Assembly: GCF_009938015.1 (NCBI RefSeq)
Contig: NZ_AP021884.1
Coordinates: forward strand, 1,103,501 to 1,167,500
Source: Sulfuriferula plumbiphila
GTDB taxonomy: Bacteria > Pseudomonadota > Gammaproteobacteria > Burkholderiales > Sulfuriferulaceae
Direction: 5' to 3'
DNA length: 64,000 nucleotides
Part shown: piece after piece, positions 1 through 64,000 of the stretch
Layout of the letters: every line of letters starts with the position of its first letter
How positions within the stretch are numbered: the stretch's first letter is position 1
The notes under the pieces: model-generated
The model's database searches: none
What the model was told of the DNA's origin: nothing
Seen by the model: only the letters and a program-made list of their open reading frames with translations
Translations under genes and position numbers: made by a program

Positions 1-472
1 TGAGATTAAAACGGTGGGAAGCAAACGCTTCGACTAACGGGGACCAACCACGAATGAGCGTCGGCGCTTCTGAATCGATGCCCTCCTTTTTGAAAAATCC
101 CATTTCATGCGCGACTAGAAGCGCGGCCGCGTCGGTAATCGGGATATATCCAATGCGGACCACCGGGTCGAATTTCGCTTTGGCAGCGAAGGAAGGCGCC
201 GAAGGCAGCAAGCTGCTCAAGGCAGCGAGACCGGCTGCCTTGAGCAGGCTGCGCCGGCTGACGCCGGTACCGAGTACGGAGCTGAAAAGGGGATCGTAAT
301 CGAGAGCCAGATTCGGATCTGGCTTACCACCGTCGGTGATGTCCGGGTGGTCAGGCATCAACTCCAAGCGTGGATCGGTAGGCTTTGCGTTACTGCAAGT
401 ACCGCATGAACACCCATCAATGTGTACCAACGGGCGTGGATCGGTATGCTCTTCGTTTTGATATTTCTTCAT
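1..472 (-). CDS. ABC transporter substrate-binding protein, NrtA/CmpA-like, Tat-exported (partial)
   Basis: Open frame read from the ATG at 472 off the left edge; 157 residues are visible. It should be the periplasmic binding protein of a NitT/TauT-type importer for a small anion. A twin-arginine signal (SRRSLLK, about residues 72-78, then an Ala/Leu-rich stretch ending SFAAKA) precedes the mature start, where VRIGYIPITDAAAL and the following AHEMGFFKKEGI are typical of NMT1/NrtA folds. Odd: about 70 residues precede the Tat motif and carry a CSCGTC cluster at residues 21-26. It lies 57 bp downstream of the ATPase gene in the same direction, at the 3' end of the thiocyanate hydrolase operon, so thiocyanate or cyanate uptake is a reasonable inference. 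The substrate is unproven. Confidence 0.8.
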   Translation of the reverse strand, partial: MKKYQNEEHTDPRPLVHIDGCSCGTCSNAKPTDPRLELMPDHPDITDGGKPDPNLALDYDPLFSSVLGTGVSRRSLLKAAGLAALSSLLPSAPSFAAKAKFDPVVRIGYIPITDAAALLVAHEMGFFKKEGIDSEAPTLIRGWSPLVEAFASHRFNL

Positions 473-529
473 TTTCGGTCTCCTAACCTTGGGCGATTGA
501 ATGTCCCGACCTGTGCGCGCTCAGGCCTG

Positions 530-1360
530 CTAGTGGATGCTGAATGATTCGGTTTTGGACACGGATCCATTGCCAGTCCCCGCGCCGGAAGTACCTGGTT
601 TCAAGTTGGCCGCTCCCTGGAAAGTTGCCATCAGGCTCGCGCGCAATGCCTGGACGGCCGGGTCCTGGCGTTCACGCGGATCGGGGAGATCCACCTCGAG
701 TTCGTGGACGATGTTTCCGGGGGATCCGGCCATGATCAACGCGCGATCCGCCATCAAAACGGCCTCGTCGATATCGTGGGTAACGATAACCAGGTTGATA
801 CCAAGGCGCTTGGCGATGGAGCGCACGTCGCGCTGCAGGGAGGAACGGGTGAAGGCGTCGAGCGCGGAGAAGGGCTCATCCAGCAGAAGGAGTTCGGGCT
901 CCATTACCAAGGAGCGGGCGAGTGCCACACGCTGTTGCTGGCCGCCCGAGAGATCCTGCACATTGGACTCGGCGAAATCCTGGAGCTCGACGAGACGGAG
1001 CGCTTCGGCGACGCGCTCGCGGATCTCATTCTTAGACCAACGCCCGAAGCGTAGGCCGACGCCGACATTCTGGGCAACCTTCATCCAGGGAAAGAGATGA
1101 GGCGCCTGGAACATCATGACCCAGCGTGGCGACGGCCCTTCGACCAGCGTGCCATCGAGATGAATCGTGCCCTCCGTGGGGCGCAGCAGGCCGGCCACGA
1201 TGTGGAGAAGGGTGGACTTGCCACAACCGGAACGGCCGATGATCGCCAGCGCCTCGCCCGGTTGTGCCTCCAGGTCAACGCGATTGAATGTGACCGCGCC
1301 CCGCGGGCTGTAGCGGTGGGTAAGACCCTTGATCTTGATTTGGACTCCGCGAATTGCCAT
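530..1360 (-). CDS. ABC transporter ATP-binding protein, NitT/TauT (nitrate/sulfonate/cyanate) type
   Basis: Cytoplasmic ATPase of an anion importer. Walker A (GRSGCGKST), ABC signature (LSGGQQQR), Walker B (LLLLDEP) and the switch His (VTHDIDEA) are all present, and length fits the SsuB/TauB/NrtD group. The start at 1360 (MAIRGVQIKI) is preferred over the longer frame opening at 1432 because GGAGGAATTTGCAG directly precedes it. It follows the P15K-like gene on the same strand and precedes the Tat-exported binding protein. No permease is seen inside the window; it may lie past the left edge. The role in thiocyanate or cyanate uptake is inferred from context only. Confidence 0.88.
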   Translation of the reverse strand: MAIRGVQIKIKGLTHRYSPRGAVTFNRVDLEAQPGEALAIIGRSGCGKSTLLHIVAGLLRPTEGTIHLDGTLVEGPSPRWVMMFQAPHLFPWMKVAQNVGVGLRFGRWSKNEIRERVAEALRLVELQDFAESNVQDLSGGQQQRVALARSLVMEPELLLLDEPFSALDAFTRSSLQRDVRSIAKRLGINLVIVTHDIDEAVLMADRALIMAGSPGNIVHELEVDLPDPRERQDPAVQALRASLMATFQGAANLKPGTSGAGTGNGSVSKTESFSIH

Positions 1361-1537
1361 CTGCAAATTCCTCCGTCCGCTGCGTGAGCCAGTGATGACT
1401 TCTGGCATGATGCGGAAGCTGATTATTTTCAAAGAATCGAAAAACGAATCTGCGGCGTTCCCTCAAGAGCCTGGCCGCCGCTTCGCTGCAACCTGCACCC
1501 AGTTGTTTTTCACCGTCGAGCCGAGCGACGATCCCCG

Positions 1538-1927
1538 CTAGGCGCTATTGAGGCGCCGCTCAACGTCCTTCATCCGGCGAGCAAGCTCATCCTCATTCAC
1601 CAGACCGCGCTTGATCAACGAATGTGCCAGCGCCAGAAGCTGTCGTTCAGGAAAGGGAACATCCTGGTAGACAGATGCGGAAAGCTCATCCTCTTCCCAG
1701 CGTCGCTCCAGCGCCGGAAGCGCACAGGCATCCTCAGCAAGGAGATCACAAGTGGCTTCCAGCGTAACCTTCCAAGGAGGGTCAGGGTTAGTTACGCCGT
1801 ATTGCGCAGCCAGCTCGTTCCACGCCCTTCCATGCGACCGGACGGCCTCAAGGAGAGGAATGGGATTCGAGTCGACCTTGTGATCGCCGCTTTCTGCACC
1901 TGCGTCATTTCTGCTCAAAGCGTTCAT
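1538..1927 (-). CDS. Thiocyanate hydrolase / nitrile hydratase assembly factor, P15K-like
   Basis: Small soluble protein (129 aa) beginning 9 bp after the scnC stop. Cobalt nitrile hydratases and thiocyanate hydrolase need a small accessory protein, related to the N-terminal part of the NHase beta subunit, for metal loading and cysteine oxidation of the catalytic subunit; in Thiobacillus thioparus this is called P15K. Visible features fit: PWKVTLEATCDLL in the middle, an acidic ERRWEEDELS segment, then PFPERQLLALAHSLIKRGLV. It is the fourth gene of the scnBAC transcript. No other function is evident; the name rests on position and family resemblance. Confidence 0.72.
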   Translation of the reverse strand: MNALSRNDAGAESGDHKVDSNPIPLLEAVRSHGRAWNELAAQYGVTNPDPPWKVTLEATCDLLAEDACALPALERRWEEDELSASVYQDVPFPERQLLALAHSLIKRGLVNEDELARRMKDVERRLNSA

Positions 1928-1936
1928 GGATCGCTC

Positions 1937-2647
1937 CTAATGATTGTGATCATGGTGTACAGGATGGACTGCCGGATGCACTGGGCGCTTGGTATTCGCT
2001 GTCACTCCAGGTTTCGGAACCGCCACGCCGATCAAACAATCCCGGGTCACGATCTCGGCCAACTGGTCCTCGGTCCATCCCTCCGTGCCCTCGGGTCGCA
2101 CCGGCATCACGATGTAACGTGTCTTCTGGTTGGAGTCTGCGACTCTGATTTCCATGTCCGTGGGCAGCTGCAGACCAAACTCCGCGAGCACCTGCCGCGG
2201 CCAGCGAACCAGGCGGCGGCGATAGTTCGGGGTTCGATACCACTCCGGTGATTGGCCGAGAATCGGCCGGGGATAACACGAGCACAGCGTGCACACGACC
2301 ACGTGCTTTACCTTGGGAGTGTCTTCGAGGACGCGCAGGTTGCAGTAGTCACTCGGCGTGCCGAATTGGGTTGGCGGGCTGGTAACCCAGTCGACACCAA
2401 CCGCTTTGCTGGCCTCAACCCCATCGGCCACGGCCAGCTTCTTGTACTCGGGATCCAGCCACGCCTTGGCGACAAGGCGTGCCGCAGGCAACGGGCCGAG
2501 GGTATGAACGTACTCCGTCCAACGCCGATGGTCGTCGGCGGAAAAAAGACCTTTTTCGATAGCAAGTTCACGAACTGCCATTTCGAGAATCTCAAAATCG
2601 CTGATCTCGTCGACCATCGGTGCGGGTTTATGATCATGATCTGACAT
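1937..2647 (-). CDS. scnC: Thiocyanate hydrolase gamma (catalytic, Co-binding) subunit
   Basis: Catalytic subunit of the enzyme that hydrolyses thiocyanate to carbonyl sulfide and ammonia, homologous to the nitrile hydratase alpha subunit. The claw-setting metal motif VCTLCSC (about residues 118-124) is intact; two of its Cys residues are post-translationally oxidised around a low-spin Co(III) in the family. LGQSPEWYRTPNYRRRLVRW follows directly. The 236-residue length and His-rich tails (HDHK near the N-terminus, HHDHNH at the C-terminus) match the T. thioparus gamma subunit rather than ordinary NHase alpha. It is third in scnB-scnA-scnC, 37 bp after scnA. Nitrile hydratase was considered and rejected because the beta function is split over two genes here. 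Confidence 0.93.
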   Translation of the reverse strand: MSDHDHKPAPMVDEISDFEILEMAVRELAIEKGLFSADDHRRWTEYVHTLGPLPAARLVAKAWLDPEYKKLAVADGVEASKAVGVDWVTSPPTQFGTPSDYCNLRVLEDTPKVKHVVVCTLCSCYPRPILGQSPEWYRTPNYRRRLVRWPRQVLAEFGLQLPTDMEIRVADSNQKTRYIVMPVRPEGTEGWTEDQLAEIVTRDCLIGVAVPKPGVTANTKRPVHPAVHPVHHDHNH

Positions 2648-2684
2648 CTGTATTTCCTCTTGTCAATATTGTCCGTTAGCCACG

Positions 2685-3053
2685 TTATGCCGACTCAAGA
2701 TAACGCTCGGGAAACTCGGTCTCCAACGTGTCGTTTGCGTACAGATCGCTGTATTCGGGCCAAAGCTCCTTCTGCTTGAAAACCACGCTGTAGAACCATT
2801 CGGGCTTGTCCGTGTTGTCCCACGCCTCATCTTCAGCAGCAGGGCTCTCATAGACCAGCTTGGCTACCGTACCGACCGCGCCGCGCGTGTAGACCATGGT
2901 GCGGGTATAAAAGATATCCGGCAGATCCTTGATCCGCACGCGGTCGCCCTCCTTAAACTTGGGGGTGCCGGCCTTGCCCCTGAAACACTGGGGATCACCA
3001 ATGCCCGTGGCCATTTTGGCGTGGTGGGTTCTATCGTGCTGAATTTTGCTCAT
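2685..3053 (-). CDS. scnA: Thiocyanate hydrolase alpha subunit
   Basis: 122 residues corresponding to the C-terminal half of a nitrile hydratase beta subunit, which thiocyanate hydrolase carries as a separate chain. The family core is visible: FKEGDRVRIKDLP, TRGAVGTVAKLVYESP and EWFYSVVF, an SH3-like beta barrel that packs on the catalytic subunit, and a C-terminal ETEFPERYLE. The start at 3053 overlaps the 3' end of scnB by 23 bp, suggesting translational coupling. Length and sequence agree with the remembered T. thioparus alpha subunit (126 aa). Confidence 0.92.
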   Translation of the reverse strand: MSKIQHDRTHHAKMATGIGDPQCFRGKAGTPKFKEGDRVRIKDLPDIFYTRTMVYTRGAVGTVAKLVYESPAAEDEAWDNTDKPEWFYSVVFKQKELWPEYSDLYANDTLETEFPERYLESA

Positions 3054-3477
3054 GGCGCTTTTTCACCTCATCAATTTTGTTGACCAGCTCAGTGAGCGTG
3101 ACGTACTGCTTGTCGACCAGGATCCGCGCCGCGGTCAGCAACCACCGACCGTAGTAGGGCATACCCAGGTATAGCGTCTGGCCGACATCAACGTTCTGCC
3201 GGCGGCGGCGTTCCTCGGCGTTCCACACGCCGCGCCAGGCCAGGCATTCGCAGGTCGCAAAGGTATTCAGCTCCCACTGCTCTTCTTCCTTTTCTTCCCA
3301 CGGGATGGGCACATCCGCTTCGCCGCCGACATCATGCACCGGCCGTGTGTATGCCCTGTAGAGGGTGTGATCGATGGCATCTGGATAGGGAGCGTGCGTC
3401 GGTCGATGCAAAGCCGGCTGTAAGTAACCGACGGTTTCGATATGTCGGAACACCTCTTCTCTGGTAGACGATGGCAT
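3031..3477 (-). CDS. scnB: Thiocyanate hydrolase beta subunit
   Basis: 148 residues equivalent to the N-terminal half of a nitrile hydratase beta subunit. Recognisable blocks are HDVGGEADVPI, WELNTFATCECLAWRG and MPYYGRWLLTAARILVD. The start at 3477 (MPSSTREEV) was chosen because TGAGGAGACC lies just upstream and the T. thioparus protein begins in the same way; the frame runs open to 3627 but that extension resembles nothing. First gene of the scnBAC-P15K-transporter transcript. The promoter must lie between about 3478 and 3720, next to a decayed copy of the CynR-type regulator's promoter region, which suggests that a LysR factor once controlled it, or still does in trans. Confidence 0.92.
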   Translation of the reverse strand: MPSSTREEVFRHIETVGYLQPALHRPTHAPYPDAIDHTLYRAYTRPVHDVGGEADVPIPWEEKEEEQWELNTFATCECLAWRGVWNAEERRRRQNVDVGQTLYLGMPYYGRWLLTAARILVDKQYVTLTELVNKIDEVKKRHEQNSAR

Positions 3478-3610
3478 TGTTTTGGTCTCCTCATGTAAAT
3501 TACGAACAAGTCGGCTTGCGCGTGATGTTCTATCAACATTTATGTACATGCTGACTTCGCTCTGCTGATTCCGAAACATCAACGACTTGATGCGCTTTGT
3601 TATCGTCAAC

Positions 3611-3722
3611 CGCTGCGTAGGTTGCACGGGACGGAGTCACAAGCCATTGATGTTCACAACTATGGACCATGCGATTAGGGTTTTCCAAGACTAAATACTG
3701 ATGAGTTCTATAGGGGTTGACT
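3611..3722. repeat. Diverged second copy of the cynR upstream region (partner 6687-6797)
   Basis: This stretch is clearly related to the DNA just before the intact LysR gene. CACAAGCCA, CCATGCGATTA, CCAAGACTAAAT and CTGATGAGTTCTATAGGGG occur in the same order and spacing in both copies. The last of these is unchanged while its surroundings have drifted, so it may be under selection as a regulator-binding site. Here it lies about 210-230 bp before the scnB start codon. Confidence 0.75.
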
Positions 3723-3848
3723 ATAGGGTCGAAACATCGTATTCCCGTGTTCGATCTGCTACCTTCGGGAGGCGGAACACCATGATTTCACGGGCGTGTT
3801 GGGAGTACTGTAGGTCTCGTAGCCGACGGCATGGCAGCAATCAAGCGG
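3723..3848 (+). pseudogene. Relic 5' end of a CynR-like LysR regulator gene
   Basis: Aligns by eye with the first ~125 bp of the intact regulator at 6798. Shared blocks include TCGAAACATCGT, GGCGGAACACCA and TCTCG.AGCCGACG. The start codon is lost (ATGGAT became ATAGGGT), three bases are missing near 3765, and a TAG replaces a sense codon near 3812. Homology fades after about 3848. It points away from scnB, the usual divergent layout of a LysR regulator and its target. The copy is dead as a gene, but its promoter part may still work as an operator. Confidence 0.7.
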
Positions 3849-4006
3849 TAGCGCGCCGCTAACACCTGGTGGAAACGCTGCGCCATGTCCTGGCAGCGCC
3901 AGCCTGTCGTTACGTATGCTGGGCAACTGCATGTCCACCCAGGGTATTTAGATCACTGTTTCGGGCTGCTGAGTGCGCGTCCGCAATGAGCGCGGGGTAA
4001 AGCGCG
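3849..4006. other. Spacer with no recognised feature
   Basis: About 160 bp between the regulator relic and the methyltransferase stop. Only short open frames are present, and none has a ribosome site or a resemblance I recognise. It may be further decayed regulator sequence. Confidence 0.4.
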
Positions 4007-4828
4007 TCAAATGCGGCGGGCCAGATAAGTGTAGTAATTGCATGCCGCGAAAAATGTTCCGTTTTCCATCGCCTGTCGCTGCTCGTCGAGCCAGGCCTCC
4101 ACCGCCTGCATTGGCAACAAACCCGCTCTCGTGACGAACGGCACGTACGTCTCCGCGAAAGACTTGAAGTAGCTTCCGTTTCCGATTTCAACCACGGCAT
4201 CGCCCCAGGCCGCCGTCAGCCTCAGCCCGAGTTCGGGTAACAGTCGCGGCAAATCGCGCATGATCCGCGGGTTGTTGAAGGTAGCACTCGACAGGGCCAC
4301 ATCCATTTGATGGCCGAAGACGTGATCCCGAAAAGCGTAAGTCAAAGAGGCATAATCGCCGTCAAAAATTGCCATAATGCCACCTGGGCGAACCACGCGC
4401 GCCATCTCGCTTAGAACCTCTGCTGGTTCAGTGACGTGGCTAATCAGCGTGTGCGCGATGACCGCATCGAATGTCGCAGGGGGAAAATCCAGGCAGTGGG
4501 CATCACCGACTTGAAAGACGAGTCGGTCGTTGACATTTTCGACCTGCGCGAATTCCTTCGCGGCATCAATGAAAGGACGGCACTGATCAACGCCGAACGC
4601 GTTGCCCGTGAAGTCGCCACGGCGTGCGAGGGATCGCAGCAGCGCGCCTGTGCCACATCCAACCTCCAGTACTTGAGCTGACGGGGGGAGGGCCAGCTGA
4701 GCCGCATACTTGTCAAACAGTCTCGCGAAGACGGCGTCTTGAGCGCGGCTTTCTAGCCGGGCAATGAGGCGTTCAAGTGCCGCCTTATCAAGTTCGTTGA
4801 CAAAACGGTGTGGATCACGTGCAACCAT
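4007..4828 (-). CDS. Class I SAM-dependent methyltransferase
   Basis: 273 residues with a standard Rossmann methyltransferase core: motif I VLEVGCGTGALLRSL (about residues 55-69), an acidic motif II region (GVDQCRPFID), motif post-I (VGDAHCLDF), motif IV (FDAVIAHTLISHV) and RPGGIMAIFDGDYA. The C-terminal third, rich in Phe and Tyr, may form the substrate lid. It is a cytoplasmic enzyme of the Methyltransf_11/25 type; the acceptor cannot be told from sequence. Its position between the scn operon and cyanase, all on the minus strand, suggests a role with thiocyanate, sulfide or cyanate metabolites, for example thiol or thiocyanate methylation, but this is inference only. Confidence 0.82.
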   Translation of the reverse strand: MVARDPHRFVNELDKAALERLIARLESRAQDAVFARLFDKYAAQLALPPSAQVLEVGCGTGALLRSLARRGDFTGNAFGVDQCRPFIDAAKEFAQVENVNDRLVFQVGDAHCLDFPPATFDAVIAHTLISHVTEPAEVLSEMARVVRPGGIMAIFDGDYASLTYAFRDHVFGHQMDVALSSATFNNPRIMRDLPRLLPELGLRLTAAWGDAVVEIGNGSYFKSFAETYVPFVTRAGLLPMQAVEAWLDEQRQAMENGTFFAACNYYTYLARRI

Positions 4829-5149
4829 GTTTCACCTCATTCCTTGTCCATCCTGACTGCTTGCAACGCATCTGTTGCCAGGTCATGGTCCCCTGTCCTG
4901 GCGACAGTGGCCATCGGGCGGAGGTTGGCATGATCGGCGCTGCTGTGGCACGCGACCACTGGGGCAACTTCGCGGCTGCTACCGCTATGGCGGCACAGTG
5001 TGAATCGGTCATGACGGAGAAACCGATAGTTAGGTCGGCGAGTACCGCAATGGCGGCTCAGCGGCCCAGGAGGCCTTCAATCCGGGCGCCGCGCCGCAAG
5101 CAGCGAACCAGGACCCCCTCCCTAATGCGGCATCACACCCTGCGTGTCG
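4829..5149. other. 321-bp gap without a recognisable gene
   Basis: Between cynS and the methyltransferase. Frames here are short, lack convincing ribosome sites and have no family resemblance. The composition is similar to the flanks. No terminator hairpin with a T-run was found for cynS. Confidence 0.4.
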
Positions 5150-5590
5150 TTACCATGATTTGTAAGGCAAAAACTTGCCGCTGATTGTGACCAGCACGCG
5201 ATCGCCTTTCGGGTCTTCCTGTTTGTCGATGTTCATGGTGAAGTCGATCGCACTCATGATGCCATCGCCGAATTTCTCGTTGATCAGCTCCTTGATGGTC
5301 TCGCCATACACGCCCACCATCTCGTACCAGCGGTAGATCACCGGGTCGGTCGGGATAGCTTGGCTCCAAATCTTGTGCGGGAAGCGCTGTAGCTCGGTCG
5401 AAATCTCATTGCCAAGACCGAGCACCTCGGCCACTGCCTCAGCATTCTGCTTTTCCAGGTGGTTCATGCCAAGGCATGCCGAGCAGGTATATTCGGCGGA
5501 CAGGCCCGCGGCCTTGGCGATGTCGCTCCACTTCAGACCTTTTTCAAATTTGGCCTCGAGGATGGCTTCCTTCATTTCAGCTTTGTTCAT
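5150..5590 (-). CDS. cynS: Cyanate hydratase (cyanase)
   Basis: Decomposes cyanate with bicarbonate to ammonia and CO2. 146 residues, the usual length. The N-terminal helix-turn-helix-like domain (GLKWSDIAKAAGLS) is followed by the very conserved catalytic block: IPTDPVIYRWYEMVGVYG, then KELINEKFGDGIMSAIDF with the active-site Arg (IYRWYE), Glu and Ser of the family, ending GKFLPYKSW. The ribosome site AAGGGA overlaps the TAA of the short cobalt-transporter fragment just upstream, so the two are translationally linked. Cyanate can arise during cyanide or thiocyanate metabolism, which fits the neighbourhood. Confidence 0.96.
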   Translation of the reverse strand: MNKAEMKEAILEAKFEKGLKWSDIAKAAGLSAEYTCSACLGMNHLEKQNAEAVAEVLGLGNEISTELQRFPHKIWSQAIPTDPVIYRWYEMVGVYGETIKELINEKFGDGIMSAIDFTMNIDKQEDPKGDRVLVTISGKFLPYKSW

Positions 5591-5602
5591 CAGCTCTGTC
5601 CC

Positions 5603-5749
5603 TTATAACGCTGCGAACGGAAAGCGGAGCAATCCCGTCTTGCGGGATCGTGTCCAACGCGAGTCGACCGCACAGCCAATCGCACCTGCAGCTGTAACAT
5701 AACTAAGCGCTGATTTTGCGCCGACAACGACGCCTGGTTCAATATGCAT
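5603..5749 (-). pseudogene. Truncated CbiM-like cobalt ECF-transporter permease
   Basis: 48-codon frame starting MHIEPGVVVGAKSALSY, which matches the conserved N-terminus of CbiM-type energy-coupling-factor permeases; the His at position 2 contributes to metal binding in that family. After about residue 28 the homology weakens and TAA ends it 12 bp before cynS. A full CbiM is over 200 residues, so this is a remnant, though it keeps an AAAGGAAATACAC ribosome site. Cobalt uptake would make sense beside a cobalt-dependent thiocyanate hydrolase. The family call rests on about 28 residues. Confidence 0.5.
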
Positions 5750-5811
5750 GTGTATTTCCTTTGGGCTATAAACATTTCCGAATATGCCAATTTCACTTCT
5801 AGGTACTGTCG

Positions 5812-6213
5812 TCACGAGATAGTCAGCCAAAGGGTAAGACAGCGAATTTGTACGGCAGCCACGAAGGATGACAAGTTTTTCGCATAGCGGGTGGCGATCC
5901 CTCGCCACCGCTTGAGATGCAAGAATGCGTTCTCGACCAAATGGCGTAGCTTGTAGAGATGCTTATCGTACTCTCTGGGTTGTTTACGGTTTTTGCGCGG
6001 CGGAATAACCGCTTTTGCTCCTTGTTCCTCGACTTTCGCCACGATCGCATCGCTGTCGTAGCCTTTGTCGGCAAGAAGGTGCTCCATCTGAAATCCCTCA
6101 ATCAATTGGTCAGCCTCAGCGCAATCTGCTCGGGTACCTTCTGTAATAACTGCTCTGAGCGGCATACCATGCGCATCCACGGCCAGATGTATCTTTGTGT
6201 TGAGCCCCCTTTT
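5812..6213 (-). CDS. IS427-type transposase, second frame (orfB, made by -1 frameshift)
   Basis: Continues from the slippery run near 6213 as RGLNTKIHLAVDAHGMPLR, with LLADKGYDSDAI giving the second catalytic Asp and LVENAFLHLKRWRGIATRY the Glu and YREK-like region of the DDE transposase. There is no good start codon at the junction, so it is most likely expressed only as the orfA-orfB fusion. The frame itself is open back to 6444 but is not homologous there. Confidence 0.8.
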   Translation of the reverse strand, partial: KRGLNTKIHLAVDAHGMPLRAVITEGTRADCAEADQLIEGFQMEHLLADKGYDSDAIVAKVEEQGAKAVIPPRKNRKQPREYDKHLYKLRHLVENAFLHLKRWRGIATRYAKNLSSFVAAVQIRCLTLWLTIS

Positions 6214-6575
6214 GTACGGCTCATGCCTTGATTGCCTCCGCGTGCCCCAGCGGCATGGGGGGGAACCTTGCAATGGCTGGCATCGATCATGAGCCATTCG
6301 TAATCCGGCTCGACAATGAGCTTTTCCAGCAACGACTCCCAAATGCCTTGATCGCGCCAACGGCAAAAGCGTCGATGGGTGTTTTTCCATCCTCCATACG
6401 AGGCAGGCAGGTCTCGCCACGGCGCACCCGTGCGAAGAATCCAAAACACCGCATTGATAAATCGGCGGTTATCTTGTGCCACTCCACCCCAAACACCTGC
6501 GCGCCCAGGTAAATGCGGTTCGAGCAAGGCCCAATGTTTGTCCGTAATGTCGTGTCGATGGATGGTTTCTGGCAT
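6102..6575 (-). CDS. IS427-type transposase, first frame (orfA)
   Basis: Begins MPETIHRHDITDKHWALLEPHLPG, typical of IS5-family transposases (DUF4096-like N-terminus). LMIDASHCKVP supplies the first catalytic Asp. The frame passes AAAAGGGGG at 6213-6205, where a -1 shift would join it to the second frame carrying the remaining catalytic residues. Translation without the shift gives a 157-residue product ending in unrelated sequence. Confidence 0.85.
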   Translation of the reverse strand: MPETIHRHDITDKHWALLEPHLPGRAGVWGGVAQDNRRFINAVFWILRTGAPWRDLPASYGGWKNTHRRFCRWRDQGIWESLLEKLIVEPDYEWLMIDASHCKVPPHAAGARGGNQGMSRTKGGSTQRYIWPWMRMVCRSEQLLQKVPEQIALRLTN

Positions 6576-6686
6576 TCGGTTATGAGTTTTTTACGAAAAC
6601 CATATTTTGCCACATCTTGTGACGACAGTATCTACCAATGACTAAATATTGATCTAATGGTGTGAGGCGTTTATCCATGGTCTAGC

Positions 6687-6797
6687 GCTGTGCATGTTGC
6701 ATGAGACGACACCACAAGCCACTATTGTGCATAACTATGGGCCATGCGATTATAGTTTCCCAAGACTAAATTCTGATGAGTTCTATAGGGGTTGGCT
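6687..6797. repeat. Promoter region of the LysR gene, partner of the copy at 3611-3722
   Basis: Carries the shared blocks CACAAGCCA, CCATGCGATTA, CCAAGACTAAAT and CTGATGAGTTCTATAGGGG. Proximity to the start codon and strict conservation of the last block suggest an autoregulatory LysR site. The insertion sequence ends 58 bp to the left, so anything transcribed leftward from here now first meets the insertion sequence. Confidence 0.7.
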
Positions 6798-7877
6798 ATG
6801 GATCGAAACATCGTCTTCCCGCGTTCGATCCGCTACCTGATCGCGGTGGCGGAACACCACAGCTTTACGCGCGCGGCGGAAGTGCTGTATGTCTCGCAGC
6901 CGACGCTGTCGCAGCAAATCAAGCAACTGGAGGACTTGCTGGACGTGCAGTTGCTGGACCGGTCCGGGCGGTCCGTGCGGCTGACCGCTGCCGGCGAAGT
7001 CTATCTGCACCATGCCCGCCGCGCCTTGGGGGAAATGGACGCAGGAAGGCGGGCCATCCATGAGTTGCAGGATATGAGCCGCGGTTCGCTCCGCCTGGGG
7101 ATGACGCCGATTACCGATTATCTCGCCATCCCGTTACTGGACCGCTTCAACGCCCGCTATCCCGGCATCACCTTGAGCACGCTGGAAATGCCCCAGAATG
7201 ACATTGAGGCTGCCCTGGCCGAAGACCGTGTTGACATCGGTATTGCATTTAGCAGCACCCCCTCAACCGAGGAGCGTTCGGACGAAATCGAAAACCACAT
7301 CCTGTTCATCGAAACGCTCACCCTCGCCGTCGGCAAGGATCATCCCCTTGCCGGACAGCAGGGTCCGCTGAGCGGGCATGCGTTGGAGCAGAACCCGCTG
7401 GTGCTGCTCAATGCCGATTATGCGCTGCGACGCCACATTGACCTGTATTGCCTTGAACACAGCCTCACACCGCCCATCGCGATCGAGGCCACCTCGCTCA
7501 GCGTGATTATAGAAATCGTCCGTCTCGGCCGGCTCGCCACCATACTTCCCAACATCATTGCCTGCGCGCAGCACGGGCTTCATTCGATTACCCTGCTGCC
7601 AGAACTGCCCCGCCACACGATCAGCCTGATCTGCCGCAAAGGTGCGTATAAGAGTCCTGCCTGCCAGGCCTTTGGGGAATTGGCAGCGGAATGGTCCGCT
7701 GTCAGATGTCAGGTGAAGCCCGGTCACAGGTTCAGGCCGTGCCCCCTGTCCGATGCGTGTGTGCATGGCGAATTCAAGTCAGCCTTCAATGACGCCTTCG
7801 ACGAGACGCCGCCGGTTGCATCCGATGCCGGAACAGAGGCCCCGGCAGCATTCTGGGACGAATCCTTCGACGACTGA
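6798..7877 (+). CDS. cynR: LysR-family transcriptional regulator, CynR-like
   Basis: N-terminal winged HTH (FTRAAEVLYVSQPTLSQQIK, about residues 23-42), linker helix, then a periplasmic-binding-like effector domain (GSLRLGMTP at ~96). The sequence follows E. coli CynR closely in the HTH, in AGEVYLHHARRAL and in the co-inducer region, so cyanate or thiocyanate is the likely effector. ATG at 6798 was chosen; an in-frame TTG at 6792 also exists. It is 359 residues, about 60 longer than CynR, with a Pro/Asp/Glu-rich tail after about residue 300 that has no counterpart I know. The insertion sequence separates it from its presumed target cynS. Confidence 0.85.
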   Translation: MDRNIVFPRSIRYLIAVAEHHSFTRAAEVLYVSQPTLSQQIKQLEDLLDVQLLDRSGRSVRLTAAGEVYLHHARRALGEMDAGRRAIHELQDMSRGSLRLGMTPITDYLAIPLLDRFNARYPGITLSTLEMPQNDIEAALAEDRVDIGIAFSSTPSTEERSDEIENHILFIETLTLAVGKDHPLAGQQGPLSGHALEQNPLVLLNADYALRRHIDLYCLEHSLTPPIAIEATSLSVIIEIVRLGRLATILPNIIACAQHGLHSITLLPELPRHTISLICRKGAYKSPACQAFGELAAEWSAVRCQVKPGHRFRPCPLSDACVHGEFKSAFNDAFDETPPVASDAGTEAPAAFWDESFDD

Positions 7878-7931
7878 GTTGCGGGCCTGGAGCCACCCGG
7901 CAAAACCGCGGTGTGACGCCCGTGCGGTCAG

Positions 7932-8109
7932 TCAGGGCCGCTTCCAGTAGCCCATGCCTGAGTAACCGGAGCGCCTCGGCGGCTGAATCCATCGCCTCTT
8001 GGTGCTTGGAGACATCGCGCCCGCAGAGATCCTCGATCAGGCGCACGGCGAGTGGGCCATGTTCATCCCCATCCAGCTCGACATGACGATGAAGATAGCG
8101 ATGCAGCAC
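7932..8109 (-). pseudogene. C-terminal fragment of a DUF3050 (heme-oxygenase-like) protein
   Basis: HRYLHRHVELDGDEHGPLA followed by VRLIEDLCG and an Ala/Leu-rich helix resembles the conserved C-terminal His-rich helices of DUF3050 proteins. Only about 59 residues match; the preceding ~190 residues expected for the family are missing, and the phzF-like stop codon lies 12 bp upstream. The downstream reading frame continues to 7786 without homology. A dead remnant left by a deletion. Confidence 0.5.
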
Positions 8110-8121
8110 GGGCTCTCTGGT

Positions 8122-9006
8122 TCACATCAGCTCTCCCCGCACCGTTGGAATGACATAACCGCCCACGCTCACTTCACGAGACCCATCGACCATTCGTGCG
8201 CGCAGCATGACCAACGACGGCCGACGAATCTCATAGCCTTGCTCGATCCGCACGGAGAGAAGGGGCCCGGGGAAGAATCGATGCTCCAAGAGGTAAGCGC
8301 CGAGGAACGCCGCGCCATTTCCCGTGGCCGGGTCTTCGCGCACGCCATGCGCCTCGAAGAAGAACCTCGCGCACAGGTTGTTCTGGGGGTGATGCGTCTG
8401 GCGGCAGAAGAGGTAGACGAGGGGCGGAAAACCTTCGGCCCCCAGAGTGGCGAACGCGTCGAGGTCAAGCTTGCTGCGTCGTAGCGCGTCGAGGCTGCGC
8501 AGCGGGACGATCATGGCCGAGGTGCCGGCAGAAATCTGTTGGACGGGGAAACTGGCCTCAATGTCCTCTGGCGATACTCCAAGTGCCGCTGCGATCGGTT
8601 CACGATCGCACGTCATCCCGAGCGACACCGGCGGCGCGAGAAACCACGCCACCTCTCCTCCTTCAGAGGAAACCTCGAAGCTGACAGGGACCTGCCCCAC
8701 CGCGAGATTCAGCCGCACCGGCCCGGAAGCCTCAGACGCAATGTGATGGCGGAGGACCCACGCGGTGCCGAGGATCGGATGCCCAGCAAAGGCAATCTCC
8801 CGTGCCGGCGTAAAAATCCTTACACGATACCCACCATCATCCTCGGGCTCAGGCGTCACAAATGTCGTTTCCGAGTAATTCGTCTCCGCCGCGAGCTGTT
8901 GCATCGTTTCGTCGGACAATGCTTCCGCGCCGACCACAACCGCCAGCTGATTCCCCGAGTAGGATCGCTCTGCAAATACATCAACTATGTAGAAACGGTG
9001 TGTCAT
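8122..9006 (-). CDS. PhzF-family isomerase/epimerase-like protein
   Basis: About 294 residues with the full PhzF/diaminopimelate-epimerase-like double fold: FYIVDVFAERSYSGNQLAVV at the N-terminus, the catalytic Glu in ETNYSETTFV, AFAGHPILGTAWVL in the first half, and DPATGNGAAFLGAYL plus IEQGYEIRRPS in the second. The reaction of non-phenazine PhzF homologues is generally unknown; no phenazine genes are nearby. The start at 9006 (MTHRFY) matches the family N-terminus; an upstream ATG at 9042 has a better ribosome site (GAGGAAG) and may be used instead. It seems intact although both neighbours are broken. Confidence 0.85.
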   Translation of the reverse strand: MTHRFYIVDVFAERSYSGNQLAVVVGAEALSDETMQQLAAETNYSETTFVTPEPEDDGGYRVRIFTPAREIAFAGHPILGTAWVLRHHIASEASGPVRLNLAVGQVPVSFEVSSEGGEVAWFLAPPVSLGMTCDREPIAAALGVSPEDIEASFPVQQISAGTSAMIVPLRSLDALRRSKLDLDAFATLGAEGFPPLVYLFCRQTHHPQNNLCARFFFEAHGVREDPATGNGAAFLGAYLLEHRFFPGPLLSVRIEQGYEIRRPSLVMLRARMVDGSREVSVGGYVIPTVRGELM

Positions 9007-9129
9007 GGTCTCGCATGTCCCGTGGCCGTCTAACGAATGCATGGACTTCCTCGTCCCAGACGGCACCACATGTGCCGGATTGAAGAGAGCAGTACTGTTC
9101 AATCGAAAGAGGAGGAGAGTCCGTCATAT

Positions 9130-9252
9130 ATTACTGGTGTAGGAATCGACTTGGTCAAGAACGTATTCAGTGTGCACAGCGTGGATGCCCATGGCAAGCT
9201 TGCGCTGAAAAAGACCCTGTCGCGCGGCAAACGCTCGAATGCTTTGCCAAAA
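9130..9252 (+). pseudogene. IS110-family transposase N-terminal remnant
   Basis: GVGIDLVKNVFSVHSVDAHG, then KLALKKTLSRG, is the start of the DEDD RuvC-like domain of IS110 transposases. Homology ends after about 40 codons and the frame stops at 9318; the rest of the ~330-residue protein is missing. Confidence 0.65.
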
Positions 9253-9531
9253 TCCGGCACAAATGATTTTTCGCCCCGGCACAAGGGGTCGGAAAGAGGT
9301 ATTCTGCGGATTCAGTAGGGCATCGCCATGGAGGCAGCGAAGATGGCGATAAAGGTCCGGTGTCTGAGGAAGCGGGGCTTCAGATGGAGAAAAGGCAGCC
9401 GCCTCATGAAAATGGCGACCGCAGGCATCGACAGGACAAAGGACTTTCCAACACCTGGCATGGCGACATTCTTTTCGGCCCTGCCATGCGCTTTACGGTA
9501 TAGGGCCCATGCCTAAGGTTGCCGGGACAAA
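9253..9531. other. Spacer, no recognised gene
   Basis: About 280 bp between the IS110 scrap and the SDR gene. Short frames are present on both strands, including a Phe/Arg-rich one on the minus strand ending near 9318, but none resembles a known family. Probably decayed mobile DNA. Confidence 0.35.
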
Positions 9532-10266
<735 letters not shown>

Positions 10267-10376
10267 CGTTCATTCTCCCGTATCCGTTGCGTTGGCCGGC
10301 GTTGCTATTGCCCAGCCAACTTCTGTCAATGCCGCGCGCGGCCTGCAGATATCCCTTGGAAATCATGCCGGTGACT

Positions 10377-10509
10377 AATGACGCCACGGAGGAGACGATT
10401 CTACAGGCGTCGGCTGCGTCAGGCCAGCTCGGTCGAAGTCGGTGCGCTTGATCTTCACATCGCTCCAGGTGGGTTTCGTCTTTGGGCGTTTTGGTCGATT
10501 ATTTGACAT
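10377..10509 (-). pseudogene. Truncated hypothetical (TWSDVK family N-terminus)
   Basis: MSNNRPKRPKTKPTWSDVK then DFDRAGL resembles the N-terminus of a conserved, functionally unknown family in which the same words are followed by a long helical domain. Here the homology stops after about 32 residues and the frame ends within 12 more. An AAGGGG ribosome site remains. Low-confidence family call. Confidence 0.35.
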
Positions 10510-10827
10510 TGCTGTCCCCTTCGTTCCAGTCCCCGATACGTCGGAGACCGTGGAGTGGATCTCGATGTCGAAGAACGGCTTGAACAGAGCGGGTGACATT
10601 GTCGTGGGTCAAAGGTCCAGGTCAGTCAGCCATTCGCCCCTATCTTCCTCGAAGAACCAGCGCCAGCGCTTCAATACCCATTTTCAGCCTGCGGGTTGTC
10701 ATCGCTCCCGGGAATCAGGTAGATGTTGTTGTCCTCTCTCATCGGTCCGCGGTAAGCGGCCGGCCCATTCACCTGTAATCCATCCCTGCACTCGTGCGAT
10801 CCTGATGCCTTTTCAAAGGCACACCTC
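10510..10827. other. 318-bp spacer, nothing recognised
   Basis: No frame with family resemblance on either strand, no RNA gene and no long hairpin. It sits between two gene remnants and is probably decayed sequence. Confidence 0.4.
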
Positions 10828-10941
10828 ATGGCGACACGGCAAGGGCGGGAATTTTGGCAAAGGTACCTTGATGCCTGGCGGCAAAGCGATCTGACACAGC
10901 TCGCGTACTGCGCGAGCCTGGGATGGGCATCAAGCCCGTAA
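10828..10941 (+). pseudogene. IS66-type accessory (TnpA-like) remnant
   Basis: 37 codons beginning MATRQGREFWQRYLDAWRQS, followed by LTQLAYCASLG, the opening of the small accessory protein of IS66-family elements (compare the family pattern of AW..SGLTQ.EYC..HGL). It stops at TAA; no IS66 tnpB or tnpC follows. An insertion-sequence scrap. Confidence 0.5.
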
Positions 10942-11130
10942 GGCAGCCCAAGTTCCTTCGGCGCGATCGGAACCTTGAGACTGATTGTTCGGAGTGGCGT
11001 AGGCCTGGACGTGCAGCGTGGTTGGTGCGTTGGGGGGCAGGAGATCCGGTCCAGGGAAGTTTTGAAGGCTGCGCGGCGATGACGGCAGATAGGCGGTGAC
11101 GATATAATTCATTCCAAGGAGGAATACCCA

Positions 11131-12066
11131 TTGGATCGATTTGCCTCGATGGAAACCTTTGTCAGCGTGGTCGATGCCGGCTCGTTCTCCGCTGCCGCGC
11201 GTCGGCTCGGCGTAGGGCAGCCGGCGGTGTCCAAGTCGATCGCCCATCTGGAAGACAAGCTTGGCGTGCGCCTGCTATTGCGCTCGACGCGAGGCCTGAC
11301 GCCTACCGAAGCAGGCCACAGCTTCTACAAGCATGCGCGGCGCGCGATCGAGGAAGCGGACGAGGCCGAGCTAGCGGCGCGCGGCGCGGGGACCGGCCTA
11401 TCTGGTCGCCTGCGCATCTGCGCGGCAGTGACCTTCGCGCGACTGCACATCCTGCCGAAGCTGAAGTCCTTTCTGGTCGAACACCCGGAACTGAACATCG
11501 ACGTGGTCCTGGACGACCGCAATATCGATCTGCTCGAGGAAGGCATCGACATTGCCTTGCGCATGGGCACCTTGGGTGACTCGGGCATGACCGCGCGCGG
11601 GATCGCTCGGTCACAGCGTCTGGTGCTGGGGACGCCCGCGTATTTCGCCGCTGCCGGCGAGCCACAGGTGCCCGCCGATCTGGTCGCGCACCAGGCCATC
11701 ATTTACGACCAGCGCGGCGGCGGTGGCGCCTGGGCCTTCCGACGTGGCACGTCAGAGGTATCCGTGTCGGTTTCCGGGCGGGTCCAGGTGACGGCCGCGG
11801 AAGGCGTGCGTGCGGCGGTGCTCGCCGATATGGGCGTGGCCATCGCCTCAGAATGGATGTTCGCGCCGGAACTGGCCAGTGGTGCGGTCAAGCCCGTGCT
11901 CGTCGACTGGTCGTTGCCGCCGATGGACCTGTGGGCGATTTATCCCACCGGACGCATGGCCAGCGCCAAGGCGCGCGCTTTCGTGGCCTTCGTCGAAGCC
12001 GCGCTGGCTGCCTCCGGGGAGCGCGCTTCCGAGGTGGTGTCGTCCCACAAGCCGAGGTCGGCATAA
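11131..12066 (+). CDS. LysR-family transcriptional regulator with chimeric C-terminus
   Basis: 311 residues starting at TTG 11131, directly after AAGGAGGAATACCCA, a strong ribosome site that decides the start. HTH GSFSAAARRLGVGQPAVSKS at residues ~16-35, followed by LEDKLGVRLLLRSTRGLTPTEAG, puts it in the DsdC/PgrR-like group that often controls oxidoreductase genes. The effector domain is complete through PPMDLWAIYPTGRMASAKARA. The last ~10 residues (VVSSHKPRSA) are the antisense of the oxidoreductase fragment on the other strand, so a deletion removed the native 3' end and its intergenic region. Possibly still functional. Confidence 0.85.
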   Translation: MDRFASMETFVSVVDAGSFSAAARRLGVGQPAVSKSIAHLEDKLGVRLLLRSTRGLTPTEAGHSFYKHARRAIEEADEAELAARGAGTGLSGRLRICAAVTFARLHILPKLKSFLVEHPELNIDVVLDDRNIDLLEEGIDIALRMGTLGDSGMTARGIARSQRLVLGTPAYFAAAGEPQVPADLVAHQAIIYDQRGGGGAWAFRRGTSEVSVSVSGRVQVTAAEGVRAAVLADMGVAIASEWMFAPELASGAVKPVLVDWSLPPMDLWAIYPTGRMASAKARAFVAFVEAALAASGERASEVVSSHKPRSA

Positions 12067-12266
12067 GTGATCCTGCCGCGCGCTTCGACCGCGGTGGCTT
12101 CGAGGATCATCAATCCGGCACCGGACTGCGCCAGGTTGCCCAGATGCACCAGGTGCCAGTCGGTGGCCCGGCCGTTGTCGGCCGAGTACTGGCACATCGG
12201 AGCAACGATGATGCGCTTGTCCAGATGCAAGGGACCGAGATTCAGGGGCGAGAACAGTCGGCTCAC
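12039..12266 (-). pseudogene. N-terminal fragment of an old-yellow-enzyme family oxidoreductase
   Basis: 76 codons: FSPLNLGPLHLDKRIIVAPM, CQYSADNG, DWHLVHLGNLA, and ILEATAVEARGRITYADLGLW are the FMN-binding first strands of NADH:flavin oxidoreductase/OYE proteins (NamA/XenA-like). After LGLWDD the reading passes into the antisense of the LysR gene. About 280 residues, including the catalytic His/Asn region, are gone. Confidence 0.8.
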
Positions 12267-12360
12267 GGGAAACTCCTTGGCGAGGTCAATTCAGTGAAGT
12301 CCCTGAGGGGACATTTCCAATACACCATGGCGAATGGAACGATGGGCTTTCTGCCGGGCA

Positions 12361-13083
12361 TCAGAATGCCGCCGCCTTGCCAATCGACGCGCCTCCGTCG
12401 ACGAACAGAGTCTGACCTGTAATGAAGCTGGCATCGTCCGACAGCAGAAAGGCGATGGCCGCGGCGATCTCGTCGGGCTGACCAAAGCGGCGCATCGGCA
12501 CCGCCGACAGATAGCGCTGCTCGCCGGGACTCCCAGGCGGATTGTTGGCGCGAAACAGTTCGGTTTCAGTTGGGCCGGGCGCGATCGCGTTGACGGTGAT
12601 GCCGGTACTGGCCAGTTCGAGTGCCCATGAGCGCGAAAAGCTGACCAGGGCTGCCTTGGCCGCTGCATAGGCAGTGCGTTCGGTAATACCCAGGATCGTC
12701 AGACTGGAAATATTGACGATGCGGCCCCAGCCCTGCTCGCGCATATGCGGCAGCAGGGCTTGCGTCGCCTGCACGGTCGGATGCAGATTGAGCGCCAGCA
12801 CCGCATCAAGATCGTCGACCTTGATCTCGCCGAGCTTCTGTGGGCGTACCAGGCCGACATTGTTGACGAGGCCGTCGAAGGCATGGCGCGCGGCGAGCGA
12901 CCGCAGCACGGCATCGGTAGCGGCGCTGTCGCCAAGGTCGACAGGGACCAGTTCGCCGGGGAAACTGTCGTCGGCATGGCGGGCCAGGCCGACAACGCGG
13001 TGACCGTTCTTTGCCAAGCGTTCAGCCAGCGCTCGCCCGATGCCTTTGCTGGCGCCGGTAATCAGATAAGTATGTGCAGACAT
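12361..13083 (-). CDS. Short-chain dehydrogenase/reductase (3-oxoacyl-ACP reductase-like)
   Basis: 240 residues: TYLITGASKGIGRALAERL nucleotide site, NNVG in place of NNAG, catalytic IVNISS and YAAAK, PGPTETE, and the typical C-terminal SDDASFITGQTLFVDGG. The last motif is that of FabG-like SDRs. GGAGCGAAT precedes ATG at 13083. It lies downstream of the broken peroxiredoxin on the same strand, and its start is within the residual peroxiredoxin frame. Substrate unknown; likely part of a stress- or quinone-related gene set with the neighbouring fragments. Confidence 0.87.
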   Translation of the reverse strand: MSAHTYLITGASKGIGRALAERLAKNGHRVVGLARHADDSFPGELVPVDLGDSAATDAVLRSLAARHAFDGLVNNVGLVRPQKLGEIKVDDLDAVLALNLHPTVQATQALLPHMREQGWGRIVNISSLTILGITERTAYAAAKAALVSFSRSWALELASTGITVNAIAPGPTETELFRANNPPGSPGEQRYLSAVPMRRFGQPDEIAAAIAFLLSDDASFITGQTLFVDGGASIGKAAAF

Positions 13084-13119
13084 ATTCGCTCCAGCATGAG
13101 TTGATCAGGAAACCTTGGC

Positions 13120-13544
13120 CATCGGCCGGCACCGGAGCACCGGCAGAAGGTCTCCGGTACAGCTCGACCAGATAGTCGGGCAGCGCGAAGCGCAGGCCGA
13201 ATGCTGCCGCAGCTTTGTTGTGCGCGTCGCTTAGGACCGGAAAGCTCAATTGGTTGGTGCGCACCGATTTGCGGCTGTTGGCGGCGGTTTGTGGCGAGAT
13301 CGCCGCCAGACTTGCGCCGGCGGCACGGAAAGCCGGCCGCGCCGCTTCCACGGCCTGCAATTCCAGATTGCCGTAGCGGCGCCACACGCCGCGGTAGAAA
13401 CTGAGCACCAGTGGCCCCCTCGCAAGCAGGGCGGTCGAAGACATCGGCTTGCCATCCGGATCGTTCAGGGTGAAAACGGGCACCTTGTCGCCCGCTTTCA
13501 ACGCACGCTCGGCTTGCCTCGAAGCGATCAACTTGCAGTGACAT
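13120..13544 (-). pseudogene. AhpC/TSA-family peroxiredoxin, inactivated
   Basis: Opens with MSLQ at 13544, shifts frame after an apparent internal deletion, then continues QAERALKAGDKVPVFTL and LVLSFYRGVW. In intact relatives the next residues are CPYC, with the peroxidatic Cys; here they are RRYG, so catalysis is lost. SLAAISPQTAANSRKS and LSFPVLSD follow normally, but after ALPDYLVELYRR the ~40-residue C-terminal region is missing and the frame runs into the SDR gene. Confidence 0.75.
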
Positions 13545-13663
13545 GATGGTCTCTCCATGAGGATGGTTAGGCGCTCGGTGAACCGCGCACACGTGCCATA
13601 CGGGGATCAGGCCGCCTTGGTGGCGGGTTTGCTCCATTCGTTGCCCTTTATGAAGGGATCGAG

Positions 13664-13912
13664 TTAGGTGTGGGTGAGGCGGCAGTTGTTTTCGAAATTG
13701 GAGGTGAGGTAGACCACTTGCTGTTCGTGCGGTGTCAGTGTGGTCTTGGAGAACATATCCCAGAGGGCCGTATAGCCGGCGAGAAGCTCCGGCGATTCGG
13801 CCATGTTGGCCTGCAGGTTGAGGACCAAGCCAAATGCCTTCTTGACGGCTTCCAGCGTGTGCTTGGACGCCTCGGGCGCGGTTTCGACGGTAGGGGTAGT
13901 GAAACGAGTCAT
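13664..13912 (-). pseudogene. Truncated carboxymuconolactone decarboxylase / AhpD-like protein
   Basis: 82 residues from ATG 13912 (AGGAG ribosome site). Sequence fits the CMD family: TPETAPEASK-like opening, VKKAFGLVLNLQANMAESP, then LTPHEQQVVYLTSNFENNC. In the family the next residues form the redox-active CxxC followed by AH; here only one Cys remains before RLTHT and stop. About half the protein is gone. Confidence 0.7.
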
Positions 13913-14230
13913 GAGCGAGCTCCTGGTGGTGGATACGGGTGGCGTCAGATAGAGCACATGTTCGTGGATCTTGGCGAGCCGCAGAAGCCCGATGCGGGGC
14001 ATAGCCATCATTCCTTCGCGGAATACAGGCATGTCACGCGGCACGCCAAGCTCTTGGTGCGCGCCAATTTGCGGTCCGGGGCACCCGATAGGCCATCGAA
14101 TGCTCATGCGGAATGAGTGCCATACAGCGCAGCGGTCTGCGAGGTCTTGGTCGCAGCGTTTAAGGTTTCCCCGACACCACTGGCCCGGATTTTTGAACGT
14201 AACCCCGGCGTAACCCCGCGCTATAAATGA
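13913..14230. other. Spacer between gene graveyard and tRNA-Thr
   Basis: About 320 bp. Both strands have only short frames without resemblance. No integrase gene, and no second copy of the tRNA 3' end that would mark an attachment-site duplication, could be seen here. Confidence 0.4.
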
Positions 14231-14256
14231 AAACGGCTCCCATCTCTGGAAGCCGC
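14231..14256 (-). terminator. Rho-independent terminator of tRNA-Thr
   Basis: On the minus strand CGGCTTCC, a short loop, GGGAGCCG, then TTTTC, about 10 bp after the tRNA 3' end. Confidence 0.7.
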
Positions 14257-14264
14257 TTGTTTGC

Positions 14265-14340
14265 TGGTGCCGATGACCGGAATCGAACTGGTGACCTTCG
14301 CATTACGAATGCGCTGCTCTACCAACTGAGCTACATCGGC
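14265..14340 (-). tRNA. tRNA-Thr, anticodon CGU
   Basis: 76 nt including encoded CCA. Acceptor stem GCCGATG/CATCGGC, D-arm GCTC-AGTTGGTA-GAGC, anticodon loop TTCGTAA giving CGU (reads ACG), T-arm with TTCGATT. Close to E. coli thrW. Its 3' end faces the degraded accessory region to the left; tRNA-Thr(CGU) genes are common integration sites. Confidence 0.96.
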
Positions 14341-14354
14341 GGCACAAGGCGGGG

Positions 14355-14383
14355 ATTATAGAGAACGGCCGGGTTTACGGCAA
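14355..14383 (-). promoter_or_regulatory. Sigma-70-type promoter of tRNA-Thr
   Basis: On the minus strand TTGCCG, exactly 17 bp, TATAAT; the -10 box ends 14 bp before the tRNA 5' end. Confidence 0.75.
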
Positions 14384-14476
14384 TCTTGTTGCATGGGAAT
14401 GCGCGGAATCGATTCCATGGTTGAACTGTGCCGGCAACCCGGGGGATAATCGCGCCTTTCGCCTATAGATAAATCC

Positions 14477-17400
14477 ATGACGCTATCCGAACACGATCTG
14501 CGCGAACACTTTTCCGAGGGTTGGCTGACGCGCGGGCGCGAGCTGGTCTGGCGAGAACGGGTGCTGGATATGGAGTGCAGTGCGGATAAGCGCTATATGT
14601 CAGCCCGGGTGCAGGGTTCGCGCGCGCAACCTTACCCGGTGACCATCCGCGTGAATCATAGCCCCAAAGGCTGGTATCCGGTGGGACATTGCGGGTGCCC
14701 GGTGGGTTACAACTGCAAGCATGTCGCGGCAGTGCTGATTGCAGCATTGGGAGAGGGCGTGCAATCAGTGGACGGGGTGCCAGCCGGGCTGGATCACTGG
14801 TTGCAGCGGCTGGGGCTGGCAGCGCTGGCGGATAAGCCGGACGGGCAGTTTGCGCCGGGAGTGCAGGATCGCCTGCTGTATGTGATTGAGCAGATGGCAG
14901 ATGGGCGGCTGGTCGCGCGGCTGATGAAGGCGCGTTTGCTGCAGAAGGGTGGCTATGGTTCAGCCAAGCCGTGGTCGGGGTTCAAGGCCCTGTACAATCC
15001 CAACCCCCCGCAATTTGTTTCTGCCGCCGACTGGGATGCGGTTGAATTGCTGCGCACGCTCGAGCGCAGCATGGACGCCACCCCGAGTTTTTATCTTGGC
15101 GGCCATCGCGGCGCACTGGCATTACGCCAGTTGCTGGTGACCGGACGCGCGTTCTGGCAGTCTGCCGAAACACCGCCGCTGCGCTATCAGGGGGCACGTC
15201 CGGCGCTGCCGGTTTGGGTGGATGCAGCGGATGGCAACCAGCGTTTGACGTTGCAGCCGCAACCGCCCGCGCAGGTATTGGCGCTGGCACCACCGTGGTG
15301 GCTGGATGTGGTCACACATGAATGCGGCGAACTGGAATCCGGCCTGGCCGATGCGGTCGCCGAAGCCATCGCTTGCGCGCCAGCCATACCCGCGCAAGCG
15401 ATGGAATCGGTAGCACAACGCCTGGCGCAAATTCCTGTCGCCCTGCCCGCGCCGGCGCGCTTGCAGACCCGTCATCTCAACGATGTCATTCCGACGCCGG
15501 TGCTCAGACTCACCAGCCAGCAAATGGATGGGCCGCCCCTGGTGCATTACGGTTGGCAGCGCCCGGGGCAAACGGTTCATGTGGATCTGGCGCGGCTCGA
15601 GTTTGATTACCTGGGCACACGGGTCAACATTCATGCCTCGGGCGACAGCGTGAATCGCCGCGTCGGTAATGAATTGCTTGCCATCAGCCGTCACCAGTCC
15701 ACTGAACGTGCCGCACTGCAGCAACTGGAAGCTTTGAATTTCTTTTCGGCCAAGCGTCTGGATTTGCCTGGTGCAAGCAAGCTCGGCGATGCGTTTACGC
15801 TGGATGACGAAGATGGCTGGGCGGATTTCGCCATGCAGCACCTGCCTGGCCTGGTCGAGGCTGGCTGGCGTGTGGAAAGCGAGCCTGAATTCCGCTGGGA
15901 TATCGCCGAGGCGGAGGACGAATGGCACGCCGATCTGGATGAAACTTCCGGTACCGACTGGTTTGGCCTGGAGCTCGGCATCACCGTGGCGGGCGAGCGT
16001 ATCAGTCTGCTGCCCATCCTGGCCGGACTGGTGCGTGATTTGAGCGACGAAGCGCATGCTGCGCTGTTGCGGGGTGAATCGCCCGCAACCGGACATTATC
16101 TGGCCGCGCTGCCCTCCGGCAAGAAAATAGCCCTGCCGGCAGAGCGCGTGCGCGGTCTGCTGGCGGTGCTGGTGGAACTGTTTGATGGGGATGCGCTGGA
16201 TGGCGCCGGACGACTGGCGATGAATGCGGTACACGCAGCGCGCCTGGCTGATATCGATGCGGCAGCGCGGCTGCGCTGGCTAAGCGGCGACAAGCTGCTG
16301 GAGTTGGGACGCAAGCTGCGGGAATTCTCCGGCGTGACCCCGGTGCCGCCGCCCGCCGGCTTGCACGCCGAGTTGCGCCCCTACCAGCAGGACGGTCTCA
16401 ACTGGCTGCAATTCCTGCGTGAATACCAGCTGGGCGGTGTGCTCGGCGACGACATGGGCCTAGGCAAAACCCTGCAGGCCCTGGCGCACATCCTGGCCGA
16501 AAAAGAGGCTGGGCGTGCCGGGCGTCCCAGCCTGGTGGTGGCGCCCACCAGCCTGATGTTCAACTGGCGCCGCGAGGCTGCGCGCTTTGCCCCGGATTTG
16601 CGGGTGCTGGTATTGCACGGACCGGATCGCGCGGCGCATTTCGACAATATCAACGACTATGACCTGGTATTGACCACCTATGCACTGCTGCCACGCGACA
16701 GCGCGGTGCTGGCGCAATGCCGGTTTCACTTGCTGATCCTGGACGAGGCCCATTTCATCAAAAATCCCAAAGCACAGGCCACCCAGGTGGTGCACAAGCT
16801 GGTGGCGCGCCACCGCCTGGCACTCACCGGCACACCGATGGAAAACCATCTGGGCGAACTGTGGTCGCTGTTTCACTTTCTGGTGCCGGGGTTACTGGGC
16901 AGCGAGGCGCAGTTCAAGCGCGTGTTCCGTAACCCGATCGAGAAATACAACGATACCCTGTGCCGCGACGCTCTGGCACGACGCATCGCGCCGTTTTTGC
17001 TGCGCCGCACGAAAGCCGAAGTGGCGCAGGATCTGCCCGCCAAGACCGACATCCCGTGCACCTGCGAGCTCATCGGTGCACAGCGTGACCTGTATGAAAC
17101 CATACGCGCGACCATGCAGGACAAAGTGCGTACCGCGATTGCCGAGCAGGGTTTCAAAAAGAGCCAGATTGTCATTCTCGACGCGCTGCTGAAGTTGCGT
17201 CAGGTATGCTGTGACCCGCGCCTGCTGGCGATTCCGGCGGCACGCAGGGTGAAGGAATCGGCCAAGCTGGAATTGCTCATGTCGCTGTTGCCGGAGATGC
17301 TCGCCGAAGGTCGTCGTATCTTGCTGTTTTCGCAATTCACCAGCATGTTGACCTTGATCGAGCAGGAACTCGATGAACGCGAAATCGACTTTGTCAAACT

Positions 17401-17770
17401 GACCGGGCAAACGCGCGACCGCGAGACCCCGGTGAATCGCTTCCAGGCGGGTGAAGTGCCGCTGTTCCTGATCAGCCTCAAAGCGGGCGGCACCGGCCTG
17501 AATCTGACCGCCGCCGATACCGTGATTCACTATGATCCGTGGTGGAACCCGGCGGTGGAAGACCAGGCCACCGGCCGCGCTCATCGCATTGGCCAGCTCA
17601 ACCCGGTGTTTGTGTACAAGCTCTATACCGAGGGCACGGTGGAAGAAAAGATTCTGGCGCTGCAGGAGCGCAAGCGCAGCATGGTTGCAGGCGTTCTGGG
17701 TGATGGTGAACACGCCGGCACGACGCTGACAGCAGAGGATTTGCGGGTGATGTTTGAGCCGTTGGGTTAG
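14477..17770 (+). CDS. SNF2-family DEAD/DEAH helicase with SWIM zinc finger
   Basis: 1097 residues. SWIM-type zinc finger near the N-terminus (CGCPVGYNCKHVAAV, about residues 73-87), a long linker region, then a full SNF2 motor: DDMGLGKT (~657-664), TSLMFNW motif Ia, LILDEAH (~753-759), LTGTPMENHLGELWS, and helicase C with LFSQFTSM, LISLKAGGTGLNLTAAD and GRAHRIGQ (~1033). It is an ATP-driven DNA translocase, probably in repair or chromatin-like remodelling of the nucleoid; bacterial members (RapA/HepA-like, SWIM-SNF2) are poorly defined. Stands alone, convergent with the Fur-family gene. Confidence 0.92.
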   Translation: MTLSEHDLREHFSEGWLTRGRELVWRERVLDMECSADKRYMSARVQGSRAQPYPVTIRVNHSPKGWYPVGHCGCPVGYNCKHVAAVLIAALGEGVQSVDGVPAGLDHWLQRLGLAALADKPDGQFAPGVQDRLLYVIEQMADGRLVARLMKARLLQKGGYGSAKPWSGFKALYNPNPPQFVSAADWDAVELLRTLERSMDATPSFYLGGHRGALALRQLLVTGRAFWQSAETPPLRYQGARPALPVWVDAADGNQRLTLQPQPPAQVLALAPPWWLDVVTHECGELESGLADAVAEAIACAPAIPAQAMESVAQRLAQIPVALPAPARLQTRHLNDVIPTPVLRLTSQQMDGPPLVHYGWQRPGQTVHVDLARLEFDYLGTRVNIHASGDSVNRRVGNELLAISRHQSTERAALQQLEALNFFSAKRLDLPGASKLGDAFTLDDEDGWADFAMQHLPGLVEAGWRVESEPEFRWDIAEAEDEWHADLDETSGTDWFGLELGITVAGERISLLPILAGLVRDLSDEAHAALLRGESPATGHYLAALPSGKKIALPAERVRGLLAVLVELFDGDALDGAGRLAMNAVHAARLADIDAAARLRWLSGDKLLELGRKLREFSGVTPVPPPAGLHAELRPYQQDGLNWLQFLREYQLGGVLGDDMGLGKTLQALAHILAEKEAGRAGRPSLVVAPTSLMFNWRREAARFAPDLRVLVLHGPDRAAHFDNINDYDLVLTTYALLPRDSAVLAQCRFHLLILDEAHFIKNPKAQATQVVHKLVARHRLALTGTPMENHLGELWSLFHFLVPGLLGSEAQFKRVFRNPIEKYNDTLCRDALARRIAPFLLRRTKAEVAQDLPAKTDIPCTCELIGAQRDLYETIRATMQDKVRTAIAEQGFKKSQIVILDALLKLRQVCCDPRLLAIPAARRVKESAKLELLMSLLPEMLAEGRRILLFSQFTSMLTLIEQELDEREIDFVKLTGQTRDRETPVNRFQAGEVPLFLISLKAGGTGLNLTAADTVIHYDPWWNPAVEDQATGRAHRIGQLNPVFVYKLYTEGTVEEKILALQERKRSMVAGVLGDGEHAGTTLTAEDLRVMFEPLG

Positions 17771-17776
17771 CCGTTC

Positions 17777-18214
17777 TCAGGCTTGGATGGCGGCGCCAGG
17801 GCGGATGCGTACGATAATATCCACACCCTCGGTGACCACCCCCTCGGGCAATTGCGGCAGGCCGCAAATGGTGATGCCGTCGGCATCAATGTCGGTTAGC
17901 TCGCCGCTGGAAACATCGTAAAAATGATGATGCAACTGGGTATTGGGATCGTAGAAAACCTTGTTCGGATCCACGATCACTTCGCGGATCAGCTTTTTTT
18001 CCAGAAACAGATTGAGCGTGTTGTACACCGTGGCCTTGGATGTTTCCGAATGACGGTCGTTGACAATGGCCATGATCTGGTCGGCGGACAGATGCTGCTG
18101 GCGCGAAAACAGCGCATAGGCAATCTCGATACGCTGATGGGTTGGATTGATGCCGTGGCTGCGCAGCAAATCCGCCATGTTGTCGCGACTGTATTGTTGC
18201 ACCATCATGTCCAT
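17777..18214 (-). CDS. Fur-family transcriptional regulator
   Basis: About 145 residues from ATG 18214 (MDMMVQQYSRDNM). Winged helix: LRSHGINPTHQRIEIAYALF, then HLSADQIMAIV and SKATVYNTLNLFLEKKLI, the Fur recognition helix. Metal-binding LHHHFYDVSSGE follows. No CxxC zinc pairs are visible, as in Irr-like members that sense iron or heme. Divergent from hisD, with about 170 bp between. ORF continuation up to 18364 crosses that gap without resemblance and is not used. Confidence 0.88.
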   Translation of the reverse strand: MDMMVQQYSRDNMADLLRSHGINPTHQRIEIAYALFSRQQHLSADQIMAIVNDRHSETSKATVYNTLNLFLEKKLIREVIVDPNKVFYDPNTQLHHHFYDVSSGELTDIDADGITICGLPQLPEGVVTEGVDIIVRIRPGAAIQA

Positions 18215-18384
18215 AGCTTGTGTGCCTTTATTCAACTTGCCAACGTTATAATAGTAATCCAAAATCTGGACTCCGTCTAATTCGTTGTCACGCCATAATA
18301 TAGCCGTGAATTCAGAGGCTTTGCCGGTATAATATCGGTTCGCCTGCACTGTACCTGCTGCCATTTTACGTATTGACTGAGACC

Positions 18385-19689
18385 ATGCTGACTATCCAAC
18401 GGCTGACCACCCGTTCGCTGCAGTTTCACTCCGAGCTTGACCGCCTGCTTGCCTTTGAGGGCGGGCAAGACGCTGCTATCGAACACACGGTGGAGGATAT
18501 CCTGCGCCATGTGCGCCGCGATGGCGATGCCGCCGTGCTTGAATACACCAGACGCTTCGATCGTCTGGATGCCGCCAGTATGGCGCAGCTGGAGCTGCCG
18601 CTGGTACGTCTGCACACCGCACTTGACAACCTGCCACAAGCCCAGCGTGATGCGCTGGAAGCAGCTGCCGCGCGGGTCAGGGCATACCATGAGCATCAGG
18701 TGATGCAGTCGTGGACTTACACAGAGGCCGACGGTACCGTGCTCGGCCAGCAAGTGACCGCGCTGGATCGCGTCGGTCTGTATGTGCCGGGCGGCAAGGC
18801 CGCGTATCCGTCATCGGTGCTGATGAATGCCATACCGGCCAAGGTGGCGGGTGTGGAAGAGCTCATCATGGTGGTGCCTACCCCCGATGGTGTGCAGAAT
18901 GAACTGGTGCTGGCGGCTGCCGCGGTGGCGGGAGTCACGCGAGTATTCACCATTGGTGGCGCGCAGGCGGTCGCAGCGCTGGCCTATGGCACCGCCACCA
19001 TCCCGCAGGTGGATAAAATCGTCGGCCCCGGCAACGCTTACGTGGCCGCTGCCAAGCGCCGCGTGTTCGGCACAGTGGGCATAGACATGGTGGCCGGGCC
19101 ATCGGAAATCCTGGTGATTTGCGACGGCAGGACCAATCCGGACTGGATCGCGATGGATTTGTTCTCGCAGGCGGAGCACGACGAACTGGCGCAATCCATC
19201 CTGCTGTGTCCGGATGCGGCCTACATTGACGCCGTGACCGCCAGTATCCGGAAACTGCTGGCTGACATGCCGCGCCGGGAAGTAATCGAAGCCTCGCTCA
19301 GTGGCCGCGGCATATTGATCGAGGTGCGCGACCTGGATGAGGCAATCGCCATCGCCAACCACATCGCACCCGAGCACCTGGAGCTGTCGGTGGATCAGCC
19401 CGAAGTGTGGGCGGCCAGGATCAAACACGCCGGCGCGATTTTCATGGGGCGCACTACCTGCGAGGCGCTGGGCGATTATTGCGCCGGACCCAACCACGTA
19501 TTGCCGACTTCGCGTACCGCGCGTTTTTCCAGCCCGCTGGGGGTGTATGACTTCCAGAAGCGCACCAGCCTGATCCAGGTATCGGAGCAAGGCGCGCGCA
19601 CGCTGGGGAAAATTGCCGCCACATTGGCCTACGGCGAGGGTTTGCAGGCGCACGCCCGCTCCGCTGAATACCGCATCACCACGGATTAA
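18385..19689 (+). CDS. hisD: Histidinol dehydrogenase
   Basis: Last two steps of histidine synthesis, histidinol to histidine with NAD. 434 residues; family signature around [18 protein letters not shown], the zinc-binding region EILVICDG.., [11 protein letters not shown] with catalytic His, and the C-terminal [27 protein letters not shown] at 18385 was used; an in-frame TTG is 12 bp upstream. First gene of hisDCBHAFIE; hisG is not in the window, so the first enzyme is encoded elsewhere. Confidence 0.97.
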
Positions 19690-19693
19690 GCTT

Positions 19694-20764
19694 ATGAGTC
19701 GTTTCTGGAGCCAGGTGGTGCATGGGCTGAGCCCCTATGTGCCTGGCGAGCAGCCCAAACTGGGCAATCTGGTCAAGCTCAATACCAACGAGAATCCGTA
19801 CGGCCCGGGACTGCGTGTGCTGGAGGCGCTACGCGCGGAAGCCGCAGACAGTTTACGCCTGTACCCGGATCCGAACAGCGAGCGTCTCAGGCAGGTAATT
19901 GCCGAATATCACGGCGTCGAACGCGCCAATGTGTTTGTGGGCAATGGCTCGGATGAAGTGCTGGCACACGCGTTTCACGCGCTGCTCAAACATGATTTGC
20001 CCATCCTGTTTCCGGACATTACCTATAGTTTTTATCCGGTGTATTGCGGCCTGTACGGTATTGAATATAAGGAAGTGGCGCTGACCGACGGTTTTGAAAT
20101 CCGCGTGGATGATTACCTGCGGCCGAATGGCGGCATTGTTTTTCCGAATCCGAACGCGCCCACGGGGCGTGCGCTGGCGCTGAACGAGATTGAGCGCCTG
20201 TTGCTATCCAACCCTGATTCAGTGGTGGTGGTGGACGAGGCCTATGTTGATTTCGGTGCCGAGTCTGCCGTTGGTCTGGTCAAGCGTTACCCGCAACTGC
20301 TGGTCACGCATACCCTGTCAAAATCGCGCTCCCTGGCAGGCTTGCGCGTGGGGTACGCAGTTGGCAACGCCGAGTTGATCGAAGCGCTCGACCGGGTCAA
20401 GGACAGCTTCAATTCCTACCCGCTGGGCCGGCTCGCCCAGGCCGGTGCCACAGCTGCCATGCAGGATCGCGCCTACTTTGAATCGAGCTGCCGCAAGGTC
20501 ATCAGCACCCGTGAAAAACTCGTTGCTGACCTGCAGACACTCGGCTTTGAGGTGCTGCCGTCCGCAGCGAATTTTGTCCTGACACGCCACCCGCAGTATG
20601 ATGGCAAAGAGTTGACGGCGAAATTGCGCGAACGCAGTATTATCGTGCGGCATTTCCGCAAGCCGGAACGCATTGCACCGTTCATGCGTATTACCATAGG
20701 TACCGACGTGCAATGTGCGGCACTGGTGGGTGCTTTGGCCGACATCCTGCGCCAGCCCGTTTAA
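19694..20764 (+). CDS. hisC: Histidinol-phosphate aminotransferase
   Basis: PLP-dependent transfer of the amino group from glutamate to imidazole-acetol phosphate. 356 residues, fold-type [38 protein letters not shown], and the PLP lysine in [21 protein letters not shown] at 19694 lies 5 bp after the hisD stop (MSRFWSQVV); the longer frame back to 19613 overlaps hisD and is rejected. Confidence 0.97.
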
Positions 20765-20782
20765 TTCGAGCATTCAAATATC

Positions 20783-21370
20783 ATGCGTACAGCCCAAGTT
20801 ACCCGTAACACCCTGGAAACCCAGATCAGCGTGACCCTCAATCTGGACGGTAGCGGTCACGGTCGCTTCCATACCGGTGTGCCTTTCCTCGACCACATGC
20901 TTGACCAGATCGCCCGCCACGGCGTGATGGATATCGAAGTGGACGCGGTAGGTGACCTGCACATCGACGCGCATCACACCGTGGAAGATATCGGTATTAC
21001 GCTGGGCCAGGCGTTCGCCCGGGCCATCGGCGACAAGAAGGGCGTGCGTCGTTACGGCCATGCCTATGTGCCGCTGGACGAAGCGCTGTCGCGCGTGGTG
21101 CTGGACCTGTCCGGGCGCCCCGGGCTGGAATATCACGTTAATTATACGCGTGCCGCCATCGGTAGTTTCGATGTGGACCTGATCCACGAATTCTTCCAGG
21201 GCTTCATCAACCACGCCGGGGTGACGCTGCATATCGACAACCTGCGCGGTATCAATGCCCACCATCAGGCCGAAACCATTTTCAAGGCGTTTGGCCGCGC
21301 CCTGCGCATGGCGGTGGAAGTCGACCCGCGCATGGGCGGTGTGATGCCCTCCACCAAAGGCAGTCTCTGA
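20783..21370 (+). CDS. hisB: Imidazoleglycerol-phosphate dehydratase
   Basis: 195 residues, the monofunctional dehydratase without the phosphatase domain found in enteric HisB. Mn-binding signatures [18 protein letters not shown] and [15 protein letters not shown] in the first half, and the matching [22 protein letters not shown] in the second, are intact. Sits 18 bp after hisC. Confidence 0.97.
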
Positions 21371-21371
21371 C

Positions 21372-22061
21372 ATGGGCGTGGATATTGCCGTAATTGATTA
21401 CGGTATGGGCAATCTGCGCTCGGTGTCCAAGGCGCTGGAGCACGTGGCGCCCGCCGCCAGTGTGAGGGTAACCGCTGATGCGGATATCATCCTGAATGCC
21501 GGGCGCGTGGTATTTCCCGGCGTAGGCGCGATGGGCGACTGCATGCATGAGCTACGCCAGCGCGGCCTGGTGGAAGTGGTCAGGCAGGCTGCGGCCAGCA
21601 AGCCATTCCTGGGAATTTGCCTGGGCATGCAGATGTTGTTCGAGCATAGCGAGGAAGGCGATGTCGCCGGGTTGGGCATCCTGCCCGGGCGTGTGCTGCG
21701 CTTCCCGGACGGGGCGATGCATGACAGCGCTGGCAACCGGCTGAAAGTGCCGCACATGGGCTGGAACGAAGTGCACCAGGCTGTGCCGCATCCGATGTGG
21801 GGCGGTATTGCCGATGGCGCGCGCTTTTATTTTGTGCACAGTTATTATGTGGAAGCGGGTAACCCCGATCTGGTTTCGGCCTTTACGCTCTACCCATTCC
21901 CGTTCACCAGCGCAGTGGCGGCCAGCAATATTTTTGCCGTGCAATTCCACCCGGAAAAAAGCCAGGCGGCCGGACTTGCATTGCTGGGAAATTTTGTGAC
22001 CTGGAATGGTAACATTGCTGCCGATCAATGTGATACCTTCAACATCAACTGTTCCCTATAG
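21372..22061 (+). CDS. hisH: Imidazole glycerol phosphate synthase, glutaminase subunit
   Basis: 229 residues. Class I amidotransferase: nucleophile Cys in [13 protein letters not shown], oxyanion region [10 protein letters not shown], and catalytic His-Glu in [10 protein letters not shown]. Supplies ammonia to HisF for the cyclase reaction. Begins 1 bp after the hisB stop. The last ~15 residues after GNFVTWNG extend beyond the usual family end. Confidence 0.96.
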
Positions 22062-22081
22062 ATATTACAAGCAACAATGCC

Positions 22082-22825
22082 ATGTTGATTATTCCCGCGA
22101 TTGACTTGAAAGACGGCCACTGCGTGCGCCTCAAACAAGGCCTGATGGAAGAGGCCACCGTATTTTCCGAAGACCCCGCCGAAATGGCACGACACTGGCT
22201 GGCACAAGGTGCACGCCGCCTGCATCTGGTGGATTTGAATGGCGCATTTGCCGGCAAGCCGGTCAACGAAGGCGCGATTAAAGCCATCGTGGACGCGGTG
22301 GGCGAGGATGTGCCGGTACAGCTCGGCGGTGGCATCCGCGACCTCGACACCATCGCGCGTTATCTGGATGACGGTATTCGCTACGTCATCATCGGCACGG
22401 CAGCGGTGAAAACCCCCGGCTTTCTGCATGACGCCTGCAATGCTTTCCCCGGCCATATCATTGTTGGGCTGGACGCCAAGGAGGGCAAAGTGGCGGTGGA
22501 AGGCTGGTCCAAAATGACCCATCACGACGTGATTGATCTGGCGCGAAAATTCCAGGACTACGGTGTGGAAGGGGTGATCTATACTGACATCGGTCGCGAC
22601 GGGATGCTCTCGGGCGTCAACATCGAAGCGACGGTGAAGCTGGCGCAGGCGCTGACCATTCCGGTGATCGCGAGCGGCGGCATTACCAATCTGGATGATG
22701 TCCGCCACCTGTGCGCGGTAGAAAAGGAAGGCATCATGGGTGCGATTACGGGCCGTGCCATATACGAAGGCACGCTGGATTTCGCCGCCGCGCAAAAGCT
22801 CTCCGACGCGCTGACGGAAACGTAA
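22082..22825 (+). CDS. hisA: ProFAR isomerase
   Basis: 247 residues, (beta-alpha)8 barrel isomerising N'-ProFAR to PRFAR. Catalytic Asp in [15 protein letters not shown], phosphate-binding VQLGGGIRD and VIASGGITN, and second catalytic Asp in [10 protein letters not shown]. Stop TAA overlaps the hisF ATG (TAATG). Confidence 0.97.
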
Positions 22826-23586
22826 TGGGGCTGGCCAAGCGCATTATTCCCTGTCTCGACGTGACAGCCGGCCGGGTGGTCAAGGGTGTTAATTTCGTCG
22901 GCCTGCGCGATGCGGGTGATCCAGTTGAAATCGCCCGTCGCTATGACCGCGAAGGTGCCGACGAGTTGACTTTTCTCGACATTACCGCCAGTTCCGATCA
23001 GCGCGACCTGATTTTGCATATCATCGAAGCCGTTGCTGCCGAGGTATTCATTCCGCTCACCGTGGGCGGCGGCGTGCGCGAGGTCAACGACGTGCGCCGC
23101 CTGCTCAATGCGGGTGCCGACAAAGTCAGCATCAATACCACCGCCGTGACCAACCCGCAGGTAGTGGCCGATGCTGCCGCCCGCTTCGGCTCGCAATGCA
23201 TCGTGGTGGCGATCGACGCCAAGGCCGGCAGCGATGGCAAATGGGAGGTTTACACCCATGGTGGACGCCGCGCCACAGGACTGGACGCCGTGGAATGGGC
23301 GCAAAAAATGCAGCAAATGGGGGCAGGTGAGATACTCCTGACCAGTATGGATCGCGATGGCACCAGGAGCGGCTTCAACCTGCCGCTGACGCGCGCGGTG
23401 TCGGATGCAGTGACGATCCCGGTGATTGCCAGCGGCGGCGTGGGCAATTTGCAACATCTGGCCGATGGCGTGATGCAAGGTCATGCCGACGCCGTGCTGG
23501 CAGCAAGCATTTTCCACTTTGGCGAATACACCGTGCACGAAGCCAAGCTGCACATGATGCAAAATGGGATCGAGGTCAGATTGTGA
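22825..23586 (+). CDS. hisF: Imidazole glycerol phosphate synthase, cyclase subunit
   Basis: 253 residues from ATG 22825. Barrel partner of His[38 protein letters not shown], and the catalytic second Asp in [12 protein letters not shown] are intact. The longer frame from 22711 reads inside hisA and is not used. Overlaps hisA by one base and hisI by four. Confidence 0.97.
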
Positions 23587-23978
23587 GCGTATCGGACAAC
23601 TGGTTAAACAAGGTGAACTGGACGGAGGATGGTCTGGTGCCTGCGATTGCCCAGGATGCCGGCAATGGTGACGTATTGATGGTGGCGTGGATGAACCGCG
23701 AGGCGCTGAAACGCACTGTCGCGACCAGCGAAGCGGTGTACTGGTCGCGCTCGCGCAAGAAATTGTGGCACAAGGGGGAGGAATCCGGACATGTGCAGAA
23801 GGTGAAAGAAATCCGCCTGGACTGCGACGAGGATGTGATTTTGCTCAAGGTTGAACAAGTTGGCGGGATTGCCTGTCACACCGGGCGACATGACTGTTTT
23901 TTCCAGAAGTATGAAAACGGTCAATGGGTGACCACCGAGCCGGTGCTGAAGGATCCTGCGGAGATTTACCACAAGTGA
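23583..23978 (+). CDS. hisI: Phosphoribosyl-AMP cyclohydrolase
   Basis: 131 residues, GTG start overlapping the hisF TGA. Monofunctional cyclohydrolase: [35 protein letters not shown], zinc and Mg ligands in [10 protein letters not shown] and [16 protein letters not shown]. The pyrophosphohydrolase is a separate gene here. Confidence 0.97.
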
Positions 23979-24295
23979 GCGATATTCTCGAACGTCTCGG
24001 CGCCACTCTGGAAGCCCGCAAATCGAGTGCTGCGGATTCGTCGTACGCAGCCAGCCTGTATGCCAAGGGTCTGGATGCGATGCTGAAAAAAATCGCCGAG
24101 GAGGCTGCCGAGACCATCATGGCAGCCAAGGATGGCGACCCGAAAAAAATCGTGTATGAAACCGCTGATTTATGGTTTCATACCCTGATTCTGCTGGCGA
24201 GCCAGGGCTTGGGTCCGCAGGACGTGCTCGACGAACTGGCACGGCGCGAAGGCGTGTCGGGGTACACCGAGAAGGCATCACGGGGCAAGCAATGA
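23975..24295 (+). CDS. hisE: Phosphoribosyl-ATP pyrophosphatase
   Basis: 106 residues, GTG start within the hisI stop (GTGAGCG). MazG-like all-alpha hydrolase: [20 protein letters not shown], then [12 protein letters not shown] with metal-binding Glu and Asp residues. Last gene of the histidine run; its stop overlaps the HIT gene start. Confidence 0.95.
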
Positions 24296-24630
24296 ACGAC
24301 TGCATTTTCTGTAAAATTGTGGCGGGCCAATTGCCCAGTAAACAAGTCTTCGAAAATGACGAGTTGCTGGTATTCCACGACATTCATCCGGCGGCGCCGG
24401 TGCACCTGCTGATCATCCCCAAGGTGCATATTGCTTCGCTCGTGGAATGCAAGGCGCAGCATGAGGGCCTGCTCGGCCGCATGTTGCTGTTGGCACCCAG
24501 GCTGGCGCGCGAGCACGGGTTGAATGACGGATTTCGTACCTCGATCAACACCGGGCGTGGTGGCGGACAGGAAGTGTTTCATCTGCACATACACGTATTC
24601 GGCGGCGGTAAGATGCCGCACTTAATTTAA
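24292..24630 (+). CDS. hinT: HIT-family nucleotide hydrolase (HinT-like)
   Basis: 112 residues from ATG 24292, overlapping hisE by 4 bp. [14 protein letters not shown]-terminus, [12 protein letters not shown], and the histidine triad HLHIHVFGG. Purine nucleoside phosphoramidate hydrolase. Position between hisE and tatA is the usual betaproteobacterial order. Confidence 0.95.
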
Positions 24631-24644
24631 CCAAGGAGACAATC

Positions 24645-24857
24645 ATGGGCAGCTTTAGCATTTGGCATTGGCTGATCGTTCTGGCAATTGTGCTGGTTGT
24701 GTTTGGCACCAAAAAACTGCGCAACATCGGCGGGGATGTGGGCGGCGCGGTCAAGAGTTTCAAAGACGCCATGAAGGAAGGCGAACAGGGCAAGATTGAT
24801 GGCGCCAGCAGCGGCCAGACAATTGAAGGCGAAGTCAAAGAAAAAACCAAGGTATGA
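24645..24857 (+). CDS. tatA: Sec-independent translocase protein TatA
   Basis: 70 residues. Starts [20 protein letters not shown], an N-terminal membrane helix, then the [20 protein letters not shown] amphipathic helix and a charged tail. An AAGGAG site lies 8 bp before ATG. Forms the export pore for folded Tat substrates; the ABC binding protein at the left edge carries a Tat signal. Confidence 0.96.
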
Positions 24858-24880
24858 GCACGATTTGCGCAGGCTGAACT

Positions 24881-25315
24881 ATGTTTGATGTTGGATTTTC
24901 CGAGCTGGTGGTGATCGGCGTGGTGGCGCTGATTGTGATCGGTCCAGAGCGTTTGCCCAAGGTCGCGCGTACAGCAGGGCATTTGCTCGGGCGTTTGCAA
25001 CGCTATGTATCTACCATTAAATCCGACATTAGCCGGGAAATGGAACTGGACGAACTGAAGAAAGCCGGCGAGCAATTCAAACAGAGCCTGGAACAAACGG
25101 AAAACAGGATCACCGAGGAAGTCGCCGGCGCGCAGCATGCCCTGCAGGCGATGACGCGGACTGGGAATGAAGGTGCGCCGCCAGATGCCATTGTGCATAA
25201 TCCGGCAGTGGCAGAAACTCACTTTGTCGATTCGCCTCAGGCCGAGCTGGCGCTGGAACCCGTCAGTACGCCCCAGCCCCACGTCACGCCTGAATCAGAC
25301 AAACCCCGAACATGA
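24881..25315 (+). CDS. tatB: Sec-independent translocase protein TatB
   Basis: 144 residues. [20 protein letters not shown] membrane helix with the conserved Glu, [18 protein letters not shown] hinge, a long charged helix, and a Pro/Ala-rich variable tail. Works with TatC in signal-peptide recognition. Stop overlaps the tatC start (ATGA). Confidence 0.95.
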
Positions 25316-26133
25316 GTACGCCCGGCCCGCAGGAAAGCTTCATCTCCCATCTGATCGAATTGCGTGACCGCTTGCTGCGTTCGGTCATTGCCGTGATCGT
25401 GGTATTCCTTGGTCTGTTCCACTGGGCGAATGACCTCTACACCTTGCTTGCCCGCCCGCTGTTGCATGCCCTGCCCAAGGGCGGCCAGCTCATTGCCACC
25501 GAAGTCACTGCTCCGTTCTTTGTGCCGATCAAAGTGACCATGATGGCGGCTTTCCTGATTGCCTTGCCGTATGTGCTTTATCAGATATGGGCATTTATTG
25601 CTCCCGGCCTGTATTCGCACGAAAAGCGCCTCGGCGTGCCGCTCATTGTCGCCAGTGTGGTGCTGTTTTTCTGTGGCATGGCATTCGCCTATTTCATGGT
25701 GTTCCCGGTGGTGTTCGGCTTTATTACCGGAGTGGCGCCGGTCGGTGTGGCGGTGATGACCGATATCAGTAAATACCTGGATTTTGTGCTAACCATGTTC
25801 ATGGCGTTCGGCATTACTTTCGAGGTGCCGGTAGTGGTGGTGGTGCTGGTCAAGATCGGTTTGGTGAGTGTCGCCAAATTGCGCGAAATCCGACCCTACG
25901 TTGTTGTCGGTTCATTTGTCATCGGCGCGATTTTCACGCCGCCTGACGTCGTTTCACAGACCATGCTGGCATTGCCGCTGTGGCTGTTGTATGAGCTGGG
26001 CATTATTGTTGCCAGTTTTATTTCCAGGCCAAAACCACGTGATTCAGAGGCATACCATCCGCTTTCGGAAGCAGAAATGGAGCGCGAACTGGATGGTCTG
26101 GATTCCGATTCCAGACAACGCGGCGACAAGTAA
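25312..26133 (+). CDS. tatC: Sec-independent translocase protein TatC
   Basis: 273 residues, six predicted membrane helices. [21 protein letters not shown]-terminus with the conserved Glu, the periplasmic [10 protein letters not shown]-like loop ([14 protein letters not shown]), [15 protein letters not shown], and [22 protein letters not shown] near the C-terminus. A charged cytoplasmic tail follows. Last gene of his-hinT-tat. Confidence 0.97.
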
Positions 26134-26233
26134 TTCAAAGGCTGAGTGCCCTTAGCCAGTGTACTTCTGTTCCAAACCTGCTCCCCAACCATAGAGATCA
26201 TCCAGGCACTACTGGAGTATCTGAAGACCGTAT

Positions 26234-26250
26234 TGCACCAGTATTGTGCA
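26234..26250. promoter_or_regulatory. NtrC-like binding site 1
   Basis: Dyad TGCACCAGTATTGTGCA, matching the NtrC pattern TGCAC-N7-GTGCA. Its centre is about 109 bp before the predicted sigma-54 -12 element. Confidence 0.7.
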
Positions 26251-26263
26251 ATAAATCTCTGTA

Positions 26264-26280
26264 TGCACTATATAGGTGCA
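26264..26280. promoter_or_regulatory. NtrC-like binding site 2
   Basis: Dyad TGCACTATATAGGTGCA, same length and arms as site 1; centres are 30 bp apart, about three helical turns, as in tandem enhancer sites. Confidence 0.68.
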
Positions 26281-26342
26281 ATCAATCTGATTTTTTAGTT
26301 ATTAAAATATCTATCTTATTGTTATGTATTAAATAAATAAAT

Positions 26343-26358
26343 TGGCCTGTAAATTGCT
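26343..26358 (+). promoter_or_regulatory. Sigma-54 (RpoN) promoter of amtB
   Basis: TGGC, 7 bp, TTGC: the exact -24/-12 spacing. Transcription would begin near 26370, which excludes the longest frame (26342) as the amtB start and supports initiation at 26390. Confidence 0.72.
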
Positions 26359-26389
26359 TTTGATTTTCAGCTTTTCAGGCGGGATGGAT

Positions 26390-27592
26390 ATGGAAAACTT
26401 AAAAAATGCCAGTGACGTGTTGTTTATTCTGCTGGGCGCTATCCTGGTTTTGGCCATGCATGCCGGCTTTGCGTTCCTGGAACTGGGTACGGTCCGCAAA
26501 AAAAATCAGGTCAACGCGCTGGTAAAAATACTCACGGACTTTTGTGTCTCCACGATTGCCTATTTTTTCATTGGCTACAGTGTCGCCTATGGCGTCAGTT
26601 TTTTTAGCGGCGCCGAAGTGCTGGCAGCAAAAAGCGGTTACGAACTGGTGAAGTTCTTTTTTCTGCTGACTTTCGCAGCGGCGATTCCTGCCATTATCTC
26701 GGGTGGTATCGCCGAGCGCGCCAAATTCACCCCGCAACTCGCTGCTACGTTTGCACTGGTGGGTTTTGTTTACCCGTTTTTCGAGGGTATCGCCTGGAAT
26801 AACCATTACGGTATTCAGGACTGGTTAAAATCCAGTTTTGGCGCAAATTTCCACGATTTTGCTGGTTCGGTAGTGGTGCACGCGGTGGGTGGCTGGATTG
26901 CCTTGGTAGCCGTGTTGCTGCTGGGTGCGCGGCATGGACGCTATCGTAAAAACGGCGAAATAGCTGCCCATCCGCCCTCCAGCATCCCTTTCCTGGCTTT
27001 GGGTGCGTGGATTCTGATGGTAGGTTGGTTCGGTTTTAATGTCATGTCGGCGCAGACCATAGACAAGATTACCGGCCTGGTGGCAGTGAATTCGCTGATG
27101 GCCATGGTCGGTGGCACGCTGGCTGCGCTCATTCTTGGCCGTAACGACCCGGGTTTTATCCACAATGGCCCGTTGGCAGGCCTGGTGGCTGTTTGCGCAG
27201 GGTCAGACCTGATGCACCCGTTGGGCGCGCTGGCAACGGGTGCGGTGGCAGGGGCGTTGTTTGTGTGGATGTTCACCATTACCCAGAACAAATGGAAGAT
27301 TGATGATGTGTTGGGCGTGTGGCCATTGCATGGCTTATGTGGTACCTGGGGCGGTCTGGCCGCAGGGATCTTCGGGGCAAAAGCGCTTGGCGGCCTGGGT
27401 GGCGTTGCTTTCATGTCGCAATTGCTGGGCACCTTGCTGGGTATTGCGGTTGCCTTGATAGGCGGCTTCGTGGTCTATGGTCTATTGAAGATGTTTGTAG
27501 GCATTCGCCTCAGCCAGGAAGATGAGTTTAACGGCGCAGACCTTGCCATCCACAGGATTTCTGCGACGGCGGAACGCGAAACCAGTTGGTGA
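26390..27592 (+). CDS. amtB: Ammonium transporter
   Basis: 400 residues from ATG 26390, chosen because AGGCGGG lies 6 bp before it and because the sigma-54 promoter overlaps the longer frame. About eleven membrane helices; ILVLAMHAGFAFLELGTVRKKNQVNAL, then the family's DFAGSVVVHAVGGWIAL with one pore His and WPLHGLCGTWGGLAAGIFG with the other. Conducts ammonia across the inner membrane. NtrC-like sites upstream indicate nitrogen-limitation control. No glnK is adjacent, unusual for amtB. Ammonia is also a product of the thiocyanate/cyanate pathway here. Confidence 0.93.
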   Translation: MENLKNASDVLFILLGAILVLAMHAGFAFLELGTVRKKNQVNALVKILTDFCVSTIAYFFIGYSVAYGVSFFSGAEVLAAKSGYELVKFFFLLTFAAAIPAIISGGIAERAKFTPQLAATFALVGFVYPFFEGIAWNNHYGIQDWLKSSFGANFHDFAGSVVVHAVGGWIALVAVLLLGARHGRYRKNGEIAAHPPSSIPFLALGAWILMVGWFGFNVMSAQTIDKITGLVAVNSLMAMVGGTLAALILGRNDPGFIHNGPLAGLVAVCAGSDLMHPLGALATGAVAGALFVWMFTITQNKWKIDDVLGVWPLHGLCGTWGGLAAGIFGAKALGGLGGVAFMSQLLGTLLGIAVALIGGFVVYGLLKMFVGIRLSQEDEFNGADLAIHRISATAERETSW

Positions 27593-27909
<317 letters not shown>

Positions 27910-28012
27910 CAGAAAATGAAATGCTTCAGGCGCAATCCGTTATTACAGGCCTGCCGGATTTTTCCAGGCACCGGTATGCTACAGAATGGCAGACGGGCGC
28001 TTTTTCGTCTGT

Positions 28013-28933
28013 TTAGTGCTGGGGAGCAAGGTTGCGCAACAATGCGCCCGCCAGGGTAGCGTCTTCGAGCTGTTTTTGAAACCAGCGCAGCGCGCGTCCC
28101 TTGTCACGACTGCGCCAGGCCAGATAAAGCGGGATCAGCGGTTTGGACTCGGCCACCTCGCATATCACCAGACGACCGGCGGCGGCTTCCCGCTCGGCCA
28201 TGGCGCGCGGCAGAAAGCCGGCACCCAGTCCGGCAATTTGTGCGGCAAGCTTGGCGGCCACATCCGGCACGGTAAGCACGTCTTGTCCGTCAAGCAGGCC
28301 GCTGCTGCGGGTGGAAAGCTGGCGCGAAGTGTCTGCAATGGCCACTGCGCGATGCTTGAGCAACTCGTGTGCGGCGATGGGTTGATCCGCAGCGGCAAGC
28401 GGGTGACCCGGCGCCACTGCGAATACGAATTCCGCATCGCCGATTTTGTGCGTGGCGTAGCCGCCACCCGGCGGGCCGTCGCCGGATACCCCAATGACCA
28501 GATCGGCGCGGTTCGTCGCCAGCGCATCCCAGCTGCCACCGAGCACTTCGTGGCTGAGGCGCAGGCGGGTACCGCTCATCTGTGCGTAAAACGTCTCGAT
28601 CAGGGGGAACAGGGCGGTGATATCGAGTACCACATCCAGTGCGATGCGCAGTTCCGTCTCCCAGCCCGTGGCGACACGCTTTACCCTGCACTCCAGCGCA
28701 TCCGCAGCCTGCAATAGCACACGGCCTTCATCCAGCAGGGCGCGTCCGGCCGGAGTGAGCTGGGCACGGCGTGCGCTGCGATCAAACAAGGCCACGCCCA
28801 GATCGCCTTCCAGTTTTTGCATGGAATAGGTGAGTGCAGAAGGCACCCGGAACACCTCTTCCGCGGCTGCGGCAAAGCTGCCGCGCCGATCTATCGCATC
28901 AAGTATTTGCAGCGATTCCAGGGTGATTTTCAT
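28013..28933 (-). CDS. LysR-family transcriptional regulator
   Basis: 306 residues from ATG 28933. HTH GSFAAAAEEVFRVPSALTYS, then KLEGDLGVALFDRSARRAQLT, and an effector domain with DLVIGVSGDGPPGGGY and GAGFLPRAMAEREAAAGRL. Closest in feel to the DhaK/YhaJ-like regulators that have VPSALTY in the recognition helix. No divergent target lies next to it; the trhO gene is on the same strand upstream, with about 110 bp between. Confidence 0.87.
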   Translation of the reverse strand: MKITLESLQILDAIDRRGSFAAAAEEVFRVPSALTYSMQKLEGDLGVALFDRSARRAQLTPAGRALLDEGRVLLQAADALECRVKRVATGWETELRIALDVVLDITALFPLIETFYAQMSGTRLRLSHEVLGGSWDALATNRADLVIGVSGDGPPGGGYATHKIGDAEFVFAVAPGHPLAAADQPIAAHELLKHRAVAIADTSRQLSTRSSGLLDGQDVLTVPDVAAKLAAQIAGLGAGFLPRAMAEREAAAGRLVICEVAESKPLIPLYLAWRSRDKGRALRWFQKQLEDATLAGALLRNLAPQH

Positions 28934-29043
28934 ATTCAAAAGAATTGAACTTGTTGCGCACGATTATCCACCATAACCCGCAAAGCAACGGCGGCCTACG
29001 GGCCGCCATTGCCACATCATCAGATATGCGTTGCGATAATCAG

Positions 29044-29865
29044 TCAGGCTACAGCTTGCTTGTGCACGCAGTGCGGGCACGATACGCCCAGCACGTAGTC
29101 TGCGGATTGCTGATCTTCAGGCGTCAATATACTGCGGCAGGCAAAGCACATATTGGTTTGCGTAGGCTTGAGTTCGCCATCAAGCGCGACGCGCTTGTCG
29201 AACACGAAACATTCACCATCGTAGTGTGCAGCGCCGCATTCCTCGAAGTATTTGAGGATGCCGCCTTGCAGCTGGTAAACCTGGCTGAAGCCCTGGCCGG
29301 CCATGAACGGCGCGGCTTTTTCGCAGCGGATGCCGCCGGTGCAGAAGGTGACGATGGGCATGTCGCGGTAGTCCTTGAGCTGCTCGGTAGCCGCGGCAAA
29401 ATCCCCAAAGCTGTGCAGCTTGAGATTCACCGCATTCCTGAACGTGCCGACGCGGTATTCAAAATCGTTGCGGGTGTCCACGATGATGAACTCACGGCCT
29501 TCGTCGTACCATTTTTTCAGTTCGCTGGCGGGCAGCTGAGGCGCCGGGTGGGCGGTACGCTCGAAACAGGGCTGGTGGAAGGTGATGATTTCCTTTTTCA
29601 GCTTGACCAGCATGCGGTTAAACGGGATTTCGTCCGACCTGCTGCGCTTGATGGCGATGTCGGCAAAGCGCGCATCCGCGGTGAGCCAGCTGATAAAGGC
29701 TTCCAGCTCTGCGGCAACGCCGGCGAGGAACATATTGATGCCCTCCGGCGTGAGCAGCACGGTGCCTTTGAGGGCACGGGTACGCTCGCGGAAGGTTTCG
29801 CGCAGGGCAGGCAGATCTTCCAGTTGTACAAAACGGTAAGCGGCGACGTTAAGAATGGCTGACAT
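29044..29865 (-). CDS. trhO: tRNA uridine(34) hydroxylase TrhO (rhodanese-like, UPF0176)
   Basis: 273 residues. N-terminal acylphosphatase-like part ([31 protein letters not shown]), rhodanese domain with the catalytic Cys in [16 protein letters not shown], and a C-terminal zinc-finger-like CFACRSILT...CPHC. Family members hydroxylate wobble uridine of some tRNAs with O2. A soluble single-gene unit. Confidence 0.92.
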
Positions 29866-29933
29866 GATTCAGTGATTCAAAGGCTTGTAAACAGACGGTA
29901 TTATACCCTGCTGCAACCGGGTAAAATCAGGCA

Positions 29934-32900
29934 ATGCCCGATCCCGAATTTATCCATCTCCGCCTGCATTCAGAATACTCCATCAGCGACGGCATCGTGC
30001 GCATCGACGACGCGGTGCAGCGCGCCGTGGCGGATGCCATGCCTGCGCTGGCGTTGACCGATCTATCCAATTTATTCGGGATGGTGAAGTTTTATCAATG
30101 CGCGCGTGGCAAAGGGGTCAAACCCATCCTGGGCTGCGATGTGTGGGTGGGCAATGATAGCGATCGCGACCGGCCCGGCCGTCTCTTGCTGCTGGCGCAA
30201 AACCGCGACGGCTATCGGCGTTTGTCTGAATTGCTTACCCGCGCCTACCGTGAAAACATGTATCGCGGACGGGCAGAGCTGCGCCAGGCGTGGTTCGGCG
30301 AAATCGGCACAACCGGGCTGATTGCGCTGTCCGGCGCGCACTTGGGCGATGTCGGGCAAGCCCTGCTGGCGGGCAATAGGGACACGGCGCGCGCAGCGGC
30401 CGGCCGCTGGGCGGCCCTGTTCCCCGATCGCTATTACCTGGAAATCCAGCGCAGCGGCCACGCAGATGCTGAAAACTGCCTGCAGGCAACGCTGCCGCTG
30501 GCGCTGGCGCTGGATTTGCCGGTGGTGGCTACCCATCCCGTCCAGTTCCCCGAACGCGATGACTTCAAGGCGCATGAAGCGCGCGTATGCATCGCCGAAG
30601 GCGCGTTGCTGGGCGACCGCCGTCGTCCGCGCATGTTTACCGAGGAGCAGTATTTCAAAACCCAGGCGGAGATGGTGGCGCTGTTCGCCGATATTCCCGA
30701 AGCGCTTATCAACAGCGTGGAAATCGCCAAACGCTGTTCATTGAGCCTGGAGCTGGGCAAAAGCAGGCTGCCGCAGTTCCCCACGCCGGCGGGCATGACC
30801 CTCGACGACCACTTGCGGGAACGTTCCCGGGAAGGGCTGGCGGCGCGCATGGCGCTGCTGTACCCCGACGCCGCGGAACGCGGGAAACGCTACCCGCAGT
30901 ACCAGGAACGCCTGGAATTCGAGCTCGGCACCATCATCCAGATGGGCTTCCCCGGCTATTTCCTGATCGTGGCGGACTTCATCAACTGGGCCAAGCACAA
31001 CGGCGTGCCGGTGGGGCCGGGGCGTGGCTCCGGTGCGGGCTCGCTGGTGGCCTACGTGCTCGGCATCACCGACATCGACCCGATCCCTTATGATCTGCTG
31101 TTCGAGCGGTTTCTGAATCCGGAGCGGGTGTCCATGCCCGACTTTGACGTGGATTTCTGCCAGGATGGGCGCGAGCGCGTCATCAACTACGTCAAGGACA
31201 AATATGGACGCGAGGCAGTGTCGCAGATTGTGACCTTTGGCACCCTGGGTTCCAAGTCGGTGATTCGCGACGTCGGGCGCGTGCTGGACATGCCTTATCT
31301 GTTGTGCGACCAGCTCTCCAAGCTGGTGCCGATCGAGGGGGTCAAACCGGTCTCGTTGCAAAAAGCCCTGGAAACCGAGCCGCAGCTCAAGGAGCGCTAC
31401 GACAACGAAGAAGACGTGCGCGAGCTGTTCAATCTGGCGCAAAAGCTGGAAGACCTGACCCGCAACGTCGGCATGCACGCAGGCGGGGTGTTGATTGCAC
31501 CCGGCAAGCTTACCGATTTTTGCCCGCTTTATATCGCCGAGGGTTCGGATTCCGCGGTATCGCAGTTCGACAAGGACGACGTGGAAAAAGCCGGCCTGGT
31601 GAAATTCGACTTCCTTGGTCTGCGCACGCTTACCATCCTCGACTGGGCGATGCGCTATGTGGCGGCGCTGTCGCCCGATGGCAAAGCGCCATTCAGCCTG
31701 GAAACCCTGCCACTGAATGACCGGCGCAGCTACGCGCTGTTGAAAGCCGGCAACACCACCGCGGTGTTCCAGCTCGAATCGCGCGGCATGAAAGACTTGA
31801 TCCGGCGCTTGCAGCCGGATTGTTTCGAAGACGTTGTGGCGCTGGTGGCGCTGTTCCGCCCCGGCCCGCTGGAGTCGGGCATGGTGGACGACTTCATCAA
31901 CCGCAAGCATGGCAAGGCGCGCGTGGACTACATGCATCCCATGCTGGAGGGCACCCTCAAGCCCACTTACGGTGTCATCGTTTATCAGGAACAAGTGATG
32001 CAGATCGCCCAGATCATGGGCGGCTATACCCTCGGCTCTGCTGACTTGCTGCGTCGTGCCATGGGCAAGAAAAATGCCGAGGAAATGGCCGAGCACCGCG
32101 ACATTTTCGTCAACGGCGCGATAGAAAAAGGCGTGGAAGCCAAGCAGGCGACCACCATCTTTGACCTGATGGAGAAGTTTGCCGGCTATGGTTTCAACAA
32201 ATCCCACTCTGCCGCGTATGCACTGGTGGCTTATCACACCGCGTATTTGAAGGCGCATCACCCGGCGGCGTTCATGGCCGCCACCCTGTCGGCGGACATG
32301 GACGACACCGACAAGGTGAAGAATTTCTACGAAGACACGGTGGCCAATGGTCTGGAAGTGCTGCCGCCGGACATTAATCTGTCCGGTTACCGGTTCGCGC
32401 CGGAAAACGACAAACAGATCCGCTACGGTCTGGGTGCCATCAAAGGCACCGGTGAGGCGGCGATCAGCGCCATTGTCGCAGCACGCCAAAAAGACGGCGC
32501 GTTCAAGGATTTGTTCGACCTGGCGCAGCGCGTGGACAAGCGCAGCGTGAATCGGCGTACCCTGGAATCGCTGATCCGCGCTGGCGCGTTCGACAGCCTC
32601 AACGACCATCGCGCGGCGCTGCTGGCCTCGGTAGGCATGGCGCTGGAGCTGGCCGGGCAGGCCGCCGCCGACATCAACCAGGTGAGCCTGTTCGGCGACT
32701 TCGACAGTCATCCCGACACACAGCCGATGCTGGCGGATGTGCCGCGCTGGCACGAGAAAGAAAAACTGCTGCAGGAAAAAACCGCACTGGGCTTTTATTA
32801 CAGCGGCCACCCGTTCGACGCTTACGCGCCTGAGCTGGCGGGATTTGCCAAGTTGCGCCTGAAGGACGTTGCCCCCAGCCCGCAGCCGGTGTTGCTGGCG

Positions 32901-33380
32901 GGCATTATTTCGGCGTTGCGCACACAGATGACGCGGCGCGGCAAAATGGCTTTTGTACAACTTGATGACGGCACAGCAGCCCTCGAGGTGCCGGTGTTCA
33001 ACGAAGTGTTCGAGCGCCACCGCGAGTGGCTCAAGGAAGACCACCTGCTGCTGGTGGAAGGCAAGGTGTCGAAAGATGACTACTCCGGCGGCCTGCGCGT
33101 GATGGTGGACAAGCTCTATGACCTCACCGCTGCGCGCACCCGTTATGCCAAATCACTCAAGCTCGCCATGAATGGGCAATCCGGCGCCATCCGGCTATTG
33201 GACATACTGCAACCGTACCGCACCCATGAAGGGGGGTGCCCGGTACGGATCGCATATCACAACGGTACGGCTGCCTGCGAACTGGCACTGGGTGACAACT
33301 GGCGCGTGGCGCTGCACGATGGTTTGCTTGAAGGGCTGAGTGGTTGGCTCAGCCGCGATAATGTAAGGGTCGAGTTCTGA
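29934..33380 (+). CDS. dnaE: DNA polymerase III alpha subunit
   Basis: 1148 residues, the usual DnaE1 size. PHP domain at the N-terminus (FIHLRLHSEYSISDGIVRID), polymerase core with VGPGRGSGAGSLVAYVLGI and the catalytic acidic cluster MPDFDVDFCQDGRERVI, LRRAMGKK, FNKSHSAAYALVAYHTAYLK, then the helix-hairpin region and OB-fold (LAGIISALRTQMTRRGKMAFV). Replicative polymerase. ATG 29934 is preceded by a short leader after trhO, divergently transcribed. Confidence 0.98.
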   Translation: MPDPEFIHLRLHSEYSISDGIVRIDDAVQRAVADAMPALALTDLSNLFGMVKFYQCARGKGVKPILGCDVWVGNDSDRDRPGRLLLLAQNRDGYRRLSELLTRAYRENMYRGRAELRQAWFGEIGTTGLIALSGAHLGDVGQALLAGNRDTARAAAGRWAALFPDRYYLEIQRSGHADAENCLQATLPLALALDLPVVATHPVQFPERDDFKAHEARVCIAEGALLGDRRRPRMFTEEQYFKTQAEMVALFADIPEALINSVEIAKRCSLSLELGKSRLPQFPTPAGMTLDDHLRERSREGLAARMALLYPDAAERGKRYPQYQERLEFELGTIIQMGFPGYFLIVADFINWAKHNGVPVGPGRGSGAGSLVAYVLGITDIDPIPYDLLFERFLNPERVSMPDFDVDFCQDGRERVINYVKDKYGREAVSQIVTFGTLGSKSVIRDVGRVLDMPYLLCDQLSKLVPIEGVKPVSLQKALETEPQLKERYDNEEDVRELFNLAQKLEDLTRNVGMHAGGVLIAPGKLTDFCPLYIAEGSDSAVSQFDKDDVEKAGLVKFDFLGLRTLTILDWAMRYVAALSPDGKAPFSLETLPLNDRRSYALLKAGNTTAVFQLESRGMKDLIRRLQPDCFEDVVALVALFRPGPLESGMVDDFINRKHGKARVDYMHPMLEGTLKPTYGVIVYQEQVMQIAQIMGGYTLGSADLLRRAMGKKNAEEMAEHRDIFVNGAIEKGVEAKQATTIFDLMEKFAGYGFNKSHSAAYALVAYHTAYLKAHHPAAFMAATLSADMDDTDKVKNFYEDTVANGLEVLPPDINLSGYRFAPENDKQIRYGLGAIKGTGEAAISAIVAARQKDGAFKDLFDLAQRVDKRSVNRRTLESLIRAGAFDSLNDHRAALLASVGMALELAGQAAADINQVSLFGDFDSHPDTQPMLADVPRWHEKEKLLQEKTALGFYYSGHPFDAYAPELAGFAKLRLKDVAPSPQPVLLAGIISALRTQMTRRGKMAFVQLDDGTAALEVPVFNEVFERHREWLKEDHLLLVEGKVSKDDYSGGLRVMVDKLYDLTAARTRYAKSLKLAMNGQSGAIRLLDILQPYRTHEGGCPVRIAYHNGTAACELALGDNWRVALHDGLLEGLSGWLSRDNVRVEF

Positions 33381-33402
33381 GCCAGGTTCCAGACAAATTA
33401 AA

Positions 33403-33430
33403 ACGGGTGGTTGTTACACCCATTTTTTAT
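33403..33430 (+). terminator. Rho-independent terminator of dnaE
   Basis: GGGTG, 7-nt loop, CACCC, then ATTTTTTATT, 25 bp after the stop codon. Confidence 0.75.
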
Positions 33431-33464
33431 TCATCAAATAAATCAAATAGATAATGATTTCTGA

Positions 33465-33478
33465 TTGACATGTATCAA
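33465..33478. promoter_or_regulatory. FNR/Anr-type box
   Basis: TTGACATGTATCAA matches the TTGAY-N4-ATCAA palindrome of FNR-family factors with one deviation from the strict consensus. No oppositely placed gene start suits it; it may control the candidate small RNA that follows. Confidence 0.45.
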
Positions 33479-33519
33479 CATGGGGAGAAAAAACAATTGA
33501 CAAGAAAGTAATAATATTA

Positions 33520-33632
33520 GAAAATACTTATAACGCTGATCTTCAGCTCTTTCCCAAGAGCTCAGTGTTGTCTCCTCCTCCTCCTTAATAAGAGGATTTC
33601 GCCCGGCAACGATTACGCGCCGGGCATTTTTT
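33520..33632 (+). ncRNA. Candidate small regulatory RNA
   Basis: A plus-strand stretch between two terminators without coding potential. It contains a perfect 7-bp hairpin (AGCTCTT, TCCC, AAGAGCT, 33550-33567 region), then a single-stranded run TCTCCTCCTCCTCCTT able to pair with Shine-Dalgarno sequences, then a strong terminator hairpin with a T-run. The 5' end is a guess; TTGACA at 33497-33502 may belong to its promoter but no well-spaced -10 box is evident. Function inferred only. Confidence 0.35.
33601..33632 (+). terminator. Strong rho-independent terminator
   Basis: GCCCGGC, 11-nt loop, GCCGGGC, then ATTTTTTT on the plus strand. The minus strand has no T-run after the stem, so it does not serve the HPP gene. 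It implies a plus-strand transcript starting after the dnaE terminator. Confidence 0.75.
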
Positions 33633-33687
33633 TGCCCTGAATTTCAAGAAAAATCTGATCGGCCACGCCATTTTGGCAGGCCAGAGA

Positions 33688-34392
33688 TCATTTATCCCTC
33701 TCCATTTCGCCGGGATGCGCATGCTCTGTCGCCAGATTGTAGACACGCAACAAATCTTCCTCGCTCACGTCGATGTAGGACTGAATCTCCGACAAGGCAT
33801 AGACCAGGTCACTGTGCCGAATAAGATATTTTTCCGGCAGATGCAGATGGGATTCCACGTCCGCTACGTGAGCTTCCTGTCTAGCGCGCAATAGCTGGTT
33901 AAAGACCATCGCTACCGCTACCAGAATGCCGGCATTCACCAGGATAGGAAAGAGTATGTAATCCAGTCCCATCGCGTGAATCTCCGGTCCGCCCATCACT
34001 GCGATTAAAGCAGTGGCGCCGCCCGGCGGATGGATGCAATGCAAGTAGTACATACAGACGATGGCCAGCCCGAGTGCCAGCGGTGTGGCAATGAATAGAT
34101 TGGGTACTAGCCAGGCACACGCAATCCCGATGAGGGCGGAGATAACATGGCCACCCAGAACTGCCCACGGCGTGGAAAATGCACTATGCGGGGCGGCAAA
34201 AAGCAATACTGCACTGGCACCCATCGACGCCACGATCAGAATTGCATGATGACCAGGAACCAGCTGGCTGATCCATAGCGTCATGGCAATACCCACTGCG
34301 CCACCCAAGCCGGAAATCCATTTTTCACGGTGACCGGGCAAGGGCAACTGGTACGAGAAAGTAATGCCTAGGTTTTTTATTATGTGCTTCAT
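33688..34392 (-). CDS. HPP-family membrane protein
   Basis: 234 residues with four to five membrane helices and the name-giving HPPGGATALIAVMGG in CIHPPGGATAL. GASAVLLFAAPHSAFSTPWAVLGGH matches the family. Some HPP proteins are linked to nitrite transport in chloroplasts and cyanobacteria; bacterial roles are unclear. The cytoplasmic C-terminal third has an acidic tail. Downstream of the GST gene on the same strand, 71 bp apart, possibly cotranscribed. Confidence 0.88.
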   Translation of the reverse strand: MKHIIKNLGITFSYQLPLPGHREKWISGLGGAVGIAMTLWISQLVPGHHAILIVASMGASAVLLFAAPHSAFSTPWAVLGGHVISALIGIACAWLVPNLFIATPLALGLAIVCMYYLHCIHPPGGATALIAVMGGPEIHAMGLDYILFPILVNAGILVAVAMVFNQLLRARQEAHVADVESHLHLPEKYLIRHSDLVYALSEIQSYIDVSEEDLLRVYNLATEHAHPGEMERDK

Positions 34393-34463
34393 TGATGACG
34401 ATGCTTTATACGATAGTGTTGGATTGTTTTACGCGAACGGGGCTTATCGGTTGGTACATCCGC

Positions 34464-35108
34464 TTAACCCCCTTGCGGCGCATCCGCTTGTTGTTCTGGC
34501 GCCGCTTGTATAAAAGCGGGCTGGGCCATGCAATGGCGATAGATCCGATCGATACGTGGATAGGCCGCGATATCGCAGCCTGCACGCGCTGCACTCCATA
34601 CCTGAGGTGCCAGGCAACAATCGGCCAAGGTGGGGTGGGTACCAAAGCAATAAGGTGTGTCCTCCTGGCGTGCGAGCAGACGCTCCACTACGTCAAGACC
34701 CTGCGCGACCCAGTGCCGGTACCAGGCATTTTTCTGGGCTTCGGTCACGCCCAGGATGTTTTTCAAATACAGCTGCACGCGCAGGTTGTTGACGGGATGG
34801 ATATCGCAGGCAATCACATTCACCAGTTCCAGCACCCGCGCACGCTGAATGGTATCTGCGGGGATCAGCCGGGGCTCCGGATAACGGCTATCGAGATAAT
34901 CAAGAATGGCCAGTGATTGACCGAGGTTGAAATCCCCATCGACTAGCGCCGGGACGTTGCCTGAAGGATTGCGGTCAAGGAAGGCCTGCTGGTGCTGCTC
35001 GCCGGCGCGCAGGTTAACAGCTTGATATTCATAATCCGCTCCCTTGAGCGCAAGCGCGATGCGGACCCGGAAGGCGGTTGAACTGCTGAAAAAACTGAAT
35101 AGTTGCAT
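34464..35108 (-). CDS. Glutathione S-transferase, zeta class (maleylacetoacetate isomerase-like)
   Basis: 214 residues from ATG 35108. Thioredoxin-like N-domain with the zeta-class motif SSSTAFRVRIALALKG, a close match to SSCSxRVRIAL, NPSGNVPALVDG and QSLAILDYLDSRYPEP; the C-domain has NVIACDIHPVNNLRV typical of MaiA. Because no tyrosine-degradation genes are near, the physiological substrate is open. The frame extends to 35276 without homology. Confidence 0.87.
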   Translation of the reverse strand: MQLFSFFSSSTAFRVRIALALKGADYEYQAVNLRAGEQHQQAFLDRNPSGNVPALVDGDFNLGQSLAILDYLDSRYPEPRLIPADTIQRARVLELVNVIACDIHPVNNLRVQLYLKNILGVTEAQKNAWYRHWVAQGLDVVERLLARQEDTPYCFGTHPTLADCCLAPQVWSAARAGCDIAAYPRIDRIYRHCMAQPAFIQAAPEQQADAPQGG

Positions 35109-35356
35109 GGCATGACTCCTGTAATGTGTCCAAGGCAAGGGGGGTGATCCGCTGGCGCAGCAGCGAGCTGTCATTCCTGGGAATGTTAAGCGCCGGCCTT
35201 TCGATATCCTGCAGTTAAGTGCTCCGGGTGATACTGGTCGAAGGTGGTAAGCTTTGATGTAACGCCTTGAGTCCACTGAAAATCGGATAGTTTAAGGTGC
35301 TTTTATTTATAAGAAAAACGAAATATTATGGTGTTTTGTATCGTGATTATCGATAG

Positions 35357-36244
35357 ATGGATATAGAACAGGCGCGCACTTTTCTCCATGTGGTAGCCAT
35401 AGGGAATTTTCTGGGCGCTGCCGAAAAACTTCACGTTACCCAATCCACGGTCAGTGCGCGTATCCAGAATCTGGAAAGGAAGCTGGGCGCAAAATTATTC
35501 AGCCGGGGAAAACAAGGTGCGGCATTGACGGCCGCCGGGCAGCGCTTCGTGCGCCACGCCCAGACGCTGGTGCGCACAGCAGATATCGCCAAGCAGGATG
35601 TGGGTTTGCCCGATGGCTATTCGGGCGGCTTGACCGTCAGCGGGCGTATCGCTTTATGGGAAGGTTTTTTGTCGCGCTGGGTGGCATGGATGCGGCAAGC
35701 CGCTCCGGCTATTTCCCTGCGCCTGGAGATCGGCTTCGAGCAGGACATCATGCACGGTCTGGTGCAGAACACACTGGATATCGGCTTGATGTACACGCCC
35801 GAAGCCCGTCCGGGGCTAGGCCTGGAACGCTTGTTTGATGAAACGCTGGTATTGGTAACGACCGACAGGATGCGCCCCTGGCCGGATCCAGGTTATGTCC
35901 ATGTGGACTGGGGCACGGAGTTCTTTCACCAGTTCTCCCTCAATTTTCCTGACCATCCGCCCCCGGCACTCAGCGCAAATGTTGGCTGGCTAGGCATCCA
36001 GCAACTCCTGACATCGGGTGGCTCGGCGTACTTTCCGCTGCGAATGGTACGCACGCTGCTTGCCAAAAAACGTTTGCACCGTGTGCCTGGCACCCCCCAT
36101 TTCTCGGTGACTGCGCACATGGTGTATCCCTTGTCACGCAACGATGATTTTCTGCAGCAGGCGCTGGCAGGTTTGCGGCTTCTGGGACGAGAGGAGCGGC
36201 GTGGACAGATATCAATGGATACAGACAACAGCCCAAATCCCTGA
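35357..36244 (+). CDS. LysR-family transcriptional regulator
   Basis: 295 residues. HTH GNFLGAAEKLHVTQSTVSAR (residues ~16-35), NLERKLGAKLFSRGKQGAALT, then an effector domain with QNTLDIGLMYTPEARPGL. Divergent from the GST gene with about 250 bp between, the classical place for a LysR regulator of that gene. Convergent with metG. Confidence 0.87.
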   Translation: MDIEQARTFLHVVAIGNFLGAAEKLHVTQSTVSARIQNLERKLGAKLFSRGKQGAALTAAGQRFVRHAQTLVRTADIAKQDVGLPDGYSGGLTVSGRIALWEGFLSRWVAWMRQAAPAISLRLEIGFEQDIMHGLVQNTLDIGLMYTPEARPGLGLERLFDETLVLVTTDRMRPWPDPGYVHVDWGTEFFHQFSLNFPDHPPPALSANVGWLGIQQLLTSGGSAYFPLRMVRTLLAKKRLHRVPGTPHFSVTAHMVYPLSRNDDFLQQALAGLRLLGREERRGQISMDTDNSPNP

Positions 36245-36308
36245 AGATGTGCGCGCTAATGCCGGCAAAGACGCCTTTTACCGGCGCAGGGAATAAGGGC
36301 TTGACCGT

Positions 36309-38354
36309 TTATTTCACCCGCATCCCGGGCACGGCGCCGTCATCCGGCGACAGGATATACAACCCCGCTGTTTCGCCCGAAGCGGCCAGCACCATGCCTT
36401 CGGAGACGCCGAATTTCATCTTGCGCGGCGCCAGATTGGCGACCATCACGGTCATGCGGCCGATCAATTTTTCCGGATCGTAGGCGGACTTGATGCCGGC
36501 AAAAACATTGCGGGTTTTGCCTTCGCCAATGTCCAGGGTCAGGCGAATCAGCTTGTCCGCGCCTTCCACGTGTTCGGCGTTGACGATTTTCGCCACGCGC
36601 AGGTCGATCCTGGCGAAATCATCTGCCGTAATGGTGTCGGCAATCGGCGCAATGACGTGGTTCTGCGCTTCAGCATGACGTGCCGGGGAATGCGCGTCGG
36701 CGCTGGCTGCCAGGCTTTGCTGGTTGGCAGCCACCAGGGCGTCAACCTGCTTCTGCTCGACACGCGTCATCAAGTGGCTGTAGGCGTTGATGCTATGGCT
36801 GGTCAGCAGCGTGCCCGCATCCACCCAGGCCAGCGCGGCGATGTTGAGGAAAGTTTCCACCTCGGTGGCGAGCCTGGGCAGGACCGGCTTGAGGTAAAGG
36901 GTGAGCAGACGGAACAGGTTGACGCTGACCGAGCAGACTTCGTGCAACAGTGCCTCGCTACCTTCCTGTTTGGCCAGTTCCCAGGGTTTGTTGTCGTTGA
37001 CGTACTGGTTGGCCAGGTCGGTGAGGCGCATGATTTCCCGCAACGCCTTGCCGTATTCGCGCGTCTCGTAGCATTCGCCGATGAGCGTGGCGGCGTGCTG
37101 GACTTCGGCGAGCAATTCCGAGGTGGGCAGGCGGGCGGCCAGTTTGCCGTCAAAACGCCTGGCGATGAAACCGGCGGTGCGGCTGGCGATGTTGACGTAT
37201 TTGCCGACCAGGTCACTATTTACCCGGGCGATGAAGTCGGCCAGATTCAGATCCAGGTCTTCCATGCTGCCGTTGATCTTGGCGGCGTAGTAGTAGCGCA
37301 GCCATTCCGGGTCCATGCCGCTGGCCAGGTAGCTCTCGGCGGTGATGAAAGTGCCGCGCGATTTGGACATCTTGGCACCGTTGACGGTGAGGAAACCGTG
37401 CGCGAACACGCCGCTCGGGGTGCGGTAGCCGGCGTTTTTCAGCATGGCCGGCCAGAACAGGGCATGGAAATAGAGGATGTCCTTGCCGATGAAGTGATAC
37501 AGCTCGGCGCCGGAATCGTTTTGCCACCAGGCGTCGAAGTCCAGGTTTTTTTCCGCCGCGAGCTTCTTGAAGCTCGCCATATAGCCGATGGGGGCGTCCA
37601 GCCAGACGTAAAAATATTTGCCCGGCGCATCGGGGATTTCAAAGCCGAAGTAGGGCGCGTCGCGCGAGATGTCCCAGTTTTGCAGACCTGCGGCAAACCA
37701 CTCGTCCAGCTTGTTGGCGGCCTCCTGCTGGAGCGCGCCGGAGCGTGTCCATTCGCGCAGAAACGCTTCGCAGGCGCCGAGCCTGAAGAAGTAATGCTCG
37801 GATTCGCGCCGCACCGGCGTGCTGCCGGAGATGGCTGAGACCGGGTTGATCAGATCCGTGGGCGTATAGGTTGCACCACACACTTCGCAGCCGTCACCAT
37901 ACTGATCCTGCGCGCCACACTTGGGACACTGGCCCTTGATGAAGCGGTCCGGCAGGAACATTTCCCTGACCGGATCGTAGTATTGCTCGATGGTCTTTTG
38001 CTCGATCAGCCCGGCTTCGCGCAGCTTCAGGTACACCGTGCCGGACAGCTCGCGGTTTTCCCCGGAGTTGGTCGAGTGGTAACTGTCGAAGCCGACGTGA
38101 AAGCCGGTAAAGTCGCGCAGATGTTCGCCGTGCACGCGTGCGATCAATTGTTCCGGCGTGATGCCTTCCTTTTCGGCGCGCAGCATGATGGGCGTACCGT
38201 GGGTGTCGTCGGCGCAGACGTAATAGCATTCATGCCCGTGCATTTTCTGGAAGCGCACCCAGATATCAGTCTGGATGTATTCCACCAGGTGGCCAAGGTG
38301 AATGGCGCCGTTGGCGTAGGGCAGGGCGGAAGTGACGAGAATTTTGCGGGTCAT
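36309..38354 (-). CDS. metG: Methionyl-tRNA synthetase
   Basis: 681 residues. HLGH in [13 protein letters not shown], zinc knuckle [24 protein letters not shown] in [11 protein letters not shown], anticodon-binding helices, and a C-terminal EMAP/Trbp111-like domain ([20 protein letters not shown]) that gives dimer formation and tRNA binding. Attaches methionine to initiator and elongator tRNAs. Confidence 0.98.
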
Positions 38355-38414
38355 GGGGGTCAGTGATTGATAGGGACAGGTGGGGGTTCGTCGTATGGCA
38401 GCGAGGTGCGAAAC

Positions 38415-38786
38415 TTATTTCAGCCCCATGGTCAGGTAAGCGGACAGCACTATGCCAAGCACGGCGAGCAACAGCGTGGAAAGCGCCGCCATGTTGACCC
38501 AGTAGCCTTCCGGGATTTCCACCGGCTTCAGGGTGCGTAGCACGCGCCGGTACTGGATCACGGCCAGCACGGCCATCAGGCTGCCGAGCAGGATGAAACC
38601 CAGTCCCACCCAGAACGAGATGCCGCGCTCCAGGTGCTGCGGCGTCTGCGGGGCGAGCATGTGCAGGAACAGGCCGAAGCGCTCCACCACGAAGCCGAAC
38701 GCCATCAGCGTGAGGCAGGTGCGGTTCCAGGCCAGCAGGGTGCGCTCGGCGGCGAAAAATACGCGTGGGTCATTGAGATCGGACAT
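38415..38786 (-). CDS. DUF202 (YidH-like) membrane protein
   Basis: 123 residues, three membrane helices. RVFFAAERTLLAWNRTCLTLMAFGF is the DUF202 signature. Function unknown; members are found in bacteria and in yeast VTC complexes. Lies 9 bp after acnA on the same strand, so probably cotranscribed with it. Confidence 0.88.
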   Translation of the reverse strand: MSDLNDPRVFFAAERTLLAWNRTCLTLMAFGFVVERFGLFLHMLAPQTPQHLERGISFWVGLGFILLGSLMAVLAVIQYRRVLRTLKPVEIPEGYWVNMAALSTLLLAVLGIVLSAYLTMGLK

Positions 38787-38795
38787 ATGGTTCTC

Positions 38796-41639
<2,844 letters not shown>

Positions 41640-41760
41640 GGTGGGATGTGCCGAAAACGTTAAAAGTTCATGATTTTACCGCATTCACCACGTAAATTTT
41701 CAGCCGGGAATGGCCATTGCTGGCAGAATCGGACATAAAACCAAAAACAGGGAAGCTGGG

Positions 41761-41875
41761 ATGGACAAATTCACCCGCATTTTCAAGCTGCACCAGATCC
41801 TGGACGGCGCGCCGCGCACCCATTACCCGTACCGATTTGAAAGCCCGGCTCGAATGTTCCAGCGCCTCCCTCACC
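41761..41875 (+). pseudogene. N-terminal fragment of a WYL/DeoR-type regulator
   Basis: MDKFTRIFKLHQILDGA, then, after a one-base frameshift near 41810, APITRTDLKARLECSSAS: the HTH start of YafY-like WYL regulators, which often flank CRISPR-Cas loci. At about 41876 the sequence turns into the 3' part of cas5e. The WYL domain is absent. Confidence 0.65.
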
Positions 41876-42232
41876 TCGGCTCATCGCCGAGGCGCGTACC
41901 TGTTCGACGCGGCGTTTACTGTGGCCGTGGGCAGCAAACCGGGAGCTTCCGTCACACTCACACAGCTCGCCGCTGCCTTGCGTCAGCCTCTCTACACCCC
42001 CTCGCTCGGACGGCGCTCCTGCCCGCTGGCGCGTCCGCTGCTGGAAGGCGAACTCGAAGCTGAAGACGCGCTGGCTGCGCTGGCCAAAACGGCACCTGTG
42101 GACGGACTTGTCTATAGCGAGACGCAGCAATCCGATCAACCCCTGCGCCTGCGCGACGTGCCTCTGCATGGGCACAAACGCCAGTTCGGCACCCGCCTGG
42201 TCTACCTGCACAAGGATCCAACATGTTCCTGA
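41876..42232 (+). pseudogene. cas5e: Cas5e (CasD), N-terminally truncated
   Basis: About 118 codons corresponding to the C-terminal half of Cas5e: GAYLFDAAFTVAVGSKPG, LAAALRQPLYTPSLGRRSCP, PVDGLVYSE, and LHGHKRQFGTRLVYLHK. The N-terminal RRM half is missing, and the remaining frame is fused to a regulator fragment. The 3' end overlaps cas6e by 10 bp as in intact I-E operons. Cascade assembly should be impossible; cas3, cse1, cse2 and cas7 are absent too. Confidence 0.8.
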
Positions 42233-42846
42233 GTCGCGTTGAAATACCTTGGGACGCCGCGCGCAACCCCTACAACCTGCACCGGCAGCTTTGGCATTTG
42301 TTCCCTGGTGAAGACCGTGAATCCCGCAGCAGCGACGACGAAACCCGTCAGGGATTCTTGTTTCGGATCGAGGAAAATGCGACTGGTCGCCCGGCCAGAT
42401 TGCTGGTGCAATCGCGTCGCGCACCGACTCGGGCAAACGGCTTACTCCTCGTTGGCACACGCGAGATCACCCCATGCCCCAGTGCGGGTCAGCGCTTGGC
42501 CTTCGTGCTCACGGCTAACCCGGTTAAAACCATTGTTGACGCCCAGCGCGATGCCAAGCCGGGGAAGCAATCCGAAAAGTGTCGCGTGCCCTTCATCAAG
42601 GAAGAAGAGCAGCGCCAGTGGCTTCTCCGCAAATTGGGCGAAGCGGGCGAAGTCGAGGCTGTCAGTGTACTGCCCCATGCCCCAGTGTATTTCCACAAGG
42701 GTAGCCGTGCCGGCAAGCTCGTAACCGCCACATTTGAGGGGGTGTTGCGCGTGCGAGATCCAGACCGTTTAGCGGCCTTGCTCGCAAACGGCATCGGCCC
42801 CGCCAAAGCCTTCGGCTGCGGTTTGCTGCTGGTGCGGCGGATATAA
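42223..42846 (+). CDS. cas6e: Cas6e (CasE) pre-crRNA endoribonuclease
   Basis: 207 residues, full length. MFLSRVEIPWDAARNPYNLHRQLWHLF contains the catalytic-region His of Cas6e; FLFRIEE and LLVQS follow, and the C-terminal glycine-rich GIGPAKAFGCGLLLV loop that binds the crRNA hairpin is intact. It could still process repeat RNA although its partners are gone. Confidence 0.93.
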   Translation: MFLSRVEIPWDAARNPYNLHRQLWHLFPGEDRESRSSDDETRQGFLFRIEENATGRPARLLVQSRRAPTRANGLLLVGTREITPCPSAGQRLAFVLTANPVKTIVDAQRDAKPGKQSEKCRVPFIKEEEQRQWLLRKLGEAGEVEAVSVLPHAPVYFHKGSRAGKLVTATFEGVLRVRDPDRLAALLANGIGPAKAFGCGLLLVRRI

Positions 42847-42850
42847 CGGT

Positions 42851-42879
42851 TTGCTCGCAGGACTATAGGCCGCTATTAT
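42851..42879 (+). promoter_or_regulatory. Sigma-70-type promoter of the toxin-antitoxin pair
   Basis: TTGCTC, 17 bp, TATTAT; just after it comes ATGCATTGCATATGC, a dyad suited to antitoxin autorepression. AAAGGA and the ATG follow. Confidence 0.6.
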
Positions 42880-42914
42880 AATGCATTGCATATGCGATAC
42901 TCAAAGGAGATGCC

Positions 42915-43196
42915 ATGAAAAACGCCACTTTGCCCCCTTTGCGTGTGGAAAGTGAACTACGCGCGGCGGCTGAATCAGTTTTACAGGAAGGTGAGACCTT
43001 GTCGGGCTTTGTGCTGGAGGCGGTGCGTTTAAATATCGCGCGCCGTGAAGCACAACGCGAATTCATAACGCGCGGCCTGGTTGCGCGTGAAGAGGCCAAA
43101 CTGTCCGGTCATTACGTTTCGTCTGACGAAATGCTCAAGCGCCTGGATGCGTCGCTTGCCAAGGCGCGTGCCAAACAGGCGGTCGGTAACAGGTGA
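42915..43196 (+). CDS. Antitoxin, ribbon-helix-helix (YlcI/YnfO-like)
   Basis: 93 residues. LPPLRVESELRAAAESVLQEG resembles an RHH strand and first helix, followed by ETLSGFVLEAVRLNIARREAQ and a charged helical tail with EEAKLSGHYVSSDEML that would wrap the toxin. Overlaps the toxin gene by 4 bp (GTGA). Confidence 0.8.
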   Translation: MKNATLPPLRVESELRAAAESVLQEGETLSGFVLEAVRLNIARREAQREFITRGLVAREEAKLSGHYVSSDEMLKRLDASLAKARAKQAVGNR

Positions 43197-43492
43197 GGTA
43201 TCAAGTCCGCTTTGCGTCTGCTGCAGCGGATGATTTGCAGCGGCTGTTTGATTTTCTGGCTGAGCAGGATCTGGCCGCAGCCGAGCGGGCGCGGGCGGTA
43301 ATCAGTCAGGCCATTGAGGTTTTGCAAATCTTCCCGTTCAGTTGCCGCAAGGCCTCTCCCGAAAACCCGTTCTTGCGGGAACTGGTGATCAGCTTTGGCA
43401 GCTATGGTTATGTCGCGCTGTTTGAAGTGGAAGATGCCGAAAGCGTGACTGTGCTGGCGGTGCGCCACCAGCGCGAAGACGATTACCACTAA
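43193..43492 (+). CDS. RelE/ParE-family toxin
   Basis: 99 residues, GTG start. YQVRFASAAADDLQRLFDFL opening, helix with ARAVISQAIEVL, FPFSCRKA, then RELVISFGSYGYVALFEVE and TVLAVRHQREDDY, the ParE/RelE beta-sheet end. Whether it targets gyrase or mRNA is not clear; ParE-like features dominate. Complete module with its own promoter, inserted between cas6e and cas1. Confidence 0.85.
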   Translation: MRYQVRFASAAADDLQRLFDFLAEQDLAAAERARAVISQAIEVLQIFPFSCRKASPENPFLRELVISFGSYGYVALFEVEDAESVTVLAVRHQREDDYH

Positions 43493-43505
43493 GCGCAAAC
43501 TCATC

Positions 43506-44703
<1,198 letters not shown>

Positions 44704-44797
44704 CAACATGAATAATTTATCGCTGCCTACCCACGTAAAATTCGGTAGGATTTTAGTGCGTTAGGTTTATTTGGTAGAACAATAAGTTGCAAGAAGT

Positions 44798-44886
44798 GTG
44801 TTCCCCGCACCCGCGGGGATGAACCGCAGCCGCAGCCAATCGCCACGCAGCCTGTCAGGTGTTCCCCGCACCCGCGGGATGAGGCG
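44798..44886 (+). CRISPR. Minimal type I-E CRISPR array (two repeats, one spacer)
   Basis: Repeat 1 at 44798-44826 is 29 bp, GTGTTCCCCGCACCCGCGGG then GATGAACCG, the standard I-E repeat. The spacer at 44827-44858 is 32 bp. Repeat 2 from 44859 has lost one G and differs at its end, as terminal repeats do. About 95 bp of AT-richer leader separate it from cas2. The array has either shrunk or never grown. Confidence 0.9.
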
Positions 44887-45055
44887 ATGGTGAGGCTAAA
44901 TATAGCTAGCGCTATTTTGGTTCTATAGTCAGCTTGAGCAAGCTAGTTATGCAGATGAAGCTTGGCTTGTTTACGCTGCAATATTTTTGTGATACGACTG
45001 ATACCGCGCAAGTGCGCCGGCAGACTCGCCCCCAACGATGCACCAGGAGAAAACA

Positions 45056-45955
45056 ATGAACGCAGTTGTGGAATTTCAGCAGTTCAGCAACGCCAGCTTG
45101 GAACAGGTCCGCATCCGTTTCGATGAAGAATACGGTGTCATGTGGTCGTTCATGCGGCCTGAACCGAGACCGTGCTTTACCAGGACGACATTGCAGGACT
45201 TGTTGCAGCACCATACGTATCTGGAAAGCATGAAAGGACGTGTTGTTTCAAATGGCAATTTTCAGCAGACAAACTATTTGATTTTGGCCTCGGACCTACA
45301 GGGGGTGTTTAATCTTGGCGGCGATCTAGCCGCGTTTGGCGAAGCAATCAGGGCTCAAACGCGAAAGGAGTTATTGTCCTATGCCAAGCTATGCATTGAT
45401 AACGTATGGACTTTCTATAATCTGCAGGCGCCCATCACGACCATTTCCATGGTTCAGGGCCAGGCGATGGGGGGAGGATTTGAGGCAGCGCTATCCGCCC
45501 ATGTGATGATTGCGGAGAAAAGTGCGCTGATGGGCTTGCCGGAAGTGCTGTTCAACCTCTTTCCGGGCATGGGCGCGTTGAGTTTCCTGTCGCGCAAGAT
45601 CGGCATGCGGGCGGCTGAAGCCATGGTGCGCTCGGGCAGGGTATACACGGCGACGGAGCTGCACGAGATGGGCGTGGTGGATGTGCTGGCCGAGGATGGC
45701 CAGGGCGAAAAGACGCTGTATGACTGGATACGCAAGAATCACCGCTCGCTCAATTCGTTCCAGGCCATCCAGCGCGCCAGGCAGCGCGTGAACCCGCTCA
45801 CCGTAGAAGAGCTGTACGAGATCACCGAGATTTGGGTGGATGCGGCGCTGCGCCTGAGCGAGCGCGACCTCAGGATCATGGAGCGCCTGGTGCGGGCGCA
45901 GAACCGCAAGGTGACCGAGCCGGAGCCGGTCGTGGCGGAGCAGGCAAGCGCCTGA
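45056..45955 (+). CDS. rpfF: DSF synthase RpfF (crotonase family)
   Basis: 299 residues from ATG 45056 (AGGAGA site before it). Makes cis-2-unsaturated fatty acid signals from acyl-ACP. SDLQGVFNLGGDLAAF, VQGQAMGGGFEAALSAHVMIAE and MGLPEVLFNLFPGMGALSFL contain the two catalytic Glu residues known in RpfF (GGGFE and LPEVLF). The C-terminal RITEIWVD-like ITEIWVDAALRLSERDLR, then MERLVRAQNR, is typical of RpfF and not of ordinary enoyl-CoA hydratases. Two short dyads (44902-44915, 44931-44944) lie upstream. Convergent with rpfC. Confidence 0.9.
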   Translation: MNAVVEFQQFSNASLEQVRIRFDEEYGVMWSFMRPEPRPCFTRTTLQDLLQHHTYLESMKGRVVSNGNFQQTNYLILASDLQGVFNLGGDLAAFGEAIRAQTRKELLSYAKLCIDNVWTFYNLQAPITTISMVQGQAMGGGFEAALSAHVMIAEKSALMGLPEVLFNLFPGMGALSFLSRKIGMRAAEAMVRSGRVYTATELHEMGVVDVLAEDGQGEKTLYDWIRKNHRSLNSFQAIQRARQRVNPLTVEELYEITEIWVDAALRLSERDLRIMERLVRAQNRKVTEPEPVVAEQASA

Positions 45956-45959
45956 GGCT

Positions 45960-48095
45960 TCAGCGTGCGGCGGTCTGGCGGCGACTGAGGTAATCCTCGA
46001 TGGCGGCGCGCGCGGCTGCGTAGTCCGTGCGCAATAGCCCGACCATGGCGCTACCGCGAAAGCGCAGTTCGCCCGGACCGGCGCGGTCTATGGTTTCGGC
46101 GCGGCCGAATACGCCACGGGCGCCGATGCTCAGGCTATTGCCCTTGAGGGCGTGGCAATGGTCGCGCAGGGCGCCGTATTGTTTTTGCTGCACCGCGTGT
46201 TCGATCCTGTCCAGCAATTCGCCCGAGTCACGCAGGTAATTGCGTAGCAGACGCTGCACAAACAGGGCATCGCCGGCGCCCAGGATTTCCAGTTCCCTGA
46301 GCGTTGCGGCATCCAGCACGGCACGCGTTTCCGCGCTGGCTGGAGGGCTGGAGCGGGAACCGCCCATGACCGTATTCAGCCAGTGTTCGGCGCTGGCGGA
46401 AGGCATGCCCAGCAGATTTGCAATGGTGCCAAACAGGGTGGACGCATCCACAGGCTTGCTCAGGAAAGCATCGAATCCGGCTTCCTTGGCGGCCTGGCGT
46501 GCGCTCAGCGTGGCATCGGCGGTGAACAGGATGAAACGGGTGCGGGTGTCGTCAGCGCGGGTGAAGCGATACAGCTTCAGGGCGTCTGTCCCGCTCAGGC
46601 CGGCCATGTTGAGATCGGCGATGACCAGGTCGAAGCTGGACTGTTCCAGTTGATCCAGCAATTCTTCGCCATTGGCAGACAGGGAGACGTGGTGGCCGGC
46701 CAGCTCCAGTAGCCGCAGCAATATTTTCTGGTTGGTGGCGTCGTCCTCGCACACCAGGATGCGCAGCGTGTTCTCGAGGCCCGCATCCCGGGTGGCGGGC
46801 AATGGCACGATTTCGGCGCTGCCTGGCTGAGCCTGGACCGCTTTTTCCAGTGGCAAGTCGAACCAGAAGCGGCTACCCAGACCCTCTGCGCTTTCGAACG
46901 AGAGGCGTCCACCCATGGCTTCCACCAGATGCCTGGTGATGGTCAGCCCCAGCCCGCTGCCGCCGAAGCGACGCGTGGTGGAGATATCCGCCTGGGTGAA
47001 ACTCTCGAATATTTTGCCTTGTGCGCTGGTGGGAATGCCCACACCGGTGTCCGCCACTTCGAAGCGCATATTGCGGTGATGTTCATTTTCCCCAAGTATT
47101 GAAAGGGAGAGGGTAACGCTGCCGCGCTCTGTGAACTTGACCGCGTTGCCCACCAGATTGGCGAGCACTTGTTGCAGCCGATGAGGGTCGCCGCGCAGTG
47201 TGCCCGCCGCGGCCGCGATGTGGGTATCCAGACGGATGCTTTTGGCTTCCGCCTGGGAGCGGAAGATTTTGACCGTCTCTTCCAGCAGGCTATTCACGGA
47301 AAAATCCGTGTGCTCGATAGCCAGCTTGCCATCTTCGATTTTGGCGAAATCCAGTACGTTATTGAGCAGGGATACCAGCAATCTGGAAGAGCTGTTCAAT
47401 GTGCCGAGCAGGTCCTGTTGCTCGCTGTTGAGCGGGGTCGCCTTGAGCAGGGTACTGATACCGATAATGCCGCTTAAAGGTGTGCGAATCTCGTGGCTCA
47501 TGTTGGCCACAAAGCGGGTTTTCGCGGCGTTGGCTTCTTCCGCTTTTTGCCTGGCCTCGTTCATCCTTCTGATCAGTGCGGAAACATAAATCGGCAAGGC
47601 AAGCAACATTAACATTACGCTATAGCTGATAGCCTCGTGCTCATCCCAGTAAGGATTAACCTGAGTCGTGATGGCAAACCCCACTATGCTTAGTACCTGA
47701 GCATGAATGAGGTATTTTCTGCCGAAGCGGAATCCATTGCCGAAAATGACCCACAAATAAACGCCTACTACCATGACACCTACTTCGCCAGTAAACGCCA
47801 TAAATAATGTTGTCCCTCCCTGATCCACCCATGCTCCTGCCAAACGACGGACAACAGACGGTTTGCTGCTATACAGAATGGAGCCTATTAGTACCAGGGT
47901 AAGGAAAAGAAACACACTGAGAATGCTGAAAGCGACAATGTCATTGTGGCTCAGCGTGGTATGGGTGAGGTAACGGTATAGCAGATACACTAGGATAGCC
48001 AACCCAATACCCAGCCGAATCAATGACTGCTCAAGTTCGACCCTGTCGCATTTCGCAACACGATCAGTGAACCAAATCTTCATTTTATCCAGCAT
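45960..48095 (-). CDS. rpfC: RpfC-type hybrid sensor histidine kinase
   Basis: 711 residues. About five N-terminal membrane helices (residues ~25-175), HisKA with phospho-His ~201 in VANMSHEIRTPLSG, HATPase (NLVGNAVKF, DTGVGIP, GGSGLGLTI), a receiver with Asp ~493 in LVIADLNMAG, and a C-terminal Hpt with His ~648 in HCHALKGNS. That exact order with a short membrane sensor is RpfC, the DSF receptor. Adjacent to rpfF (convergent, 4-bp gap) and downstream of rpfG. Confidence 0.9.
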   Translation of the reverse strand: MLDKMKIWFTDRVAKCDRVELEQSLIRLGIGLAILVYLLYRYLTHTTLSHNDIVAFSILSVFLFLTLVLIGSILYSSKPSVVRRLAGAWVDQGGTTLFMAFTGEVGVMVVGVYLWVIFGNGFRFGRKYLIHAQVLSIVGFAITTQVNPYWDEHEAISYSVMLMLLALPIYVSALIRRMNEARQKAEEANAAKTRFVANMSHEIRTPLSGIIGISTLLKATPLNSEQQDLLGTLNSSSRLLVSLLNNVLDFAKIEDGKLAIEHTDFSVNSLLEETVKIFRSQAEAKSIRLDTHIAAAAGTLRGDPHRLQQVLANLVGNAVKFTERGSVTLSLSILGENEHHRNMRFEVADTGVGIPTSAQGKIFESFTQADISTTRRFGGSGLGLTITRHLVEAMGGRLSFESAEGLGSRFWFDLPLEKAVQAQPGSAEIVPLPATRDAGLENTLRILVCEDDATNQKILLRLLELAGHHVSLSANGEELLDQLEQSSFDLVIADLNMAGLSGTDALKLYRFTRADDTRTRFILFTADATLSARQAAKEAGFDAFLSKPVDASTLFGTIANLLGMPSASAEHWLNTVMGGSRSSPPASAETRAVLDAATLRELEILGAGDALFVQRLLRNYLRDSGELLDRIEHAVQQKQYGALRDHCHALKGNSLSIGARGVFGRAETIDRAGPGELRFRGSAMVGLLRTDYAAARAAIEDYLSRRQTAAR

Positions 48096-48114
48096 GGGTA
48101 GTGGCCTGTCTGCT

Positions 48115-48546
48115 TTACTGTGTTGTGTATTGCCGTCTGCTTTGTTCGAGCAGGGTCCGGGCTATTTTTGACAACTGCGCTGCCCGCGCGGGTTTGATCA
48201 GGCAGGCCGAAACGCCCGCTGCGAGCAATTGTTGATGAATTTTTTCGTCTTTTAGCGCGGTCACCACGATTATCGGCCGCATCGGCTCAATGCTTGAGTC
48301 ACGTACAGCATTGACGAAATGGATGCCGTCCATCTGGTGCATCCGGTAATCGGTGACAATCAGGTCTGCCGGTTTTTGACGCAGCCACTCGAGTGCGGCT
48401 TTGGGATCCGTCATGGATACGATGCGCAAATCCATGGAGAGGGATTTCAGCACTGCAGTGTGGATCGCCAGCACCATGGGCTGATCATCTATGATGAGAA
48501 CGGTCTGGCGATAGGTGGGGGCACTGCGTATATCGCGGACGGACAT
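48115..48546 (-). CDS. Stand-alone response-regulator receiver domain
   Basis: 143 residues, only a receiver: VLIIDDQPMVLAIH acidic pair, phospho-acceptor Asp in LIVTDYRMHQMDGI, Thr in VVTALKD, and Lys in ACLIKPARAAQ. There is no output domain. It lies between rpfG and rpfC, on the same strand. Its opening resembles the RpfG receiver (VLILDDQ), so it may be a duplicate acting as a phosphate sink or intermediate in the DSF phosphorelay. Confidence 0.88.
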   Translation of the reverse strand: MSVRDIRSAPTYRQTVLIIDDQPMVLAIHTAVLKSLSMDLRIVSMTDPKAALEWLRQKPADLIVTDYRMHQMDGIHFVNAVRDSSIEPMRPIIVVTALKDEKIHQQLLAAGVSACLIKPARAAQLSKIARTLLEQSRRQYTTQ

Positions 48547-48639
48547 GGGGCTGAGGGAATCTCGAGTGAGAATAAACGCTGTGAAGCAAAAGATGCGAGC
48601 ATCGTGGCGCCCATTTTTTGGGTTCCTCGGGTATCGGAT

Positions 48640-49707
48640 TCAGCCGGGTTCGGCATGTTCTTCCTGGATTTTTTCCACGGACGCCTCAAGCGTAAGCATG
48701 GCTTTTACCAGTGCGGGATCGAAATGCCGGCCGCTTTCCTTGAGCAGATACTGCATGGCCGATTTGATGCTCCATGCGGATTTGTAGGGCCGCACCGAGG
48801 TGAGTGCGTCAAACACGTCAGCGATAGCCACGATGCGTGCGGAGAGCGGGATGTCTTGACCGGTAGTGCCAAACGGGTAACCCGATCCGTCGTAGCGTTC
48901 ATGATGGGCCAGGGCAATTTCGCCCCCCAGCCGCAGGTATTTGGATGGGCTGTCTTCCAGAATGTCGTGCCCGATTTTCGGGTGCTGGCGCATGATGGCA
49001 AGCTCCTCGTCCGAGAGCGGCCCGTTCTTGCGCAGGATGCTGTCCGGAATGCCGATTTTTCCGATATCGTGCAAAGGAGCAGCGAGTTCAATGAGCTCTG
49101 CCTCGTCTTCGGGCAGCCCAATCGCATCCGCCAGCACGCGGCTGTAGCGGGACATGCGCAGCAGGTGCCTGGCAGTATCAGTATCCCGGTATTCCCCGGC
49201 ACGGGCGAGCCGCATCAGGGTGTCTTTTTCCCGACAGCGGATTTCCTCTGTGGCCTGACCAACCATATCCTCCAGCACCCGGCTCTTGTCTTCCAGAGCC
49301 AGTTGCTGCTGCCGCAGCGTCAGCAGATTGCGGCAGCGTGAAAGGCACTCGCGCATGTCCACGGGCTTGGTGAGAAAATCGGTCATACCCGCGTCCAGTG
49401 CCGCGTAACGCGTTTCCATATCCTGCTTGATGGTGACCATGACGACCGGAACGTGTTGATAGCCGGGTAATTGGCGCAAGCGGCCAATAAACTCGACGCC
49501 ATTCATGTCGGGCATCAAATAGTCTGCCAGCACCAGATCGGCAGGGTGGGCTGCTGCCCAGGCCAGTGCGGCGGAAGGCGTGGTTTCTTCTTGTACCCTG
49601 ATACCGGAGCCGATGCTGCGAACAACCTGGGCTAGAATGGTGCGGCTTGTAGCCTGGTCGTCGAGGATCAGGACGGCACTGGTGTCTGGCAGATTAAAAT
49701 TGGTCAT
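48640..49707 (-). CDS. rpfG: RpfG-type response regulator with HD-GYP domain
   Basis: Receiver (AVLILDDQATSRTILA, DLVLADYLMPDMNG with phospho-Asp, FLTKPVDM), a linker helix, then HD-GYP: LHDIGKIGIPDSILRKNGPL, HHERYDGSGYPFGTTG, and AIADVFDALTSVRPYK. Hydrolyses cyclic di-GMP when phosphorylated by RpfC. ATG 49707 used; another ATG 24 bp upstream is equally lacking a clear ribosome site. First gene of rpfG-receiver-rpfC. Confidence 0.92.
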   Translation of the reverse strand: MTNFNLPDTSAVLILDDQATSRTILAQVVRSIGSGIRVQEETTPSAALAWAAAHPADLVLADYLMPDMNGVEFIGRLRQLPGYQHVPVVMVTIKQDMETRYAALDAGMTDFLTKPVDMRECLSRCRNLLTLRQQQLALEDKSRVLEDMVGQATEEIRCREKDTLMRLARAGEYRDTDTARHLLRMSRYSRVLADAIGLPEDEAELIELAAPLHDIGKIGIPDSILRKNGPLSDEELAIMRQHPKIGHDILEDSPSKYLRLGGEIALAHHERYDGSGYPFGTTGQDIPLSARIVAIADVFDALTSVRPYKSAWSIKSAMQYLLKESGRHFDPALVKAMLTLEASVEKIQEEHAEPG

Positions 49708-49969
49708 GGTGCCGGCTGGTGGTGAGTCCACATGATGTCGTTGATAATATCGGCAGGAGTAACTGAAGCTTTATGAACATTTGCTGATTTTTTTGCGCGC
49801 TGATCGCGTAGCGCTTGATGAGGTCCGGATCGTGCAGCTGTAACGATATGATTTTATATAACAAACACATAGGAGATGGCGCTATGGGTATAATCCGCAC
49901 ATGACTCTGAATATGAATATGTCATCCGCTTCATTATAACCACTGTGCAATCAACCATTCCGGAATCTC

Positions 49970-51169
<1,200 letters not shown>

Positions 51170-51172
51170 ACG

Positions 51173-51550
51173 GTGCGGCATCCGTCTCGTCCCGTTTACC
51201 TCAACATCTTCAAAATCCACCTGCCCTTGCCGGGCTGGATGTCGATCCTGCAGCGCATGAGCGGTGCAGTTCTTTTTCTCGTCACGCCGCTGCTGTTATA
51301 TCTGCTGCAAACCTCATTTGACGCCGACGGCTACGCACGGCTGCGCGAGTGGCTGCACATACCGGTGGTCAAAGCGCTGTCGACGCTATTGCTGTGGGGC
51401 TATTTGCTGCATCTGCTGGGCGGATTGCGCTTTTTGCTGCTGGATATCCATGTCGGCACGGCGTTGGCGACGGCGCGCAAGCTGTCTGCCGCTACGCTAC
51501 TGGCAAGTGCCTTGCTGACCCTGGTCATCGCGGGGATAGGGCTGTGGTAG
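51173..51550 (+). CDS. sdhC: Succinate dehydrogenase cytochrome b556 subunit
   Basis: 125 residues, GTG start. [20 protein letters not shown] and [13 protein letters not shown] are the SdhC signature; three membrane helices; [20 protein letters not shown] has the heme-region His (first His of the usual HLLxGxRHL), with Phe in place of the second. Membrane anchor, quinone site. Confidence 0.92.
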
Positions 51551-51873
51551 GCGGTGCGCTGTCTGCGTGGCTGGTGCAGCGCGTGAGTGCGCTGCTGCTG
51601 GCGGCATACGCGCTGTTTTTCCCGGTGTGGGTCGCGCTGCACTGGCCGCTCGATTTTGCCGTCTGGCGCGGGTTGTTCGCGCCCTTGCCGATGCGGATTG
51701 TGACGCTGCTGTTCGTGGTGGCGCTGGCGCTGCATGCCTGGGTGGGGATGCGCGATATTTTCATGGATTATGTGCAGCCGCTCGGGCTGCGTCTGGCGCT
51801 GCATGTGGGGGCGCTGCTCTGGCTGGCGACCTGCGTGGTGTGGGCAGGCGCGGTTTTATGGAGCTTGCCATGA
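51544..51873 (+). CDS. sdhD: Succinate dehydrogenase membrane anchor subunit
   Basis: 109 residues from GTG 51544, overlapping sdhC by 7 bp. [20 protein letters not shown] and [17 protein letters not shown] are the SdhD signature with heme-ligand His and quinone-site Tyr/Asp. Three membrane helices. The stop TGA overlaps the sdhA ATG. Confidence 0.92.
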
Positions 51874-53633
51874 TGCCGGTCAAGCGCAAATTCGACGCAG
51901 TCATCGTCGGCGGCGGCGGGGCAGGGCTGCGCGCCGCGTTGCAGCTGTCCGGTTCCGGCCTGCAGGTGGCGGTGGTGTCGAAGGTATTCCCGACGCGCTC
52001 GCACACGGTGTCGGCCCAGGGCGGCATTACCGCCGCGCTGGGCAATGTCACGCCGGACAACTGGCACTGGCACATGTATGACACGGTGAAAGGCTCGGAT
52101 TATCTGGGCGACCAGGATGCCATCGAATTCATGTGCCGCCATGCCGCGGAAGCGGTGATCGAACTGGAGCACATGGGGCTGCCGTTCTCGCGTCTGGACA
52201 ATGGCCGCATCTACCAGCGCGCGTTCGGCGGCCAATCCATGAATTATGGCGGTGAGCAGGCCACGCGCACCTGCGCTGCCGCCGACCGCACCGGTCATGC
52301 GCTGCTGCATACCTTGCACCAGCAGAATCTCAAGGCCCACACCCATTTTTTCGACGAGTACTTCGCGCTTGATCTGCTGCGCGACGCCGACGGCTATGTG
52401 CTGGGCGTGACCGCGCTGTGCATCGAAACCGGCGCGCCGCTGGTGATTGAGGCGCGCGCCACGCTGCTTGCAACCGGCGGGGCGGGACGCATTTTTCGCT
52501 ACTCCACCAACGCCCACATCAATACCGGCGATGGTCTGGGTATGGTGTTGCGGGCAGGTCTGGCGTTGCAGGACATGGAGTTCTGGCAGTTTCACCCCAC
52601 CGGGCTGCCCGGCTCGGGCAGCCTGATTACCGAAGGTGTGCGCGGCGAGGGCGGTTATCTGGTCAACAACCAGGGCGAGCGTTTCATGGAACGCTACGCG
52701 CCGCACGCCAAAGACCTCGCCGGGCGCGATGTGGTGGCGCGCGCGTTGGCGCTGGAAATTCATGCAGGGCGTGGTTGCGGGCCGCACGGCGACACCATAC
52801 ACCTCAAGCTCGACCACCTCGGCGCGGCACTCATCAAGGACAAGCTGCCGGGTATCCGCGAACTGGCGCTGCGTTTTGCCGGGGTGGATCCGATTGACGC
52901 ACCCATCCCGGTGGTGCCCACTGCCCACTACATGATGGGCGGCATTCCCACCGATCTGCATGGCCAGGTGGTGATGCCCGCGCGTTTCGGGCCGGAGGAG
53001 CCGGTGCCCGGGCTGTACGCAGTGGGTGAGTGCGCCTGCGTGTCGGTGCACGGCGCCAACCGGCTGGGGGGCAACTCGCTGCTGGACCTGGTGGTGTTTG
53101 GTCGTGCCGCCGGCAATCACATCATCGAAACCCTGCGCGATAATCCGTTCCCGCGCCTGTTGCCGGAATCCGCAGCCGAAGCGGCGTTGGCGCGGCTGGC
53201 GCGCTGGAATAAAACCGGCGCGGGAGAAAGCGTGGCCGAGCTGCGTCTGGCGCTGCAAACGCTGATGCAAAAACATTGCGGCGTATTCCGTACCGAAACG
53301 CTGATGGGTGAGGGCATTGCCGCACTGGATATCCTGCAGGCCAGATTGGATAACGCCCGCCTTGCAGACCACAGCCAGGTATTCAATACTGCCCGCATCG
53401 AGGCGCTGGAGCTGGAGAATCTGTTTGCCGTGGCCCGCGCCACGCTGGTTTCCGCGCATGCGCGCACCGAGAGCCGGGGCGCGCATGCGCGTGAGGATTA
53501 TCCCGAACGCGATGACGGCCACTGGCTGAAACACACCCTGTACACACGGGAAAACGACCAGATTGACACCAAGCCGGTGCGCCTGAAGCCGCTCACAGTC
53601 GAACCGTTTTTACCCAAGGAGCGAATCTACTGA
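51870..53633 (+). CDS. sdhA: Succinate dehydrogenase flavoprotein subunit
   Basis: 587 residues from ATG 51870, supported by GGAG 6 bp upstream and ATGA overlap with sdh[18 protein letters not shown] site, covalent-FAD His in [33 protein letters not shown] active site, [19 protein letters not shown], and a typical C-terminal [10 protein letters not shown]-like end ([12 protein letters not shown]). Confidence 0.97.
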
Positions 53634-54331
53634 TGCGTTTCTCCATTTACCGCTACGACCCGGAGCACGACACCAAGCCGCACATGCAGGCCTACGATGT
53701 GGACATCGAACCGGCCGGCAACATGCTGCTGGATGCGCTGCTGCGTATCAAGGACACACTGGACAGCACGCTCACCCTGCGCCGCTCCTGCCGTGAAGGG
53801 GTGTGCGGATCGGATGGCATGAACATTAACGGCAGCAACGGGCTCGCCTGCATCACCCCGCTGGCCGATTTGCGCCAGCCGGTGGAAGTGCGTCCGTTAC
53901 CCGGCTTGCCAGTGATTCGTGATCTGGTAGTGGACATGACGCCGTTCAACCAGCAATATCGTTCGGTCGAGCCGTGGCTGAATAACGCCGACCCCGCACC
54001 CGAGATTGAGCGCTTGCAAAGCCCGGAGCAGCGGGCGCAACTGGACGGGCTGGTGGAGTGCATCCAGTGCGGCTGCTGTTCTTCCGCCTGTCCGTCGTTC
54101 TGGTGGAATCCGGACAAGTTCGTCGGCCCCGCCGGATTGCTTGCGGCATATCGCTTCATTGCCGACAGCCGCGACCAGGGCGCCAATCAGCGCCTGGATA
54201 ATCTGCAAGACCCATATCGCCTGTTTCGCTGCCACGGCATCATGAATTGTGTGTCGGTCTGCCCAAAAGGGCTGAATCCCACGGCCGCAATTGGTAAAAT
54301 AAAGACGCTGCTGGTAAAGCGCGGCGCATGA
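53633..54331 (+). CDS. sdhB: Succinate dehydrogenase iron-sulfur subunit
   Basis: 232 residues, TGATG overlap with sdhA. 2Fe-2S cysteines in SCREGVCGSDGMNINGSNGLAC, then 4Fe-4S/3Fe-4S cysteines in CIQCGCCSSACPSFWW and CHGIMNCVSVCPKGLNP. Complete. Confidence 0.97.
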   Translation: MRFSIYRYDPEHDTKPHMQAYDVDIEPAGNMLLDALLRIKDTLDSTLTLRRSCREGVCGSDGMNINGSNGLACITPLADLRQPVEVRPLPGLPVIRDLVVDMTPFNQQYRSVEPWLNNADPAPEIERLQSPEQRAQLDGLVECIQCGCCSSACPSFWWNPDKFVGPAGLLAAYRFIADSRDQGANQRLDNLQDPYRLFRCHGIMNCVSVCPKGLNPTAAIGKIKTLLVKRGA

Positions 54332-54585
54332 CTGAGTTGAATCGTCTGCGCTGGCGCGCCCGACGCGGGATGCTCGAACTGGACATTCTGTTACTGGATT
54401 TTCTGGAGCAGCAATACCCCGTTCTCCCATCGAGCCAGCAAATTGCATTTGGCGCATTGCTGGAACTGGGCGATAGCGAGTTGTGGGATATGATCCAGAC
54501 AGGCCAGTCTGCGGCCCAGCCCGAACAGGCGAAAATTATTGAATGGCTGCGTACAGGAAAGCAAAAAAATGAAAGCACCGACTAA
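54328..54585 (+). CDS. sdhE: FAD assembly factor SdhE
   Basis: 85 residues, ATGA overlap with sdh[22 protein letters not shown] carries the RGxxE motif needed for flavinylating SdhA. Ends inside the gltA start. Confidence 0.93.
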
Positions 54586-55864
54586 AGCCACCCTCACTTT
54601 CGACAACGGCGCCAAGCCCATCGAATTGCCCGTGCTGTCCGGCAAGCTCGGTCCCAGCGTGATTGATATTCGCAGCCTGGGGAAGTACGGCTATTTTACC
54701 TATGACCCCGGTTTTCAGGCCACCGCGAGTTGCAGTTCCAGCATCACCTACATTGATGGCGACAGGGGCCTGCTCTATTACCGCGGCTATCCCATCGAGC
54801 AACTGGCGCAGCATTCCGATTTCATCGAAGTGGCTTATCTGCTGCAATACGGCGAATTGCCCAGTGCCGAGCAGAAGCATCATTTCGATACCACCATGCG
54901 TCAGCACAGCATGCTGCATGACCAGATCAGCAATGTTTTTCGCGGCTTCCGCCGTGATGCGCATCCCATGGCCGTGATGGTTGGTGTGGTGGGGGCATTG
55001 TCAGCGTTCTATCACGATTCACTGGATATCAGCGATCCCCGCCACCGTGAAGTTTCGGCTTTCCGCCTGCTGGCCAAAGTGCCCACCATTGCCGCCTGGA
55101 GCTACAAATACAATATTGGCCAGCCCTTCATGTACCCGCAAAACCGGCTTGGTTATGTAGAAAATTTCATGTACATGATGTTCGCCACGCCGTGTGAATC
55201 CTATATTGCCAACCCGGTGCTGGTGCGCGCGCTGGAACGCATCATGATCCTGCACGCCGACCATGAGCAGAATGCCTCCACCTCCACGGTGCGGCTGGCG
55301 GGTTCTTCCGGTGCCAATCCCTTCGCCTGCATCTCGGCAGGCATTGCCTCGCTATGGGGTCCGGCACACGGCGGGGCCAACGAGGCGGCGCTGGCAATGC
55401 TGGAAGAAATCGGCAATGTTTCGCGCATCGGCGCGTTCATCGAGCGCGCCAAGGACAAGAGCGATTCGTTCCGTCTGATGGGCTTCGGCCACCGGGTATA
55501 CAAAAACATGGACCCGCGTGCGGCAGTGATGCGCGAAACCTGCCATGAAGTGCTGGACGAGCTGGGGCTGAACGACGACCCGCTGTTCAAGATCGCCCGC
55601 AAGCTGGAGCAGATAGCGCTGGAGGATGAATACTTCGTCGCCAGGAAGCTCTACCCGAATGTGGATTTCTATTCCGGTATCGTATTGCGTGCACTGGGCA
55701 TCCCCACCAATATGTTCACCGCCATGTTTGCGCTGGCGCGCACCGCCGGCTGGGTGGCACAGTGGAACGAAATGATCGGCGACCCGGAAAACAAGATCGG
55801 CCGGCCGCGCCAGCTCTACGTGGGCGACGTGCGGCGCGATTATGTTCCGGTGAACAAACGGTAA
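54569..55864 (+). CDS. gltA: Citrate synthase
   Basis: 431 residues from ATG 54569, overlapping sdhE by 17 bp. Type II hexameric form; [20 protein letters not shown] and [13 protein letters not shown] with active-site His, [14 protein letters not shown] with the second His, and [19 protein letters not shown] with catalytic Asp. Feeds acetyl-CoA into the TCA cycle. Confidence 0.97.
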
Positions 55865-55870
55865 CCCGCT

Positions 55871-58618
55871 GTGGATCAATGGCAGCCACATAGCGCGCTG
55901 TTTTCCGGCAATGCACCGCTGCTGGAGGCGTTGTTCGACGCTTATCAGGCTGACCCGGGCAGCGTGTCCCCGCACTGGCGGGCCTGGTTTGATGGGCTGC
56001 CATCAGCCGCTGCCATACCCGTAGCCGCACCCCCCCTGTCCACAACCAGCACGCCGTGTGACACGCGTCAGGTGAGTGTGCTGCAACTCATCAATGCGCA
56101 TCGTTTTCTCGGTGCGCGCCAGGCTGACCTTGACCCGCTCAAACGCTTCCCGAAGTCCGAAGTACCCGAACTCGACCCCGCACATTACGGCCTGACGCCC
56201 GACGACAGCGCACGCCTGTTTGATACCGGTTCTCTGGTGGCACCTGCGCAGGCCACGCTGGACGAAATCCTGTACATCCTGCGGCGCACCTACTGCGGCA
56301 CGCTGGCGGCAGAGTATATGTATATCTCCGACAATACGCGCAAACGCTGGCTGCAAGCGCGGCTGGAGGGCTGCCTGGCCACGCCGCAGTTCGACCCAGA
56401 GCATAAAAAACACATACTCGAAGGCCTCACCGCGGCCGAGACCCTGGAAAAATTCCTGCATGCACGCTATGTCGGACAAAAACGCTTTTCGCTGGAAGGC
56501 GCAGAAACCCTCATTCCCATGTTGCACGGACTGATCGAAGGCGCTGCGGCGCATGGCGCGCAGGAAATGGTGCTGGGTATGGCGCACCGCGGGCGCATCA
56601 ATGTGCTGGTCAACGTGCTGGGCAAGCCGCTCGGGCAGATTTTTAACACGACTCAGGACAATGGCAACGGTGCGCTCACCGGCGACGTGAAATACCACCA
56701 GGGTTTTTCCACCGAGGTGGCGACCAGGCATGGAACGCTGCACCTGGCACTGGCCTTCAATCCGTCGCATCTGGAAATCGTTCACCCGGTGGTGCGCGGT
56801 TCGGTGCGCGCACGCCAGCAGCGCCGTGGCGACCATGACGGCACCGAAGTGGTGCCGGTGATTCTGCACGGCGACGCCGCTTTCTCCGGCCAGGGGGTGG
56901 TAATGGAAAGCCTCAACATGTCGCAGACACGCGGTTTCAGCAACGGCGGCGGGATACATATCGTCATCAACAACCAGATCGGTTTCACCACTTCCGACCC
57001 GCGTGATACGCGCTCATCGCTGTACTGCACCGACGTGGCAAAAATGATCGAAGCGCCGGTACTGCATGTCAACGCCGACGACCCGGAGGCCGCGCTGCTG
57101 GCGGTACAGATTGCCCTCGACTACCGGCGCGAGTTTCACAAGAACATCATCATTGACCTGGTGTGCTTCCGCCGTCACGGGCACAACGAACAGGATGAAC
57201 CGGCGGTGACCCAGCCGCTGATGTACCACAAGATTGCCGCGCACCCCGGCACACGTGCACTTTATGCCGGCAAGCTCGCCGCCGAAGGCGTGATCAGCGC
57301 GGCCGGGTCGGTGAATCTGATTGGCGCCTACCGTGCGCAGCTGGAAACCGACCAGCGCATCGTGGCGCCCGCGGTGTCGTTATACAAACGCGCCTTCGCC
57401 GCCAACTGGAAAGCCTATCGCGGCATAGACTGGCAGCATCCGGCAGATACAGCCTTGCCGCTCACCCGGCTGCGTGAGCTGGCAGAAAAAGCCAGCGCTG
57501 TGCCGGATGGCTTCACGCTGCACCCGCGTGTGGCCAAGATCCTTGCTGACCGTCGTGCCATGGCGGCGGGAAAACTGCCGCTGGACTGGGGCATGGCCGA
57601 GATACTGGCCTACGCCAGCCTGTTGCGCGACGGCTATCCGGTGCGTCTGTCAGGTCAGGACAGCGGACGTGGCACTTTCTTCCACCGTCACGCCGTGCTG
57701 CACGATCAGCAGCGCGAACGCTGGGATGCAGGCGAGCATGTGCCGCTGCAACATATCTACCCCAATCAGCCGCATTTCGTCGTGATCGATTCGCTGCTCT
57801 CGGAACTGGCGGTGCTTGCGTTCGAATACGGCTACGCCACCGCCGAGCCGGACGAGCTGGTGATCTGGGAGGCGCAATTCGGCGATTTCGCCAATGGCGC
57901 ACAGGTAGTCATTGACCAGTTCATCGCCAGCGGCGAAGCCAAATGGGGGCGGCTGTGCGGTCTCACGCTGTTTTTGCCGCACGGTCAGGAAGGCCAGGGG
58001 CCGGAACACTCTTCGGCGCGGCTGGAGCGCTTCATGCAGTTGTGCGCCAACGACAACATCCAGGTGTGCCAGCCCACCACCGCCGCGCAGATGTTCCACC
58101 TCATCCGCCGCCAGATGCTGCGCCCGTATCGCAAGCCGCTCATCGTGATGACGCCGAAAAGCCTGCTGCGCGCCAAGCTGGCCAGCTCGCCGCTGGAGGC
58201 ATTCACTGCTGGCGGATTCAACGTCGTGATCGGCGCGGGCGGCGCTGTGGATGCCGCTAGCGTGCGCCGGGTGGTGACGTGCAGCGGCAAGGTCTACTTT
58301 GATCTTCTCCATGCGTACCAGGAGCGCAACATCACCGACATTGCCCTGGTACGTGTCGAGCAGCTCTACCCCTTCCCGCGCGACGCATTCAGCGCGGAAA
58401 TGGCGCGCTACCCGAATGCCACCGAACTGGTGTGGGCGCAGGAAGAACCGCAAAACCAGGGTGCCTGGTTTTCCATCCAGCATCACCTGCGCCAATGCAT
58501 GGCGGCGCCGCAGACCCTGGGCTATGCCGGCAGGCCCTTCGCCGCATCGCCCGCGGTGGGCTACCCTGAAGTGTTTGAAGCACAGCGCAAAGCGCTCATA
58601 GACGAGGCACTCAAATAA
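55871..58618 (+). CDS. sucA: 2-oxoglutarate dehydrogenase E1
   Basis: 915 residues, GTG start 6 bp after gltA. N-terminal E2-docking helix (LFSGNAPLLEALFDAYQADP), ThDP site GDAAFSGQGVVMESLNMSQ and VCFRRHGHNEQDEPAVTQPL, GRGTFFHRHAVLHDQ, and the C-terminal VWAQEEPQNQGAWF. Complete. Decarboxylates 2-oxoglutarate and transfers succinyl to E2. Confidence 0.97.
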   Translation: MDQWQPHSALFSGNAPLLEALFDAYQADPGSVSPHWRAWFDGLPSAAAIPVAAPPLSTTSTPCDTRQVSVLQLINAHRFLGARQADLDPLKRFPKSEVPELDPAHYGLTPDDSARLFDTGSLVAPAQATLDEILYILRRTYCGTLAAEYMYISDNTRKRWLQARLEGCLATPQFDPEHKKHILEGLTAAETLEKFLHARYVGQKRFSLEGAETLIPMLHGLIEGAAAHGAQEMVLGMAHRGRINVLVNVLGKPLGQIFNTTQDNGNGALTGDVKYHQGFSTEVATRHGTLHLALAFNPSHLEIVHPVVRGSVRARQQRRGDHDGTEVVPVILHGDAAFSGQGVVMESLNMSQTRGFSNGGGIHIVINNQIGFTTSDPRDTRSSLYCTDVAKMIEAPVLHVNADDPEAALLAVQIALDYRREFHKNIIIDLVCFRRHGHNEQDEPAVTQPLMYHKIAAHPGTRALYAGKLAAEGVISAAGSVNLIGAYRAQLETDQRIVAPAVSLYKRAFAANWKAYRGIDWQHPADTALPLTRLRELAEKASAVPDGFTLHPRVAKILADRRAMAAGKLPLDWGMAEILAYASLLRDGYPVRLSGQDSGRGTFFHRHAVLHDQQRERWDAGEHVPLQHIYPNQPHFVVIDSLLSELAVLAFEYGYATAEPDELVIWEAQFGDFANGAQVVIDQFIASGEAKWGRLCGLTLFLPHGQEGQGPEHSSARLERFMQLCANDNIQVCQPTTAAQMFHLIRRQMLRPYRKPLIVMTPKSLLRAKLASSPLEAFTAGGFNVVIGAGGAVDAASVRRVVTCSGKVYFDLLHAYQERNITDIALVRVEQLYPFPRDAFSAEMARYPNATELVWAQEEPQNQGAWFSIQHHLRQCMAAPQTLGYAGRPFAASPAVGYPEVFEAQRKALIDEALK

Positions 58619-59752
58619 ATGCTGATCGAAGTCAAAACCCCCGAACTGTCCGACTCGATTACCGAGGGCACCCTGCTGGAATGGCACAAGCAACCCGGCG
58701 ATACGGTGGTGCGCGACGAAACCCTGATCGATCTCGAAACCGACAAGGTCATTCTCGAAATTTCCGCCCCCGCTTCCGGCGTGCTGGTGGAGTTGCTGCG
58801 CGAGAACGGCGCGGTGGTGACGGCGGGTGAAGTGATCGCACGGATCGAAAACGGCGAGCCTGAGACAGCAGCGCCTCCCTTGTCGAGTACCGCGATGTCC
58901 ACCCCACTGTCACAGCGGGAGCGGGAGAGGGCTGGGGAGGGGGGGAGAAGCATGGAGCAGGACAAGCCGGCATCCGCAGCGCAACCCGCCGCGTCAAAAG
59001 TACTCGCTGTCCCGTCCAAACCCGCGCCTTCCGTCATCGACACCCGCCAGGGCCGCAGCGAGCGCCGCGAACCCATGAGCCGCCTGCGCGCCCGCGTCGC
59101 CGAGCGCCTGGTGGCCGCGCAGCACAGCGCCGCCATTCTCACCACCTTCAATGAAGTCAACATGCAGCCGGTAATGGACCTGCGCGCCCGCTACAAGGAC
59201 GATTTCCAGCGCGAACACGGGGTCAAACTGGGTTTCATGTCGTTCTTCGTCAAAGCCGCATTATTGGCGTTGAGGCAATTTCCCGTCGTCAACGCCGCGA
59301 TAGACGGCAGCGATATCGTGCACCACGATTACTACGACATCGGCATTGCCGTCTCCACCACGCGCGGCCTGGTCGTACCCATCCTGCGCGACGCCGACTG
59401 CAAAGGTTTCGCCGATATCGAGCGCGCCATCGGCGACTTTGCCCGGCGCGCCGAAGCCCTGCAGCTGACCCTGGAAGAACTCAGCGGCGGCACCTTCTCC
59501 ATCAGTAACGGCGGCGTGTTCGGCTCGCTGCTTTCCACCCCGATTCTGAATCCGCCGCAGTCGGCTATTCTGGGCATGCACAAAATCCAGGAGCGCCCCA
59601 TCGCCGAAAACGGCCAGGTGGTGATCCGTCCGATGATGTACCTGGCGTTATCCTACGACCACCGCCTGATCGATGGCCGTGATGCAGTGCAGTTTCTGGT
59701 GGAGATGAAAACCGCGCTGGAAGACCCGGCGCGGCTGATGCTGGGTATCTGA
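58619..59752 (+). CDS. sucB: 2-oxoglutarate dehydrogenase E2, apparently without E3-binding domain
   Basis: 377 residues, ATG overlapping the sucA TAA region. Lipoyl domain 1-82 with lipoyl Lys in [11 protein letters not shown]; catalytic domain from ~148 ([19 protein letters not shown]) through [20 protein letters not shown] and the His-Asp active site [13 protein letters not shown]. The region between, residues 83-147, is a low-complexity linker in which no peripheral-subunit-binding domain (pattern SPAVRKL..E) can be recognised, and part of it is repeat-derived. Family members have about 400-430 residues. No lpd gene follows. Core activity probably intact; E3 recruitment is the open point. 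Confidence 0.9.
58903..58948 (+). repeat. GGGAGAGGG-type dispersed repeat inside sucB
   Basis: AGCGGGAGCGGGAGAGGGCT followed by a G-rich run resembles the short intergenic repeat (read on the other strand as CCCTCTCCCGCT) common in many proteobacteria. Here it is translated in frame as [13 protein letters not shown] within the sucB linker. Confidence 0.6.
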
Positions 59753-59768
59753 CAAGCTGGCGCCTGCT

Positions 59769-60254
59769 TCACCTGGCTCTGCTGTTTTCCCGCTCGCGGA
59801 TGAGCCAGTAAGCAATGGCAAGCGCCACCACCGCTGCCGCCAGCGCCAGGATCGTATCAGCCTGGATTTCGCCGATGTCGAGAACGATGAATTTGCGCGA
59901 GATGGCCAGTAGCCCGATGAGCAGCACGGTTTTCACCTGGATGATGCTTTCCTTCCTGGCAACTACCTTGAGGATGGAATGCTTGAACTCGAGGGCAATG
60001 AGCACGGTCAGTATCTGGCCGAACAACGCCTGGAATAGTGTGTGATCCAGGGGATTCGCGGCGTCGACAAGGACCAGCTGGAATACTTCTTTGGATAGCT
60101 CCAGCAGGGCAACCATGATGATGGCTGCAATCAGGCCAGTCAGGATCAATGCGACGCCCTGCTCGAATCTTTCGTACAGCGTCATGACATTCCATTGAGT
60201 CAGAGCTTGCGCGAAGCGGGACTTGATGGCTGTGCTTGCTGCTTCCTGGTTCAT
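59769..60254 (-). CDS. PsiE-like membrane protein
   Basis: 161 residues. Four membrane helices and the PsiE-family region QILTVLIALEFKHSIL followed by ESIIQVKTVLLIGLLAISRKFIVLD. Phosphate-starvation-inducible in E. coli; role unknown. Runs 1 bp after the hsp20 gene on the same strand, so the two form an operon. Confidence 0.86.
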   Translation of the reverse strand: MNQEAASTAIKSRFAQALTQWNVMTLYERFEQGVALILTGLIAAIIMVALLELSKEVFQLVLVDAANPLDHTLFQALFGQILTVLIALEFKHSILKVVARKESIIQVKTVLLIGLLAISRKFIVLDIGEIQADTILALAAAVVALAIAYWLIRERENSRAR

Positions 60255-60255
60255 A

Positions 60256-60753
60256 TTACATCACCTTGATGCGCCTGCCAGAGGGGGCGCCGGTTTTGGG
60301 CAGGCGTACGGTCAGCACGCCATTATTCAGACTGGCCTCAGCCTGCTCGCCATCCACTTCCTGCGGCAACAGGATCATCCGCTGGAAGCTGCCGTAGGCA
60401 CGCTCCATGATGTGGTAGTTGCCGCCCTCATCTTCCCGTACGTAGCGCTTCTCGCCGCTTACCCGCAGGGTGTTGCCTTCAATCATGAGATCCAGGTCAT
60501 CCCTATCCAGACCGGGGACTTCCAGCCGCACCAGGATGGCTTTTTCCGTCTCCTCCATTTCTCCTGCCAGTATGCTCCAGCTCGGGAATCGGGCAGGAGG
60601 CGCGCTACCTTCCGGCACCTTGCGTTTCGTGAAATGGGTCAGTGCATCACCGGAGCGGGAGAGCATTTCACGCCAGCCCTCGGACAGATTATCCCAGGCG
60701 CGGTTGAGCTCTTTGCCGACTTCCTTGCCTACCTTTTTGAGCGAATCGAGCAT
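60256..60753 (-). CDS. Small heat-shock protein, Hsp20 family
   Basis: 165 residues. Alpha-crystallin domain from about residue 70: ILVRLEVPGLDRDDLDLMIE, LRVSGEKRY, YGSFQRMILLPQEVD, ASLNNGVLTVRLPK (with the G-x-L motif), and a short tail. ATP-independent holdase. The N-terminal 60 residues are helical and charged, unusual for class A IbpA. Confidence 0.93.
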   Translation of the reverse strand: MLDSLKKVGKEVGKELNRAWDNLSEGWREMLSRSGDALTHFTKRKVPEGSAPPARFPSWSILAGEMEETEKAILVRLEVPGLDRDDLDLMIEGNTLRVSGEKRYVREDEGGNYHIMERAYGSFQRMILLPQEVDGEQAEASLNNGVLTVRLPKTGAPSGRRIKVM

Positions 60754-60898
60754 GATTTATCCTCCATTTCCAAAACTCCAAACCTGAAATGGGGATGGTG
60801 CGGATGAATTTCAACTGCCAGCCTGGGGAAGCGTCTTGAATTTTGCCTTCCTTTCCCCCGGGCAGCGCCGTAACCGGGCTGTGCAGTGACCCCCGGAC

Positions 60899-62407
60899 TC
60901 AAATAATCAAGGGGGAATTCTGCTGGCAGCGCTGCTCAATCGCCTGAACCATCAACGCGCGCAGCGCATTCAGTGGCAAGAGTTCCGCAGCATCCAATCC
61001 GGTGCCGGACAGGGGCATATCCCAGTCGCCATAGATGAATCCCGCGGGATGACGGTTCGCTGTCAGGGGCAGTACGACCAAGCTGTGTACCGTCGGCAGC
61101 GCATCGCGCCACCAGCGTGGCAGCTTGCTGGCGAAAGCAGGGTCTTTGGCATCTTTCACAACGATTATTCTATCGTTCGCCAGCCCGGCGTGAAAAACGT
61201 CAGGTTGATAGGCTTCACCGAAAACCAGACGCGGAATAAGTTCCTGCACCTTTTCGCCAAAACCCATGCGGGCAAAGTACTTCCCTTCGTTGCCGTTGCG
61301 CAGGAAAACAATCGCGCGGCTCAAGCCCAGGCCTTGATAAACCGTCTCCAGCGCCATTGTCATGAGCTGGTAGGCCGTTGCGCTATTCGACACACCGCGC
61401 ATATCAGCCACGCCGCGTGTCAAAATCCTGACGGCGTGCACCGGCTTGCCGCTTGGCGCTGTCGTGAGGAGGCCTTTTTCAGGCTTCAGTGATTTAGCCA
61501 CACTTACAAACAGGGCGTCTTGCGCAGCGGATTCCCGGGCGGCCTGGACTGCGGCAAACATCTCGGATCCATCCATCCCCAACATATCGGCATAGCTGTT
61601 CGCAATATCCGCAAGTTCGCCCGGGCTGGCGTCAGCCTCATCGCATAGCACCCTGGCGCAGCGGGAGGACATGGTGGAGACTGCCCCCAGCCAACCGGCA
61701 TGATCCAGCGGTTCTCCCACGGTTTGCGGTAACACATCGCGCATACTGTTGATGAGCGCAGTCGGCAAGCCCCATTTCTGCGCCACCCAGCGTCCCACCT
61801 CATCCAGCCCCAGCCCCAATGTGTCGAGCGTGGCCTGCGCTTCATCGACGCCCTGTTCTGCACAGCGCGCCTGCACCAATGACCAGTGATCGGGCAGGTA
61901 GAATGTCACCATCATGCGGCCCAGGCCATGCAGCATCGAACATACCACTGCTTCCTCGGCATCGCGGGCACTGGCAGCGCAGCTGACTTGCCGCGCTATG
62001 TGGCCGGCGAGAACCGCCTTTTCCATTTCATTGTGCGTGCTCGTCGAGCCTGCGGATGCCCTGGCCAGGCCGTCAATCAGTTTTGAGCCCAAAGCCAGGT
62101 GGCCTATTGATTCCGTACCGACGATGAGGACCGCTTTCGACACGGTATTGATGTCCTGTCCGAAAACCGAGTACATCGCACTATTGGCGAGTCGCAACAC
62201 CTTTTGCGTCAGTGCCGGATCGGACAATACCGTTTTTGTCATGTTGAACTCGCGGTCGTCCTCGCCGCGTATTGCGCTCATGATTGCGCTGACCACATTG
62301 GCAAAGCCGGGCAAATCGCCCCGCTGTCTGACGCGCTTCCACAGCAGTTCCAGTGTTTTCTGGGGATTGCGGACCGGCATCGTGCTCATTGAATCGAGGT
62401 TTTTCAT
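60899..62407 (-). CDS. HDOD-domain signalling protein
   Basis: 502 residues. HDOD domain over residues ~15-220 (VLRLANSAMYS, VLIVGTESIGHLALG, EEAVVCSMLHGLGRMMV), an unphosphorylated HD-related fold used in signal and cell-cycle control. The C-terminal ~200 residues look GAF-like (TMALETVYQGLGLSRAIVFL, VVLPLTANRHPAGFIYGD). Upstream neighbour, 12 bp away, is a GGDEF/EAL protein, so the two may share a cyclic di-GMP circuit. Confidence 0.85.
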   Translation of the reverse strand: MKNLDSMSTMPVRNPQKTLELLWKRVRQRGDLPGFANVVSAIMSAIRGEDDREFNMTKTVLSDPALTQKVLRLANSAMYSVFGQDINTVSKAVLIVGTESIGHLALGSKLIDGLARASAGSTSTHNEMEKAVLAGHIARQVSCAASARDAEEAVVCSMLHGLGRMMVTFYLPDHWSLVQARCAEQGVDEAQATLDTLGLGLDEVGRWVAQKWGLPTALINSMRDVLPQTVGEPLDHAGWLGAVSTMSSRCARVLCDEADASPGELADIANSYADMLGMDGSEMFAAVQAARESAAQDALFVSVAKSLKPEKGLLTTAPSGKPVHAVRILTRGVADMRGVSNSATAYQLMTMALETVYQGLGLSRAIVFLRNGNEGKYFARMGFGEKVQELIPRLVFGEAYQPDVFHAGLANDRIIVVKDAKDPAFASKLPRWWRDALPTVHSLVVLPLTANRHPAGFIYGDWDMPLSGTGLDAAELLPLNALRALMVQAIEQRCQQNSPLII

Positions 62408-62419
62408 AAGGTCGTCAGG

Positions 62420-64000
62420 TCAAGAATGCCGCTCAGTATTTGCCATCAATGCTTCCATGGCGGTCTCAGGCAGCATGGGACGGCCAGTATGGAATCCCTG
62501 GATCAATGTGCAGCCCTGCGCAGCGAGGAATTGCAACTGCTGTTCATCCTCAACGCCTTCGGCGACTGTTGTGAGGTTCAGGTGGTTTGCCAGGCTAATC
62601 ACGACGTCGCAGATGGCAGCATCTTTTATCGAGTGTGGCAAATCCTTGACGAAAACCCGGTCGATTTTCAGGGTGTTAATAGGAAAACGCTTCAGATACG
62701 CCAGTGAAGAGTAGCCGGTACCAAAATCATCGATCGCGATGCGCACGCCGCGCGCAGCTATCGCGGTCAGTAATGCTTCGGCATGTTCCGGATCCGACAT
62801 CAGGATGCCTTCGGTGATCTCCAGAAGCAATCGACTGCCTTGCAGGCCGGACAGCTTCATGGCGTCATCCAGGGTTTCCAGGAACTGGTCGCTTCTGAAC
62901 TGTCTTGGGCTTACGTTAACGGATACATAGAGCTGCCGCCCGGCGGCCTCTTCGAAACGCTTGATTTGTACGCAGGCTGCCTTGAGAACCCACGCCCCCA
63001 GCAAATTGATCAGGCCGTTGTTTTCCGCCATCGGGATGAACTGGATCGGAGGCACCCATCCCAGGTCAGGATGCATCCACCGCATGAGCGCCTCAAAACC
63101 CATAATCTGGCGCGTACACGCATCCACCACAGGCTGATAGTGCAGCAAGAATTCGCCATTTTTGACCGCTTCGAACATCGCCGCCTCGATCGAGACATCG
63201 TGTACCGGCTTGGTGAATGTTTGGGGGTTATAGAGCACATAACGGGCCTTGCCTGTCTCTTTTGCGCGGTACAAGGCAGTATCGGCGTGCGCCAGCAGTT
63301 TGACCTCGTTATCGCCATGATCCGGGTAGATTGTCACGCCGATAGAAGTACTCACGTACAAGGCATGGCCTTCAATTTCGAAGGGCTGCTGAATGGCGGC
63401 AATCATGCGGCGCGCGACAATCCGAATCTCCCCCTCTGTCAATGCACTGGGCAGCACGGCAATGAATTCATCACCCCCCACTCGCGCCAAGGTGTCTGTG
63501 TCGCGCAGCGTGCCGCGTAGCCGCACGCCTGCCTCGCGCAGCAAGATGTCGCCAACCGGATGTCCCAGCGCGTCATTGATTTTCTTGAAGCCGTCGAGAT
63601 CAAGGGCGAGGACGGCAAAGCCTTTCCCGGTCCGCCGGGCTTGCGCCATCGCCATATTCAGGCGGTCAGAAAGCAGCGACCGATTGGGCAAGCCGGTTAA
63701 CGCGTCATGGGTGGCCAGGTGGCGCAAGCTTTCTTCAGTTGCCAGCTGTTGTGCAATATTCCTGCCCACGGCGAGCAGTTCCATATTGCCTTCCCCGGTA
63801 GCATAAGCGGTGATCAGAAAGTCAAAGCAGTGCGTCGTAACGCGGGTTTTTATCCGTACCTTCACCTGACTATGCCGGTCCGACTGGATGGCCTGTTGCA
63901 CCGCCGCGCTAATCACACAGCGTTCCCCTGGCACAACCAGGTCGGACAATAATAGGCCGGTGAGCGTGCCGTCCGGTCTGATCAACGCGATCGTGCGCTT
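62420..64000 (-). CDS. PAS-GGDEF-EAL cyclic di-GMP protein (partial)
   Basis: Open to the right edge. A PAS-like segment (IALIRPDGTLTGLLLSD) precedes GGDEF (RVGGDEFIAVLPS) and EAL (FEALMRWMHPDLGWVPP, EITEGILMSD, AIDDFGTGYSSLAYLKRFP, KIDRVFVKDL). Both the cyclase GGDEF and the phosphodiesterase EAL signatures with their catalytic neighbours look intact. Membrane-proximal or sensory parts, if any, are beyond the window. Confidence 0.93.
   Translation of the reverse strand, partial: KRTIALIRPDGTLTGLLLSDLVVPGERCVISAAVQQAIQSDRHSQVKVRIKTRVTTHCFDFLITAYATGEGNMELLAVGRNIAQQLATEESLRHLATHDALTGLPNRSLLSDRLNMAMAQARRTGKGFAVLALDLDGFKKINDALGHPVGDILLREAGVRLRGTLRDTDTLARVGGDEFIAVLPSALTEGEIRIVARRMIAAIQQPFEIEGHALYVSTSIGVTIYPDHGDNEVKLLAHADTALYRAKETGKARYVLYNPQTFTKPVHDVSIEAAMFEAVKNGEFLLHYQPVVDACTRQIMGFEALMRWMHPDLGWVPPIQFIPMAENNGLINLLGAWVLKAACVQIKRFEEAAGRQLYVSVNVSPRQFRSDQFLETLDDAMKLSGLQGSRLLLEITEGILMSDPEHAEALLTAIAARGVRIAIDDFGTGYSSLAYLKRFPINTLKIDRVFVKDLPHSIKDAAICDVVISLANHLNLTTVAEGVEDEQQLQFLAAQGCTLIQGFHTGRPMLPETAMEALMANTERHS

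Follow-up and report, generated by a model that had tools for sequence, protein, structure and literature searches.

The window, a stretch of 64,000 nucleotides from the 3.45-Mb single-contig genome of Sulfuriferula plumbiphila (G000:C1:1103501-1167500), carries a small cas cluster on the plus strand, flanked by a divergent minus-strand gene at 38796-41639, presumably an aconitase gene judging from its sequence, and by a gene at 45038-45955. All features of the cluster lie on the plus strand. The cluster begins with two pieces of a WYL-type regulator in different frames, namely residues 1-17 at 41761-41811 (frame A, with the ATG at 41761) and residues from about 15 to 38, the helix-turn-helix (HTH), at 41804-41875 (frame B, which is the Cas5e frame). 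A zone of 24 nt (41873-41896) separates the regulator from the C-terminal half of cas5e (41897-42232), which is followed by cas6e with an intact open frame (42223-42846; TIGR01907, E 1.3e-39, model positions 1-207 of 208). The gap between cas6e and cas1 (42846-43506) contains a ParE toxin pair. The cas1e gene (43506-44426) is cut at codon 92 by a stop in its own frame (TAA, 43779-43781); on either side of it the Cas1e model TIGR03638 is still matched, in one frame. The open frame of cas2e (44407-44703) is intact (TIGR01873, E 3.4e-33). The array beside cas2e consists of two repeats (44798-44826 and 44859-44887) and a sole spacer of 32 nt (44827-44858); the second repeat is degenerate at its 3′ end, while its first 20 nt are identical to those of repeat 1. 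We take the repeat to be of the I-E type; a genome search for its first 20 nt, allowing up to 2 mismatches, found just these two copies. No phage match was found for the spacer. Two weak Rhizobium plasmid matches (E 0.4, query bases 1-30 of 38) were considered as a spacer source and judged to be chance.

The genome of 3.45 Mb yielded no match to cse1 and none to cas7e. Its only Cas3 HD match lies at 2.636 Mb in a type I-C locus, to which the sole full-length Cas5 of the genome also belongs. The earlier note had considered that the interference genes might lie at another locus, cut from this one by rearrangement; such relocation is ruled out for cse1 and cas7e by the lack of genome matches (cse2 lay outside the separate search). 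By its genes the cluster is a remnant only of type I-E, which comprises cse1, cse2, cas7e, cas5e, cas6e and cas1e-cas2e, and since cse1 and cas7e are absent, it cannot carry out interference. The same note held that processing and acquisition genes had been left in place, which is correct for the open frames of cas6e and cas2, but cas1 carries the stop codon and the array is down to two repeats. Judging from the broken cas1, spacer acquisition is probably impossible.

The type I-C locus (G000:C1:2634647-2646100; L003:6648-18100) is apparently complete, with its own WYL regulator, cas3, cas5, Csd1 (cas8c), cas7, cas4, cas1 and 16 array copies; a 96-residue ORF at the cas2 position was assigned by position alone. 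With this locus in place, the I-E interference genes may have become dispensable. A PemK toxin gene and an RHH gene were also observed between its cas4 and cas1, on the opposite strand.

The regulator-Cas5e junction

The ORF at 41717-42232 matched only the C-terminal half of the Cas5 models, i.e. positions 102-217 of PF09704 in Pfam (E 1.1e-14) and positions 104-228 of TIGR01868 (Cas5e) in NCBIfam (E 4.4e-20). For the stretch preceding Cas5e, an HMM of the WYL N-terminus was built from the first approximately 75 residues of 14 WYL regulators (13 beside I-E loci and the one of the genome's own I-C locus) and used to search the window as 1870 six-frame segments. The top two matches fell on a single stretch, read in different frames: frame A matched model positions 1-17 (E 0.0047) and frame B positions 15-38 (segment E 0.0016). 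The third-ranked segment had an E value of 0.55, and the best among 2550 segments of a reversed-window control had one of 5.2. The frame-A translation (60 residues) gave no match in Pfam or NCBIfam. Because the two modest matches abut both in the sequence and in the model, the N-terminus of the regulator is present, with a one-base frame change (an extra base) near 41809, within 41806-41812. The regulator is represented by HTH residues 1-38 only and is thus a remnant of the family architecture of HTH, PF13280 and PF25583. Codon 39 specifies serine here, while 11 of 12 compared WYL genes have arginine at this place (L106 with a shift of one residue) and L052 has isoleucine, so the WYL homology ends at or before 41875. 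Homology to Cas5e begins at the tyrosine codon at 41897, corresponding to residue 125 of the 237-residue homologue in locus L036.

A junction at about 41876, as previously proposed, is therefore right to within a few bases. The frame was also said to pass from the HTH directly into Cas5e; HTH residues from about 15 to 38 do stand in the Cas5e frame, but the regulator's ATG stands in the other one. As the two frames differ, the open frame at 41717-42232 does not form a gene beginning with that ATG. Between the two homologies, the zone 41873-41896 resembles neither parent. A perfect 7-bp hairpin with a 5-nt loop (41874-41892) lies inside it, and such a hairpin falls wholly within 203 of the 63976 24-nt zones of the window (0.32%). 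Fold-back copying during repair would leave a hairpin at the junction, although this one was spotted after the fact and is a hint only. The statement of the earlier note that the junction fixes the mechanism by which interference was lost goes too far: the repair mechanism at the breakpoint is not fixed, because the zone fits neither parent and a parental allele, which is needed to distinguish microhomology from filler, was not found among the loci collected.

Ancestral gene order and extent of the deletion

For comparison, 80 loci around relatives of cas6e (the best 80 of 195) were collected; cas6e matches occurred in 26 of 200 related genomes, this genome included, and longer stretches were taken for two. 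The order cas3-cse1-cse2-cas7-cas5-cas6 is standard among these relatives. The proposed comparison with a relative carrying a full I-E locus and a WYL gene upstream of cas3 could be made, e.g. with L036 from Nitrosomonas sp. Nm33, in which WYL, cas3, cse1, cse2, cas7, cas5, cas6, cas1 and cas2 follow each other on one strand (WYL named by Pfam, the other genes by NCBIfam). The regulator of this locus (L036:2393-3379) is intact, with HTH, WYL (PF13280) and WCX (PF25583) domains. The order from WYL to cas6 was also seen in L116. A same-strand WYL match ahead of cas3 was present in 19 of the 73 relatives bearing cas3, in some of them partial or up to 3.2 kb away; many others had no WYL or were cut short. 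When 12 WYL-bearing loci were cut at both equivalent points, 7027-9517 bp were removed (median about 7380).

Among the loci collected there was neither an intact allele from the same species nor one from a close sister locus. A genome of the same genus (G010) has a complete I-E locus downstream of, and beside, a gene that we take to be integrase-like, with no WYL match upstream. This arrangement makes horizontal acquisition of the I-E loci in the genus probable, and for the site in the window we infer the ancestral order from more distant relatives.

The locus is very probably a relic of a type I-E CRISPR-Cas system, made by a deletion of about 7.0-9.5 kb from the WYL gene to cas5e. The deletion would have joined codon ~38 of the regulator to codon ~125 of cas5e and taken with it the ligand-binding body of the regulator, cas3, cse1, cse2, cas7 and the first half of cas5e. 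Left behind would be cas6e, the ParE toxin pair, the nonsense-broken cas1, cas2 and the two-repeat array, and these surviving genes, deprived of the cas3-cse1 region, would now be preceded by the start region of the regulator itself. A promoter scan gave one match, on the minus strand, versus 1.3 expected. The order from WYL to cas6 on one strand in relatives gives exactly this junction, so that one deletion explains it, as the earlier note had supposed. A single deletion is the best reading; we infer both that a single event took place and that it was the first, since the loci collected included no parental allele and interference loss could predate the deletion.

Similarity between the retained Cas5e, Cas6e, Cas1 and Cas2 and their counterparts in relatives is roughly that found among the relatives themselves, which suggests that the decay is young compared with the divergence of the species. 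The cas6e identity to the closest relatives is 73-75%, and the retained Cas5e half is 57-68% identical in nine window pairs versus 53-84% in 36 other pairs. In a relaxed-selection test, the cas6e identity was subtracted from that of the cas5e C-terminal half in 45 pairs from 10 loci with all four genes (L038 and L044, which have no cas2, were excluded). The difference averaged -4.7 points in the window pairs (-9 to 0, nine pairs only) and -0.3 points in the 36 other pairs (-12 to +10).

Several smaller deletions could yield the same end state. The possibility that the locus decayed stepwise, through more than one deletion or because interference had been inactivated earlier, with the present junction merely the last step, is a minority one that deserves to be kept in mind. 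At least two other lesions, the frame change in the regulator and the TAA in cas1, would suit it, as would the 24-nt zone belonging to neither parent, since a blunt or microhomology join would need later change to produce such a zone. Against it, only a single junction is visible, its two collinear sides have nothing further between them, and other damage to the retained genes is slight. It is rather improbable that the truncation had already taken place when the locus was transferred horizontally into this genome. Third-position GC is 0.61-0.69 in the cas genes versus 0.73-0.83 in three neighbouring chromosomal genes, and any cas6e match was found in only 3 of 17 other genomes of the genus, one of them close; these data make a transfer of the ancestral locus likely, yet nothing shows that the deletion came before it, and the lesions look recent against the cas6e identity to the nearest relatives. 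An assembly artefact or misjoin is very improbable, given a single-contig genome that is 100% complete and 1.8% contaminated, in which no misplaced copies of cse1 or cas7e were found elsewhere; of 20 direct-repeat families (out of 21, at least 20 nt, window 41000-52000), none has a copy at the junction, and the independent lesions in cas1 and in the array suit a relic. The reading of the junction as a working new gene, a fusion of the regulator HTH to Cas5e domesticated to regulate cas6e, the toxin pair, cas1 and cas2, was dropped as the main one on account of the regulator's start codon in another frame and is scarcely credible: HTH residues 17-38 and Cas5e do share an open frame (41696-42229), but before Cas5e this frame offers TTG only and no ATG or GTG start, the HTH ends after residue 38 and Cas5e is without its N-terminal half.

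Such I-E relics look uncommon across the class, from which 369 genomes were sampled. A cas1e match at E<1e-100 was found in 24 of them, and 23 of the 24 also carried cse1, this genome being the exception and thus an uncommon case. Among the 32 cas1e matches listed, only that of this genome had an internal stop. Eight weaker cas1e matches lay outside the count of 24. For two of these (G434 and G258) cse1 was found. Four others (G207, G235, G260 and G326) belong to divergent I-E-like loci with matches to cas3, cas7, cas5, cas6, cas1 and cas2 and with approximately 2 to 2.6 kb free where cse1 (and cse2) would lie; in G260, the one genome of the four for which ORFs were listed, a 517-residue ORF occupies the cse1 position. 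In G431 only cas1-cas2 matched nearby, and G551, at a contig edge, lay outside the locus comparison. Divergent I-E-like loci with WYL neighbours were observed at L146:850-11356, L147:757-10621 (WYL on the opposite strand) and L148:1139-10880. Their cas1 is about 35% identical to that of L036, a Pfam Cse1 match was found in none of the three, and L147 has a 517-residue ORF at the cse1 position.

Toxin-antitoxin cargo between cas6e and cas1

The pair between cas6e and cas1 has the arrangement of a ParE-type type II module. A putative antitoxin with a YlcI/YnfO-type N-terminal domain (42915-43196; NF041551, E 3.2e-15, no Pfam match) overlaps a ParE-family toxin that starts at 43193 (43193-43492; PF05016, E 2.8e-15). 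Judged by these domains and by the overlap, the two genes would be a toxin-antitoxin pair, with toxicity and its neutralisation predicted. Just upstream, at 42885-42898, 9-nt palindromic arms (89% complementary) could be observed, possibly an antitoxin operator.

In related I-E loci, counted without those of this genome, the cas6-cas1 gap exceeded 240 bp in 49 of 75 cases and 500 bp in 41 of 75. Gaps of more than 240 bp occurred in 0/86 cases between cas7 and cas5, 0/85 between cas5 and cas6, 0/68 between cas1 and cas2, 1/67 between cse1 and cse2, 6/71 between cse2 and cas7, 17/72 between cas3 and cse1, and 6/19 between WYL and cas3. This first set was gathered by cas6e similarity, so its loci are mutually related and the counts ignore phylogeny; after removal of one of each of three near-identical pairs, the cas6-cas1 gap was still above 240 bp in 47 of 72. 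With the window, the enlarged gaps number 50, and in 37 of them the cargo was scanned gene by gene, often one gene per pair. By our reading, domains of the type II toxin-antitoxin kind were present in 22 of these 37, the window included, and comprised ParE, PIN, DUF3368/UPF0175, DUF433/DUF5615, HepT and GNAT, with HTH alone in two. Other single-gene cargo (Fic, DUF1016/YhcG, Bro-N, KilA-N) was found in 11 of the 37, and four of the 37 gave no domain match. A tally of 84 cargo ORFs, for which 25 of 40 matching families were listed, agrees with this picture. A second set was taken from the class-wide cas1e matches: 23 loci, reduced to 19 by removing two duplicates and two loci of unusual gene order. 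The gap exceeded 240 bp in 12 of the 19, or in 12 of 23 when four divergent short-gap loci are counted, and a toxin-antitoxin-type domain was found in eight of the ten enlarged gaps scanned (of 12), in one of them HTH only.

We tentatively suggest, as an idea that may well prove wrong, that the cas6e-cas1 gap is a standing docking site for interchangeable cargo and that addictive cargo steers the decay of I-E systems. The site would lie between the interference and adaptation modules, and a toxin pair in mid-operon can block deletions in which antitoxin and toxin would be lost jointly. Deletions might then erode the interference side up to cas6e, yet not pass the toxin pair. Such a block would account for the position of the deletion's right end, immediately ahead of cas6e, and for the retention of cas6e, cas1 and cas2 around the pair. 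Among the loci examined, a second clear relic was not found.

Significance and comparison with known systems

The scar itself would be ordinary decay and a clear natural example of the death of a CRISPR system, in which one deletion would have removed a regulator together with interference, other lesions alongside, and a second system persists in the genome. The pattern of cargo in the cas6e-cas1 hot spot is of more interest to us and could matter more widely than the scar. If the cargo is addictive, the retention versus loss of modules in relics becomes testable, as does the stabilisation of CRISPR loci by ordinary protein toxin-antitoxin pairs.

No report of a toxin-antitoxin site between cas6e and cas1 was found in the titles and abstract openings searched, which covered few subscription papers, and this is no demonstration that the site is new. 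The accessible text of a 2025 review of toxin-antitoxin/CRISPR coupling (PMC12737573) contains neither 'I-E' nor 'ParE'. Toxin-antitoxin modules are discussed as contributors to CRISPR origins in the available parts of Makarova 2011 (PMC3150331) and of Koonin and Makarova 2019 (PMC6452270). PIN, COG2442 and HicB are among the genes 'loosely associated' with cas loci in Table 3 of Makarova 2006 (PMC1462988). Those genes resemble the present ones as toxin-antitoxin genes near cas genes, but the accessible portion of that paper gives no preferred position for them, whereas the cargo described here occupies the cas6e-cas1 gap and belongs to various families.

CreTA RNA toxin-antitoxins guard CRISPR-Cas, according to the available text of the papers describing them (PMC8501985, PMC9458426, PMC10097628), and share with the present pair the nesting of addiction genes inside a CRISPR locus. 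CreTA, however, combines an RNA antitoxin with Cascade, by which that antitoxin is guided, whereas the pair in the window is protein-coding. The genome has no I-E Cascade, as cse1 and cas7e are unmatched throughout it, and a whole-genome search that allowed up to 2 mismatches found no repeat copies beyond the two of the array. The CreTA arrangement, in which the guided RNA antitoxin represses an RNA toxin, was thus not seen here.

WYL-domain regulators beside CRISPR loci are known (Makarova 2014, PMC4012209). As far as the accessible part of that source describes them, the remnant in the window differs in having lost WYL, WCX and the rest of the HTH and in its broken frame, and it resembles them in the N-terminal HTH residues 1-38 and in its position and strand upstream of a cas operon. 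From a type I-E system the locus as a whole differs in having no cas3, cse1, cse2, cas7 or first half of cas5e, an interrupted cas1, two repeats only and a toxin pair between cas6e and cas1. It is like such a system in the C-terminal half of Cas5e, in Cas6e, Cas1e and Cas2e, and in the gene order of the part that has been retained.
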